This document shows positions 1 to 64,000 of a stretch of DNA of 64,000 bases, one piece after another. Under the pieces are notes generated by a model. That model did not search any database. It was not told the DNA's origin and saw only the letters and a program-made list of their open reading frames with translations. Both the position numbers and the translations under genes were made by a program. Source of the DNA: Tieghemostelium lacteum (taxonomy: Eukaryota; Evosea; Eumycetozoa; Dictyosteliales; Raperosteliaceae); assembly GCA_001606155.1 (NCBI GenBank), contig LODT01000051.1, positions 124,001 through 188,000 of the forward strand, in the 5' to 3' direction. How positions within the stretch are numbered: position 1 is the stretch's first letter; each line of letters begins with the position of its first letter.

Positions 1-166
1 TATACTTCAACAACATCCCACTTTAGTTTATAGTTTTGAAGAATTAGATTATTTTACTATTAATCTTCAAGCTCCCGATATTAAAACTATCAATGATGTT
101 GTTTATAAACTTAATAGAATTTATAATGAATTCTTATTGTCCGCACAAACAGTTTCTAAAGCATAA
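1..166 (+). CDS. 3' end of an unidentified gene (partial)
   Basis: Reading from base 2, 54 codons are open and end at a TAA at 164-166. The translated tail includes LVYSFEELDYF and INDVVYKLNRIYNEF, and ends in SKA. The composition is that of real dictyostelid coding sequence, with no low-complexity filler, and the other two forward frames are closed by stops. AT content rises sharply right after the stop, as expected of a 3' end. The gene begins outside the window, so neither its length nor its family can be judged. I do not recognise it. Confidence 0.6.
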   Translation, partial: ILQQHPTLVYSFEELDYFTINLQAPDIKTINDVVYKLNRIYNEFLLSAQTVSKA

Positions 167-409
167 TGTAAAACTTACTTGTATATGTATATTTATTTCC
201 AAAATATTATTATATTTTCTTGGTATAGAATTATCTAATAATTTATTACTTTAAAATGTGTCACGACAATAGCAAAATCAGTATTCAAATAAAATTAAAT
301 CAGAAATATCCATAATATTGTAAATTATAATCTTACAATTTTAATTTAATGGAATTTTTTTAATTTTTTATTTTTTTTATTCAATTAATTGTTAGTAATT
401 AGATAAAAG

Positions 410-3400
410 ATGGAAGAGGATTTATTTAATTTGGATCAAAATAATGATAATAGTTTTGATGAATATGAAGAGATTTTAATAAACCAGACACCTCTATCAC
501 CAATACCCAAACTGAATAGTATGCCATTGGTGATTGTAGATGATCCAAATAATGAACAATATGATAATATAAACTTTAGTAGTCAACAATTACAACAACA
601 GCAACAACAGCAACAACAGAATAATAGTGGTAGATCATTTACCACTAAATTAAAGGATTGGTATGGTGAGAAAACTCATAGTCGTTCAAATAGTACAAAT
701 AGTAATGGTAATACTCCAATTAGTACTTCTACTATACCTATTAGTATAACAACTACTCCTACGACTACTACTCAATCTCTACAAGAAGATTTACTAGATG
801 ATTCTGTTGACAAATCTTTAAAGAATAATATATTTGATGATAATTCGTCTACTTTTGATTTCAACTATTTTGATTTGACAACAAAGTCTAATCAAACAAC
901 TATAATAACTTCACCAAATGTGACTGGTCATAGTCCAAAAAATACATTAACTACACCTATAACTACAACTACTACAACTACTACAACAACTACAACTAGT
1001 AATTCTACAAATGTTGACACACAACAACAGGTATTTGATAGTATAAACATTAATGATAGCAAGACTTCAACACCTTCATCTATATTCAATTTATCATCTA
1101 TAAAAAAGGCTTTAAATAGTGCTTCTAACTATTTACCTAGTAATAGTAATAGTCAGGTTTCAACTGCAACTTCAACCCCAACTAGTACCAGTACAACTTC
1201 AACTACACCAAATTTGAATAATACAAGTTTCAGTGCACTAAATTATTCAAAAGATGAACTGAATTTCAGTACAGATAGATTTTTAAATGATCTAACAGAT
1301 GACAGTATCATACAATCGGATGAATCTTCAGAATTTGAAAAATGGTTGAGATTGGGTGAGGATATACCCCAGTGTTCATGGTCTAGAAAACTCAATCAAA
1401 ACTTTCCAGATCATAAACCATTTCAAGTATCTGCAATGCAAGGTTTGAAACTTGTTGGAATTGGATATAGAATGTGGAAGTATGTTAAAAAGGAACTTAC
1501 AGCAAATCGTGTTCCTATAATGGACCCTTTTAATCCCCCTAAACCTGGACCTGTTATGGGTGTACCTTTAGGTGGAATAGGAAGTGGATCTGTAACTAGA
1601 GGTTGGAAAGGTGATTTTGTTCGTTTTAATCTCTCTGGTGGAATTGTAGAGAATGAGGTTATAGATGTTGACAAATTCTCAGTTTATATTAATATGGTTA
1701 ACCCTCAAACTAAACAATCTGTTGATACTCAGAATCTAAAGAAAGCTACTGTACTCTACCCTGGTAAACCTAAAAACAACCTGGTTTTAGATGTTTGGAA
1801 TTGGTCTCTAAAAGGTGACCAATCATGTTACTTTGGTCTATTCCCTAGATCATGGACAGTCTATGAAGAACCACATCCTCACATTAAAATGATCTGTAAA
1901 CAAATATCACCAGTTATTCCAAACAATTACAAAGAAACATCTTATCCTTGTGGTGTATTTGTTTGGAAAATTGAAAATAACTCAAAATTCCTTGATGCTG
2001 ATGTCTCACTAATGTTTACATGGCAAAACTCAGACGGTACAAAATCCGACATAGATGGTGGTCACTATAACAAGTAAGTATATTTAAATCTTAAGATTTT
2101 TATATATCTAAGATATTAATTATAAATCTTAAAAGACATTTTAAATATAGTAAAGATGGTAAACAGATTAAAGGTATAACATTAGTACACAAGAAGGAAA
2201 AGAGAGTTAAATTTGATAAGCAACAATACTCATTTTATGATCCTTTTGAAATGTCAATTGCTGTTGAGGATCAAGAGGGGTTGGAGTTTAGTTATCATAG
2301 TAGATTTGATACTACCAGTAGATTGGATGCCGCAAATTTGTGGTATAATTTCAATAAGACTGGTAAATTGGAGAATATGGATGATATGAGACCATCTTTT
2401 CCTGGTAAACCTATTGGTGCCGCTATAGCTGCAAAAGTACGTGTTGCAGCTGGATCAAGTCGTACAGTAGTATTTGCAATGGGTTGGGATGATCCTATAT
2501 GTCGTTTTAAATTGGGTTCTGGTTATTATAGACGTTATACAAAGTTTTATGGTACTGATGGTGATCATAGTCAAGAGATTTGTTTTGATGCTATACAACA
2601 GTATTCACAATGGGAGAGAGATATTATTCAATGGCAAAACCCAATATTATTCGATCCATTGTTACCTTCATTCTACAAGATGGCATTGTTTAATGAATTG
2701 TATTATTTAGTTGATGGTGGTACACTTTGGACTCATGGTGCACCAATTCCTGATGGAAAGTCGCCTAGTTATCCTGGTAATCAGTTACTTAGACCTAATG
2801 AGAATACACAAGATCCTGATTATATTGGTAGATTTGCTTATTTGGAGTCTATTGAATATCTAATGTATAATACCTATGATGTACATTTCTATGCATCATT
2901 TGCATTGGCCTCATTATGGCCTTTGTTAGAGGCTAGTATTCAATATGATATAAGTGAAGCTACATTACTGGATTACAATATAAAATGGGAATCTATACAC
3001 TCTGGCCAACAAATTCCTAGAAAACTGCGAGGTGCGGTACCTCATGATTTAGGTAACCCTGGAGAGGATCCATGGAAACGAGTTAACTCTTACAATATTC
3101 AAGATATTAGTAGATGGAAAGACTTGCCTTGTAAATTTGTATTGCAAGTCTACAGAGACTATTTGGTATTGGGTGAAGATAAGACATTCCTTTTGCAAAC
3201 CTATGGAACTATTCAAGAGGTAATGAGAAGAACCTCTCAAGAATTTGATACAGATAGAGACGGTGTATTGGATAATGAAGGCTTCCCAGATCAGACATAT
3301 GATGTATGGTCTGCTACTGGGTGTTCTGCATATACTGGTGGTCTATGGCTAGCATCTCTTAAGGCTGCAGCAGCAATCGCCAAAGTTTTAGGATTTAAAG

Positions 3401-4017
3401 AAGATGAAAGTGTCTACAATCAAATTTTTGAAAAAGGATCACAATCATACAACAAGAAACTTTGGAATGGATACTATTTCAATTATGACTCTAGCAAGAA
3501 TATTCATTGTGATAGTATCATGGCTGATATGCTAGCTGGTCATTGGTATTTGTTATCTTGTGGATTGGATACTTATATGTCATTAGATCAGGCTTTGTCA
3601 TGTTTGAGTATAATCAATGAATACAATGTAAAATCTTATGGTAAAGAGATTTGTGGTGCTGTTAATGGTATGAGACCTGACGGATCTGTTGATAATACTT
3701 GTTTACAATCTGCTGAAGTTTGGATTGGTACCAGTTATGCATTGGCTGCTACCATGTTGTTACATTACATGGATCAAGATGCATGGAATCTTGTTAGAGG
3801 TATGGTCAATTGCTCTTACAATAAATGGGGATTCCAATTCCAAACTCCAGAGGCATGGGATCAAAATGGACTCTATAGAGCTGCATCCTATATGAGACCT
3901 CTGTCAATCTGGTCCATTCAATGGGCCTTGGAAAAAAGAAAAAATTTAAATTTTCTCAATAATGGTAACTCTGCAACAAATAATAGTTTTCAAGTAAAGA
4001 AAAGTTCTTTAATTTAA
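410..4017 (+). CDS. Non-lysosomal glucosylceramidase (GBA2-type beta-glucosidase)
   Basis: Two exons (410..2073 and 2151..4017, phase 2, intron GTAAGT..ATATAG) encode about 1176 residues. The family hydrolyses glucosylceramide to glucose and ceramide on the cytosolic face of ER or plasma membrane. The N-terminal beta-sandwich domain (GH116 N) starts near residue 310 and includes [20 protein letters not shown]. The catalytic (alpha/alpha)6 domain lies in exon 2. The nucleophile Glu sits in [13 protein letters not shown] (about residue 736) and the acid/base Asp region is [13 protein letters not shown] (about 933), both matching human GBA2 signatures. The first ~300 residues are an extra Gln/Asn/Thr/Ser-rich tail, with a CAA run near 590 and ACT/ACA runs near 960-1000; human GBA2 is about 927 residues. 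It converges on the gene to its right. Family identity is secure. Confidence 0.93.
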
Positions 4018-4101
4018 TAAAATAAATAATAGAATATATGTATAAATTATTAATTGTTAAAAATGTGTTTTTTTCTTATTTATTTGATTGAATTGGGTTA
4101 T

Positions 4102-7100
4102 TTAATTATTTTTGGATTTGTTTGCTGGTTTGTAACCAAGTCTTGAGGAAAGGGATTCTACTGGTAATACATTTGGAGAGAAGGTGGTAGATTTTAAGTT
4201 TTTAATGTTACCAATCTTACCATCGTAACCATGTACTGGAGCAGTATTACAAACTGTCATTTCTACTCTTTCAACTAAGTCATCTGAAAAACCATTTTCA
4301 GAGTTTTGGTAGAGATATAAGACAATATCTAAACCATAACTAGTTGGAACTGGTGGTAGTTTCTCAACAATTTCATAATCGGATTGCCATGAATGTTGTG
4401 AATAGACTTTAGTAACTTTAGTTGGTGTTCTCCATTCTCTAGGTCCCCAATCTTTTACAATTTCCAAAGCTAGGTTTTCTTTTGGTGGTTGAGCAGCACC
4501 GTATTGAGCATGTTTTTGGAAATGTGATAACAAGAATTGAACATCTTGTCTCTTCTTATCAGTAACAGGCAAGAAATCATAAAGGTCTGATTTATCAGGA
4601 ACTGTAATGGAAATTTCACCAACTGCTATAGGTTCACTCCATTCTGTATCGAAAATTGGAAGATCATATTCCTTGGTGGTCTTATTCAATTCATTTTGTT
4701 GAATTTTGAATTTTGCTTCTAATTTTACAGTGTGTTTACCTGAACCTTTTGCTAGTAAATGCGAGGCAAAGAAACCTGAAACTAATTTCTTTTCAGAGAG
4801 AGTGTGTTGGACACCTTCTTTGTGGAGGAGGTTGAATCCGTAGGTTCTCTTTTTACTGTATAGTTTAGCAGCAAAGAAACTGTGTAAACCATTACCTGAA
4901 GTTAGGTTTCTTTCAACACGTTTACCATCAATGAATGCATTGATTTGAACTAAGATCTCGTGTGTTTCACTTGGAAGCTGTTTGAGTTCATCTTTACAAT
5001 AGAAAGGTTTACCTTTAAATGGACCATCTTTCCATAACCCTATTGGGAAGTCTCTTAGTAACTGTGGAATTACGAATCTACAATAGACATTATCAGATCC
5101 AAATTTGAAATCAGATTTGAATTTGGCAGTCTCTGAACGTGCTAACATTGGTGCAATCTTGTCATGTGAGAATACAAATTTACCAACATGTGGTTTATTA
5201 CATGCATCCCAGGTTTGTTCTTGAAGTACTTCTTGGAATGGTAGTTTAGTTTGTGATTCAAGACCGAGTGTAATCTTGTCTACCAAATCTCTTGGATTTG
5301 CTGTCTTGGTCAATTCAAATGTACCACTAGAGATTGAAGTATAGTTGATATCAAAATCAGGTTGTGCCATATCAAATGCATTCTTTTTGTTGAAATCAGT
5401 ATTAAAGTAACCATAACGTAACTGAATCTCAACTTTATGAACACCAACGGATAGTTTTTCAATGGTATCATAGAATACAGAAGAGAGTTTATCATCTTTT
5501 TGACGTTTTTGGTAGATTGGAAGACCGAATGTTCTATCAGAATTATAGAGTTCCCAAACATCTTCAGAGTAAAATCCACCACTGGTATCCGATGGATTTA
5601 CAATAGGTTGATCATTGACAAGAATGTAAATTTGAATTCTAGGATTATGAGCTTGATTGTGGTTTCTGATTTTGGCAACCCCTTGGATACCATAAAAAGC
5701 TTTACCTTTTTGTGGACCGGTATTCCATTCGGCTAATGGATAGCATTTAAGAGGTTCTGGTAAATAAAATCTAACAAAGATTTGATCAACACCGTGAATG
5801 AATTGATTACGATTGTTTCTTTCAACATCACGTTTGGTAAGGAGTTGAGGTGGATCGTTGACATTGAAAACAGCTTTTCCATAGAACTGTTTGTTTTCAG
5901 ATTTGTTCCATTCTGGGTCTTCCTTGTTAGGGTGGAATGGAAGCCCACTTTCTAGACCTACTTTAATCTGTTTGAGATCTTTAACCATATTCTCTTCAAT
6001 GGCTTTAAGATAGTTAGCGTCTGCACCTGATGGAGCTGTAATTGATTTAAGTTTAGTCTGTCTAATGAGTGAAGCTAAAGCTTGTGAATTCAATTGTTCA
6101 ACTGTATCCAAAGCATTTTGATACTCAAAGAAACCATTATAACGTTCATAACAGTCTTGGAGATGTTGTTTAACCATTTTAGATTTTTCGTTGAGAATAT
6201 TACTAGCATCAACAGGTTTGAAAGTAATAGTGTTTCTCATGTGGTTTTTATCAAAATAGTCAAAGGATACAAAGGTAATAGTACCAGATTGCCAATCTCT
6301 ATGAAGTACATAATCACTAAAATCACCACCAGCTTGATCGTTTCCAGCTTTGGATCTAATGTTCTTTAACCATTTCAAACGGAATGAAATCTGAAGAATA
6401 TCCAAAATCAATCTATGTTGTTTCTTTACTTGTTCTTTAGTTTCCTCTAAAATCTTTTGGAAATCTTCAAAACCTTTATAAATCTTTTGAGAAAACTCTA
6501 AATCCTTAGCAGATGAGGCTTTAATATCAGCAATGGATTTCTTTAGACCTTCAATAGCCTTATTCATTTCATTTGTTCTATCATGTTTACCATCAACAAT
6601 TGGACCAAAGACTCTCTCCAAAAAGTATTCTGGATAACCTCCACCAATCTTCAAAAGAGTCAATTGAGCCAACTCTTTTTCATTGAAATTAATTTCTTTT
6701 CTAGTTTCAATAATACATGAACTAATCTTTTTAATAAATCCATTGTAAGCACCACTGAGACCTATTAAAGCAGGTGGAGTTTCCATGCCAACTGCAATAG
6801 GTAATAATAGTTTTTCAGCACCTTCTGCATAGACTTTTCTAAGTAACTCAGTACCATCCTTTGGAATTTCTTTAACTACTGAAGTCTCAGCAGAAGTACC
6901 TTGTTCTTTACCTTTAGTCTCACTCTTTACCTCTTTCAAAGATTCTGGTTCAAATCCAAATTTATCTTGATACAATTTTTCAAATTCACTAAGTTTGGTA
7001 GTGAATTGTTTCTTGAGATCATCAGCAACTGGTATACCTTGGTATAACTTGTTAGCTTCGAAATCCAAGAATAATTTCTTTGCAGTTACCATAAGTAACA

Positions 7101-10100
7101 ATGCATCATCCCAGAATTCTCTAAATGAACCTTTCTTGTAGAGAGTTTCAGCTTGATCAATTTTAGATTTGATATTGTAGATGTGTTGTTTAACTTCATC
7201 ACCCAATGCCTTTTCTTTGTAATCCAAGTCCATTGCAGTTACCAATTTCTCAAATTTCTCAACAAATTCATCACGTAATTTAACGCTATGGAATTTAGTT
7301 TGTTCTTTGAATTTCTTGAATTCATCATTGGTTTGGAGGAGTTTTTCATAGGCTTGATCCCAGAATGATTTTGGTGGACCTTGTTTGAATATTCTAGAAG
7401 CTTGGTTGTATCCAGATTCGAGTTTATCAATTTCCTCTTTAAGTTCATTTAAAAAGACTTTTTCATTGTACTCACCTTCAAGCTTCTTGATTCTAGAGTT
7501 GGCAGATTGAACAAATTCATCTCTACCTGCGATTCCATGATACTCAGTCTTGGCTTCAAATTCCAAGTAAGCAGGACGCATGGTAACCAATTGTCTTAAT
7601 GAATCGTCAAGGAATTGTCTACATGTTGCATTACGGTATGTAGACTCAGCTTCGTTGAGTTTGGAATTTAATTCTTGAATTTGAGTTTTAATTTCATCTA
7701 CCAAAACCTTTTCATTGTACTCTTTAGTGTATGTGTCTGAAGCTTTTTGGAATTCATCTAGGAATTGGTTGAGAATATCAACACCTTGATACTCCTTCTT
7801 TTCTTGTAACTGTTTTACAAGTTGTTTAGCTTTGACCATTTTCTCTAGAGACTGAGTCCACCAGACTTTTGGTGGTCCTTTTTGGAAATCAGCTAAAGCT
7901 CCGTTTAATGAGGTACGAATCTCAGAGATTTGGTAACGAATGTCATCTTGGAACACTTGTTCATTGTAAGAGACCTTGAATTTTTCAATTCTGGATTTGG
8001 CATCGAGAACAAATTGGTCTCTTTCACCTATACCAATGTACTCAGATTTCAATAGGAACTCTTGTAATTGTTGTTGAGTACGAACCATTTGTTCAAGTGC
8101 AATATCCCACCATGATTTGGATCCTTTACCAAAGGTAGTTTCAGCTTGAGATAATTGTGATTTCAATTGACGAATTTGTTCATCAACTTCTGATGCCAAG
8201 ACCTTAGTATTATATTGATCAATGAATTTCTCTAAACGCTTTTTAAAGTCTTCTACAAACTGATCACGAATAGCTACACCTACAAATTGTTCATTTTCCT
8301 CTAGTGTCTTAAAGAGTTGTCTTGCAGTAACAATCTTTTCAAGAGCTTCAGTCCACCATTGTTTTGGTGGTCCTTTAGCAAATGTAGTTTCAGCATCAGA
8401 TAATTTAATTCTAATTGGATCAATAGCCTCTTGAACTTCTTGAATAAATACCTTTTCTTTGTATTCCTTTGAGAAACGGTCTATTTGATCTTCAAATTCT
8501 TTAATAAATTCATCACGTTTGGATAAACCTCTGAATTGGTCATTTTGTTTAAATTCACCAAATTGAGTCTTTGCCTTTACCAATTGTTCAAAACCAGCTA
8601 ACCAGAATGCTTTACTACCTTTTTGGAAAGTATCCCATGCACCATTGTACAAAGTCTTCAGAGCCTTGATTGCATCTTCCAAATCTTGAGCTAACACTTT
8701 TTCATTGTATTCAACTTGGAATGTTAAAACTCTGCTATTGAATTGTTCAATAAAGCTCTCACGATCACCAACTCCTTTATATTCAGAATGAGATTCAAAT
8801 TCTTGGAACTTAGTTTTTGCTTTAAGAACCTTCTCCAATGCTTCAACCCACCATTGTCTTGGAGGACCTTTACGGAAAGTAGTTTCAGCATCAGATAGAA
8901 TGGAATTAATTTCATAAATTTGGTTCTTGACATCATCTACTAAAACCTTTTCAGCATATTCCTTCATGAATTTTGAATAACGTTCTTCAAAATCATCAAT
9001 AAGTTCATCACGAGCTGACATGGATTTGAATTCATCCTTTTGTTTGAATTCTGCTAAAAGTTCTTTACCTTTAACAATCTTTTCCAAAGCCTCAGTCCAC
9101 CATTGTCTTGGAGGTCCTTTACGGAATGATTCTTCAGCACCATTCAAGAACTGTTTTATAGGCCAAGTTTGTTTTTCAAATTCCTTTTCATAGATTTTGT
9201 TATTGTAATCAAATAGGAATTGAGAGGTACGTGATTCATATTTCTTTACAAGTTCATCACGTTGTTTTAGACCTACAAAAGTGGTATTCTCTTCCAATGA
9301 TTTGAATTCTTGTTTAGCCCTGCCATAGTATTCCATAGAATCATTAGTATAGATTTCAACATGATTACTAGCCAATGATTGCTCCATTTTATCCAAATTG
9401 GAAACTACTTGATAAGATGCTTTTTCAAACTCCTTGAGGGTAACCTTTTCTTTATAAGCATCCAAAAACTTATCAGATCTCTCTAAATAGGACAAAACGA
9501 TCTTCTCTCTCTCTGGAAGGTCAGTATAGTTACTATTCTCACTTAATGATTTATAAGCTTGTTTAGCCAATGACAAGTACTCCATGGAATCATCTCTATA
9601 GACATTTTCCTGTGGTTGTTGAATTGCTCTTTCAGCTTTATCCAAATTATCCTTAATATGGAAGATCTCTTTTTCCAATTCCTTAGTATAGACCTTGTCT
9701 TGGTATGTAGTCATAAACTTTGGAATTCTTTCACGAATATTATCAATTAATTCATTTCTACCCTTAATTGATATATATTGACTCTTTTGTTCAAATTCCT
9801 TTAGCAATTCTTTAGTCTTTCCAAGGTACTCCATAGAATCATTTCTATAGATATTCTCTTGAGGTTGTTGAATGGCTCTTTCAGCTTTATCCATATTATC
9901 TTTAATATCGAACACATCCTTCTCCATCTCTTTAGTATAAACAGTAGTACTGTATTTATCAAGGAACTGTGGAATTCTATTGGTAATATTTTCAATAACC
10001 TCTTCACGACCTTTCAAACCGATATACTTTGTCTCATCTTGGAATTGTGATAGCAACTCCTTAGCTTTTGACATGTACTCCATAGAATCATTCTTGTAAA

Positions 10101-12170
10101 CATTCTCCTGTGGTTGAATAACAGCTCTTTCAGCACGATCCATGTTATCTTTGATGTGGAAGATATCCTTCTCCATCTCTTTACTATAGACTATTTCAGA
10201 ATACTTTGGTAAAAAGTTTTCAAGACGAATAGTGATACTAACTACAACATCATCACGAGTTGGTAAACCTACATAATTTACATTAGAAGTCAACTCTGAA
10301 AGATACTTCTTACATTCACCATAATACTCCATAGAGTCATTTCTATAGACATTCTCTTGGGGTTGTTGTATAGCTCTTTCAGCTTTATCCATATTATCCT
10401 TAATATGGAAAATAATCTTCTCCATCTCTTTAGTGTATACCTTTGTTGAATAAGTCTCTAAGAATTTACCAAATCTAGGCTTCAATTTCTCAATATATTC
10501 ATCACGACCTCTAACAGCCAAAAAGTTTTCATTGGATTTCAAAGCCTCAAAATGAGTTCTAGCCAATGAAAAGTATTCCATAGAATCATTTCTATATGTA
10601 TTTTCATGTGGTTGTTGGATAGCTCTATCAGCTTTATCAATATTATCATTGACGTCGAATTGAACTTTTTCAAACTCCCTGGTATAAACCTTCATAGAAT
10701 AGTCTTGTAAGAACTTTTCAATACGAACTTGAATTTTAGTTTCCAATTCCTTAGCTTTTGGAAGATCTCTGACATTTTCATTATCTTTGATTTCCAATAA
10801 CCCAGATTTCACCTTACCCAAATACTCCATAGAATCATTCTTGTAGAGACTTTCTTGAGGTTGTTGAAGTGCTCTTTCAGCTCTATCCATACTATCAGTT
10901 ACATTGAATTGTAATTTCTCTAATTCCCTTCCATAAACCTTCTGGGTATACTTATCCATAAGTTTGGAAATTCTTTCTTTTGACTTTGTAACAAATGGTT
11001 CAAAATCCTTTAAATTCTTTAAATTTTCATTTTCTTCCACTACCTCTAGAGCCTTTCTAGCCAAACCCAAGTATTCCATAGTATCATTCTTATAGACATT
11101 CTCTTGAGGTTGGTCAACAGCTCTTTCAGCAGAATCCAAATTCTTCTTTACTTCATAAGTAGTACTATCAAATTCCTTAGCATAAATCTTTGCAGAATAA
11201 GCGTTCATAAATTGTAATTGTCTATCTCCAAACTTAGCAACCATATCCTCTCTATCTTTAATACCAACATAGGATGTATTCTCCTCCATCTTATTATAAG
11301 CAGCCTTTGCCAATCCAAAATATTCCATAGAATCATTCTTATAGATATTTTCTTGTGGTTGTTTAATTGCATTGTCTGCTTTATCCAAATTTGTCCTAAT
11401 TTATCAAAATTAATATTTTACATAAACCATAAACTAAACTATACAAAATACATACTTAATTTGATAAATTTCAGCTTCCAATGCTTTTGAATACAATTTG
11501 GTATTATGTTTCTTTAGAATATCATTATATCTCTGTTCAAAAGTTGGTACAAATGTATCTCTTGATTTAACACCAACATATTTAGATTCAGAATTAAATG
11601 GATCAAATAGTTTTTTAGCATTATTTGCATATTCAATAGTATCATTTTTCCAAATGTTTTCTTGTGGTTGTTGAATTGCTCTATCAGCTTTATCTAAGTT
11701 ATCCCTATATTTCAAATTAACAATTTTAAATTAGTATTAAAACATGCTAGTCAAACCATTTAACAATTGACATACTTAATCTGATAAATAATCTTATCAA
11801 CTTCAACAGTATAGATTTTTGAGTTGTAATTTGACATGATTGCACCAACTCTCTGATCATAAACATCTTTAACTGTTTGTTTATAACCTGCAAACTCTGG
11901 TTTTGAATCAATCAATGTATCAAACTTTTCCTTTGCTTTTCCAATATACTCTATAGTATCATTTTTCCAAATTGATTCATGTGGGAATTTGATGGCATCT
12001 TCAGCTTTTCCAATGAAAGTCCTAAAAAAATAAAAAAAAAGGAGGAAGAGAAATTAAATCAAACATATTAATATAATTAAAAATTAAAAATAATAATGTT
12101 TAACTTACTTTACTTGAGAAAATGCTTCATCTATTTTTTTTTGAATTTCCTTTTCATTTAAAGGCTCCAT
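4102..12170 (-). CDS. Giant 20-repeat alpha-helical protein with duplicated C-terminal module, function unknown
   Basis: Four exons (12109..12170, 11776..12021, 11456..11704, 4102..11395; all introns phase 2) encode about 2616 residues. After a 20-residue leader, 20 tandem units of 82-83 residues fill about residues 21-1690. Units 1-11 (class A) carry PQENVYRNDSMEY-like cores; units 12-20 (class B) replace this with KGPPRQWWTEALEK. Both classes share a middle YxGxxxRDExI and a tail ending xKVYTKEMEKxIFxI or EYNEKVLxDExxxQI, so they are one family. Each unit looks all-helical, perhaps three helices. The remainder includes a charged helical stretch, then two related beta-rich segments containing RFYLPEPLKCYPLAEWNTGP and RFVIPQLLRDFPIGLWKDGP. 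No signal peptide or membrane segment is seen. I do not recognise the family; a scaffold or cytoskeletal role is only a guess from the architecture. The start ATG follows an AT-rich leader. Confidence 0.88.
6955..9157 (-). repeat. Class B tandem protein repeats (9 units of ~82 codons)
   Basis: Nine units in which the PQEN/NDSMEY core is replaced by KGPPRQWWTEALEK, with decayed versions such as KGSKAFWLAGFEQ and NATCRQFLDDSLRQ. The second half of the unit, with RDEFIxxFxxR and EYNEKVL, matches class A in position. This shows a single ancestral unit that diverged before the two blocks were amplified. The last unit fades at about base 6955 into a linker rich in Glu, Ser and Lys. Confidence 0.83.
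9158..12021 (-). repeat. Class A tandem protein repeats (11 units of ~83 codons)
   Basis: Eleven consecutive ~249-base coding units in the giant protein gene. The consensus core is DKAERAIQQPQENxYxNDSM, followed by EY. The strongest conservation is in this first third; the middle varies. The first two units are each exactly one exon, 11776..12021 and 11456..11704. The last class A unit is atypical (SNHVEIYTNDSMEYYG) and marks the transition to class B. Confidence 0.85.
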
Positions 12171-12759
12171 CTTTCTTTTTTAAATTTAAATGTGAATAAA
12201 AAATATACAAGGTTTAATTACAAATATAATGAAGAATAGATACAATAAACAATTGATGAAATTTAATCAATAAAGAAGAATTGAATTTAATTTGAGGAAA
12301 TATTTTAATTTAATACAGGAAAAACAGATACTTTTTGATAATGAAAATATCTAATAAAAAATTCAAAAAAGATCCTAAGATATGACGTACAGTAATGGAC
12401 GAACTAAATCCTACGTTAATTGCCGTGTTGCCGAAGTGTAATTAGTTTAAAAGTCTTAGACCTACTGAATCAATATTAAATTAAATGGATTCGGACATCA
12501 AAAATAAAAAAATCTCTAGATATTTACAATAACACATAAAAAATAAATATCTTGAGAAAATTTTAATAAATTTAACATTCTCGTTGTCCATGATATCATC
12601 AATCTTTATATTATCATAAACTATTATTCTTCAATTTCGTGGAAATTATATTTTTTAATAAAGAAGGTGTAGTAAAAAGTTAGGATTCATTTGAGAGGGT
12701 GAATTGTAAATTTAAATATACATATGTATATTGAGTTTATTGAGTTTTGATAGCAGTTT
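12171..12759. other. Intergenic region, promoter side of the giant repeat gene
   Basis: 589 bases with no convincing exon. The part next to the ATG at 12170 is AT-rich with oligo(dT) on the coding strand, the usual dictyostelid promoter/leader look. A block at about 12370-12500 is less AT-rich than its surroundings and contains TGACGTACAG and a 16-codon ORF on the + strand starting at ATG GAC GAA. No tRNA or C/D-box structure could be made from it. Confidence 0.5.
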
Positions 12760-15031
12760 TTAGTATTTTGTTATAATGTCCATTAGAACTTGCATATTTG
12801 GTCTACCAATACCTGATGGGATATCATATCCAGGGGTGGATTGGAAGCCATGTGGACAACAGGTTGGTGCATTTGGCATATTATAGATACCACATCTATT
12901 GTCACCTACAGTTACATCGTAGAATGCTTCGGGGTAGTCTTGAGCAATTTGATAGAGAAGTGGGTTAATGAAACCTAGTGGGTTGAGACCTGCTTTAAGT
13001 CTGATATCGTTGAGAATGGTAATGAGACCTGCGAATATAGGTGCACTTGCAGAGGTACCATCGACAGTCATCCAAGCACCGTTGTAGTAGATGTAAAGGT
13101 TATGACCAACAGTACTGACATCTGGATAGGCTCTACCGTTTTTATTGAATAGTGCAGCAGGTGGGAGAACTGAACTATAGTTACTAAGGTATCTTTCAAC
13201 AGCTTCGACTTGGTAGTATGCAGTTGAGGTTATGTTACTGAATGACCCACCGGAAGTCCATTGCATGCCATAGTCAATAGATACACCAACTTCACCAACT
13301 GGTTGTGAGAAGCAATCAATTCCACCTTCAGTTACGGATTCGTAGCATATTGGTTGATCGAGAGGTGTAAAGTATATTGCACCTACTGAAGTTACATAAG
13401 GTGAAAGGGATGGATATCCACCAGAGAGGAATGCACAGGATTGTGACATTGGGGGTTGTGGACCTAGAGCTGCAGCACCACTGTCCATAGATGATACAAC
13501 CATACTAATACCTAAAAGAGCAAGTTTTTGGAATTCAATTTCTGATCTTTGTAAATATCCATTTCCGAGGAACTGGTCGACATATTGTTCTGCAATTCCG
13601 TAACTTAGTGAGTTTACTAATGGAGGGTTGGAAGATGAGAATGCAGCAGTTGCCCATGAAAGTATATCATCAACACCCTCAGAGGTAAAAGTAGAGTTAC
13701 TGTAAATAGACCAGAATGTAGTTGGAGCTCCTGGAGCTATACCCATGATATACTGGATATCAAGTGTAGCTTCCACACCTGGATTTGTGAGGTTATTAGG
13801 ACCTACAAATGATAATTGGTAGTCCCATGGTAAACCCATTTCTTGGAAGAATGCGTCAAGGTCTGATGTAGCCATGAACTGTGACTCAAATTCAACTACA
13901 CATTGAGTGATATTGGTTGTTACTCTGTAACCTGATGGTACACCATAATAATCCTTAATCAATTGAGGTGTAATCACTGGTGTTGATATGAAAGCATATG
14001 GATAATCAGTGGACTCTTGAGTAATAGTATCAAATATTGAGACTTGACTTGGAAGGAATGGTATACTATTAAAAGTAGCCTGACAATTAACTACACCACT
14101 CTTATTGGTACATGTTGGTTGAATATTAAGTGTTTGTATATTTTGAGGGAACACAGTATTCAGTGCATGAATATACACATTAACAGGATTGGTAGTCATT
14201 GATGTACAATTTGGTGAACATGATGGTGTAAATGAAACCTGTGATGTCAATCCATATCCTAATAAACCTAAAATGTTTAATCCAGTAGTTGGTTGTGATG
14301 ATGATAGGATATCTTGATTCTCTCTAACTTTTTTATCTTTAACTAAAATTAAAAACAAAAATTAAATTTGGATTTTTTTAATTTATAAATAGTGGTGTGT
14401 GATTAGTTTTTGGCTATGAGTTTTGTGTTTGATAAAATTTAGATATGAGACTTACTTATTGGGAATGTTGAAATTCCAGTAATTAAATCAATGTGTTGTT
14501 TCAATTTATGTTGAATAGCTGGGTCTTCAAGTGATCTTAGAACAAATCCGCCAATGGCATGTTCAAATTTATGAATTTTAATGTTAAACATTTTCTCAAC
14601 ATTCTTTTTTGACATTGAAACTTTTAATACATCAATTTCATCAACTATTTATAGTTTTAGAATTAGTACATAGGCATTAAAGTTACTTAGATCCAATAAA
14701 CTAACATACCAATAGTAATTGGGTTATATGATTGTATCCATTTCTTTACACTATCAGAAGATTCCTGGGCTGGTGCAATAATACTCATAATCTCTTCACT
14801 AGTAAGATATTCTGTGTAATTTGGTGATTTTGGAGATGAGACATCTCTAACTTTTTCATTTAGTTTATCTAGATTTTGATGTTTCAAATAGATTTTAAAA
14901 AACATTGGATGATGATCTGAAACTTTTTCATCCATTTGTTTCCATTTTAATTCTTGATAGAACTTTGCATTACAAATTGATATTAATAGTAGTAAACTAG
15001 TTACAACAATTAATTTATTTTTAATTAACAT
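12760..15031 (-). CDS. Secreted sedolisin / tripeptidyl peptidase 1-like serine protease
   Basis: Three exons (14710..15031, 14456..14644, 12760..14342) encode about 697 residues. I chose the ATG at 15031 because it starts MLIKNKLIVVTSLLLLISIC, a clean signal peptide; an in-frame ATG 24 codons upstream would bury it. Exons 1-2 are the pro-kumamolisin activation domain (LTSEEIMSIIAP, FEHAIGGFVLRSL). The peptidase domain has the family's catalytic set: Glu and Asp in GVEATLDIQ (about 360-365), Asp in SSMDSGAAALG (about 458) and Ser in VDGTSASAP (about 601). C-terminal DVTVGDN and GYDIPSGIGRPN fit the Ca2+ site. The family cleaves tripeptides from N termini in acidic compartments; in dictyostelids it is multigene. 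Lysosomal or secreted location is inferred from the signal peptide. Confidence 0.93.
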
Positions 15032-15115
15032 TTTCTCTTTTTTGTGATGATCAATAAAAAAAAATTTTTTTTTAATTTGATTTTCATTTAAAAGCCCATG
15101 CATGAATTTTCATTT

Positions 15116-15812
15116 GAAAATCTAATAGAATGTTATTGTGATATTTGATAAATATAGACCATATATTATTCTTATAATTTTAACAATATAATATCATTAA
15201 TCTTTAAATGATTGTCTCTTTACCTCTTAAATTACATACTATTACCAAACATTTAACTGAAATTTTATCTCTGAAAACGTTATCACCGATTACTTTATAA
15301 ATATATTTAAGTGTTGTAATAAAAATTTTTTATAACACACACTATTATATTTACAACAATTATAGTATTTTTACAATTTATACACGAAAATCCTAGATTC
15401 ATATCTAAATATCTAATTTATTAATATTAAATATAACTACAAAAAACTATTATAAAAATAATGATTTCAAAAAAATATTAACAATCATATTTATTTTATC
15501 CATTTTAAAAATGTTATACAGTAAGTATATTAAATATCATTTATTTAATCTATCATGCCAAATTAACTAATATCTTAAATTTTATAGAATCATTACAAAA
15601 TATTCAATTCAAATTATCAAGTAATAATACCGGTATTAGTGTTAGCTCTTCTTGTTTGGTATCAAAACAATCATTGAATCAATATTGTGATCATGATGCT
15701 GATATAACCCAGAGGGGTTTAGTTAACCCTTATGCTGTTGTTATGGTGGTTGATGAATAAATTATTCTTCCTATTTAATAATTGAAAATTCAAAGATTGA
15801 AATTCCCAACAA
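15116..15812 (+). repeat. Direct duplication, copy 1 (promoter plus small gene)
   Basis: This segment recurs at 16254..17132. Shared landmarks in order are TAGAATGTTATT, the TTATCACCGATTACTT block, TATTTTTACAATTTATACACG, TCTAATTTATTAATATTAAA, the ATGTTATACAGTAA exon/donor and the exon 2 start GAATCATTACAAAATATTC. Homology continues past the stop into TTGAAATTCCCAACAAT. So promoter, both exons and 3' flank were copied together. Between the copies, 15813-16253 is AT-rich and holds no recognisable gene. Confidence 0.85.
15511..15760 (+). CDS. Small two-exon protein, cluster copy 1 (60 aa)
   Basis: A 10-base first exon (15511..15520, ATG TTA TAC A) is joined by a GTAAGT..TTATAG intron to 15588..15760. 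The product starts MLYKSLQNIQFKLSSNNTG, continues with a Ser-rich stretch and ends VVMVVDE. This layout, with a tiny first exon, Ser/Asn-rich middle and valine-rich end, resembles short developmental gene families of dictyostelids, but I cannot assign it to a named one. Compared with copy 2, the stop comes earlier: copy 2 continues from its matching Asp for five more codons, and downstream bases here still read as a diverged version of that tail. No signal peptide or domain is seen. Confidence 0.6.
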
Positions 15813-16253
15813 TAAACTACTACAACCAAAATTTAAATTGTTTTTAGGTTACATCAGGGTAAATTTATTGGTTCATTTAATACTCAGAATAAATTAAAAA
15901 ATATAGAGAAGTTAAATATAATGAATCTTTAGTAAGTTCTCAAGATTAAATACATTGATTGATAGTAATAGTATTTTCACCATAGCTTTTACCATAGTTT
16001 GAATCATTGTATTAATTTGGGTAGTTTGTTTTTTACATATTTTACTTTCTCGCAGATATTCATTGTATCTACTTAATTTATTATATATACACGATTTTAC
16101 TTAATCAAACACTACAGAAATGAAATATCCCAATCCATCTAATGAAATATAAAATATTAAATGGGTTCTATTAAATTCTGCTGCCAAATTTTTTATATAT
16201 ATTTTGAACTGAATTTAAATTTGAGTATTACTACAATACTCAAACATTAAATT

Positions 16254-17132
16254 CATAATAGAATGTTATTATGATATTTGATAATATATAACATATCTTA
16301 ATATGTTAGTTTAACAATATAACAACTCGTTAATCTTAAAGATTTTTCTGCAACCTCCAATGTTATATTAAGTTATTTGAGTAAAACTTTCATATATACT
16401 GGTTGTTTAATTCTAATTTGTTTTATAGAAGTCAACATTTTATCAAGATGATGTTTAGCCACATCACAGTTATATAATTGTCTCTTTAGTTCTTGAATTA
16501 CAGAATACTACTAATGTTAAAGCATTATATATTAGTTGAAGTAATATCACAATAGATTATAAAATTTCAATACCGAAATTTTATGAAATTTAATCTTTGA
16601 AAACATTTTTATCACCGATTACTTAATTAAATATATGTAAGTGTTGTTATAAAAATTATTTTTTATACCAAAACCCACACGCACACTATATTATTTACAA
16701 CAACTATAGTATTTTTACAATTTATACACGCAAATCCTAAAATTCATTTCTACATATCTAATTTATTAATATTAAATATAACCTACAAATTAAATACTAT
16801 AAAAACAATGATTTTAACAAAATAATAACAATCACATTTAATAAATACCTTTAAAAATGTTATACAGTAAATATATTTAAAAAAATTTATCTAATATCTA
16901 TCGTCCCTAAATCACTAATACCTTAAATTTAAATAGAATCATTACAAAATATTCAATTCAAATTATCAAGTAATAATACCGGTAGTAGTGTTAGCTCTTC
17001 TGGTTTGGTATCAAAACAATCATTGAATCAAAATGCTGGTGTACTCGAGGGTTTAGTTACACCTGTTGTAATGTTGGTTGATAGTATTCTTCCAATTTAA
17101 AATTGGATATTCAAAAATTGAAATACCCAACA
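16254..17132 (+). repeat. Direct duplication, copy 2
   Basis: Counterpart of 15116..15812, offset by 1346 bases at the first exon. It is longer because an extra block of about 130 bases sits in the upstream part, roughly 16380-16560. A CA-rich stretch, ACCAAAACCCACACGCACAC at about 16677, is enlarged relative to copy 1 and resembles the G-box (CA-rich) elements that drive developmental genes in D. discoideum; that role is inference. Confidence 0.85.
16857..17100 (+). CDS. Small two-exon protein, cluster copy 2 (57 aa)
   Basis: Exons 16857..16866 and 16937..17100 join in the same phase as copy 1. The product begins MLYKSLQNIQFKLSSNNTG, identical to copy 1 over the first 19 residues, and continues Ser-rich to GLVSKQSLNQ. 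The two then diverge: this copy reads AGVLEGLVTPVVMLVDSILP plus a final Ile, and lacks the Cys/His insert of copy 1. Both frames are open and both splice sites kept, so neither copy looks dead. Function unknown. Confidence 0.62.
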
Positions 17133-17306
17133 ATTAAATGTTAAAATAAAATAACATCTATTAGATATTAAAACCAAATTAATTTGTAATAGATTTTATA
17201 ATAATACTTGTAAACTGTATTTAGGTTACAACAGTATTTAATTTGTATACATATATAAGACAAATTAAATTTAGAATGTAATCGTGTAATTTACTTTACT
17301 TTCAAA

Positions 17307-17547
17307 ATGTTATATCGTAAGTAAAATTAATATTGAGAATATTATTATAGTTACTAATCATTATCAATAGAATCATTACAATCATTCCAAATTAAAACCA
17401 GTAGTTTTCAATCAAAAACAAAAAACTTTACATTTGAAAAATGTTGGAAATGTACAAGGAAATGTAAAAAATGCAAATGTTGATGTTAGAGTAAATTCAC
17501 ATGTATCATTTATTCCATTGTTTCAATTATTGAAGGGTGAATTATAA
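17307..17547 (+). CDS. Small two-exon protein, diverged third member of the cluster
   Basis: The first exon 17307..17316 (ATG TTA TAT C) and donor GTAAGT match copies 1 and 2; exon 2 starts at 17371. The phase used by the other members gives MLYQSLQSFQIKTSSF and ends at TGA 17481-17483 with the Cys/Lys-rich tail CWKCTRKCKKCKC (40 residues). A second frame of exon 2 is open from its first base to TAA at 17545-17547 and reads GNVQGNVKNANVDVRVNSHV, which looks more like ordinary dictyostelid protein. No GT donor nearby would bring exon 1 into that frame. So either the short Cys-rich form is real, or this copy has a frame change. Confidence 0.45.
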
Positions 17548-17637
17548 ACTCAATATTTAATTATTTAGACATTATTGTAAAAAAATAAATTTCTAAAATA
17601 TTTTAAAATTTCTATTTTTTTTTAATACTTTTGGTTT

Positions 17638-18848
17638 ATGGAGTTTTTCAATCAAATTCAATATAAAGATGTAGAATTTGAAAAATATATTTCTATATTT
17701 AAGAATGGGTTAAATGCATCTTTATTTCAAAGATCATTTGCAATACATAGATTTCCTAGAGGTTTTGAAGAGACATTTTATGATATTAATAATGGTATTT
17801 CTAAATTTCAACCTAGTTTGTTAAAGTATCTCTCACATCATTTTTCATTTGTATTGAGAGGATATGATTTCATGGCTAGTATATTTGCAATTGATAATAA
17901 TAGTTGTAGTAGTAGTAGTTCACCTAGCCAAATAGTACACAAAAGCATAGCAATTACATTACAAACTAAAAAACTAAATACACAAGGTGAACAGGTCATA
18001 CGTGAGATTGCATCAGTTATTATAGTATCTTTAGACGATAATCATTGTACATCACCAACTGATCCTATTGAATATCATTTCCTACTATCAAGAGGATCAC
18101 CAACGTTAATTTCAATTCTACAACAATGGATACAAATTGAATTCTCATTAGCACTTATACCACTAGGTTTGAATACAAAATCACTCTATCAACTGTTACT
18201 TAAATGTTTAGAAAGAGATATTCAATATAAACTTCAGTACTTTAGAAAACAGGATGACAATTCAACTATTGATCTTGAATACTCATTCTCTGGTATGTTA
18301 CCTGATAATTGTGATTTAGAATCTCTAAAACTTCAAATACCAATTATTACAATGATATCTATAATTGAAGAGTACACAAAATCACAACCAAAACAGTCAA
18401 TTAATGAAGTAGCTATTACAGAGACTAAAAGTGATATACGACCACCACCAACTAGGAGACAAGGTTTATCTTTAAAAGATGAATCATTAACTCTACCAAA
18501 ATCAAGAAAACCATCAAAACTTCAAATCAACACCCTACCCAATTTCCTACAAACCCCACAATTTCATCAAGTTTTTTTACAGTCACTTTCTGATCTTTTA
18601 GTACAATCATTTGGATTGGATATCACTCAATTAGTTTTATTCAAAATCAATTGTCAACATTTATTTCTAAGTATTAGTGAACAACAATCTAAAATCATAG
18701 TATGTTATTATTATTGATGTTAATACTATAAACTTGTATATTTATTAACTTAATTTTTTTTGTAAAGTTTAATAATCAATCTAACCCATTACCAATACTA
18801 AAGGATATATTGGATGTTATTGATAATAATCAAAAATATTGCGTTTAA
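17638..18848 (+). CDS. CENP-L/Iml3-like kinetochore protein (candidate)
   Basis: Two exons (17638..18699 and 18768..18848, phase 0, intron GTATGT..AAAG) give about 380 residues. The clearest resemblance is the block YHFLLSRGSPTLISILQQW followed by FSLALIPLGL, which matches the LPLLLTR-x-P...W...F-x-x-R-x-S-P-L-x-L pattern I recall from CENP-L and fungal Iml3/Fta1 proteins. CENP-L pairs with CENP-N in the constitutive centromere network. A disordered linker rich in basic and Pro residues (about 275-300) precedes a short C-terminal helical segment. The fit is from motif memory only, so this is a candidate. The stop codon overlaps that of the convergent methyltransferase gene. Confidence 0.5.
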
Positions 18849-19573
18849 TATTTAGTACAACTGATTATGATGGAACCTGGACGTGTATTGTATTTTGGGT
18901 CATCAAATTTCTCATTTCTAACTTCTTTAATCAAGTTTAGTGAAAATCCATTTTGAACAATAGTATTGATTAGACATTCTGTTGTACGATGTATAACATT
19001 GATATTTAAATACATTCTATCCAGTCTAATTGATTCATTATCATTATAATTCTTTACAGGCCAAACTTCTTCGCCTTGATCATTCTTTACAAAACCCATG
19101 TCAATTCCACTAGTCAATATAGGATGTTGCACTATAAATATAAATCTACCATTCTTTTTTAGAATTTTATGAACATCTCTCACTAGTTTTGTATAGTCTT
19201 TACAATACATAATTGCAAAATAGGATGTTACCAAATCCAATGAATCCGATTCAATTTTCAAACTATCTAGATTCTCCATTGGACATACATGTAATTCAGC
19301 GACTGGATTAGACCCTAACTCTTTTTGTGCTTCTGATATCATCTTATTGGATATATCAATTCCAATAGCCTTTGAAACACCTTCTACCAAAGCCCTCTTT
19401 ATAAAAGTACCATATCCACAACCAATATCTAAAACTGTTAAACCATTAAGATTGGTAACCAGTTCTCTCATCCATGGATTCTCAACATAAAATGCACCAT
19501 TATCTTCATTTTTGTTTTTTAAAGTCTCAAATAGTTTTAGTGTAGTATCATAGTAGTTTTCGATTGATTCCAT
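18845..19573 (-). CDS. Class I SAM-dependent methyltransferase
   Basis: Single exon of 242 residues. Motif I is VLDIGCGYGTF (about 49-60), with the acidic motif II end IGIDIS. Motif III-like HVCPMENLD (about 96-105) precedes motif IV, SLDLVTSYFAIMYC, and a post-motif KILKKNGRFIFIVQHP. This is the Methyltransf_11/25 type common among small-molecule (ubiquinone, phospholipid, polyketide) methyltransferases. No substrate-determining features were seen, so the acceptor is unknown. No signal or membrane segment. The TAA stop at 18845-18847 lies inside the last bases of the convergent CENP-L-like gene. ATG at 19573 is preceded by an A-rich leader. Confidence 0.85.
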   Translation of the reverse strand: MESIENYYDTTLKLFETLKNKNEDNGAFYVENPWMRELVTNLNGLTVLDIGCGYGTFIKRALVEGVSKAIGIDISNKMISEAQKELGSNPVAELHVCPMENLDSLKIESDSLDLVTSYFAIMYCKDYTKLVRDVHKILKKNGRFIFIVQHPILTSGIDMGFVKNDQGEEVWPVKNYNDNESIRLDRMYLNINVIHRTTECLINTIVQNGFSLNLIKEVRNEKFDDPKYNTRPGSIIISCTKY

Positions 19574-20024
19574 AGTTGTAATTAATTTGATATCAAAAAA
19601 TAAAAAAAAAAAGATTATAAATTAACATTTTATAATTATAACTATTATAACTTCTATTAATTGTATTACTAACAATGACTACATGTAAAATCAATAAACT
19701 CTATAATAACATATTAGACATGGTACAAAACTTTTTTTCAAAGTTAAGATTAGGAGATATTACTCATACCCCCTAATATTATTTTTATTTTTAAAAATTT
19801 TATAGATATTTAAAATAATTTTATTTAAAGGATTACCTATTAGACCTATATATATGAATTGTAAAATTCTGATAAGGATTTGAGTATATATAAAACACTT
19901 GATTTATATTATACGAATTAAAAGACATTTTTTTATAATTTTTAGTTTTAATTAAATTAATTTATTTGGAAATTGTATGAAAAACAAATTATATACGATA
20001 TGCCTTTTATTTCCTTATATACAA
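19574..20024. other. AT-rich intergenic DNA
   Basis: About 450 bases upstream of the methyltransferase. It holds homopolymer and AT-rich sequence only; no exon, RNA gene or repeat was recognised on either strand. Confidence 0.5.
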
Positions 20025-20356
20025 TTTTTTGAATAATCACTCGATAACTCAAGTAAATTTCCCAAGTAAAGTTGTTTGAATATAGTTTGTATAATTTGGA
20101 ATGCATCTTCATGATTCACTTCTTTTGAGTAATTTGCATAAAACAGTAATTCAACAGTTTTACCAAAAAAATTTGAAATTTATGACATGACAATTATAAG
20201 CTATATTTTTTCTTGGTTTGATTTTGGAGTCCTTCTTCCACTAAAAATTAAGCTTTAGGAAGAAATTTCTCATTTGCTTAAATAGGGGAATTCTTGAGAT
20301 AAATTTTGAAGTTCATATGTTGTTTTATTTAAATTTTCAAAAAATTCCTCTCCCAT
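20025..20356 (-). pseudogene. Decayed or unresolved coding fragments
   Basis: Three short protein-like pieces lie in order on the minus strand. The first begins at an ATG at 20356 (MGEEFFENLNKTTYELQNLS) and stops after 28 codons. A middle piece, VEEGLQNQTKKKYSL, follows a TTTTTAG acceptor-like site. The third, about 50 codons, includes FGKTVELLFYANYSKEVN and LYLGNLLELSSDYSKN and ends at TAA 20025-20027. Their amino-acid composition is unlike random AT-rich translation. I see no GT donor that joins the first piece to the second, and stops separate the pieces, so decay is likelier than a spliced gene. Family unknown. Confidence 0.4.
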
Positions 20357-20761
20357 AAATACTCAAATATAAGTATAAAATAAAAAAATTGAACTTTTTG
20401 CATATACAATTTAGATATCTCAGAATCATAATCTACTCGTAATTGTCAATTGCTTTTTACTATTAACAACCGAGGTTATGTTTCAATAATGAGAATTATC
20501 GATTTTTGGATGCTCCTCTGGAGCATTAAACCTTAAAAATTAAAAGAAATAACAATAAATGTAGAAAAAATAAACATAAATCAATGCAAAATTAGATTTT
20601 AGTTTATTTTAAAAGTGCACTTTTGATCAATAAATTAGTTTATATCACAGTGAACAATACTCTTATGTGAGAGAGGTGATTGGTCTTTTGTTGTCAATGA
20701 ACTGTAATAAACCCTTCAGAGGGTATATAATCAATGTCCATAATGAGAGATTACATCTTAT

Positions 20762-20982
20762 CTAAATAACAAATTCAGCAGATGTGATATATCGTTTACA
20801 AATAGTGCTAATCAATAATTTTCCTAAAACTAATCCTGCCACTGGTTATAAATCAAAAATTAATAACCTCCTTGAGACCTCAATTCATAAATTCAATTCA
20901 TACCTGTTAAAAATTTCTTTGTCATTTGGTATTCTTTGACAGTGATGACAAATTCTTCATGATATTCGTTTTTCTTTACCAT
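20762..20982 (-). CDS. Small two-exon hypothetical protein (52 aa)
   Basis: Exon 20904..20982 (MVKKNEYHEEFVITVKEYQM..) has a GTATGA donor; the acceptor CCAG is at 20842-20845 and exon 2 runs 20762..20841 in the matching phase. The result is an acidic/basic N-terminus followed by a hydrophobic helix, FLTVAGLVLGKLLISTIC, which could be a membrane anchor, then a stop. Beyond the stop, another 32 codons are open in the same frame, so the locus may be a truncated remnant of something longer. It ends about 400 bases from the fragments on its 3' side. Too short for family assignment. Confidence 0.4.
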
Positions 20983-21055
20983 TCTTTAATTTGAATATAA
21001 AAAAAAAAAATAAAACTTCAATAACAAGATGTGTTAAAAAAAAGAAGTAATGTTA

Positions 21056-23066
21056 TTATTTATTTTTAAATCTCTTTTTAGGTTTCTCTTCCTCTGATTC
21101 AATTTCTTCTTCTTCTGAAGTTTGACCAGAGTGATCAGATTGATCGTCATCATCTTGTTCCTCTTCAGATTCATAATCACTATCTTCATTTTCCTCTTTG
21201 TCATCTTCAGATTGTTCATCTTCTGAATCAGAAATATGCGTTACTTTCTTATTACTAGAGCGCAGTGAAGAGCCTGATGATTGTTTTTTAAACTTTTTAT
21301 GAGTTTCCACTTCCTCTGGTGATGATTCACCTGAGTCAATATCTCTTTCGTAATTTACTTCTTCTTCTTCCTCTTCCTCTTCCTCTTCCTCCTCATCATC
21401 TGAATCTTCACTAATAGGATCTCTTTCAATTACCACATCTTCATCTTCAGTATCTTCGTTCTCTTCAGTTTCGTCATTTTCAGTTTCTTCATCACTTGAA
21501 CTGTTAATTGTTATATTTTGTATATCTTCACGTATAGAAGAGGATTTAGTATTCTTTTTCTTTGATTTTTTATCATCATCATCATCGTTGTCGTCATCAC
21601 TTATTATGAGAGGTCTATTTATAGTAGCTCTTCCTCTTCTAGTTACAATAATTTCATTATCACTCTGTTCATCTGATTGAGGTGAGATTTGAGATCTTCT
21701 TGAAATTGATCTTGTTACTATTCTATTATTATTGTTATTAGATGATGTAGTTGTAGTTGTAGTAGTTGTAGTTGTTGTAGTTGTTGAAGTTCTCAAAGTA
21801 GAACTTCTAGTTCTAATTGGTAATCTAGCTGATGAGAAATATCCATCATCTACATCATCATCAGAAACTAATTCTACACCTTCTAAACATAAATCACATT
21901 CGCCACATTGACCACAATTTCCTGATGATCTATCTAAATGTTTTTCTAATTCAGTTTCAGAGGTTTCGTCGAGTTCAGCCTCTTCAATTTTACCTGTAAG
22001 TTCATCTTCTTCGTCATCTTCTTCCTCCATATCCACAGACATTTCGTTACCATCATCGTCAATTTCATCAGGTAGATAACTACGTCTGCCCCTCAAAACA
22101 GACTCCACAGAACGTCTCCGACTCATAGGTCGTACATGTGTTCTGTGATTATCATAATCATCAGAATCTTCTTCCAAATCCAAATCAATTACATTTTGTT
22201 GTACTCTTCTACTGTTACGAGTCTGTCTTGTAAGTCTTCTATTATTATTCTGTGATATTCTTCGAATGTATTCATCCTCCTCTGAATCAGAATCTACATT
22301 GCTAGCCGCACGAGACAAATGTGAATCTGCTGATAAATGTCTCAGTAGCATTGGAACTAGATTTGAAGTTGATCTAGTTGTACCATTTCTATTTATCCCT
22401 CTTTGTTGACTACCACCTCTGACATTGTTACTCTGAGATATTACAATAACCTCTTCATCAGAATCATGATAGTCATCATTTATAAAATCAATGATGGAAT
22501 CATCAGAATCCAATTCACCATCACTTATATATTCGTCATCAGAATGTCCAGTCTGGGCAAATGCCAATTCCTGAAGTTCCTCTTCAGTATAGGTAGCTTT
22601 CAATTTCTTATTTCTCACTCTAACTATATTCTTTTGTTTTGGTTGACTGTTCACTCTACGAATCTCTCTAAAAGCTATCTTACACAGTGGACATGTATTG
22701 GTCTGTTTAGACCATTCTAAAATACAATCAAAACAATACCGATGTTGACAACCACCTATACTAGCTTCATCATTACTTTTGATTTTATCTGTACAAATTA
22801 TACAATCTCTCTCCTCTTCCTGTTCTTTCTTCTTTCTTTCCTCTTCCTCTCTTTTCTCTTTTTCTAATCTTTCTTTTTCCTCTTTTTCTTTCTTTTCTTT
22901 TTCCTCTTTTTCTAATCTTTCTTTTTCTAGTCTTTCTTTTTCTTTCTTTTCTTTCTCAGCTTGTACCCTCTTTTTCTCTTTTTCAGCCTCTAGTTTTTCT
23001 TTTTCTTTTTTTAAAGCTGAATTAAAATTATAGTTTTTGTTGAAAATTTGAGTTTGTTTAGAACTA

Positions 23067-23104
<38 letters not shown>

Positions 23105-23203
23105 TGATTTAGTAGTTGTAGTTTTGGTTTTTAATTCATTTTGTTGTTGTTGATCTTTCTTTTTTTCTTTATTAAACTTTGATCTTGATCTTTTGTTTGA
23201 CAT
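21056..23203 (-). CDS. RING-finger protein with acidic low-complexity tail (PHRF1/Asr1-like E3 candidate)
   Basis: Single exon of 715 residues. After a basic, Asn-rich start comes a Lys/Glu coiled coil (about 60-130). A C3HC4 RING follows (about 132-178): CIICTDKI, then CQHRYCFDCILEWSKQTNTC and CPLC, all eight ligands present. RINGs of this type recruit E2 enzymes for ubiquitin transfer. The rest is largely disordered, with Asp/Glu/Ser blocks, a poly-Glu run, Arg/Ser patches and a Thr run. One compact Cys cluster, CGQCGECDLC (about 437-446), could be the remains of a second zinc module. RING followed by a Cys cluster and a long charged tail recalls PHRF1, which has a PHD after the RING, but a full PHD is not visible. 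Nuclear location is inferred from basic clusters. Confidence 0.8.
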
Positions 23204-23497
23204 GTGATTTTTGTTTTTAAATGTGTTACCTTTCTATCTTTTTTACTTTAATATAATATAATAATTATTATTTATAATTAAATTGTGATGTTTTTCAGGA
23301 TAACACAGTGTTTTTAAAAATGATTCAACTTTGTTCCAAATTTGTTTTTTAAACACAATTAGGAGAGTTTGAATTTTAAAAAAGAGGGAAAATGTTGAGA
23401 ATGAACTTAGAGATAAAAAAAATCTAATAGTGATATATCTCGTTTCTAGTGTTTGGACTCTAAAATTAAAAAGTAAATATTTTTTTGAAATTTTTAA

Positions 23498-23653
23498 AAA
23501 TTAAAAACTGAAAATAGGTTTTTGAAGCAAATTTTGGCGGATTTTATTCTCACAGCATTGGGTAAACAGTCTAATGTTTTAGAAAAGATTGGTTATCATT
23601 TAATACCTAAAAGATTTATATCAATGGATATAGATAAATCATTATTATATTAA
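23498..23653 (+). pseudogene. Orphan terminal exon or gene fragment
   Basis: An open stretch on the + strand ends at TAA 23651-23653. After an AAAATAG acceptor-like site at 23511-23517 it reads FLKQILADFILTALGKQSNV, then IGYHLIPKRFISMDIDKS. The composition is protein-like and out of keeping with the flanking AT-rich DNA. No start codon or upstream exon could be placed between here and the RING gene's start at 23203, only 300 bases away. It is either the last exon of a gene whose 5' part I cannot see, or a fragment. It faces the kinase-like gene tail to tail, 8 bases apart. Confidence 0.35.
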
Positions 23654-23661
23654 ACCAAATT

Positions 23662-25397
23662 TCAATCGGAAGAATCACCATTATATATTGAAGAATCAAC
23701 AATAACTGGAATATTCAATATTGAAGCAATGGTTGTTATATCATTTGCTCTAGAAGCTATTAAAAGTTGTTTATGAGATTCTAGTAAATACTCATTTTCT
23801 ACTTTTTTCCAAGCTCTGCTGATCCCAACCCAGTCACTTTTTTGGTTTTCGTGAATAAGTTCATCAATATAACTGATATTTAAAACAATTAATGTTTTAA
23901 CAAATGACTCTAAATCATCAGTAAAGTGTGGTACATAGGGTTGATCTTTAGATTCTAAAATATGGTTTGGTGCAGTGTATACTGTTCCTTCATAATAGAT
24001 ATATTCCTCCGATTTAATAACTGCTGATGACCAGTCAATGAGAACAACACTTGCTTGGCCTTGTTTTCTTTTTTTTGGAAATTATGATGTTTGAAGGTTT
24101 AATATCTCTATGAATAACATTTTTCTTATGGGCTGATAAAATAATTCTAAATAACTTATATTAATACAAATTATTAGTAGGTTTTGGTTTGTTTTTGTTT
24201 TTAAAATTGAACTATACCTGTCTGTAATTTTCCAGAGTACTAGTTGAATCTATAATATTTCCTAATGGACTGATGATACACCAATCCTTTCCATAGTCTA
24301 AAATGTTGGTGATACCTTCACTAGAGTCCAATAGTTTTATCATTTTCATTTCATTTTCTTGAGCCTTTACATTTTTGTATACTTTTATTATTTGGACTTC
24401 ATTTTTGTATTTGGCAGAGTATACCACTGATGAGAGCCCTTCAGTTTCATATTCTATAGAATCTTTTTCTATTTCTACTTTCTCCAACAGTTCTTTGGGT
24501 ATTAATTGATTATTATCATTTAATAGTGAGAGTAGGTACTTAAAGCCTGGAGTTGGAGAATTGTTATTGTATGCCAAAAATACTGGTGGATATTGAGAGA
24601 ATGTGTGTGTGCCATCTTGAAGTTTACTTACACTCCAAAAGCATATCATTTCGCCCGTGGTAACAAAGGCATGTATTTTTTTTAGTGGTGATCTATTTAA
24701 AATAAAATCTGCATAATATAAAACTCGTCCACTAGCTTCATTGCTTGGAAAGTTTTTTTCCTTATTATGAAGTTTAGTGTCTCCAACTCCCAAAAACCAC
24801 GACATGTGTAATGGAGACTCTGTTGAAGAAATACACCAATCTGGACTACAATCTGATCCTTTTGCTTTTAGAAGTTTTTTAGTGGAGATGTCATAGATAT
24901 TATTTGGGTAATTGCTTAGTTTTTTAAACTCCTTTACCATATAATCTTGTAAAGTTTTTTCACTTTCTGAATGATCTTTCCATTTAGAACAAAATGATTT
25001 AATGGGAGGGAGTTCAACTTCTTTTATTGGATGATCTTTTAGTTCAACTTCTAAATTATTGTAATATGATGAGTATGATGAAGGTGGCTTAAATTGATAC
25101 TTGATTGTTTTGAAATCTGCCTGCATTTGTTGAATTATTTGAAGAATATTAACTGAGTTATATTATTAGTAACGTCCATCCAAACCTAAACACTATACAA
25201 ACAATCTACATACCTTGCTCAACTTGATGTCTTTGTGTACCTATTGTGTGGTTGAACATGTATTTAAATTTTATAAAGTTTATGTAAAAAATATATTAGT
25301 ATAAATGAACAAAAGTGTTTGAATTAGTGATGAGTGTTTACGTACTAGTTGTGGTAGTTGAAGTTTCTGTTGGTTGTTGAATTTTATTTATATACAT
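23662..25397 (-). pseudogene. PD-(D/E)XK nuclease-like plus protein-kinase-like composite protein (Crinkler-type architecture), apparently interrupted
   Basis: Exons 25346..25397, 25214..25240, 24218..25152 and a last segment 23662..24154 encode an N-terminal half with SPDWCIS (about 128-134) and GVGDTKLH (about 149-156). These have the D...(D/E)xK spacing of the PD-(D/E)XK nuclease fold. They are followed by a divergent kinase-like domain: HRDIKPSNIII in the catalytic loop, VLIDWSSA in the place of DFG and EGTVYTAP in the APE region. This nuclease-then-kinase order is the one described for Crinkler-family proteins shared by many microbial eukaryotes. The reading frame changes about once in the kinase half, so it is broken or has an assembly error. 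The short 5' exons start MYINKIQQPTETSTTTT and have no signal peptide. Role unknown. Confidence 0.6.
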
Positions 25398-25645
25398 TGT
25401 TGAAAGAATGAAACCTGTTTTTATAAAATGGGCTGTTTCTTTATAAAAAGTGAAAAAATGAAAATCATATTAATTTTATTGTTTGTTCTCATATAACTTT
25501 TCCCCAAATTTAAAAACCCAATTTGGAGATTTTGATATAAATATGTATAATGATAAAGTTTGATATTTATTGGTAATAATGTATTACAAGGAGTTGAGTG
25601 CACCATTTTCCATTTTAATAGCCAACAATTGATAAATTATCTTGA

Positions 25646-25858
25646 TTAACTTTGTTGATCAACATCACATTTAACATTGAACAAATTTTCCATTTCTGAG
25701 GAACACAAATTTTCAATTTTTTTTGCTCTATGACAACAATCTTGCTTTGAAAATTACACTTTTAATATGCTTGATTGGCTGTATCTTGAATCGACAAGTA
25801 TTTTATATTGTCCATCAAGTTTTTGGTTTTGATCCAGATTCAATAATCCTTTATTCAT
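25646..25858 (-). pseudogene. Short ORF with one in-frame stop, possible gene remnant
   Basis: From ATG 25858 one frame reads MNKGLLNLDQNQKLDGQYKI to ..SILKV, meets a TAA at 25754-25756, then continues 35 codons as SKQDCCHRAKKIENLC to CDVDQQS and a final TAA at 25646. Both halves look like coding sequence. Downstream, about 25430-25615, another minus-strand stretch (SKSPNWVFKFGEKLYENK) is similarly suggestive but broken. The simplest reading is a decayed gene next to the composite kinase locus. Family unknown. Confidence 0.35.
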
Positions 25859-26106
25859 AATTGCAATACGTTAATTTTTCGAATAAAAAGATGTGATATA
25901 TTTTAATTCTGTGCACAATAATGACAGGAAGGTTATATGCATGTGAACTTGAAGTTTTACATTATTATATCTTTTGCTTGCATTTTGATATAGTTTTAAT
26001 TGTCAAAAATAAATAAAAAAATTCAGTTTAATTTTCTTATAAGTGGTATTAGCCTTTTTTTTAACTACCGGAATCGATTCTTTTTGTAGGAAATTAACAA
26101 AGAATA

Positions 26107-26994
26107 ATGATTGTTTCATCATCTTCGAAGATTAAAAAAGCTGGTGAAGCATTTGCAAATAATGATATTGAAGTATCTAAACTGATTCATGATGCAGAGA
26201 ACAGAAAAGAACCACACAAGGAAGAAAGTGGTGAATTTATAAAATCTATAGTATTTGGTGGTTTAGATGGTATTATAACAACATTTGCTATTGTCGCAGC
26301 GGCTACAGGTGCAGGGTTGACTAGAGGTGTTATATTGATTATCAGTTTTGCCAATCTGTTAGGAGATGCAATCGGAATGGCTATGGGAGACTATGTAAGT
26401 GAGAAAGCAGAAGAAGATCATATTAAAAAGGAGACATTGGCACTAGAGGCTAAACTTCAAGAGCAACCAGACCAAGAGAAACGTAATCTGGCAGAACTCT
26501 ATGAAAAGAAAGGGTTTGAACAAGAGGACGCGAATAGAATTGCAGAGTTATTGTTCCCATATCGTAAAACAGTGGTATCTATAGTCATGATGGAAAATCA
26601 CGGTTCTATGGTTGAGGATGAAGGTGATAACAGTGCTCTAAAATCAGCAGCTGTTACCTTTATCTCTTTTATGATATGTGGTGGTATTCCACTATTTGCT
26701 TATTTATTCTCTGGTAGATATCATGAACCTGGTGGTTTTGATTTGATATTTATCATTTCAATTATATTATTCTCAATTGTGTTATTTGGTTTAGGATGTT
26801 TTAAGGTAATTTATAATACATTAACATTATACTAAAATACACTAATCGAATTTATTTATAAATAATAGGGTTATATTTCAAATAAAAACTGGTGGATATC
26901 AGGGTTTTTAATGTTATTAAATGGATCAATTACGACATTGGTAGCATTCTTTATTGGATATGGTATAGAAATTGAATCCAAACACATTCATTAA
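26107..26994 (+). CDS. VIT/CCC1-family vacuolar iron/manganese transporter (274 aa)
   Basis: Exons 26107..26805 and 26869..26994 (phase 0) encode a five-helix VIT1/CCC1 protein. The first membrane segment has the family signature GGLDGIITTFAIVAAATGAG (about 49-68) and the second DAIGMAMGDYVSEKAEEDH (about 89-107). Next comes the cytosolic Glu-rich helical hairpin that binds metal in plant VIT1 (ELYEKKGFEQEDANRIAELL). Three further hydrophobic segments follow, the last in exon 2 (WWISGFLMLL..LVAFFIGYG). The family exports Fe2+/Mn2+ from cytosol into acidic vacuoles by proton antiport. The short upstream leader is T-rich. It converges on a second VIT gene 137 bases downstream. Confidence 0.9.
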
Positions 26995-27131
26995 TTTATA
27001 TTATAATAAAATATTCTTTGCAATGCATACTGATTTTGTACTAGTACTCATTTGTTTTTGTGTTGTTATACACCTATATCTGTATAAAATGTAAATAAAT
27101 AAATTTATTATAATATTGAATATTATCTTAA

Positions 27132-28139
27132 TTAACCGCTAATGTCAACATCGGGAAATATCTTTTTAATAATTTCAACTGTAAGGAACCCCACGACAGC
27201 ACCTAGACATCCAAAAATTACCGTAGTGATACCATTCTTCCACCAAACTGTATCAGTTAATTTTGCCTTAAAAACACCCATTAGAAATAGAGTTATAATG
27301 GATATTGCGATTACTGATATAAAAGTACCTAGATTCTCTTGTGTTGATAGACCATATGCTGAGGCAACAGCGAGGAAAGCTAGATATGGCAACAATGGTA
27401 TGATACCAAATACCAAGAAGGAGCAGAAGTTAACTAACCCATTCTTCCATGCTACTTCAGATTCGGTATCAGGCATGATACCAAGTTCTTCTACCATCAT
27501 GATATCAACGAATCCTTTTGGATTCTTTGCGAGAATGTCAACAACTTCAGTTGCGACATCTATTGGTAACCCTCTTTCTAAATAGATTTCAACCATCTCT
27601 TTCTTTTCACCTTCAATGTAGTATTCAACTTCCCATGCCTCTCTCTTTCTTTCGCCTTTTGCAAAGTCAACGTCGGCTTGAGTTCCTAGATAGTCACCCA
27701 TACCCATAGATATGGCACCTGCTATCAATTTACTGAGTACAACTACTAAAAGTACTGTAATCTTTGCATCACCACTGGCAACCACAGCAATACTAACAAA
27801 TATACTAACTAAACCATCCATACCACCATAGATTATACTTTTTAGATATTTACTAGTTTCCTCTTTAATATCATCTATTGTAGACTTCTTTTGTTTTTGT
27901 TGTTTTATTGCTTTAATTGGTTCTAATGATTGTTGTTGTTGTATCTCTGTATCATTTTCATCATTATAATTGTTTTGCTCATTGTTATCTTCTAAATCAT
28001 CTAATAGATCCAATCTATCTCTATCTTCTTTATCCAATAACAAGCTTTGACTATCTGGACTTGAAAATGTTGGTGTCATTACAATTTGATCTTGTATATT
28101 TTCATCCTCATTTTCTATATTTTCGTAGGAACCCGACAT
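27132..28139 (-). CDS. VIT/CCC1-family metal transporter, divergent paralogue (335 aa)
   Basis: Single exon; the first true ATG is at 28139 (MSGSYENIENED). A longer in-frame extension has no ATG and contains an AG preceded by T's, so it is probably leader or a 5'-UTR intron. An acidic, Gln-rich cytosolic tail of ~100 residues precedes the membrane core. Family signatures are YGGMDGLVSIFVSIAVVASG and ISMGMGDYLGTQADVDFAKG, then a Glu-rich region (EMVEIYLERGLP). Three hydrophobic helices follow, the last ending GFLTVEIIKKIFP. Identity to the neighbouring VIT gene is limited to these motifs, so the pair is an old duplication or two lineages rather than a recent tandem copy. Substrate is most likely Fe2+ or Mn2+. 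Confidence 0.88.
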   Translation of the reverse strand: MSGSYENIENEDENIQDQIVMTPTFSSPDSQSLLLDKEDRDRLDLLDDLEDNNEQNNYNDENDTEIQQQQSLEPIKAIKQQKQKKSTIDDIKEETSKYLKSIIYGGMDGLVSIFVSIAVVASGDAKITVLLVVVLSKLIAGAISMGMGDYLGTQADVDFAKGERKREAWEVEYYIEGEKKEMVEIYLERGLPIDVATEVVDILAKNPKGFVDIMMVEELGIMPDTESEVAWKNGLVNFCSFLVFGIIPLLPYLAFLAVASAYGLSTQENLGTFISVIAISIITLFLMGVFKAKLTDTVWWKNGITTVIFGCLGAVVGFLTVEIIKKIFPDVDISG

Positions 28140-28478
28140 CTTTGAGACCAAACAACTAAAAATCAAAAAAAAAATTAAATTTTATAAAAATGTGTTTAAT
28201 AAAGCTACAGATAATTTTAAATTATTTTAATTAATTTAATTCAACAATAAATAATGATAATATTAATAAATAATTGAAAATTAAAATTTATTTAAATAAA
28301 CATAAATTTTAGAAATTATGTAGAGTAAAACTTAAGATTTCAAATCTTAATAAATATCTTTTTTTACATCAGATTTTTTTTTTTTAAAAATTGTTTTGTT
28401 TTTTTTTTATTGGTTGCATTTTGTTTTCTCTGGATTATACAAAATCAAATAACAATTTATAGTAATATATAGAGAGAG
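28140..28478. promoter_or_regulatory. Divergent promoter region between VIT paralogue and guanine deaminase
   Basis: 339 very AT-rich bases with oligo(dT) tracts at about 28374-28384 and 28400-28409 on the + strand upstream of the deaminase ATG, and oligo(dA) near 28165 serving the minus-strand gene. This is the usual dictyostelid core promoter composition. No other element recognised. Confidence 0.4.
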
Positions 28479-29813
28479 ATGATTTCAGGAGAAAAATTAA
28501 CTAAAGTATTTAAAGGTACTATTATTCATTCAATTCATATACATCAAGTTGAACTACTACAAAACCATTATATTGGTGTATCAGATAGCGGTGTAATATT
28601 ATTCCTTTCAGATGACGATAAGACAGTTCAAGAACATTTAGATTCACATCAATTCCAGAGATCTGATATTGTGGATTTAGGTAGAAAATTTATCATTCCT
28701 GGGTATATTGATACACATGCTCATGCACCACAATACCATAACGCAGGTACTGGAACTGATTTACCATTGTTAAAGTGGTTAGAGAAATACACATTTCCAG
28801 TAGAATCAAAATTCAGAGATTTGGAATTTGCTGAACATGTCTATTCTAAAGTCGTTGATAGAATGTTGAGAAATGGTACTACAACTTGTTGTTACTATGC
28901 TACTATTCATTTAGATGCTTCTAAGCTTTTAGCTGATATTGTATCTAGAAGAGGTCAAAGAGGGTTTATAGGTAAAGTTTGTATGGATAGACATAGTCCA
29001 GATCACTATATAGAGACTACTGACGAATCCATTAGTAATACCAAAGAGTTTATTCGTGTGATTTTAGAAGCTAATAACCCATTAGTTCAACCTATTATCA
29101 CACCTAGATTTGCACCATCATGTACAAATACATTAATGACTGCTTTAGGAGATTTAGCTAAACAACATAACAAGGTACTCATTCAATCTCATCTCTCTGA
29201 GAATTTAGATGAGATTCAATGGGTGAAGTCACTTTATCCTGATATTCCAACCTACACTCACGTCTACCACCATTTTGGTCTACTTAATGAACGTACCATC
29301 ATGGCACATGCCATTCATCTTTCTGAAGATGAACTTAAACTCCTCAAACAGACTCAAAGTTCGATTTCCCATTGTCCAGTTTCAAACTTTACACTTACCT
29401 CAGGTAACATGGACATTAGAAAAGTCATTCAACATGATATCAAATTGGCATTAGGTACTGATATTAGTGGTGGTTTCTCACCATCTATCTTACAGGTAAT
29501 GAGAGATTCCATTAAATGTTCCAATTCTTGTTCATTTGTTGATTCTGCTCACAAAGCTCTTTCCTATGAAGAGGCATTCTATTTAGCCACTGTTGGTGGT
29601 TCCAAAGTCGTCAATATGGAACATAAACTAGGTAATCTCCTTCCAGGTAAAGAATTTGATGCTCAAATTATTGATCCATTTGCCCCCAATTCACCATTTG
29701 ATGTTTTTGCAGGTGACTCTCTAAAAGATATCTTCCAAAAATATATTTTCCTAGGTGATGATAGAAATATTTCTCAACTCTATGTTAAAGGTACAAAAAT
29801 CAATTTCAATTAA
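28479..29813 (+). CDS. Guanine deaminase (amidohydrolase)
   Basis: Single exon of 444 residues. It hydrolyses guanine to xanthine and ammonia in purine salvage/degradation, in the cytosol. Zinc and substrate residues of the family are visible: PGYIDTHAHAPQYHNAGTG (about 71-89, with the HxH metal pair and guanine-deaminase-specific APQ), IQSHLSEN (about 235), AHAIHLSEDEL (about 272), the conserved SHCPVSNFTLTSG segment and the catalytic Asp in LALGTDISGG (about 323-332). The length matches human GDA (454). The ATG is preceded by an AT-rich leader ending AGAGAGAG. No intron is seen. Confidence 0.95.
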   Translation: MISGEKLTKVFKGTIIHSIHIHQVELLQNHYIGVSDSGVILFLSDDDKTVQEHLDSHQFQRSDIVDLGRKFIIPGYIDTHAHAPQYHNAGTGTDLPLLKWLEKYTFPVESKFRDLEFAEHVYSKVVDRMLRNGTTTCCYYATIHLDASKLLADIVSRRGQRGFIGKVCMDRHSPDHYIETTDESISNTKEFIRVILEANNPLVQPIITPRFAPSCTNTLMTALGDLAKQHNKVLIQSHLSENLDEIQWVKSLYPDIPTYTHVYHHFGLLNERTIMAHAIHLSEDELKLLKQTQSSISHCPVSNFTLTSGNMDIRKVIQHDIKLALGTDISGGFSPSILQVMRDSIKCSNSCSFVDSAHKALSYEEAFYLATVGGSKVVNMEHKLGNLLPGKEFDAQIIDPFAPNSPFDVFAGDSLKDIFQKYIFLGDDRNISQLYVKGTKINFN

Positions 29814-29858
29814 GGTATGTTTTTACCAATAAATATTTATTCAAATAATAATTATTAT

Positions 29859-30830
29859 TTATTGAATTAAATCGAGTGGTAAATTAAATAATTTTATAAG
29901 TTCTCTTGCTACGCCGTCTTGGTCGTTTGTATATTCACTAACCATTTTTGAGATTTTCTTTGTTGGTTCAGTACCATTTTGTAAACAAATTCCTAAACCA
30001 ACTTGAGAAAGCATTTCTATATCATTTTCAGCATCACCAAATGCAACTACCTGTTCCAGAGGTATATTTTGACATTTACAAAAGTCAACTAAACTTTGAC
30101 CTTTATTAATACCTTTAGGTAGAAACTCTATATAATATTGATAACCTTGTTCTTTACTATGACAATTTGATTTGACCAATGACAATTCTGAAAATACTGG
30201 TCTTAATAATTCAATTTGTTCATCTACAAAATCATTATCTTCAAATATTGCTAAACACTTATTAGGTTCAAAATCAGGCATATTCTCTAAAATTCCACAT
30301 TTATAACTTTCTTTAATGTACTGATATTTTGCGCCTGTCATTGATGCATATTGTACTGCTTTATGTCTAAGTTCTGGAAAATCAATACCATATACATATT
30401 CAGGTCCATATACATTTAAAAAGTATTTATTCTTATCTAATTTTTATATTAGTATAATTACTTTAAAATATAATTCAACGTTGTTATATATGTATAAATT
30501 AAACCTACCTGCAAATTCATATATACTAGATTGTAAAGTTTTGTTAAGTCTATTTGAAAATATAGTCTTTCTATTTTGTTTTTTTGTAGAGATACAAATA
30601 GAACCGTTATAACCTATAAAGTAACAATCTATACCTAAAGCTTCTTCAACAGGTTGTATAAGGTAAGTTGCACGACCACTTGCTAATACAACTTCTACTC
30701 TTTCACCATTTTCATTCTTGAATGTATTATTACATAGGTATTGTAATACTCTTTTACTGTTTTCACTAACTTTTTTATCATTGTTTAAAATTGTACCATC
30801 TAGGTCCAATGCAATTAATCGATATGACAT
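29859..30830 (-). CDS. Cof-type HAD-superfamily phosphatase (299 aa)
   Basis: Two exons (30509..30830 and 29859..30436, phase 1) encode a Cof/Cof-like IIB HAD hydrolase. Motif I is IALDLDGTILNN (Asp9 nucleophile, Asp11), motif II LASGR (about 53), and motif IV GDAENDIEMLSQVG (about 239), which coordinates Mg2+. The cap between motifs II and IV is the C2B type. Bacterial relatives dephosphorylate sugar phosphates, FMN or pyridoxal phosphate, so a cytosolic small-molecule phosphatase is expected. The exact substrate cannot be read. The 3' end lies 45 bases from the guanine deaminase stop, convergent. Confidence 0.88.
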
Positions 30831-31101
30831 TTCTAAATTGATTGATTTCCAAAAAAAAAAAAATCTTTCGGAAATTGATTCCCCATTTATTAAAATTGAG
30901 GATTTTATAATGATGTTATATCAATTCTGAAAATAAAGTTGGACATTAATAATTTTTTAGTTAAGATATAAAAACAGTTAAAAATTCAAATTTAAAGCTT
31001 TTATATTTTATTTGAAAGTATTTCTTTGATTTTACAAAATATCTTATGTTTTTTTTAGAAGTGCAAGTTTTTTTGATTACTTTATTTTATTTATAAACAA
31101 T

Positions 31102-34100
31102 ATGGGTCCCACAACCTATAATTGTTATTTGATTGCACTTTTATTATTTTTTATAAAATTTATAAATTGTATTGATTTTAGTATTAGTATAAATTCATCA
31201 TTGCAACCATTTAATTATTATACACCTATTACTGGTATATCTTATTTATTATTAAATATAAAATTTACAAGCGCGCCTGATTTGACATCTATAGTTCTAA
31301 TAGATGGAGGAAACCAAATTCTTTATACATTTGCACCTTTGACGACGGATTTAGTGCAATCCTTTACATTTCCAGTTTTGGGTTCAGTTTTGACATCAAC
31401 TTCCATTTCACCTCCACCTTATAATATAAAAGTGTCACTAACTAATGGAACTGTAGATCAAAGACAATGGAATTTTACATCACCCTATTGGACTGGATCA
31501 ACACCTCTACAAACAATGACTGATTACTCAACATCTGAAATACCAATATTAACAGCAATTCCAGGAATTTCTACATTGGCAACATGTGAATTGATAAAGA
31601 CAGTTCAACCTACAATACCAAATTACTATGATTTCTATGCACTTAAGGTTACGATGGGTTATCAACCATTACAATATGTTTCCAACAATCCACCTAAATT
31701 CATAACTAAAGTGTCTTATACTACTACTGTATATCCTCCAATACAAATTGAAGATTTCCTTCAACTTCAAGCTCTACAACTACTAGATACCTACGCATGT
31801 GATTTTCCATCATTTTCATTGGACGTTGGTAAAATGAATGGACTTTTATTTTTACCAAACATGTCAAAAGCATTTTTAGTGATAACTCCAACTAGTTTGA
31901 TTGGTGGTTTATCATACAAGTATTCTGACCCCTCAACATCTTTAGAACAAGTATCAGATGCTAGTAGATATTTGGTATCAAGTGTTGACAGAGTCTATTT
32001 TATTCCATTGTATAAACCTCTACAGGAATCTACAGGATCTTCTATATATTCTACTATTAATGTTATTGGCCAAACATATGGTAGAAATTCAGCTAGTGGA
32101 CCATGTACATTTCCAACAGTTACAGGAACTAATATTAATGTAACTTTGATAGCTACTAAATCCTATGCAAATATACCAAAATTCAGTAAATTAGCATTCA
32201 AGAATTTTCATATCATTAGAATATCTAAGGAGTTTCAACCTAGTGCTGATATTATAGATTACCTAATTTTATATTCAGCTAGTGGTGATCCAATATCTCA
32301 GAAGTTTATAGTCATAAAATCACTAGATACTTATGATTTCATAGTGGATGCTAATACACCACTTGACTCATTCCAACTTAGAGCCTATATGAAATGTGGT
32401 AGTTATCTACAAGATGATTTAACCAATTCACAAACAATTGAGGAATATACTTCTGAAAGTGTATTAGATTCTCAAGGCTACTGTATAAACTTTGGTGTTG
32501 AGAATTCTTTTACTGTAGTAATTAATTCAACAGGTCTTTTTGAAGTTCCTTCGATTGTGGTATCAACTAAAAATAGCCCTCTTAACACTCCATATGAATT
32601 CCTACCAATTAAGTCTATTGAATATGATTTCCCATTTCGTCATAGACAATATATGTTCAATTACATGTATAGTCCACAAATACCAAATCCATCGGATACC
32701 CCAACTACATTTTTCCAGAATTATGTTGGAAATGAAACACTTACATATTCAGCAAATGGTGCTTATTCATGTGGTGATGAAATTGATGCTATTATTACAA
32801 AATATGATCTGATTCATCCTATTGTGTTTATTACTGTTACTTATGATGTACCAGTACCTGGAGGTACTATTGATAAGATAATGGTATCTCTGAATGACGT
32901 TGTTGGAATTAACTATGAAAAATGTATGGGATCTTACGGTCCATATATATTCAATATAACAACTGAATCTAGAATTGCAGGTGGTCCAACTGGAGTTTCA
33001 CAGTATTTTGTACCATTACAATTAAATCCTTATTTCTGTAATGCTGATATCTTGTTTTACTGCGAAGATATAAGAGGTAACTACATAGATTTAAAGAAAT
33101 CTGATATGGATGAATTCCCGAGCATATTATCTCAATTCATGGATTTACCAGCATGCGATAGAGGAATGGATATCTTTCTGGTATCTATTGATGTAAATTT
33201 CCAAAATTCTCAATATAACATCTATGTAACTGTATATGGTACCCAAGATCCTCTAAATGCTACATTGTATTTGGTAAATGGCAATAAAGTTCAGAATCTA
33301 TCTCTAACTATACCAACTATCAATGCCTACAACTACAGAATTCTAAGTGCATCCATAGAACCACCATCCAAAACTACATTGTACAAATTTGAAATTACAT
33401 TTTTTGATGAAAATTCAAATGAAGTTCATTTAAATAATAATGAAATTCAGTATATCTCTAATGGTAAATTTGACTCTGAACTATTGGCTAGAGAGATTGT
33501 TTCTGATCAAAATTTAGTTTATGAATTCCAATGGAGTGGATTAGTCAATTCCAATTACACTCTAACCATTAATTTCCCAAACCAAGTTTCATTATCAAAG
33601 TTGGTTATAAAATTGAAAAATAGTATGCTTCCTTATATACAAGAATTCCAGTATATAAATGTAACTTCAACAACTGTACAGGTTAACATTGGTAATAGTG
33701 CTAATATTAATCATGTTGTTTGGGTAGATAGTTTTTATGATTCATGGAATAACTGTAAAGAGTTTACTGCATTCATGTATAACAAAGTTATAGATACTAT
33801 TCCTGATACTACTATAGTGCCATCAGGGATAGGTAATAGAGAATTAATTGTAACCCCTAAAGTTATTGATACATCGCTTGAAGATAGAAATGTCTATTTT
33901 AGATTCACTGCAAAACCTGTAAATTGGAATATAGATTCTTCAATAGACCCTATACTATATTTAGTCGAAAGTGTATCACTAAACAAGATTAAATTCCCAA
34001 TGAAAAAAGTTTCCAATCAAAATGGTGTCTATGAATGTAATATAGAAATTCCAGTAAACTTTGGGTCTAGGGGACTTTCATCTATAGAAATTGCTGGTAT

Positions 34101-35580
34101 AGTTTCAGAAAATGGGTTCTTTGAATACATTAGCGAGAGTTACCAACTTGATGATATACTAAAACTCTATTCCAGTGCTGCTAATATCTCAAAAGCTTTG
34201 ATCTGGGAGGCTAGAATAGACCATACCAATGTAAATTATGTAACTATAACTGGTGCAAATTTAAATTTTGTTTTTGCATCTAGTTTACAAGTAAATGGAA
34301 ATTATATTAATGATTTAACATTTACATTGGTAAAACCAAATTTGGGGTATTTCCATTTCCCAGTTCCCATAGCACAAGTGGATAGAGTGTCGCTTATTAT
34401 CTCTGGGATTACCATTCCTATTAACATAATATCGTGTATGAACTCTAATTGTAGTGGCCATGGTACTTGCCTGACTGGTGGAACTTGTCAATGTGATGCT
34501 AATTGGAGTGGGTTGGATTGTAGTATAAGTACATTATACACATGTGAAAATAACTGCTCTGGTAATGGTTTGTGTGAAAATATGAATTGTAATTGTTTTA
34601 GTGAATATACCGGACCAAATTGTTCCGTAAAGATATCAAGTTTCAAAGAGATGAAAATTAATATTCAACCTAATACATCCAATCCAACTACGACATTCGA
34701 TCAGTTTACTGCTGACAATTCAATGTCAACCCAATCAATGAATACCAAATTCAAAGTACTTTTAAGTAAAGTTGAAGAATTTGATTTTAAAGGTACATTA
34801 GTACACTCCTTTGACCTAATTAACAATAACTGGAATCTAAACTCCTCAGATTCCAATAATTTCAAGTATGAAATGGAATTGGTTAAAGGGTCAACTATAC
34901 AAGTTCACGTCAGTCTCACTGGAAGTCAATCGAAAACCTATGAATTTGCAAACTCATCTCTAACAGTACCACCAAATTCCATAAAGTATAATGTTAAAAT
35001 TGAAAATTACAATTTCACATCTACACTAAATCATCTGACATTTACTTGGGAAGCCAATTACCAAGTACCTAATCCATGTTCAAATCACACTGATATCACA
35101 TATGGAGGTACAAATTCCAATGATGTACATTATATTATGGTACCAGCCAACCAATTGATGCTCTATGGAAGATTCTCTAACCAGATTATTGTAGACAATA
35201 GAATACAACTTTCCAGTAACCAAGCACAAGTTCAAAATGACCGTGTACTCATTCTAATGAATACACCATTCTTTAGAGATACTCTAGAAATTGATCCTGA
35301 TTTCTCTGTACTTGTAGACTTTAATCAACAACCTGATGACGATGAAACTGAATACGATGATGAATGTAACCCAATTGATAACGATAAATCTCTACCTACT
35401 TATGCAATCCCAGTCATTGCAGCTTGTGCCGCTGTTATAGGTTGTATCATTCTAGTTGGCCTATTTACCCTTTTATATACCAAAAATTTTAGATTTAGAA
35501 TGGCAATTCTCTCTGCAAAGCAATCCATCAGAACCACTACCAAAAATGGTTTCTCTCAAAAACTATCATCGTTTAAATAA
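31102..35580 (+). CDS. ComC-like EGF-domain type I membrane protein (1492 aa)
   Basis: Single exon. A signal peptide (LIALLLFFIKFINC, about 10-24) starts a long beta-rich ectodomain with many N-x-S/T sites. Two EGF-like units at about 1112-1180 contain CSGHGTCLTGGTCQCDANW and CSGNGLCENMNCNCFSEYTG. Downstream, about 1185-1420, is a region in the position of the ComC supersandwich domain of dictyostelid ComC-like proteins. A transmembrane helix (AIPVIAACAAVIGCIILVGL, about 1434-1453) and a basic cytosolic tail of about 35 residues end it. An acidic stretch (DDDETEYDDE) precedes the membrane helix. Family members act at the cell surface in development and cell signalling; this role is by analogy. 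Confidence 0.85.
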   Translation: MGPTTYNCYLIALLLFFIKFINCIDFSISINSSLQPFNYYTPITGISYLLLNIKFTSAPDLTSIVLIDGGNQILYTFAPLTTDLVQSFTFPVLGSVLTSTSISPPPYNIKVSLTNGTVDQRQWNFTSPYWTGSTPLQTMTDYSTSEIPILTAIPGISTLATCELIKTVQPTIPNYYDFYALKVTMGYQPLQYVSNNPPKFITKVSYTTTVYPPIQIEDFLQLQALQLLDTYACDFPSFSLDVGKMNGLLFLPNMSKAFLVITPTSLIGGLSYKYSDPSTSLEQVSDASRYLVSSVDRVYFIPLYKPLQESTGSSIYSTINVIGQTYGRNSASGPCTFPTVTGTNINVTLIATKSYANIPKFSKLAFKNFHIIRISKEFQPSADIIDYLILYSASGDPISQKFIVIKSLDTYDFIVDANTPLDSFQLRAYMKCGSYLQDDLTNSQTIEEYTSESVLDSQGYCINFGVENSFTVVINSTGLFEVPSIVVSTKNSPLNTPYEFLPIKSIEYDFPFRHRQYMFNYMYSPQIPNPSDTPTTFFQNYVGNETLTYSANGAYSCGDEIDAIITKYDLIHPIVFITVTYDVPVPGGTIDKIMVSLNDVVGINYEKCMGSYGPYIFNITTESRIAGGPTGVSQYFVPLQLNPYFCNADILFYCEDIRGNYIDLKKSDMDEFPSILSQFMDLPACDRGMDIFLVSIDVNFQNSQYNIYVTVYGTQDPLNATLYLVNGNKVQNLSLTIPTINAYNYRILSASIEPPSKTTLYKFEITFFDENSNEVHLNNNEIQYISNGKFDSELLAREIVSDQNLVYEFQWSGLVNSNYTLTINFPNQVSLSKLVIKLKNSMLPYIQEFQYINVTSTTVQVNIGNSANINHVVWVDSFYDSWNNCKEFTAFMYNKVIDTIPDTTIVPSGIGNRELIVTPKVIDTSLEDRNVYFRFTAKPVNWNIDSSIDPILYLVESVSLNKIKFPMKKVSNQNGVYECNIEIPVNFGSRGLSSIEIAGIVSENGFFEYISESYQLDDILKLYSSAANISKALIWEARIDHTNVNYVTITGANLNFVFASSLQVNGNYINDLTFTLVKPNLGYFHFPVPIAQVDRVSLIISGITIPINIISCMNSNCSGHGTCLTGGTCQCDANWSGLDCSISTLYTCENNCSGNGLCENMNCNCFSEYTGPNCSVKISSFKEMKINIQPNTSNPTTTFDQFTADNSMSTQSMNTKFKVLLSKVEEFDFKGTLVHSFDLINNNWNLNSSDSNNFKYEMELVKGSTIQVHVSLTGSQSKTYEFANSSLTVPPNSIKYNVKIENYNFTSTLNHLTFTWEANYQVPNPCSNHTDITYGGTNSNDVHYIMVPANQLMLYGRFSNQIIVDNRIQLSSNQAQVQNDRVLILMNTPFFRDTLEIDPDFSVLVDFNQQPDDDETEYDDECNPIDNDKSLPTYAIPVIAACAAVIGCIILVGLFTLLYTKNFRFRMAILSAKQSIRTTTKNGFSQKLSSFK

Positions 35581-35764
35581 ATATCTTAGAAATGAAAATT
35601 CAGTTTTGACATAATCTTATTTTTTTTCCAATTGCCACCATTTTATTACATCTAGGTTCAATAAATGTATGCAATAACATGTTTCAAACATTTTTTCATC
35701 TTCAAGGTGCTATTTAAATAAAGTGGTGTAGTAATGAATAGTGTATATGTATTAGATAATAAAT

Positions 35765-36124
35765 TTATATATATACATAATCAATTATAAGTAACATAGC
35801 ACTTAGTGCTATATCAGTTGGTAAATGATCTTTTTGTTTAGATATAGTAGTATATATGAAACTCAAAAAACTAATTATGTTGAAATTTCCTGTGGTTATA
35901 AATTTAATAAATGGTTGTAAATGTATAAAGTTATCTAGATAGATAGATAGATAGACATGTGTAGAGGTGATGATCATGTATTATTATTTTTTTCTCCTGT
36001 TGTTTTAAATATAGAGATGAATTCGTTCTCTATTTCAATAGAGGTCTTATTATATATATCTGTACTATCATCATCATCACTTATTACTATATCTTCTTCT
36101 GCATCCACATCTATAATATTTTAG
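35765..36124 (-). CDS. Candidate small gene in two frames, unresolved
   Basis: From about 36124 down to TGA 35974 one frame reads DVDAEEDIVISDDDDSTD then SIEIENEFISIFKTTGEKN, acidic and protein-like. A second frame, starting at ATG 35977 and overlapping the first's stop, continues 70 codons to 35765 and includes THVYLSIYLDNFIHLQPF and DHLPTDIALSAMLLIIDYV, also protein-like. No intron joins them and no start codon leads the first part; the (TAGA)n run at 35936-35955 sits in the second. It may be a real gene with a missed exon or frame error, or a remnant. The region between 35581 and 35764 is AT-rich with nothing recognised. Confidence 0.35.
35936..35955. repeat. (TAGA)n microsatellite
   Basis: Nearly five perfect 4-base units. 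It lies in the candidate minus-strand frame, where it would read as alternating Ile, Tyr, Leu and Ser, so length changes there would alter the frame. Confidence 0.85.
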
Positions 36125-36200
36125 TTCATGTTGTAAAAATAAAAAATCAACTAGCTACAAAAAATAATCATTTTTTACGGTCATTATTTTAGTTTTAAAA

Positions 36201-37985
36201 ATGATTATAGGGAAATGTTTACAAAAAAACTATAGATTAATAATCAATAACCAACTTAAATCATTTATAGTTCCGAAATATAATAGTATAAACCAATATA
36301 GTAGATTTTATTGTACTGGTGGTAGTAAATCAATATTTGATAATAACGTACCAACTACAACTACAGATATAAAAGATAATATTGGTTCAAATACTAAAGT
36401 ACAAGCAGGAGATAATAAATCATCTTTAAAATTTCAAATTGAATTGGATAAACATTTTGAAAATGCCAGAGCAGCATTTAATGCTGAGAAATATGAGGAG
36501 GCTTTAACAGAGTATTATTGGATTATAAAGAGACTACCATTTGAATGTACAGCTTTACAAGAGAGATCAATGGTTTTATTGGCTTTGGGAAGATATGATG
36601 AAGCTATAGAAGATTGTGATGAAATTTTAAAGATTTCCAATGATGCCAATCAAATTGCAGAGACTTATAATGTAAAGGGTACATGTTGGATGAAGAAATC
36701 AGAGTATAAACGAGCAATTAGTGCATTTGAAAGATCATTAATGATGATTGATGATGATAAAGAGGTTTTGGAATTGAAGAGACAGTGCGAGGCTTTATTG
36801 AATCCTGATGAATTGACAGTACCTTCATATGAAGATGACTCGATTTTATATGATAGATTATCTGGTGAGATGATGGGTAATGCTCAAATTAGGTTATCTA
36901 GTATACATGGCAGAGGAATATTCGCAACTAAGGATATAGATGCAGAGGAATTGGTATTTGAGACTAGATCTATAGTATCCGTTCCCATGGAACTTGGAGA
37001 GAATATCTATAAAACCAAAGATACGCACCACTGTTTTAATTGTCACATTTCCATGAAACCCCTACAAATTGAAAATGAAAATGAAATTCAAAAATCTTCA
37101 GAATATAATAGAATTATAGACACCATTCAAAATATGACACAATTACCAGCTAGTGAGATATTGCCACTGAAATGTCCACATTGCAATGATGTTATATTCT
37201 GTTCGGATCCATGTATGGATATAGGTATGTTGAAACATCGTTCTATATGTTCACACAAACATCAAGAATATAACCTGTTAGGTAAATATCAATCAGAATG
37301 TGCAAAAATCTCTGATGAACATGAAAGATCAGTTTACTATCTCATGCTAAAGATATTCTCTTTAGAGTCCAACGCAGGAGACGCCCAACAACCTTTCAGA
37401 CCAATGGAACTAGACCAATATCTAAAGAGACTAATATACGCTCTACCAGATTCTATAAGATCTCGAACCAATATACACATTCGTAAGGACCCAAATAGAA
37501 TTCATCTCACTAGAAAAGACAAGACATTCTATCAGATTATAAAAGACATGTTCTCAAATCGACCTATAACACAAGAGTTATGGTACAGAGTAAAATCCAT
37601 TATACAACTAAATGCCTTGGCATTCCCAACCTGTGATATTAGTGTGCATTGTCAAAAATCACCAATGGATGAGTTGGGCTATTCCTTTGACTTTGACGAA
37701 ATACATAACCAATATCTACTAGGTATCATTGAACACGCTAGTTTCCTCAACCATTCATGTGAACCCAATCTATTTATTGCAACACCTATAATCAATGACA
37801 AATCCATTCGTTTCTGTTCCTCAAGACCAATTAAAAAAGGTGAAGAACTGTTTATCTCTTATATCCAAGGTGAGGATTTAACAAAAGTACAAAGAAATCA
37901 AACACTTTTTCAAGATTTTGGATTTGAATGTACATGTAAAGCATGTAAAGCTAACAAAACATGTTCACCTAAACAACTTGAATAA
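36201..37985 (+). CDS. TPR-SET-MYND (SMYD-like) lysine methyltransferase with mitochondrial-type N-terminus
   Basis: Single exon of 594 residues. The first ~45 residues are basic and hydroxylated without acidic residues (GKCLQKNYRLIINNQLKSF), like a mitochondrial presequence. TPR-type helices follow at about 88-205 (ARAAFNAEKYEEALTEYYWI, then ALGRYDEAIEDCDEIL). The SET domain opens with SSIHGRGIFATKDI (about 234) and is split by Cys/His residues of a MYND-like insert (CFNCHISM, CPHCNDVIFCSDPC, about 278-340). It resumes with EHASFLNHSCEPNL (about 515), KKGEELFISY and a post-SET CTCKACK. All SET landmarks (NHSC, ELFISY) are intact, so activity is likely; the target is unknown. Mitochondrial targeting is inference. 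Confidence 0.85.
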   Translation: MIIGKCLQKNYRLIINNQLKSFIVPKYNSINQYSRFYCTGGSKSIFDNNVPTTTTDIKDNIGSNTKVQAGDNKSSLKFQIELDKHFENARAAFNAEKYEEALTEYYWIIKRLPFECTALQERSMVLLALGRYDEAIEDCDEILKISNDANQIAETYNVKGTCWMKKSEYKRAISAFERSLMMIDDDKEVLELKRQCEALLNPDELTVPSYEDDSILYDRLSGEMMGNAQIRLSSIHGRGIFATKDIDAEELVFETRSIVSVPMELGENIYKTKDTHHCFNCHISMKPLQIENENEIQKSSEYNRIIDTIQNMTQLPASEILPLKCPHCNDVIFCSDPCMDIGMLKHRSICSHKHQEYNLLGKYQSECAKISDEHERSVYYLMLKIFSLESNAGDAQQPFRPMELDQYLKRLIYALPDSIRSRTNIHIRKDPNRIHLTRKDKTFYQIIKDMFSNRPITQELWYRVKSIIQLNALAFPTCDISVHCQKSPMDELGYSFDFDEIHNQYLLGIIEHASFLNHSCEPNLFIATPIINDKSIRFCSSRPIKKGEELFISYIQGEDLTKVQRNQTLFQDFGFECTCKACKANKTCSPKQLE

Positions 37986-38013
37986 ACATTATTATATATA
38001 TTGTTCGATATGT

Positions 38014-38835
38014 CTATTCTGTAGTTGTTGTGGGGGTGGTGGTTTTATTTTTTAATTCAAAATTATCTACAAATTCTTTTAGTGCTGATAAGGTTGAGGA
38101 ATTTGGATATTCTTTAAAGTAATCTATACCTTTTTCAGCAGATGCTGTTAGGTAAGGATCAATTGGTAGTTTACCTAGGAATGGTATTTGAGCTTGTTCA
38201 GCTAATAGTCTACCACCTTCAGATGAAAATATATTTGTACATTCTGAACAATGTGGACATACATATCCACTCATATTCTCTACAATACCAATGATTGGTA
38301 ACTGTAGTTTCCTACAAAAACTAATTTCCTTACGAACATCACTGATGGCAACACCCTGTGGTGTTGTAACTAGAATTGCACCATCTACATTATATTTTAA
38401 GAGTTCTTGTGTTATGGATAAATGTTCATCTGAAGTTCCAGGTGGTGTATCTACAATGAGATAGTCTAACTCACCCCAAGAGACATCAGTTATAAACTGT
38501 TTAATCATTGAATCCTTTTTAGGACCTCTCCAAATTACAGGTGTATCCTTATCACCTAATAGAAATTGTATAGATATTACACCTAAACTCTTTGTCTCAT
38601 CTTTGTATACAGGTACCCAACCATCTGAGTACTTATGAACTTCTCGGTTTTCTAAACCTAACATTTTGGGTATACTAGGACCACATAAATCCACATCTAA
38701 AAGTCCAACTTTTTTACCAATATGTGATAAATATAATGCTAATTGTGTTGAAACTGTACTTTTACCAACACCACCTTTTCCAGATAAAACTAATATCTTA
38801 TGCTTAATCTTATCCATTTTTTTAAGAATATTCAA
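38014..38835 (-). CDS. nubp2: Cytosolic Fe-S cluster assembly ATPase NUBP2 (Cfd1)
   Basis: Single exon, 273 residues, matching the size of human NUBP2 (271). The P-loop is the deviant Walker A of the MinD/Mrp family, [19 protein letters not shown] (about 15-33), with Walker [14 protein letters not shown]. The bridging Fe-S cysteines CPHCSEC are near residue 190. The N-terminal four-cysteine cluster found in NUBP1/Nbp35 is absent, which decides for NUBP2. NUBP1 and NUBP2 form the scaffold of the cytosolic iron-sulfur assembly pathway. The C-terminus adds a short Thr/Pro tail. It converges on the SMYD-like gene, with 28 bases between stops. Confidence 0.92.
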
Positions 38836-39032
38836 AATTAAAAAAAAAATAAAAAAATAAATTTAATTATATAAACTTCTAGAACTCAATATTTAAAATA
38901 CATAATAATTATATCAAGCTAAACTAAACATTTTTTGAACTTATAATTTAATATATGTAACTTCAAATATTCATATGAAATTAAAAATAATTTTTTTTAA
39001 TTTTTTTTTCTGATTACTCAGTAATACAAATT

Positions 39033-40079
39033 ATGCAACCATTCAAACAAAATGGTGTAAAAAATAATAATAATATAAATGAAGTTGAATGTAAAAATGA
39101 ATATAATGATTATAACTATGAAAGAGATAGATTAAAGATATTTTTAAAATTTAGTATCAAACCCGTGGATATTAATACATGTAAAGAAGAGGTATTGGTA
39201 CTGAATAAGAAAGAACATTATATGAGTGGTCTAATGAAAAAAGAATTAGTTGAAAACTATTTGGAATATATTGAAGTTGAAACTGACAGATTTCTGATAT
39301 CACAAGATAAATTTAATTTCTCTAATCAACCTAGTAACTATTTAGATCATCCTCCTACTTCTTTGGCAGAGATTGATAGGAACTTAATCATAGTTAGAAA
39401 GTATTTAGATATTTTAGATTTTAGAAATAATAGTAAACAACAACTACAACTACAACAGAATCAGGAATTATATGAAATTCAGCAACACAACACAGTAATC
39501 TATAAACAATTAATTGAAACTGTTAAACAGAGAGTACATAAACTCATTAACAGATTCATAGTAGAGGCATTGTATATATTATATTTTGAACTATCAAAGT
39601 TATCAGATATCTATCAAATTGATGTATTTTTACGAAAACCTACCGAATTGATTAATATCAGTGATAAACCATACATCTATTATAGTACCGACTTGAAAAT
39701 GGATCAGTTTTTAAAGAGATCCAATAGAATATTAACAATACTTCAAAAACAGTTGTCTTTAACTTCATCATCTTTAAATAACATAGGCAGTGGTAATACT
39801 AGTAAAGACCCATTTCAAAACATTCAAGATAAGTTAATATCCAATGTAGAGTTACAGTCTATTCAAGATCTTATTAATGATATTGAATATCTAAACAAAC
39901 TAATGTACTATGATACTGTGTTTTTCACTATGGATCATTCTAAAATTGATAAGGATGAACCTGTAATTGGTGTAATTGGTCTAATTGTAAATAGATTACA
40001 CCGTTTAGAAAATGAATTAAAAACTATTAAACAACATTGGACACCTTCAGCAATAAACAGACTGCATTCATTCAAATAA
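39033..40079 (+). CDS. Hypothetical protein, Asn-rich start and helical body (348 aa)
   Basis: Single exon. An Asn-rich start is followed by a mostly helical body with a Gln-rich segment (KQQLQLQQNQELYEIQQHN, about 134-152). The rest reads as amphipathic helices (LIETVKQRVHKLINRFIVEA; LNKLMYYDTVFFTMDHSK) with no Cys/His clusters, signal peptide or membrane segment. The ATG follows a TTTTTTTTT-CTGATTACTCAG leader that resembles a splice acceptor, so a 5'-UTR intron is possible. I do not recognise the family. It shares its upstream region with the divergent NUBP2 gene. Confidence 0.7.
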   Translation: MQPFKQNGVKNNNNINEVECKNEYNDYNYERDRLKIFLKFSIKPVDINTCKEEVLVLNKKEHYMSGLMKKELVENYLEYIEVETDRFLISQDKFNFSNQPSNYLDHPPTSLAEIDRNLIIVRKYLDILDFRNNSKQQLQLQQNQELYEIQQHNTVIYKQLIETVKQRVHKLINRFIVEALYILYFELSKLSDIYQIDVFLRKPTELINISDKPYIYYSTDLKMDQFLKRSNRILTILQKQLSLTSSSLNNIGSGNTSKDPFQNIQDKLISNVELQSIQDLINDIEYLNKLMYYDTVFFTMDHSKIDKDEPVIGVIGLIVNRLHRLENELKTIKQHWTPSAINRLHSFK

Positions 40080-40242
40080 TGTGAATAATAATAATAAAAA
40101 TATGTAATTACTGTAATTTCCCAACCTGCGCATTCAATTAATTTGAATTTTTTAATTTATTTTTTTATTTTGTATTTATACCTACAAACGAACGAAAGAC
40201 TTTCTTATTTTACATTATTTTTTTTCAAGATTTGAGAAGAGA

Positions 40243-40959
40243 ATGAGTAATACAAATACAACTACAACAACTACCAATGATCCACCAAAATTAGCAGCTT
40301 CATTGACAAATATGAAGTTTATGCAAAATAGAAAAGAGGCAGAATACAGGAATGAGTTACAGAAACAACTAGAGGAGAAGATAAAGGATTCACATTGGGT
40401 TGTAAAAGGTTCTTTTGATGGTGTTACTTTGAATACTGGTTCAGAATCAGAGGTTATAGGATATAAATCAGTTGGCAGAATGTCATTTGGTAATTTTAAT
40501 TCAAATATAGAATCATTAAATACAGAAAAGAAAAAAGAAGTAAATTCACTGCACGATCAATTAATTCAAAGGAATAACAATACAGAAGATAATAATAGTA
40601 AAAGTAATAGTAATAATAGTAAACAAACACCAATAGATTATAGTAGTTCTAGAAGTAAATCAATATTTTCTTCAATTAATGTTGATGATAGAGCTAAACA
40701 GTAAGTATAATACAATAATACATTTGATCTAATCAAATTATTAAAACCACACCCACCTATTATTAGAATTGTAAAAGATATTGTAAATCAAGAGGAAATT
40801 AAAATAAAAGAAGAAGTTTCAAATAATATTAATAATAAGAAAAACAATAACAATAATAAAAGAAAAATTGATAATTTAAAACAGGAAAAAATAGAAGAGG
40901 ATAAAAATAGTAATGATAAAAGTAAACAAGTTAAAAAGAAATTTAAAAATAGTAAATAA
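40243..40959 (+). CDS. MPP6-like nuclear exosome cofactor (M-phase phosphoprotein 6)
   Basis: Exons 40243..40700 and 40767..40959 (phase 2; intron GTAAGT..ATTAG) encode about 216 residues. The MPP6 signature is present in order: LTNMKFMQNRKEAE (about 22-35), the KQLEEKIKDSHW helix (about 45-56) and the downstream GRMSFGNFNSNIE box (about 79-91). These match LxxMKFMQR, HW and GRMSFxGFN of MPHOSPH6. MPP6 binds the nuclear RNA exosome and helps recruit MTR4 for 5.8S rRNA maturation. The C-terminal half is Asn/Lys/Ser-rich and disordered, with basic clusters typical of RNA-binding tails. The intron contains ACCACACCCACC. Confidence 0.75.
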
Positions 40960-40995
40960 ATAGAGAGAGCAGGATTAGAATGAAACAATATGAAA

Positions 40996-42253
40996 TCAAA
41001 AAGGTATATTATTGGATTGTAAAAACTTCAATAATACCTTTTTTATTAGAGAATCTATACAGTGTTTGGTATTGTTTAGTGATTCTCTTTCACCAAATTC
41101 ACTTACCAAATCATATATTACACATTTTCCTTGAAATTTATCAAATATCTCCTTTTCAATATCTGTAGATATATTCTTTTTACCACAAATGATCATTAAT
41201 GGTATATTATATTCTGAACTTATATTCATAATCTACAAATTCAAATGGTATTAGATGGTTTGTTTTAATTATTTATAGGGCAATAGGGAATAAACATACT
41301 TTACTGACAACTTTACCATTTAAAGTTGTGGAGTCAAAACAACCTTCACCAGTGATGATCATATCAATTTGTTTTTTTTCTAGTTTTTCAGAGAGATGGT
41401 AATGAGATAGTACAAAGTCAATACCTTTTTCAACTTTTGCATTAAAATAGGATATGAAACCAGATGCTAATCCACCAGCTGCACCTGATCCTGGTACAGT
41501 ACTGATATCACGTGGATAAATAGTTTTAGTGATTCTAGTCATTGATTGCTCTAGTATCAATTGATCTGATTCTGTTGCACCTTTTTGTTTGGAGAAACAA
41601 GCTACAGCACCATTTACACCTATAAATGGATTTTGAACATCAGTTAAAAAGATAAATTCAACATCATTGTAGAGATTTTGAATTTCTTTAGGCACTTGAA
41701 TAGAGGAGATATTTGATAGATCTCTACCGTAGATATACGATGGGGTTAATGTGGGGTTGAAAAATGTAAATGTTAAGCCAACAGATTGTAAAGCACCTAA
41801 ACCTGCATCATTAGTAGCAGATCCTCCAGCACCTATATAAATCTTCTTATATCCACCAACAGTTACAGCATGGTCAATTAATTGACCCACTCCATAGGTT
41901 GTAGTATTCATGGGTGATCTTTGATTTACAGGTACCATTTCAATACCACTGGTCATTGCCATCTCAATGACTGCAAATCTCTCATTTTCGTTGCTATTTG
42001 AAGAACTAGTATGTGCATATTTTGATGTTATAGTATTCCCTAGTGGCCCTATGACACTTGTTACTTCTGTAAACTCTAAATTTAAAGATACCTTTAAGCT
42101 CTCTAATAAACCTTCACCACCATCACTAATTGTCAATATCATATTTTCTCTATCATTTTTTAAAAGCTGTTTAATTGTAGTATTTGTCTGATTACCTAAT
42201 TCTGTTGAAGAAATAGAATCTTTAAAAGAGTCATATGCAATCAAGCAATTCAT
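40996..42253 (-). CDS. Glycerate kinase (GlxK/GarK type)
   Basis: Exons 41300..42253 and 40996..41232 (phase 0) encode about 396 residues, the usual length for this family (about 380). Signatures include the start LIAYDSFKDSISSTELG, ISDGGEGLLESL (about 43-54), the nucleotide/substrate loop YIGAGGSATNDAGLGAL (about 138-154), PGSGAAGGLASGF (about 254-266) and ITGEGCFDSTTLNGKVVSKV at the exon junction. The enzyme phosphorylates D-glycerate using ATP, feeding glyoxylate or serine breakdown into glycolysis. Cytosolic: no targeting sequence. It converges on the MPP6-like gene, with 36 bases between stops. Confidence 0.93.
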
Positions 42254-42295
42254 TTTGGTTTTTATAAAAACAAATTAAATTAATATTTATTTCTT

Positions 42296-42895
42296 TCAAT
42301 AAATAAAATTTAAACAATATGGTTGATGAAATATACCCTAAAAAATATTAATTTTTTAATGATTAATCACTAGAAATTAATTACCAATTATAGTCATGAG
42401 ATCTGAAAATTCTAAATTTTAAATATAGTCTCTATTTGATTAAAACTATTAATTTTAAATTTACCATAGGGTTTTAATCAAATATAGACTTAAATTAATA
42501 TTAGTTAAATTTGTACTTGTAAACTATTAAAAACTAGTAAATACATACAGATGACTTAGCATTAATAACTTCATAGTCCCCAGCTGGATAGGGTGGCATA
42601 ACAACCATGTTATTTACTTCATTCCTAAGTTTTAAATTTTCTTGTGATAAATGGAGACTTCTAGCAATGCAATCCCAATCTGATCCAGGAGGAAATAAAT
42701 ATTTAGGAACACTTTTACCACGAACAAAGATACGAACTGGCCTAGAGGATCTTGTTGTTGATCTGATATAATTGGGTTTAACCTGATATATATGAAGGAA
42801 TTAAAGCCACCTGGATGTACTAAATTACCGTTCATCAATACATTGCCTATTGGATGTAAAAATTGAATTTCACCAAAACGTTTATGATCCACATC
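42296..42895 (-). CDS. Unrecognised multi-exon gene (partial model)
   Basis: Protein-like sequence on the minus strand: DHKRFGEIQFLHPIGNVLMN (upstream of 42821), then PVRIFVRGKSVPKYLFPPGS and MVVMPPYPAGDYEVINAKSS in a different frame (42549..42782, 78 codons), and a last exon GIFHQPYCLNFIY to TGA (42296..42337) after a TTTTTTAG acceptor. The 42338..42548 intron has a GTATGT donor. The upstream and middle parts connect in phase through a 38-base GTAC..TCAG intron (42783..42820), or alternatively by loss of a 20-base GT..AG segment (42763..42782). Start codon not found; an AAG acceptor-like site near 42896 suggests more 5' exons, but 42897-43179 shows none. Function unknown. It could be a decaying gene. 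Confidence 0.4.
42427..42490. repeat. Intronic inverted repeat (20-bp arms, 24-base loop)
   Basis: The left arm is AGTCTCTATTTGATTAAAAC at 42427..42446. The right arm, GTTTTAATCAAATATAGACT at 42471..42490, is its reverse complement with one mismatch. The 24-base spacer is AT-rich. The element lies inside the putative last intron of the unrecognised gene. It could fold as a stable hairpin in the transcript or be the relic of a very small insertion. Confidence 0.85.
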
Positions 42896-43179
42896 TTCTT
42901 TATTTTTTTATGAAATAAAAACAAAAATTTATATTGTTTTGAATAGATTTTTAATTGTTTCACTATAAGAAATCTATATATATTTAAACTTTGTTGTACC
43001 CCAAACTGAACATTTACTCTTTATATCTTTTCTTCTACTCTTCAAAATTTAATGGGATTAGCCTCTTATTTAATCAACTAATAAACTAGGAAATATCCAA
43101 ATATTCAAACTAATCCACCAATTAACCTAGATTAGAATTTTAAAGAAGACCTTTTTTTTTGTTGTGCGATTTAATTTAT

Positions 43180-46100
43180 TTATATTTTTTCAGTATCACT
43201 ATCTGGAGATAATTTAAGTAAAATTCTCTTATTATAATCAGTGATGGATTGAGATAAGGTTTGATCAGAGAGTGATGCAATGTATTCTTCTAAAACAGCG
43301 GAATCTTTAAAAATTTGGAGAGAGTGTACAAGATTTCTTTCGGCAGCCAATTTAAGTGGTAAATTGGTTCTTTCTTTGAGTCTATTCATTGTTGGTGGTA
43401 CTATAGAAGTGAGATATTGTTTAGACAGTGCTGGATGTTTCTTTGAGAATCTTTTGATAATTTGTAGTGATGTAATGGCAACGGATGAACTTTGATCTTG
43501 AATCAAATGACATAATGATGGAATGAGTTCTTTAGAATACTGATTTACAGCTGTGGTATTGAGTATAGCCTCTGCTAAATAAGCTGAAGATTCTCTGATT
43601 GGACCTTTATCATCTTTACAATCTGCTTGAACAATTTGGATAATTACTGGAATATGTGGACTTTGTTGTTGAATTAATTGTTCACCACTGGATTTGAAAA
43701 CTTCACCTAATGCCAATGATTTACCATATCTAGACAACACAGATTGTGATGGAGAAATCAAATGATTCTTAATGAACTGGTTGAGATCTTGTTGATTGAA
43801 ACATTTTGAAGAGGCACCAATAACTTGTGCAACTAGGAATCTTTGTTCATCAGATGGTTGGTAAAGGAAATCAATTATTGCATTAATAGCCTTATCGAGA
43901 TTAGCTTGATCAATCTTTGGTTTCTTATCAAAGATGGATTGGAGAGCTCTTAATTTAGCTTCTTGACTTACTGAATCAGCAGTTGCAATACCTGTAATTA
44001 ATGAATTTACCAATTGATCTACACTGGTACTTAAAGTCATTAAAAGACCCAAAGCAGTAGCAGCATTGTTTCTGACGAGTTTATGTGGATCTGAGAGTGC
44101 CTTGATGAAAGTTGGTTGCAATTGGTGAAGGAAAATCTTCATTGACAATGGACATTTTTGAATGAGTAATGACAAGGTTTGAAGGATTGCTGATTTTACA
44201 TTCCATGGGAACTTATCACCAATGACCAAAATCAAAGGACCTGTAATTTGCATGACGAATGGTTTTAATCCATCAGCTGTTGTATAGGTGATACATGTGA
44301 ATAAGGTAGTGGTTGCAAGTTCTCTTTGATCAGAGGTACCATACATTAAACCGTTGATTAAAATTGGTAAAACGGATGCTAAACCTTTTGGTATACAGAA
44401 TCCTGGGACTAGAACAGGTTCTGATGATCCTGAAATGGAATTAACCTCATTAACAAGTGCTTGAATACCTTGATGAACTGCGGAGAGATAAGAAAGATTT
44501 TCTTTCTTTACTGATTTGGTAATAGATGCCAAAGCAAGGTTAGAAGCAACTTGTACACTAGTTTCAGGGTCAGTGAACAATGCCAGTAATGAGACAACCA
44601 TAGTTTCAATATGATCTTCAAAACCAGTTGTAGTATTACTGCTTGCAAATTCACCAATTAATTCACATGCTCCTAAACGAATATTTGGAAGACGTACTTC
44701 AGTTTGTTCCATGAGTAATGGAATTAAGATTTCAAGACCTTCCTCAGACTTAACTGATTTACAAATTTGAATTGCACTTTCTTTGATATCTTTGCAACAG
44801 GTTTGATCTTGAGTATTGTCAGTGAAGGATTGGATCATGGTTGGAATGATGGTAGTAAGATGATTGTAAAGACCTTCACCAGCATCACCTGCCAAGGAAG
44901 CTAGAGCCTTGACATTGGATGAAGAGATAGGTTTAGCAAGTAACTTGGGTACTAATACTGGAAGCACAACTGAAGATTTAACTAAGATAATTTGTCTAAT
45001 ACCATCCAAAGCATAGGCAGATTGTTTGTTTTGTCCATCGAGAAGTTGAATGAGATTTGGTAAGATTTCATTACTGGCTTTGCTACCAAAGGAAGAGTAT
45101 AAATGGTCAAAGGCTTTTGCAGCAGCTTCACGAACATCAATTAAAGGATCATAAAGAGCCTTACTGATACAATTGACAACTGAAGAGAGGAATGGTAAGA
45201 GATAAGTTCTGGCAGATGAAATAACTTCGCTGAGACCAATACAAACACCTTGTCTAGTTTCTTCTTCGGTACTGTTGAGGCCTTTTTCGAGGATTGGTAA
45301 GATTTCAGGAAGGATTCTATCAGTAAGTTTAGATACAATATCACCAAGAGCTCTAGCGGAGACTTGTCTCTTTTCAAAATTGGAACTACCAATGCTGGCA
45401 ATGATCATTTCAACAAGAGATGGAAGTATCTCTCTTAAAGTCTTTGGAGTATTGTTTACAATGAATTTCCAGATTAATAGAACCCTTTGACGAACTTGAG
45501 AATTGTTATCAAATCTCATCATGTACATTGAAGATAAGATTCTATCAAGTCTTTCTTTACCTAGTAACTTGTAAATCTTTGCATTTGTCTCCTGAGTTGA
45601 TTCCTCTTCATCTGAAGAGTCATCCTCAGTTTGAGCTTTAATATCATCAGTGTTGGTATTGTTACTGTCATTTTCATTTACAGAGTGACCTGCAAGTCTA
45701 AAGAGCAAATCACCAAATAGTTGAACAGTTGACAAACGTATTCTCCAATTTTCATGGAACAATACCTTCTCAAGAGATGGTACAATAACTTCAATACCAG
45801 TGACTGCAAATCTATTTACAATAGATTGGCCACATCTCATACAAACTTCACGAACTGGATCTGAATCATCAGCTAAGCCTTTCAATACCTGTGGTAATAC
45901 TTTTGGTAGGTATGGAAGGAACTGGTCACCTAGAGAAATAGGAGTAAAAATGAAAACTGACATTATACCTTCTCTTACATGTGCTCTTGGTGAATTTGCC
46001 ATTGTCAAGAACTCTTGTAACAGTGAATGGAATCTTGAAATATCCAATGCAGAAAGTACTTCAGAAAGACCTTGAGCAGCACCAGATCTCTCAACAGCAC

Positions 46101-49100
46101 CTTGATCTGATTTTACAGTTTCCAATAACCATGGAATAAGTGTTGTAAAGTTATCTTCACCAATACCTTTAACTAGTAAACCTATAGCACGAGAACAAAT
46201 AGCTCTAACCTCTGGAATCTGATCCAAGAGGACATTCTTCATTACTGGCATTATAGAGTTTATATAAGGAATAAGTTCTTTAGGTTCAGTTAATGAACAG
46301 AGATTACCTATAATCTGACAAGACATTTTCTTGAGTTCTGAAGAACGTTCTTTGAGAGTTCTTTCGAGAATTGGCATAACAAGTGACAACGAAGCTGGAT
46401 CAATAGTGTGAACATAATTGGTATTTAGAAGATTTTCAAGAAGTTCTTTACTGTAGATTTCTGGGTCGTCGTAGGTTTTTAAGAGTAATGGAACGTGAAT
46501 TTGAATTTCTGGATTTCTAATGACAGAACCAATATGTGATAGAGCTTCTTTGGCAGCTTCTTGTACTTTAGTATGTGTATCGTTGAGTACGTAGGTTAGT
46601 TTAGGTACAATAGTTGGCAAACATGTTGACAATTGTTTTGGAGCACAAAATGCCATGGCACCTAAGAGCTCAATGGAACCTTCTTTGGTTCTCCATTGAC
46701 GATCATCAAGTGCTTTTAATAAGGCAGGTAAGACAATCTTTACACCGTGACCTGACAATTGAGACATGATAGCTCTGGCAGCTTTAGAACAAGCTTGACG
46801 AACATCAGCATTATTATCACCAAAACATACAAGTAGTTTTGGAAGAATTTGAATGACATATGGTTCGAAAACCCTACCTAGAACATTACAAAGACATTCA
46901 AAAGCAAAAAGAGCACCTTGTCTTGCAAATGCATGTTTCTTATCCTCAACATATCCTTGAAGGATGTTAAGAATATCGTAGTTCTTTAGAGATGATATAC
47001 CTAAACCTTTAACAGTACCAGCGAGACCAAAAGCAGCTCCACGTCTATCAGAGAAATCAGTACCCATTTTAAGTTTTTGTAAGAGAATTGGAACCAATCT
47101 CTCACCTTGTGATTTAAATGTTGGAATCAATTGAGTTAAACATTTGGCAACTGATTCTTGAACATATCTAGATGGGAACGATAAAGTATCTACAAGCTTA
47201 TCAATGAGAACTGGTAGTTTTGGATTGGTAGCTTGCATATGTTTAGCAAGAGTTCCCATAAAGATTGCAACATTTGCACGAATGGTATCTTCAGCACCAG
47301 TTTCATCATCGGGTCTTTGAAGGAAAGTCTCAAAGATTGTCAATAGCTCTTGAGAGAATTGTTTTCCTTGATCTGAGATGATGTTCATACCGGTGGTAAT
47401 GAATTCTTGTACTACATCCTCACGTGGATCAAATAGACCATTGTGAATAATCCATTCAAAGAGCAATGTCATCAATGATGCATCACTGCTAATACTGTTT
47501 CCAAGACCTGATAATGCAGTAGCAATCGATAGTCTTTGAAGTGTTAATGCTGGAGTATCTTTAATCTCATCTGGGAATGCAACTTGGTATCTTTCAAACA
47601 ACTGTTCTAAAACGGTCTTTGTATGAGCTGGATACAAAGATGCAACTGATTTCAAAGCCAATGCATTGATTTTTCTAACATCTGAATGTTGATTAAATGT
47701 AGATTGTCTAAGACACTGTAGGTAAGAGTCCTCTGGAAGATCTTTCTGATTGGTACCCAACCAGATCTTTTCAGCTAATGCTGATGTGGTAGTCTCAGTA
47801 TCAAATCTAACAAACCATAGATTACCTTGATATCTATCCTCCCATTGGAAATCTGGTGCATATATTGCTGGAATCTTTTCAATAGCTTGTAAACATATAC
47901 TTCTAACCTGGTGATGTGAGCTAATTAGTCCATCCATAAGTTCAGAGATATCGGAAATCTCAACACCATTAATCAGTTGGAATATGGTGTTTCTGGCGAT
48001 AGTCTCTAAACGAGTGCTACTAGATACCACAACAATCAAAGAAGCAATCATAGAGCCTCTTGGATATGGTTGAGTCTGATTAGTGTGTTGAGCAATAACA
48101 TCCATAGCCATCTCTTGTAAAGTGAATGAAATAGACTTCTCTAAAGAATTCTTTAGAATAGGCCAGAAATAGTTTAGTGTAAATCCATTAAATGGACCAT
48201 TCTTATTAACACTATCTCTTAGTTGATTTAGAATTCTTTGAGTTGCAGAGAGAATCTGAATATCTGACATGTCAGAGGTATAAAAGATATTCTTTACAAT
48301 ATTCAAATAGAATCCACAGAAACCTCTGTCCAAACGTGATTTGGATGGAATGAGTAATGATAATCTCTCGTAGATCTTATAGGATTGTTGACTTGTAATA
48401 TCATTCTTTAGTAACAAGAAGAGTGATTGGATTACAGGAGACATGAATTCACCTAAAAACTGTGGGTTAGAACCAACCATTTTCTCAACAGTCTCCATGG
48501 ACAATGTGAGCAATCTAATTGCATCATTGATATCCTTTCTAATAGCTTGTTGAGTTTGCAATTGTTTCTGTCTTTCTTTTTCTTCCTTTTCAGCTTCACC
48601 AGACTCTTTTCTCTTTTTCTCTTCCTGACGTTTCTTAATCTCTTCCTCTCTTTGTTCTTCAGCAGTCTTCTTTTTTGGCTGTTTCTTGTCGGTTTTGTTT
48701 TGTATGACTTGGTCTTTCTTCTCTTGGAATATCTGGTCTTGAGGTGTATTATAGATTGCCCATTGCAAAGAAGTAAACTGTGAGATTGGTTGTAGAGATA
48801 GCGATCTACTGAGATTATAAACAATCTGTTCAATCAGTGAAGGTACTTGGAAACGAATTAATTGGCAAACACTCTTTTGGAAGGCAATTTGAAGATCCTG
48901 GTTATTCCTATTCAACAAACCTTGTTGATAGAGATATTGCACAATTTGTTGACTGTGTTTTTGGAGAATAGTTTCACTCTTTTGTTGTATTCTTGACATG
49001 CATCCCTTCCAATTACAACTGTCACTCAATAGTGGGTGACTGCTATACAGAGCCAAAGCAGGATAATGGTCAGCAGAGAGGTTCTTTGATAAGATACCCT

Positions 49101-51130
49101 TGAATACCTTGGAAGTGTATGAAAAAGCTTCTTTATTACTCTCTTTTGCCTGTTGATTGAGAATCTGAATTAACTCTACAAACAGTAAATCACTCAATTT
49201 CTCATTGGATTCGTGAAGTTTTTGTACTTTTGGACAAACATCTTTACGAACTTGCCAATGGCTGTGACAGAGTAAAGTTACAACTGAACTGTATATAGAT
49301 CTATCAGACTGTTTCAAAGATGGGAATTGTTTCTGACACTGAATCAAATCAACCAGTAAATCAATTACCTTATCCTTTTTGGAAGATCTCAACAGGTACC
49401 CAGTTTGGTGAATAAAACTACTTTGACTGTACAATAACTGACTGTTGGTCTTATCCGATAACATCTTTGCAGAGAACATTGGTGTCAGAGATAGATTGAG
49501 AATAAACTGTAGACTTGCACTTGCAACTGCTGTATCACAAGTCTTTGGATTCTTTATATTCTTCAACTGGTTATTAATAGTCTCGGTAAACTGATTCAAC
49601 TGTTGTAACTTCTTTTCATTATTACCACCCAAAGACCATGATAAAGATCTAACTGTTTGTGCTTTAACTGCATCTTCATCTGATTTCAAACTGTTTTGAA
49701 CCAACTTTATCATAGCATCACTCAAAATATCAATATATTTCATATAATTACCAAGTACTTTAAATCCAACTATTCTATTATTCTTATTAACTATATATCT
49801 AATATTAATATTCATATATCTATAAAATAAGATTTATAAAATTATACATACACTCTTTTTCTAAATAGGTAGTTACTGAATTGCATATGGATTTTGAAAT
49901 TGATTTATCATCGGATTGATCAATCAAATGTCTAAATGAGTTTATAGCTGATAGAATATTTAGTTTTTGTGGTTGAGATCCAGGTCCTGTAAGTGGCTTC
50001 AAAAGATCATCATTGATGATGGCTATGGAGAGTTTAGGATCCTTGATCTTTTTAGAGAGTATATTGAAAACTTTTTTAATTTGTGCACGTGGGATGGTAG
50101 TTGATGTGAATGTTGGTGTGATAAGTGGCATTAATTGACTTTTGATTAGACTATCCAAATCAAATCTGACATTATCCAATATCAAAACGAGTATGTGGAA
50201 TATCTGATCTTGAGATCTCTTAATGAGTCTACTAATGGTTGGTATTAGGTGTTTTTCAAAGTCATCTACTTGTAAACTGTGGAATAGTGACTGAAATTGT
50301 TGATGAATTTCAATTGCCAATGGTGTGCTAGATGATAATACCACTTTATTATAGAAATTGACCAAAGTCTCTCTATGGCTGTCAATCAATTTCATACTTG
50401 ACATATAATTTATTAAAAATACTATAATATTCAATGATTCATTACCTTTAATTTGATTTAAATAGATTTCAAAAATATCTTTATTCTATAATTAAAAAAA
50501 AATAAAATTAGTGTGAGTGGTGTATGTGGGGGTGGGATTTTAAATATATTAGATACATACCTTCAAGATTAAATTAAAATCCAATTGATTATTCTCTAAT
50601 TGTTTCAATGGAAGATCTTGAGCCAGTTGATTTTGTAATCGAATGAGGTTTGTGAGGAGTTCGGGATTCGATTGAAAGATGCTAAGATTATTAGACAGTA
50701 TAATGGTAAGCCATGATACCAAGATATTCTGTGGAAGATATTTAAGTTTTCTGTTGGGTACCATTTGTTTAGCCTGTCTGTTTATCATTACAATGAGATA
50801 TTTTACAGCTGTGGTCTTAAAATTCAGAGATTCATTCGAACTGATGGATTGAATAAACTTGCTAAACGATTCCACAATCAAATGTACACTATCAGAGTTT
50901 GTGTAGACTTTAAATATCTGAAAATAGAAATCTACCAGTGTCTGATAGACTGCTAGATTCTCTTGATCAAATATCGAGTTCATTACAATCTCATTGATTT
51001 GTGAGAATGCTTGTTTTCTATCTGAAAGTGATGCATTGAGTTGTCTTTCAATATCAATCAATTGTTGATTGAATTGGTCACCATGTGATTCCTGTTGTTG
51101 TTGTTGAGTTGTATCTATTTCGTTACTCAT
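43180..51130 (-). CDS. gcn1: GCN1, eIF2-alpha kinase activator (HEAT-repeat translational regulator)
   Basis: Three exons (50561..51130, 49854..50485, 43180..49819) encode about 2613 residues, the size of GCN1 in yeast and other eukaryotes. It senses collided or amino-acid-starved ribosomes with GCN20 and activates GCN2 to phosphorylate eIF2-alpha. Nearly the whole protein is HEAT repeats. The EF3-like core is clear at about 1320-1540: DRRGAAFGLAGTVKGLG, ARQGALFAFECLCNVLG and DDRQWRTKEGSIELLGAMAF. A Lys/Glu/Gln coiled stretch (KKKTAEEQREEEIKKRQEEK) lies near 770-800. In the exon 2/3 junction the donor GTGTATGT must be cut at its first GT, as the second would lead to a stop. An acidic insert (DDSSDEEEST) is at about 1800. 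Confidence 0.95.
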
Positions 51131-51991
51131 TTTCTATTTTTCTTTTCTTTTTTTAAATTTCCTTGAAACTACTATAGACAAAGTGTTTAATATGATTAAA
51201 TAAAAACCTGGGTCTAAGTAAATAACATATATTCAAAAAAAGGATGTGTAAACAAATTGAATTTGAGGGATAGAGAGTAATCTTTGAAAAAGAAGGATTT
51301 GAACAAAAAAAATTTTTTTTAAAAATACACGGTGAAGCTTTATGTCGAAAAAAAGTTCACACCTCTTTTTAAAACGATGTATTATTTATCATTAAATTTT
51401 TACTCAATATTCCTTTTTTTCATATATTTTGCGATCATTTCAAGAATTCTTTCTTCTCATTTACTTGAAACCTTTTCATTCTCAATACAACAAATCAATT
51501 AGTAATAACGTTCCTTCTAATCCCGTCTCCAAATTTCTTTTTCTATTTTTTTTTTGATTTTCATGCATTTTTCTCAAATTTCAAATCTGTGGAAATTACT
51601 ATTATTAATGTAATTATTGAATAACACTAAGGAAATTTCTAGATTTGTATAATTACCTATTATCAATGAAATTTAGACTTGACCTATTTCACAAATTGAC
51701 ATTTAACAATTTTGATAACAAATTATATTGTCAAAGTCATTTCAAGTCACATTTAGAAAAATAATAAAATTTAAATTGAATTTTTTTAATAAGTTAATTA
51801 AAGTGGTGTCCAAGTATACTATTAATTTATTAATAAATAAAATAGATATATTTCATTTAAAATTCGCAATTTAAAACTAACTTAGGAAATAAACGTTTGT
51901 GAGTGCAAACAATGAAAAAAAAATTTTTTTTTTTTTTGGATAAGTTGTTAAGTTATTTTTTTAAGTTTTTACAATTAATATTAGATTAGAT
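51131..51991. promoter_or_regulatory. Divergent intergenic region between gcn1 and alaS
   Basis: 861 AT-rich bases between two divergently transcribed translation genes. An A9T14 run at 51915..51937 sits just upstream of the alaS ATG, and T-rich DNA precedes the gcn1 ATG. No conserved exon, RNA gene or TATA-initiator pair was singled out. Joint amino-acid-response control would be plausible but nothing in the sequence shows it. Confidence 0.4.
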
Positions 51992-54856
51992 ATGGATTGT
52001 AATAAAGTTAGACAAACATTTATTGACTTTTTTAAAGATAAATGTAATCATACATTTGTACCTTCATCATCATGTATTCCACATGAAGATCCAACATTGC
52101 TATTTGCAAATGCTGGTATGAATCAGTTCAAACCAATCTTTTTAGGACAAGTAAACCCAAAATCAGAACAAGCTAAACTAGAGAGAGCAGTAAACAGTCA
52201 AAAATGTATCAGAGCAGGTGGTAAACACAATGATCTTGATGATGTCGGTAAAGATACCTACCACCACACCTTCTTTGAGATGCTTGGTAACTGGTCATTC
52301 AGTAACTATTTCAAAAAGGAAGCCATTACATGGGCTTGGGAACTGTTGACTGAGGTCTATAAACTGGATAAAGAGCGTCTCTATGTTACCTACTTTAGAG
52401 GTGACCCTTCAAAGAATCTTGAAGAGGACACTGAAGCCAAGAATCTGTGGTTACAGTTCTTGCCAGCAGAGAGGGTTCTACCATTTGGTATGAAGGAGAA
52501 CTTTTGGGAGATGGGTGACCAAGGTCCCTGTGGTCCATGTTCAGAGATTCACTATGATAAAATACCTGGAAGAAACGGTGCACCATTTGTAAATGCAGAT
52601 GATCCAACTCTTATTGAGATTTGGAATTTGGTGTTTATTCAATTCAATAGAGAGGCTGATAAGTCTTTAAGACCACTACCAAACAAGCATGTTGATACTG
52701 GTATGGGTTTGGAACGTTTGACTAGTATCATTCAAAAGGTACCTACCAATTATGATACCGATATTTTCGCACCAATTTTCAAAGCTATTCAAGAAGTTAC
52801 TGGATATCCACATGCATATGGTGGAAAAGTAGGTAAAGACGATCCTGATCAAGTTGATATGGCCTATCGTGTCATTGGTGATCATATCCGTACATTGACA
52901 TTTTCAATTTCTGATGGTGCAGTTCCCGATGTAGATGGCAGAGGTCAAGTTCTTCGTAGAATTCTTCGTAGAGCCGTTCGTTACGGTAAACAAAAACTCA
53001 ATGCTCCATCTGGATTCTTTACTAAACTCGTTGATGTTGTAATTGATAACTTTGGTGGATTCTACCCAGAATTGAGACGTAAACCAGACCACATTAAATT
53101 TGTCTTACAAAGAGAAGAAGAGATTTTCAATAAGACTTTGGAGAGAGGTATCATTGAATTTGAAAAGATTGTAAAGAATCTCAATGGATCTACAGTTATC
53201 CCAGGTCAATCTGCTCATTATTTGTCTAGTCGTTACGGTTTCCCAATTGATTTAACCACTTTAATGGCAGCTGAAAAATCATTGACTGTAGATACTGCAG
53301 AATGTGAAAGAATCGCTGAAAAGGAAGCTGAATACAATAGACAAAGACAGAAACAAAAGAAGTCTTCTATGGTATTAGGTGCAGAGGCTGTATCCATTCT
53401 CAATGGTAAGAAAATTCCACATACTGACGACAGTCATAAATATGAACAAAAGGAGATTAAATCCACTGTACGTGCCATTTGGAATAATTCAACATTTTTA
53501 GAATCAATCACCAAGAAGGACAATGAAAAAGATCTTATTGGGTTGGTATTGGAGGCTACAAATTTCTATCCAGAACAAGGTGGTCAAATATTTGATATTG
53601 GTAAGATCTCTCTAGAGGGTAATGACAAGACTGCCTTTGAAGTCACAGATTGTAAGGAATTTGGTGGTTTTGTAATTCACATTGGTTACATTTCTTATGA
53701 ATGTGAAAAAATTAGTGTTGGTGACAGTGTAGATTTGACAGTTGACTACACAAGACGTGCTCCAATTATGAGTAATCACACTAGTACTCATATGCTTAAT
53801 TATGCAATTAAATCCGTTCTAGGTGAATTCATTGAACAACGTGGTTCCTTAGTCGATGAAAGTCGTTTGAGATTTGATTTCTCTCATAATAAACAAGTTA
53901 CTGTTCAAGAGCTTGCAAAGATTGAAGAGATTGTAAATAACTTGATTCGTCAACAACTCACTGTTTATGCTAAAGAGGTACCTTTGGAAGGTGCCAAGAA
54001 GATCAATGGTCTCAGAGCTGTTTTTGGTGAGAAGTATCCAGACCCTGTCAGAGTAATCTCTATCGGTAAGGATATTGATGAAATTCTCAAGAACCCAGAA
54101 AACCCAGAATGGCACAAGTATTCTATTGAGTTTTGTGGTGGTACACATTTGACTAACACCAAACAAGCTGAAGCATTCACTATTGTAACTGAAGAGGGTG
54201 TTGCTGCTGGTATTAGAAGAATTGTTGCTGTTACTGGTACCGATGCCAACGATGTCTATGAAAGAAACCAATCAATGACAAAGAAGTTCAATGATGCTCT
54301 AACCATTAACAATGGTACTGATTTGAATAGTGAAATTAAAACACTCAAAGAATCACTCACCTCCAATATCATCTCAACTACAACTAAAGATCAATTGAAT
54401 CAAACTCTCAACAACTTGGAACAACTCTCCAAGAAATTCGCAAAAGATTTAGTATTAAATCAAACCAAAGAATCTGACTCCTTTGTAGAGTCTCTCACAA
54501 AGACATTGGAATCTAAACCACAATATCTCGTAGAAAAGGTTAATTTAGCATCCAACACTACTTTGATTACTGAAACTATTAAAAAGATTCAAGCCATCTC
54601 TCCATTGACCTCTGTCATGTTACTGAGTCCAGATGAAGAGAAATCCAAAGTTACCATTCTTACCAACGTTTCAAAATCTGAACTTGCTCAAAAAGGTCTA
54701 AAGGCTAATGAATGGGCAAAGGTTGTTGTTGAACTCCTCGGAGGTAAAGGTGGTGGTAGACCAGATGTTGCTCAAGCTGTTGGTTCCAAATTAGAATTAT
54801 TAGATCAAGCTCTCCAACTAGGTAAATCCTATGTTGAAAACATTTCCAAACAATAA
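51992..54856 (+). CDS. alaS: Alanyl-tRNA synthetase
   Basis: Single exon of 954 residues. It charges tRNA-Ala and edits mischarged Ser/Gly. The class II catalytic core starts at VRQTFIDFFKDKCNHTFVPS with motif 1 around LLFANAGMNQFKPIFLG. Motif 2 is TFFEMLGNWSFSNYFK (about 91-106), then GPCGPCSEIHYD, and motif 3 is GRGQVLRRILRRAVRYG (about 314-330). The editing domain has the zinc residues HTSTH (about 596) and CGGTH (about 714). The C-terminal DHHA1-type C-Ala domain ends with GGKGGGRPDVAQAVG (about 922). There is no N-terminal extension, so this is the cytosolic form; a mitochondrial isoform from an upstream start is not evident. The length matches eukaryotic cytosolic enzymes (about 960). 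Confidence 0.97.
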   Translation: MDCNKVRQTFIDFFKDKCNHTFVPSSSCIPHEDPTLLFANAGMNQFKPIFLGQVNPKSEQAKLERAVNSQKCIRAGGKHNDLDDVGKDTYHHTFFEMLGNWSFSNYFKKEAITWAWELLTEVYKLDKERLYVTYFRGDPSKNLEEDTEAKNLWLQFLPAERVLPFGMKENFWEMGDQGPCGPCSEIHYDKIPGRNGAPFVNADDPTLIEIWNLVFIQFNREADKSLRPLPNKHVDTGMGLERLTSIIQKVPTNYDTDIFAPIFKAIQEVTGYPHAYGGKVGKDDPDQVDMAYRVIGDHIRTLTFSISDGAVPDVDGRGQVLRRILRRAVRYGKQKLNAPSGFFTKLVDVVIDNFGGFYPELRRKPDHIKFVLQREEEIFNKTLERGIIEFEKIVKNLNGSTVIPGQSAHYLSSRYGFPIDLTTLMAAEKSLTVDTAECERIAEKEAEYNRQRQKQKKSSMVLGAEAVSILNGKKIPHTDDSHKYEQKEIKSTVRAIWNNSTFLESITKKDNEKDLIGLVLEATNFYPEQGGQIFDIGKISLEGNDKTAFEVTDCKEFGGFVIHIGYISYECEKISVGDSVDLTVDYTRRAPIMSNHTSTHMLNYAIKSVLGEFIEQRGSLVDESRLRFDFSHNKQVTVQELAKIEEIVNNLIRQQLTVYAKEVPLEGAKKINGLRAVFGEKYPDPVRVISIGKDIDEILKNPENPEWHKYSIEFCGGTHLTNTKQAEAFTIVTEEGVAAGIRRIVAVTGTDANDVYERNQSMTKKFNDALTINNGTDLNSEIKTLKESLTSNIISTTTKDQLNQTLNNLEQLSKKFAKDLVLNQTKESDSFVESLTKTLESKPQYLVEKVNLASNTTLITETIKKIQAISPLTSVMLLSPDEEKSKVTILTNVSKSELAQKGLKANEWAKVVVELLGGKGGGRPDVAQAVGSKLELLDQALQLGKSYVENISKQ

Positions 54857-55243
54857 TAAAAATATAATTTAAATTACTACTAAAACAATTTAAAACAATT
54901 GATTTTTTAATATATTTTTTGTATGGATATAATATAATTGAGCTACATAGCTTAATATCAAAATCTATTTAATATTAAAAAGATATTTTTTATTTTATTA
55001 TTTTCAACTAAAAAATTTAATTTTACACTTTTATACCTCTTCGAATTTTTTAAATCTCTAATATCTATAAAAGTAAATTTTTCAAGATATTTTTTTTTTT
55101 TAAATTATTTAAATTTTTAAAAATAATCATATTTGCCGTTAATAGAGTCTAAAGTAATTTTTTTTTTAAATCGTCCAATAGTTTCGTTTTATATATTTAA
55201 TCCTATATTCTTATTTATTATTATTTTTAAAAATTTACACAAT

Positions 55244-56722
55244 ATGATAGAAAATAACTATATTATAAATCCAGAGGTATATGAATATCCTCTTATTCCC
55301 TATTATATCCAATTTAAAATTTTAAAATATTTATGGAATGACAATAGTTTATCACTAAAATATAAATTATCACTGAATTGTATCAATAGAAAATATTTTC
55401 ATTTTATATCCAAATTATTTATTAGAATAAATAAACAGTATCTAGAAGACAAAGAATTTCAAAAGAAATTGGATAATACAGAATGGTTTCCTCTAAAGTA
55501 TCCAATGACATTAAAAACTATAGAGTTCCAATTCCTGGACTATTTTGTTCGTCATTTTAAAATGGATACCCTTTTGAATATTTTTAAAGATTCTCTTACT
55601 TCATTATCAATAGATCACACAACAGAAACCGAACACAATAATAATTTCAACAAAATAGTATTACCAATTGTACAATCATTACTAAAACTAAAAGAGTTTC
55701 GACTAAACACCACATTCGAAGTTGACTTTAAACCACTATTTTTCGAATTTTATAAAAATAATAATATTAATTTCACCACACTACATTTGGAAGTTGGTAT
55801 TATAAACAACCAAGATTTAGCCAATTATCTGTCTAGTAGCAATATAAAATTGGAATCGCTAAAATTATCTGGTGCACCAGGATCTAATTTATCCATGGAT
55901 TTAATTGATTTTGGAAATCTAAAGAAACTAACCCACCTGAAACTAAATAACTGTATAGTTAAAGATTCATCCAAGTTATTTGTTGGTTTATCCAAGTGTA
56001 GTTGTTTAAAGTCACTAAAGATAAAATCAGTACCTACCAATTTCCCAGATAACAATGACGAGTTTTCATACCAACAAGATAAATTCAATAGAGAGTTTAA
56101 GAAATTCTATCAGATTTTATACAAGAATCTGGTGGAGTTAGAATTGCCTTTTCTTCTAAAGGACCAAACTTTGATAGAGATGTTTTCCAATCCACAATTA
56201 GAGTCACTTGCATTTGTACCTGGATATTGTGGAGTTACTTTTAATACCTCTCTAAAAAGACTGACATTTAAACATGGATATCCATTAGAGGTTTTCAAGG
56301 AATTTGTAGTCTTTAATCTACCAAAATACCAGGAATCTATACAACATTGTTGTATACAGTCACTGAAACTCTATGAGTTGGGCGAAGAGAATGTCAGCAA
56401 TCTACTAGAATTCCTACAGAATAGTTCATTAAATTCACTGGAGTTAGAAGAGTCCATGTCATTCCAAAATATCAATTCACTTTTTGCGATAATCAATCAG
56501 AGTCACACCATTAGAAAATTAAATTTCAAAATCACCGAGAATTCACCTTCGCTATCCCTTGTAAATTATAGTCTTGACCAATTATCATCTAACCAGTATC
56601 TTCGTGCCATTAAAATCTATTTATACTATTATTTCCATGGATTCGATAAATCAAAAATCGAATCGGATACTTTTAAACTTCTAGATTGTCAAGATCACTA
56701 TTTATTATCATTTATCAAATAA
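55244..56722 (+). CDS. F-box-like/LRR family protein of dictyostelid type (492 aa)
   Basis: Single exon; the first ATG in frame is at 55244 (MIENNYIINPEVYEYPLIPY). The upstream in-frame extension has no ATG. Residues about 18-70 (LIPYYIQFKILKYLWND..) look like the degenerate F-box that starts many dictyostelid multigene-family proteins. The rest shows irregular leucine-rich repeats: LESLKLSGAPGSNLSMDL, LKKLTHLKLNNCIV, SCLKSLKIKSV, SLNSLELEESMSF, HTIRKLNFKI. No signal peptide or membrane segment. Members are thought to be substrate adaptors of SCF ligases, but that is inference. The preceding 387 bases (54857-55243) are AT-rich with nothing recognised. Confidence 0.65.
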   Translation: MIENNYIINPEVYEYPLIPYYIQFKILKYLWNDNSLSLKYKLSLNCINRKYFHFISKLFIRINKQYLEDKEFQKKLDNTEWFPLKYPMTLKTIEFQFLDYFVRHFKMDTLLNIFKDSLTSLSIDHTTETEHNNNFNKIVLPIVQSLLKLKEFRLNTTFEVDFKPLFFEFYKNNNINFTTLHLEVGIINNQDLANYLSSSNIKLESLKLSGAPGSNLSMDLIDFGNLKKLTHLKLNNCIVKDSSKLFVGLSKCSCLKSLKIKSVPTNFPDNNDEFSYQQDKFNREFKKFYQILYKNLVELELPFLLKDQTLIEMFSNPQLESLAFVPGYCGVTFNTSLKRLTFKHGYPLEVFKEFVVFNLPKYQESIQHCCIQSLKLYELGEENVSNLLEFLQNSSLNSLELEESMSFQNINSLFAIINQSHTIRKLNFKITENSPSLSLVNYSLDQLSSNQYLRAIKIYLYYYFHGFDKSKIESDTFKLLDCQDHYLLSFIK

Positions 56723-56771
56723 ACTACATTGACATTTATTTATTATCTATAGAAATAAACAAACAACCACT

Positions 56772-57637
<866 letters not shown>

Positions 57638-58476
57638 TGTTTAAAAATTTAAAATAAAAAATTTAATTGAAAATCCATAATTTGGATAAAAAAAAATATT
57701 TATAATGATACTCCTTATCTTATAATAATATTAACTCTACAATTTGGTTCTATATACTTTTATAATAATATTAATGTCTATCTCAAAAATTAAACTCCGT
57801 ACCTTGTTAGTTGACTCAAATAATTTTGAGCTTTTTAATATAATAGATAAGGAGTATTATAATTAATCTATTTCCTTTTTTGGTGAATATATTATTATAA
57901 TGTTATCTTAAGAGAAACCAAAAGGAATTATTTTATAGATACTTAAAAAAATTATTGACATAAATAGATTTATAAACAAATATTAAGTTCAATCACACAT
58001 TACAGTTAAATTTAAAGAGATAAATAAAAAAATGTTCAAATTTAAAACAATTTTTATGTTTCTATTTATTTCTGTTCTTTTTATACTTGAATTATTCATC
58101 TAGAAAATAAATTCATTATAGATAAACTCTTTACACAACTAGTAGGCTTTTGCCAATCAAGTTTAAACAGAACAACTACAATAACACAAATAAAAAATAT
58201 TTAATTTCCAATTCTAATTCCAATACCATAACTTTCCTTCCTCTCATTCAAACTTCAGATTTCAAATAAAGATTTAAATTAATAATGTCACTAGTGTAAC
58301 ATTCTTTATAACTTTAATTTTCATTTTGTGTGAATTAAAAGATTGAATAATACAAATGGCAATTTCTAAATCTATCCAAATAGTTCAGCTTCAAACTTTA
58401 AAAGAGTATTAGAATATCCACTATTTAAACTAAAACTTACTAATAAACTCAATAAGATGTGTATAAATATTCTAAT
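57638..58476. other. Gene-poor AT-rich intergenic DNA
   Basis: About 840 bases without a convincing exon on either strand. It contains one inverted-repeat pair (described separately) near its left end. The remainder is AT-rich sequence with short homopolymers. Confidence 0.5.
57701..57864. repeat. TIR-like inverted repeat pair, possible tiny MITE
   Basis: ATACTCCTTATCT at about 57708..57720 is repeated in inverse orientation as AGATAAGGAGTAT at 57845..57857. Both are flanked by matching AT-rich sequence (ATAAT outside, TATAAT/TAATAT inside). The enclosed ~125 bases are not self-complementary and have no ORF. The layout fits a very short non-autonomous DNA element or a regulatory palindrome; no target-site duplication can be claimed in such AT-rich flanks. 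Confidence 0.5.
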
Positions 58477-58573
58477 TTAAGGCACCAAAATTAACTCAAT
58501 TAGATTCAAATAATGAGAATAACCATTGAATGCATCACTGGTGTCTTTATAGGACTCCCATGTCGTCTTTCCA
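58477..58573 (-). pseudogene. Orphan terminal exon or gene fragment
   Basis: After an ACATAG acceptor-like site at 58574-58579, a frame reads GKTTWESYKDTSDAFNGYSH, then YLNLIELILVP and TAA at 58477-58479. The wording is strongly protein-like: aromatic, polar and with balanced codons (GAC, ACC, GTG). It resembles the end of a galactose-binding-like or CBM-like beta-sandwich strand set, but that is an impression. No upstream exon was found in the 300 bases between here and the stop of the CBM49-like gene on the same strand. So it is either the last exon of a gene with a distant 5' part or a relic of a duplicated secreted-protein gene. Confidence 0.4.
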
Positions 58574-58879
58574 CTATGTATGTAAATTAGATATTAAATA
58601 ATAAAAATTGGAAATCATATAAATTTTTGTTTGATTGTTTGAATATTCCATGTGTTATTTCTATCAAGAATATTGGGAGTAATAAAAAAAATAAAAAAAG
58701 TTGGGCCCAAGTAACTTTTGAGTTTCAGTTTAAAGTTTTCTTTATTTTGTACTACATCTTTGGATTAGCACAATATGGAAAAAAGGGAGCTTTAAAGAAT
58801 GATTGTTGGATAAATATGTTGAATTTGAGATTGTTTTTGGTGAATGTTGTGATGTGAGTGTTGATTTTTGTGGATCAAT

Positions 58880-59794
58880 TTATTTAGCAAATTCAATATA
58901 TGTAACCTTGAAACTGACTGGTCCTTTCTTGGAGACACAACCAAAGGTAAATTCAGTACCTGGTGCCATTGGGAATTTCCAAGCTGGAATAGCAAAGTTA
59001 CCATTTTCAGTGAATTCAACACCCCAGATATCTTTCTTTACATCTCTTGGGCTGAACCAATCACCAGCAAATTCCAAACAAGTAATAGCCTTTTTGTTCA
59101 TGTTCTTGATTACACCGTTATATTGTTGAACTTCAATACCATTTTGTACCCAAGAACTAGTGTTATCAGGTTTGGCAGAAATCATACAACAGTCCTTGCT
59201 AGCACATACAATTGGAGCATTGTAGTTTCTGTATGGGTCAGTAGCACATCTCTTCATTGCCATGATATCATCAACATAGACACGACCTTGATCCTCAGTA
59301 CCTAAAGTCAAAATTTGAATACCATCATATAAACCAGGTTCCAAAAAGTTTGTGTTGATTGTAGCTTGGATCCATTTACCTGCAAGAATACCGCTGGAGT
59401 TTCCACAAATGGATTCCTTACCCCACAAGAAGAAATCTTTGCTGACTGGTGTACCTGCTTTAGTGAAACGAACGTATAGTTTTTGACCTCCAGTTGTACC
59501 ACCGTGTACCCATAGAGATACAATACTGACTTTAGCTGGGTCAATTGGGTGTTCCAAGTGCATATAGATACCTTCATAGTTCTTTACGACCCAGGTAATG
59601 GATCTGTTACCAGAATGAGTTGGTTTGTCATTATCAAATTTTCTGGTACTGGCCCAAGACCAATCCTTAACAGTTGGGTGTAGAGCATCACCATAGATGA
59701 GTAAGTCACAACCATCAGTGCAACGTGATTGTACACTTCCAACTAACAATACTGTACTGATACAAAGTAATAATAAGTAATTTTTGAAATACAT
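58880..59794 (-). CDS. Secreted protein with C-terminal CBM49-like cellulose-binding domain (304 aa)
   Basis: Single exon. A signal peptide (NYLLLLCISTVLLVGSVQS, about 5-23) is followed by a Cys-containing beta-sandwich module (RCTDGCDLLIYGDALHPTVK to VYVDDIMAMKRC). It resembles a galactose-binding-like carbohydrate module: the ILTLGTEDQGRVYVDDIMA end strand is typical. The last ~95 residues fit CBM49: a hydrophobic NKKAITCLEFAGDWFSP strand, IWGVEF, and then AIPAWKFPMAPGTEFTFGCV, the family's proline/glycine signature. CBM49 proteins bind cellulose in dictyostelid stalk, sheath and spore walls. No catalytic domain is seen. The upstream region carries several G-boxes, which suits developmental expression. 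Confidence 0.75.
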   Translation of the reverse strand: MYFKNYLLLLCISTVLLVGSVQSRCTDGCDLLIYGDALHPTVKDWSWASTRKFDNDKPTHSGNRSITWVVKNYEGIYMHLEHPIDPAKVSIVSLWVHGGTTGGQKLYVRFTKAGTPVSKDFFLWGKESICGNSSGILAGKWIQATINTNFLEPGLYDGIQILTLGTEDQGRVYVDDIMAMKRCATDPYRNYNAPIVCASKDCCMISAKPDNTSSWVQNGIEVQQYNGVIKNMNKKAITCLEFAGDWFSPRDVKKDIWGVEFTENGNFAIPAWKFPMAPGTEFTFGCVSKKGPVSFKVTYIEFAK

Positions 59795-59900
59795 TCTCTA
59801 TTATTCTAGTCTAGATGATTCTTTCAAAAATAGTTGATTTGAATAAATAAAATTTTAAAATTATATTTGTTCTATTTATATTAAAATTATTATTCAATAT

Positions 59901-59986
59901 TGGGTGTGGGGGTTAATATACATATACGGTAATTATTATAATACTTGTTATTGTTGTTGTTGTTGTTGTTGTTGGTGTGGGTGTGG
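59901..59986 (+). promoter_or_regulatory. G-box cluster upstream of the CBM49-like gene
   Basis: TGGGTGTGGGGG at 59901..59912 and TGGTGTGGGTGTGG at 59973..59986 lie 107-192 bases upstream of the ATG (minus strand gene). A third run, TGTGTGTGGGGGTG, is at 60519..60532. These match the G-rich/CA-rich elements bound by the dictyostelid G-box-binding factor in prespore and stalk genes. Between the first two lies a (TTG)n run at 59951..59974. Function is inferred from the match. Confidence 0.45.
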
Positions 59987-60801
59987 TCAATTGATTTTTG
60001 TATAAATGCGCAAATTGTGTAATATGCAAAATACAACAAAGACACAGATACAAACAACAAATTGGATTTAAACCCTGTTTTTAATTTGGATATGCCCCAT
60101 CCCCATGTGTCTGTCATACACAAACTTTGTATATTTGATGCAACAGAAATATTCTTTAAATCTGATTTTAGGTGGAATCATTCTGTTGTCCAAACCCTAT
60201 TATCATACATCTTTTAATTTTTTAAAAGTCCAAACAAAAATTCAGTTAAATCATTAATCCGTATTTTAAATTTATAATAATAATATTTTTAACAATAACA
60301 CTGTCTTCTAAATACTACTATGTCATTATGGTGGTGCATATCTAGGTGTGTATTTATAGAAAACATGTCACATTACGAAATTAAAAATATCTTTGTAAAC
60401 CATTCCAATAATTATTATTATAAATAGTATATTATATCTATATATGATCAATATCTTTTAGATCTTTTTATACTAAATTGTGGGTATCTTTAATTTAATA
60501 AAAAACAACAATATATTTGTGTGTGGGGGTGAAGTTTGTCTTTTTTTTTAATATTAACATCTGTGTGTTAAATATTTGAATGAGAGAGAGTGAGAATTGT
60601 ATACTAATCTAGATGATTAATATCAAAATCAAAATTACTACTAATATTTAACAATATTTATAAATGTCAAAATCATTGTGTGACTTTTTATAGTAGAATA
60701 GATGTAGAATACACGCAATAAATGATTGGATGAATAAGTTTGTGTTTAAGATTACTAAGATACAAATTCATGCGTAATATATGATAAAACATGTTATTGC
60801 T
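59987..60801. other. AT-rich intergenic DNA
   Basis: About 800 bases upstream of the CBM49-like gene and downstream of the small coiled-coil gene (both minus strand). Apart from the third G-box at 60519..60532 no gene or repeat is visible. Confidence 0.5.
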
Positions 60802-61156
60802 CTATGAATGATCTTCTTCATCAACTTGATTTCTCCCTATTCTTTCTTTAAGTCTATCTACTTGTTCTAATTTTACTAGATATCTCTGTATTGATTGATT
60901 TAGTTCTACAGTTGACGTGCATAATGTACTAGATTCATTGGTTTTCTCTAATAATAATTTAACAATCTCTCCTCTATTTCTAAGTCAGTATATATAATCC
61001 TTTTTTGTATAGTACCTGAATCTATACCAACAATTTATCAACTTGTTTTTCAACATTTTGTAATAATAAAATAGTTTCAATATCAGCTTCTTTTTGACTT
61101 AGTTTTTGTGTTTCATTTATCAATGATTGTATAGTTTTGTTAATTTCGTCATTCAT
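60802..61156 (-). CDS. Small coiled-coil protein (about 97 aa)
   Basis: Exon 61028..61156 (MNDEINKTIQSLINETQKLS..VDKLL) has a GTATAG donor. Exon 60802..60966 reads IVKLLLEKTNESSTLCTSTV, then QSIQRYLVKLEQVDRLKERI, ending DEEDHS. The phases agree only if the acceptor is the AG at 60967-60968; other AGs nearby give a stop or a frame change. Both parts are continuous heptad-like helix, like small subunits of coiled-coil complexes (BLOC-1/BORC-type or kinetochore-type), but I cannot name it. It is too short and interrupted to be found as one long frame. Confidence 0.55.
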
Positions 61157-61236
61157 TAGACACAATCATAAAAAAAATGAGTAGAAAAATTGAAAAAAAT
61201 ATGGTTTGGAGAGTGTAGGTTGTGCTGAGATGAGTT

Positions 61237-63004
61237 CTATTTATTTAATTCCAAACCTCTTTTTAATCTTTGAATTGTTGATTCTTTTCCTAAAATTGAA
61301 ATGGAAACAGGAATACCACCACCAACTGGTGTACCTAATAAAAGATAACGTAAATTACTCATTAATTGATTGGATACTGTTGTGTTATTGTCACTTTGTT
61401 TTAATATAATATTATAAATATTACTTGAACTGAATTCTTGTAAATTTTCAAATACCTCGATTAACTTTTGCATATTTTCATCTGAATTCAAATAATAAAT
61501 ATTAAATATTAAAACCTGATTGAGCAGTGTTAAATTTTAGTTACTTACATGAATCATTTTTCCAAACTTTTAATTTCATCTTTTTAGCATCATCAGTGGT
61601 GTAATTGATAGAACGGAAATAAAATGGTAATATCAATAAAAGAAAATCTTGAACTAGATGTACTCTTTCTTTTACACATTGCATTGTTTTCTCTAGATAT
61701 TCTTTATCATTAACTAACTTTTGATCTAGTATCTCCTGATTAGGATATTTTAAAAGATCATTATAAACTTGCTCTAACATTTCTTTATCTATTTGTCCAT
61801 CCATTAACATTCTAATATGCTGAACATTAATCCAATCCAATCTATCTAAATTCACTACACTTCCACTCTTATTTAAATCCTCTAATGAGAATTTATCAAT
61901 TAGATCTTTCATTAACAGTATTTCACTTGGTTGTTGTTGTGTTGTATTACTATTATTACTGTTGGTATTAGTGTTGTTAGTTGGAGGTGTCCAACCAAGT
62001 AGAGATACAAAGTTAACTAGTGCTTGTGGGAGATATCCTTTGGCTATATATGCATCTACTGATACATCTCCTTGACGTTTTGAGAGTTTTGATTTATCAC
62101 TATTAAGAAGTAAAGGTACATGACACATTTGAGGTGGTTTCCAACCAAATGCCTCATAGAGTATAATGTGTTTAGGGGCTGAATTCAACCATTCTTCACC
62201 TCTAATTACATGTGAAATACCCATTAAATGGTCATCCACTACCGATGCTAAATGATATGTAGGGAATCCATCAGATTTCATTAGAACCTGGTCATCTATA
62301 AGTTGGTTTTGAAACTGTACCTTTCCTTTCACCAAATCATAGAACTTAGTAACCTTTTCAGAAGGTATCTTTAATCTTATAGTATGTGATTCGTTATTCT
62401 TTAATTTCTCATCCACCTCTTCTTTAGTCAATTTCAAACAGTGTCTATCATAGAGAGACATTGAATGCTTGTTTTTTAGATTGATACGAGAGCTATTAAG
62501 TCTCTCTGAAGAACAAAAACAGTGGTATGCGTGACCGCTGTCTACAAGCTTCTGAGCATATTCCTTGTATATAGGTAGTCTCTGAGACTGTGTATAGGGT
62601 CCGCATTCCCCAGGTTTATTAGGACCCTCGTCATACGAAACCCCTGCCCAGTTTAGACAATCTTCTAGATTTTTAGCAGAACCTTGTACTAGTCTGCTCT
62701 GATCAGTGTCTTCTATACGTAGAATAAAAGTACCATTATTCTTTTTTGCAAATAAATAATTAAATAGTGCTGTTCTAAGTCCACCTAAGTGTAGACTACC
62801 TGTTGGACTAGGAGCATATCTAACTCTAATGTTAGATTGTTGTTCTGTTAATGTATTATTATTATTGGAAAAACCATGGTTACAATAATTTCGTTTATTT
62901 ATAGTAACTCCTGAATATTGATTGTTTGATATGGATTGAAAATTAATAAATAAATTTCTGTTAATATTGAACTGAAATTGATTTGTAAATAATTTTCTAA
63001 TCAT
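61237..63004 (-). CDS. Mitochondrial glutamyl-tRNA synthetase
   Basis: Exons 61549..63004 and 61237..61481 (phase 1) give about 566 residues. A basic presequence (MIRKLFTNQFQFNINRNLFI) and Asn-rich linker precede the class I catalytic core. The HIGH-type motif is RYAPSPTGSLHLGGLRTALF (about 62-81), and RIEDTDQSR follows at about 96. VIRGEEWLNSAPKHI (about 268) and the KMSKS equivalent KLSKRQGDVSVDAY (about 308) complete it. The C-terminal anticodon-binding part ends with LGTPVGGGIPVSISILGKES and RLKRGLEL. This bacterial-type GltX architecture, with a presequence, marks the organellar enzyme. Confidence 0.93.
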
Positions 63005-63287
63005 GTCGTTGATTTACAAAATGAAAAAATAAAAATGAAAAAAAGATCAGATTAGATGTGTACAAAAATAACAATGACCGATTGAGAATTATTAATATAT
63101 AAACACACAATTCAAATAAAAAAAAATACGATTGATGGTATTGGATAATTTTATTTGAATTGGTGTGAAAAGTCAAAAACATCTTTTTTTTTTTATTTTT
63201 CATTTTTTATTTGTCACTTGCAATATCATTACTTTAGTATTAGTACATTAGTGTAATTCAATACAATAAAATAAATTATATAGGGAA
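63005..63287. promoter_or_regulatory. Bidirectional promoter between mitochondrial GluRS and LRR gene
   Basis: 283 AT-rich bases between divergent start codons, with a T-run at about 63183-63194 and A-runs at 63120-63126. No specific element recognised. Confidence 0.35.
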
Positions 63288-64000
63288 ATGGGAAATAATT
63301 TATCACAAACAGCTAGAGATCGTATATATATTTGTAAATCCAATGGATGCAGAGATTTGAATCTCAGTGGATGCAGTTGTAAAACCATACCAAAGAGAAT
63401 ATTAAGATTCAGAAAACATTTGAATAAATTAAATGTTGGAAAGAATACAATACAGGAATTCTATACTCAGATTGAAAGATTTACAGTACTACAATCATTG
63501 ACAGCTGATAGCAATGAGATTAAAGAGATTTGTCCAAATCTCTCAAAATTGGAGAATTTGACTTATTTGGATATTTCAAATAATATGTTGACAACAGTTC
63601 CTAATAATCTCAAGACACTGGTGCATTTGAATATATCATATAACCAAATTAACTCTTTTAAAGGAGTTCAATTGGTACTTCCTAGAATGGAAGAATTTTT
63701 GTATGCATTCAACAATGTTCAGATATTCCCTACTGAGATTTTAGAATTGACAACACTAAAGAAACTTGATCTATCTGGTAACAGATTAAACTATCTACCG
63801 GATGAAATCAATCATCTCATCCACTTGGAACATTTTAATATCTCAGAAAATGTCTTTACTACATTCCCAACACCAATTGCAGGTTTAGTAAATTTAAAGG
63901 TATTAAAAATGGCAGGCAACAATCTAGGTACCCTTAGTAACCAATTTACACTTCTACATCAACTAGAAGTCCTAGACTGTACATCATGTGGTCTTACCAG
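63288..64000 (+). CDS. Leucine-rich-repeat protein with N-myristoylation-type start (partial)
   Basis: ATG at 63288 opens a frame that runs off the window end (237 codons visible). It starts MGNNLSQTARDR; Gly2 with Ser6 is the N-myristoylation consensus, suggesting membrane attachment. A short Cys-containing cap is followed by regular 22-24 residue LRRs: LENLTYLDISNNMLTTVPNN, LKTLVHLNISYNQI, LTTLKKLDLSGNRLNYLPDE, LIHLEHFNISENVFTTFP and LVNLKVLKMAGNNLGTL. In dictyostelids such N-terminal LRR arrays occur in LrrA-like and in LRR-phosphatase or LRR-kinase proteins; the C-terminal domain lies outside the window. Confidence 0.8.
   Translation, partial: MGNNLSQTARDRIYICKSNGCRDLNLSGCSCKTIPKRILRFRKHLNKLNVGKNTIQEFYTQIERFTVLQSLTADSNEIKEICPNLSKLENLTYLDISNNMLTTVPNNLKTLVHLNISYNQINSFKGVQLVLPRMEEFLYAFNNVQIFPTEILELTTLKKLDLSGNRLNYLPDEINHLIHLEHFNISENVFTTFPTPIAGLVNLKVLKMAGNNLGTLSNQFTLLHQLEVLDCTSCGLT

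Follow-up and report, generated by a model that had tools for sequence, protein, structure and literature searches.

A four-exon gene of Tieghemostelium lacteum encodes twenty 82-83-residue helical repeats that may form a miniature spectrin-like rod

The window, a stretch of 64,000 nucleotides from Tieghemostelium lacteum, carries on its reverse strand a gene with four exons. Splicing of positions 12170-12109, 12021-11776, 11704-11456 and 11395-4102 yielded a single open reading frame of 2616 codons and a TAA stop, with a predicted protein mass of 306 kDa. The three introns (12108-12022, 11775-11705 and 11455-11396, reverse strand) are 87, 71 and 60 nt long, and all of them run from GT to AG. 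Re-splicing and translation agreed with the preliminary description in the coordinates, the protein length and the repeat number of twenty. The features of the gene are as follows.

4102..12170, reverse strand: whole gene, four exons, 2616 aa (splicing and translation; TAA stop; intron ends)
11396..12108, reverse strand: span with the three introns and exons 2 and 3 (compared with unit borders and a MAFFT alignment)
9157..12113, reverse strand: class A units A1-A11 (aa 20-932), introns included
9157..9903, reverse strand: units A9-A11, modelled with AlphaFold2 (mean pLDDT 93.0, pTM 0.70)
6922..9156, reverse strand: class B units B12-B20 (aa 933-1677)
5968..6885, reverse strand: mostly helical region (aa 1690-1995), fold unrecognised (low-confidence model)
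5269..5967, reverse strand: domain D1 (aa 1996-2228), first tandem copy (BLASTP against D2; low-confidence model)
4567..5268, reverse strand: domain D2 (aa 2229-2462), second tandem copy (BLASTP)
4105..4566, reverse strand: C-terminal tail (aa 2463-2616)

Overall, residues from about 20 to 1677 consist of twenty units of 82-83 residues each, 11 of class A followed by 9 of class B. When residues 1-1680 were compared with themselves, the mean BLOSUM62 score was 1.66 at offset 83 and fell below zero at all 25 other offsets (70-82 and 84-95); composition shuffles gave -0.72 (SD 0.05, 300 shuffles). All ten units from A2 to A11 are 83 residues long without a single indel. A1, in which MAFFT places small indels, counts 83 residues from a start at residue 20 and 82 from a start at residue 21. 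Cut at their own anchors, seven of the class B units have 83 residues and two (B14 and B16) have 82. In a tree of the twenty units, a single branch with a support of 100/100 parted the 11 class A units from the 9 class B units; 10 of the 17 inner branches showed no resolution. The earlier claim of two classes built on one underlying pattern stands. The three introns are all in phase 2 and lie at unit borders, in codons 21, 103 and 186, which are the first conserved codons of A1, A2 and A3, respectively. Therefore, exons 2 and 3 encode one repeat unit each. Synonymous sites have changed heavily within A4-A11 (median pS 0.67), and recent gene amplification was rejected on this ground.

The most conserved 22-column window in class A spans columns 5-26, and none of 5000 column permutations scored as high. 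For A4-A11, the 8 of 11 class A units included in the pN/pS comparison, the mean pN was 0.18 in these columns versus 0.43 elsewhere, which confirms that the class A core is indeed "unusually invariant"; the mean pS was also lower in the core (0.58 versus 0.72). The motif proposed for this core, PQENxYxNDSMEY, is exact in four of the 11 units (A3, A7, A8 and A9) and not literal in the other seven, of which four are one change off and three (A1, A2 and A11) are three to five changes off. The tight signature proposed for class B was not upheld: the literal core is exact in one of the nine units, one change off in two and, when counted without gaps, at least four changes off in six. Nor was the class B core significantly more conserved than the rest of the unit (permutation p = 0.13).

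We built an AlphaFold2 model of units A9-A11 on a six-row alignment of non-overlapping triples of the protein's own units, with class A as the target. This confident model of three consecutive units predicts short three-helix bundles, which bears out the earlier wording "helical repeats". The modelled helices span residues 2-11, 16-39, 49-94, 99-122, 130-177, 182-205 and 213-246, that is, 24-residue helices alternate with continuous helices of 46-48 residues. The net rise per unit, computed from the helix lengths, is 33 angstrom. From the three helices per unit and the long linker helix, in place of short helical pairs, we infer that these are not TPR, HEAT or annexin repeats, none of which gave a row in the Pfam scan of exon 4. 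Foldseek searches with the model gave no match with an E-value as low as 0.001, whether against the PDB or against viral structure models. Eight of the best ten PDB matches were spectrin or plectin spectrin-repeat entries, none of them significant; the best match had an E-value of 0.35, a probability of 0.82 and a TM-score of 0.41, and among the matches listed the spectrin-type rows had TM-scores (by query) of 0.27-0.45.

With respect to this predicted layout, 16 of the 21 conserved class A columns fall in the half of the bundle that points toward the following unit; this half comprises 40 of the 83 columns (hypergeometric p = 0.003, with axial positions computed from helix lengths only). The other five lie mid-bundle (31 and 59) or slightly past the joint (75, 77 and 78). 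A11, which abuts class B, breaks five of the 21 columns (7, 10, 13, 14 and 16) and keeps NDSMEY. Together, the clustering of the core at the bundle end and its partial loss at the A/B border suggest a joint between units. At the opposite end of the array, A1 and A2 break six and five of the 21 columns, and the class B exceptions concentrate in B18-B20; thus, it is possible that array ends simply diverge. The core had previously been read as a hint of a repeated binding or modification site. Its conservation is real, but that inference is not needed, as the core gathers in the joint-facing half. On a helical wheel, the conserved polar columns of helix B encircle the whole helix; this exceeds the packing needs of a single bundle and leaves room for a binding surface.

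The family went unrecognised in the preliminary description, and this holds as far as the searched libraries reach: no credible relative was found in Pfam, NCBIfam, PHROGs, PDB sequences, or the phage, plasmid, viral and prokaryote collections, eukaryote collections lying outside the search. The spectrin repeat PF00435 gave no Pfam row for exon 4, for 18 of the 20 units taken singly or for three multi-unit stretches, and was absent from the best 25 of 44 and the best 25 of 28 Pfam rows for two consensus pairs. The preliminary description had named a significant hit of the unit profile to spectrin as a refutation; the sequence searches produced no such hit, yet in their predicted layout the units match spectrin repeats. 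Among the matches listed, the only approach in sequence was that of an artificial two-unit class A consensus to the periplakin spectrin-like repeat PF23160, below threshold at E 0.042 (14.9 bits versus 27). In the PDB sequence searches the best hit was a xylanase at E 0.056, not a credible relative. Pattern matches in viral contigs (3, 97 and 35) and in genome contigs (98 and 104) yielded none that was confirmed. Phages, searched with the repeats only, and plasmids, searched with the C-terminal part, contained no credible relative; with the repeats, one Pectobacterium place among the plasmids (E 0.03, 74 residues) was taken as chance.

Several rows with low E-values were rejected because they were mutually discordant and covered short helical stretches only. 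These were phrog_6540 in PHROGs (E 7e-7 over 35 residues, with no single stretch that passes by itself); Med15_N (4.2e-5), DUF7539 (3.2e-4), Chal_sti_synt_C (3.9e-4) and bDLD2 (2.3e-4), all from artificial consensus pairs and below curated cut-offs; and CRC_subunit (B16-B20, E 1.6e-4) and Rh5 (one unit, E 3.2e-4, bit score not listed), also below theirs. DUF1986 (PF09342) passed its cut-off of 25.2 bits with an 830-residue repeat stretch (34.9 bits, E 2.2e-8), where the best part extended over 40 residues and matched 40 of 116 profile positions. Exon 4 in full scored just under the cut-off (24.7 bits, E 3.3e-5), A9-B20 gave E 0.002, and one of 18 single units matched, at E 0.055. We therefore rejected membership of this family, regarding the score as a sum of weak helical matches. 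Five peptide strings from the cores had no match in the literature search, and among the titles and abstract openings none was found that describes this protein.

Beside the repeats, the last ~940 residues contain a helical stretch and a domain of ~230 residues that occurs twice in tandem. The D1 and D2 regions align in BLASTP (69.7 bits, E 3e-18), and the two copies are 27% identical. D1 is probably beta-rich, judging from strands in a low-confidence model. Against PDB sequences the domain pair retrieved the galectin LEC-6 at E 0.11, not a credible relative, and the tail (window positions 4105-4587) had no Pfam row up to E 10. The model of the C-terminal module reached a pLDDT of 37; its Foldseek list (DgpB/C at E 0.02, followed by kinesins and T-cell receptors) was regarded as meaningless. 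An NCBIfam match to the F0F1 subunit B model (E 0.0034), below its curated cut-off, was also set aside.

We put a probability of roughly 0.5 on the reading that the protein is a soluble, semi-rigid rod of twenty miniature spectrin-like bundles with a C-terminal docking module, acting as a spacer or tether. With no transmembrane-like stretch (the highest 19-residue Kyte-Doolittle mean in the whole protein is 1.43) and no more than 9 Cys among its 2616 residues, the protein would be soluble and probably cytosolic. The N-terminal two thirds would form the rod, in which, following the class A prediction, the third helix of each unit is continuous with the first helix of the unit that follows, making the rod one staggered three-helix bundle. 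At ~3.3 nm per unit it would extend over roughly 66 nm, and the constant, indel-free spacing of 83 residues across A2-A11 is what one expects of a fixed-pitch rod. The class A core, at the bundle end facing the next unit, most likely sets the A-A joint, and the class B units may carry a Trp-rich counterpart of it. The C-terminal module, with its helical stretch, two probably beta-rich copies and tail, most likely does the specific docking, and the rod would hold it away from, or along, another structure.

The rods of spectrin, alpha-actinin and the plakin domain of plectin share with this prediction the tandem three-helix units and a third helix that continues into the next unit, a layout that appears in the A9-A11 model and hence for class A. 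The unit here, by contrast, is 82-83 residues in 20 of 20 cases, not the ~106 residues of a spectrin repeat, and the protein further departs from spectrin rods in its two sharply separate unit classes and unrecognised tandem C-terminal domains. Descent from this superfamily, with shortened repeats and loss of the actin-binding head, is improbable in our judgment. The identical helix order and linker helix, the spectrin entries heading the Foldseek list and the PF23160 match favour it; the shorter unit and the lack of PF00435 in any of the Pfam rows shown argue against it, and three-helix rods can arise by convergence. Proteins of the superfamily carry an N-terminal CH actin-binding head. Here the array begins at about residue 20, too early for one to fit in front of it: exons 1-3, outside the Pfam scan, encode residues 1-19 and A1-A2, and neither exon 4 nor the C-terminal part gave a CH, EF-hand or PH row. 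SbsC-type S-layer rods also form an elongated array of triple-helical bundles (Foldseek rank 27, E 2.7, TM-score 0.30); they are bacterial and secreted, while the protein here has no evident membrane-spanning stretch.

Somewhat less unlikely, though still doubtful, is a repeated docking scaffold, in which the class A core (11 times) and the class B Trp core (9 times) would be exposed binding or modification sites, allowing a single molecule to collect a partner many times over, for instance along a filament. The low core pN despite heavy synonymous change agrees with it, as does the conservation in helix B, which reaches ~120-160 degrees off the hydrophobic direction (N17, N21, M24 and E25), although the helical-wheel angle, taken without coordinates, is a rough proxy. 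The concentration of conserved columns toward the next unit and the simultaneous loss of five of them in A11, beside class B, speak against it. We consider it very improbable that the protein is neither rod nor tether but a scaffold associated with curved membranes or lipids through its C-terminal module, the repeats forming a curved solenoid. A long array without transmembrane segments would suit such a scaffold, and the C-terminal helical stretch resembles MLKL_N below threshold (E 0.0038, 17.2 bits versus a cut-off of 27). That match, however, is one of many tests, covers 53 residues and lies ~10 bits short, the module's model is not usable, and the net acidic repeats (class A -17, class B -13) disfavour binding to acidic lipids.

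To return to the spacer rod, we tentatively suggest, at somewhat less than even odds, that it represents a new helical-repeat family: a mini spectrin-like spacer with an 83-residue pitch, acidic-aromatic and Trp joints in two blocks and a new tandem C-terminal domain, built by one-unit exon duplication. Should the rod prove real and its origin independent, a spectrin-like solution would have evolved separately with a shorter unit, and the two unit classes would allow testing of what sets pitch and stiffness at rod joints. The phase-2 introns at the unit borders are a record of how the array grew.

Residues 1-1680 of the giant protein exhibited a sharp 83-residue period: the mean BLOSUM62 self-score was 1.66 at an offset of 83 and negative at all 25 other offsets tried, with a shuffled-composition control at -0.72 (SD 0.05, 300 shuffles). 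Together with the unit alignment and the tree, this period bore out the twenty units, 11 of class A (A1-A11) followed by nine of class B (B12-B20), that the preliminary description had proposed. Units A2-A11 have 83 amino acids each without indels, A1 carries small indels in the MAFFT alignment, and class B comprises seven units of 83 and two of 82 amino acids. In the IQ-TREE unit tree, one branch with support 100/100 divided A from B, a split recovered in all 200 bootstrap trees (100%); among the 17 inner branches, 10 were unresolved. The literal core sequences initially assigned to the classes held in part, being exact in four of the 11 A units and one of the nine B units. Overall, the earlier observation is real and well described.

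AlphaFold2 was applied to A9-A10-A11, with an alignment of six non-overlapping triples. The units had been described as helical, and the model agreed, showing three-helix bundles (mean pLDDT 93.0, pTM 0.70; helices 2-11, 16-39, 49-94, 99-122, 130-177, 182-205, and 213-246). Helices of 46 and 48 residues spanned the unit borders, so that, in the model, each helix C continues unbroken as helix A of the unit after it. In spectrin repeats, helix C also runs on into the next unit's helix A, and the predicted layout is alike, with shorter helices in the giant protein. Among the best 50 of the 129 Foldseek PDB matches to E 10, none had E <= 0.001; eight of the first ten were spectrin or plectin spectrin repeat entries, and the best spectrin-type match had E 0.35, probability 0.82, and TM 0.41. 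Viral models gave no significant Foldseek match. From helix lengths alone, and assuming that every helix is parallel to the axis, each unit would add a net 33 angstrom, and twenty units about 66 nm. We predict a short-unit spectrin-like rod. The likeness is one of layout: sequence profiles gave no significant match to spectrin, and the protein fails as a spectrin family member on both sequence profile and unit length.

The label of an unrecognised family stands, limited to the libraries searched: no credible relative was found in Pfam, NCBIfam, PHROGs, PDB sequences, viral contigs, prokaryote genomes or plasmids, nor, with the repeats as query, in the phage collection. DUF1986 scored above its curated threshold with one 830-aa stretch (E 2.2e-8), the match covering 40 of 116 profile positions, and stayed below the threshold with the whole of exon 4, while phrog_6540 reached 7e-7 with no single stretch passing alone. 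Both were rejected as relatives and read as the sum of many weak helical matches.

Columns 5-26 of the aligned unit were exactly the most conserved 22-column window across all 11 A units (identity 0.66 versus 0.32 outside), which 0 of 5000 column permutations matched; in class B the corresponding region leads weakly (window 7-28, permutation p 0.13). For pN/pS we used A4-A11 (eight of the 11 A units, 28 pairs), omitting A1-A3 because introns interrupt these units or their first codon. The medians (pS 0.67, pN 0.36) indicate that the copies are old. Mean pN was 0.18 in columns 5-26 versus 0.43 outside, which upholds the conservation claimed for the class A core; mean pS was also lower there, 0.58 versus 0.72.

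We read this core as the probable joint between neighbouring units. Twenty-one columns are conserved in nine or more of the 11 A units. With axial positions derived from helix lengths alone, 16 of these 21 fell in the bundle half on the side of the next unit, a half that accounts for 40 of the 83 columns (hypergeometric p 0.003); the outliers are columns 75, 77, and 78, just past the joint, and 31 and 59, mid-bundle. This bias argues against the main rival, a binding site, although some conserved polar residues of helix B point away from its hydrophobic side, as a binding site might have them. In unit A11, which is followed by the first class B unit, columns 7, 10, 13, 14, and 16 are broken, all at the joint-facing end, and NDSMEY is retained. 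However, six conserved columns are broken in A1 and five in A2, suggesting that array ends diverge in general, which counts against the joint argument from A11.

This minus-strand gene has four exons, which splice to give 2616 residues and a TAA stop. The preliminary description had the gene and repeats right and overlooked the intron register, the C-terminal module, and the gene neighbour. All three introns (87, 71, and 60 nt, each GT...AG) are in phase 2, at codons 21, 103, and 186, spaced by 82 and 83 codons. These are the first conserved codons of A1, A2, and A3, and exons 2 and 3 therefore encode one unit each, versus 18 units sharing exon 4. This fits array growth by one-unit exon duplication, with introns lost afterwards or later copies arising inside an intronless block.

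The C-terminal module comprises the following:
aa 1678-2616, minus strand: the whole module, separate from the repeats
aa 1690-1995, minus strand: mostly helical stretch
aa 1996-2228 and 2229-2462, minus strand: two tandem domain copies, about 230 residues each (E 3e-18)
154 residues after the tandem pair, minus strand: C-terminal tail

The tandem copies share 25% identity over 230 aligned columns (27% in a second comparison), and the model of the module was of low confidence (pLDDT 37). The helical stretch at 5968-6885 (-) matched the N-terminal bundle of MLKL below threshold (E 0.0038). The maximum 19-residue Kyte-Doolittle mean of the protein (1.43), its nine Cys, and its mass (306 kDa; pI 6.0), along with the rod model, suggest a protein that is soluble and intracellular and would act as a spacer or tether, its C-terminal module being the putative docking part.

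A GH116 glucosidase-like gene adjoins the gene tail to tail across an 84-bp gap. G+C is low (22-37% per 2 kb), and asparagine runs are present; like the short introns and a CBM49 gene, these features are consistent with a dictyostelid source, though no proof of one. ORF 12763-14361 (-), 533 aa, contains a GTSASAPIFAGL stretch, which we take to resemble a sedolisin active site, and matched no Pfam family at E 1e-5. ORF 17626-18714 (+) matched centromere protein L (PF13092) with E 1.5e-6 and 28.1 bits, above the family's cut-off of 24.4. ORF 58883-59797 (-) carries a CBM49 carbohydrate-binding domain (E 1e-12) and, judged by eye, a signal-peptide-like start. ORF 36168-37982 (+) combines a SET domain with TPR repeats; the SET match takes 318 residues for 104 profile positions, indicating a long insertion.
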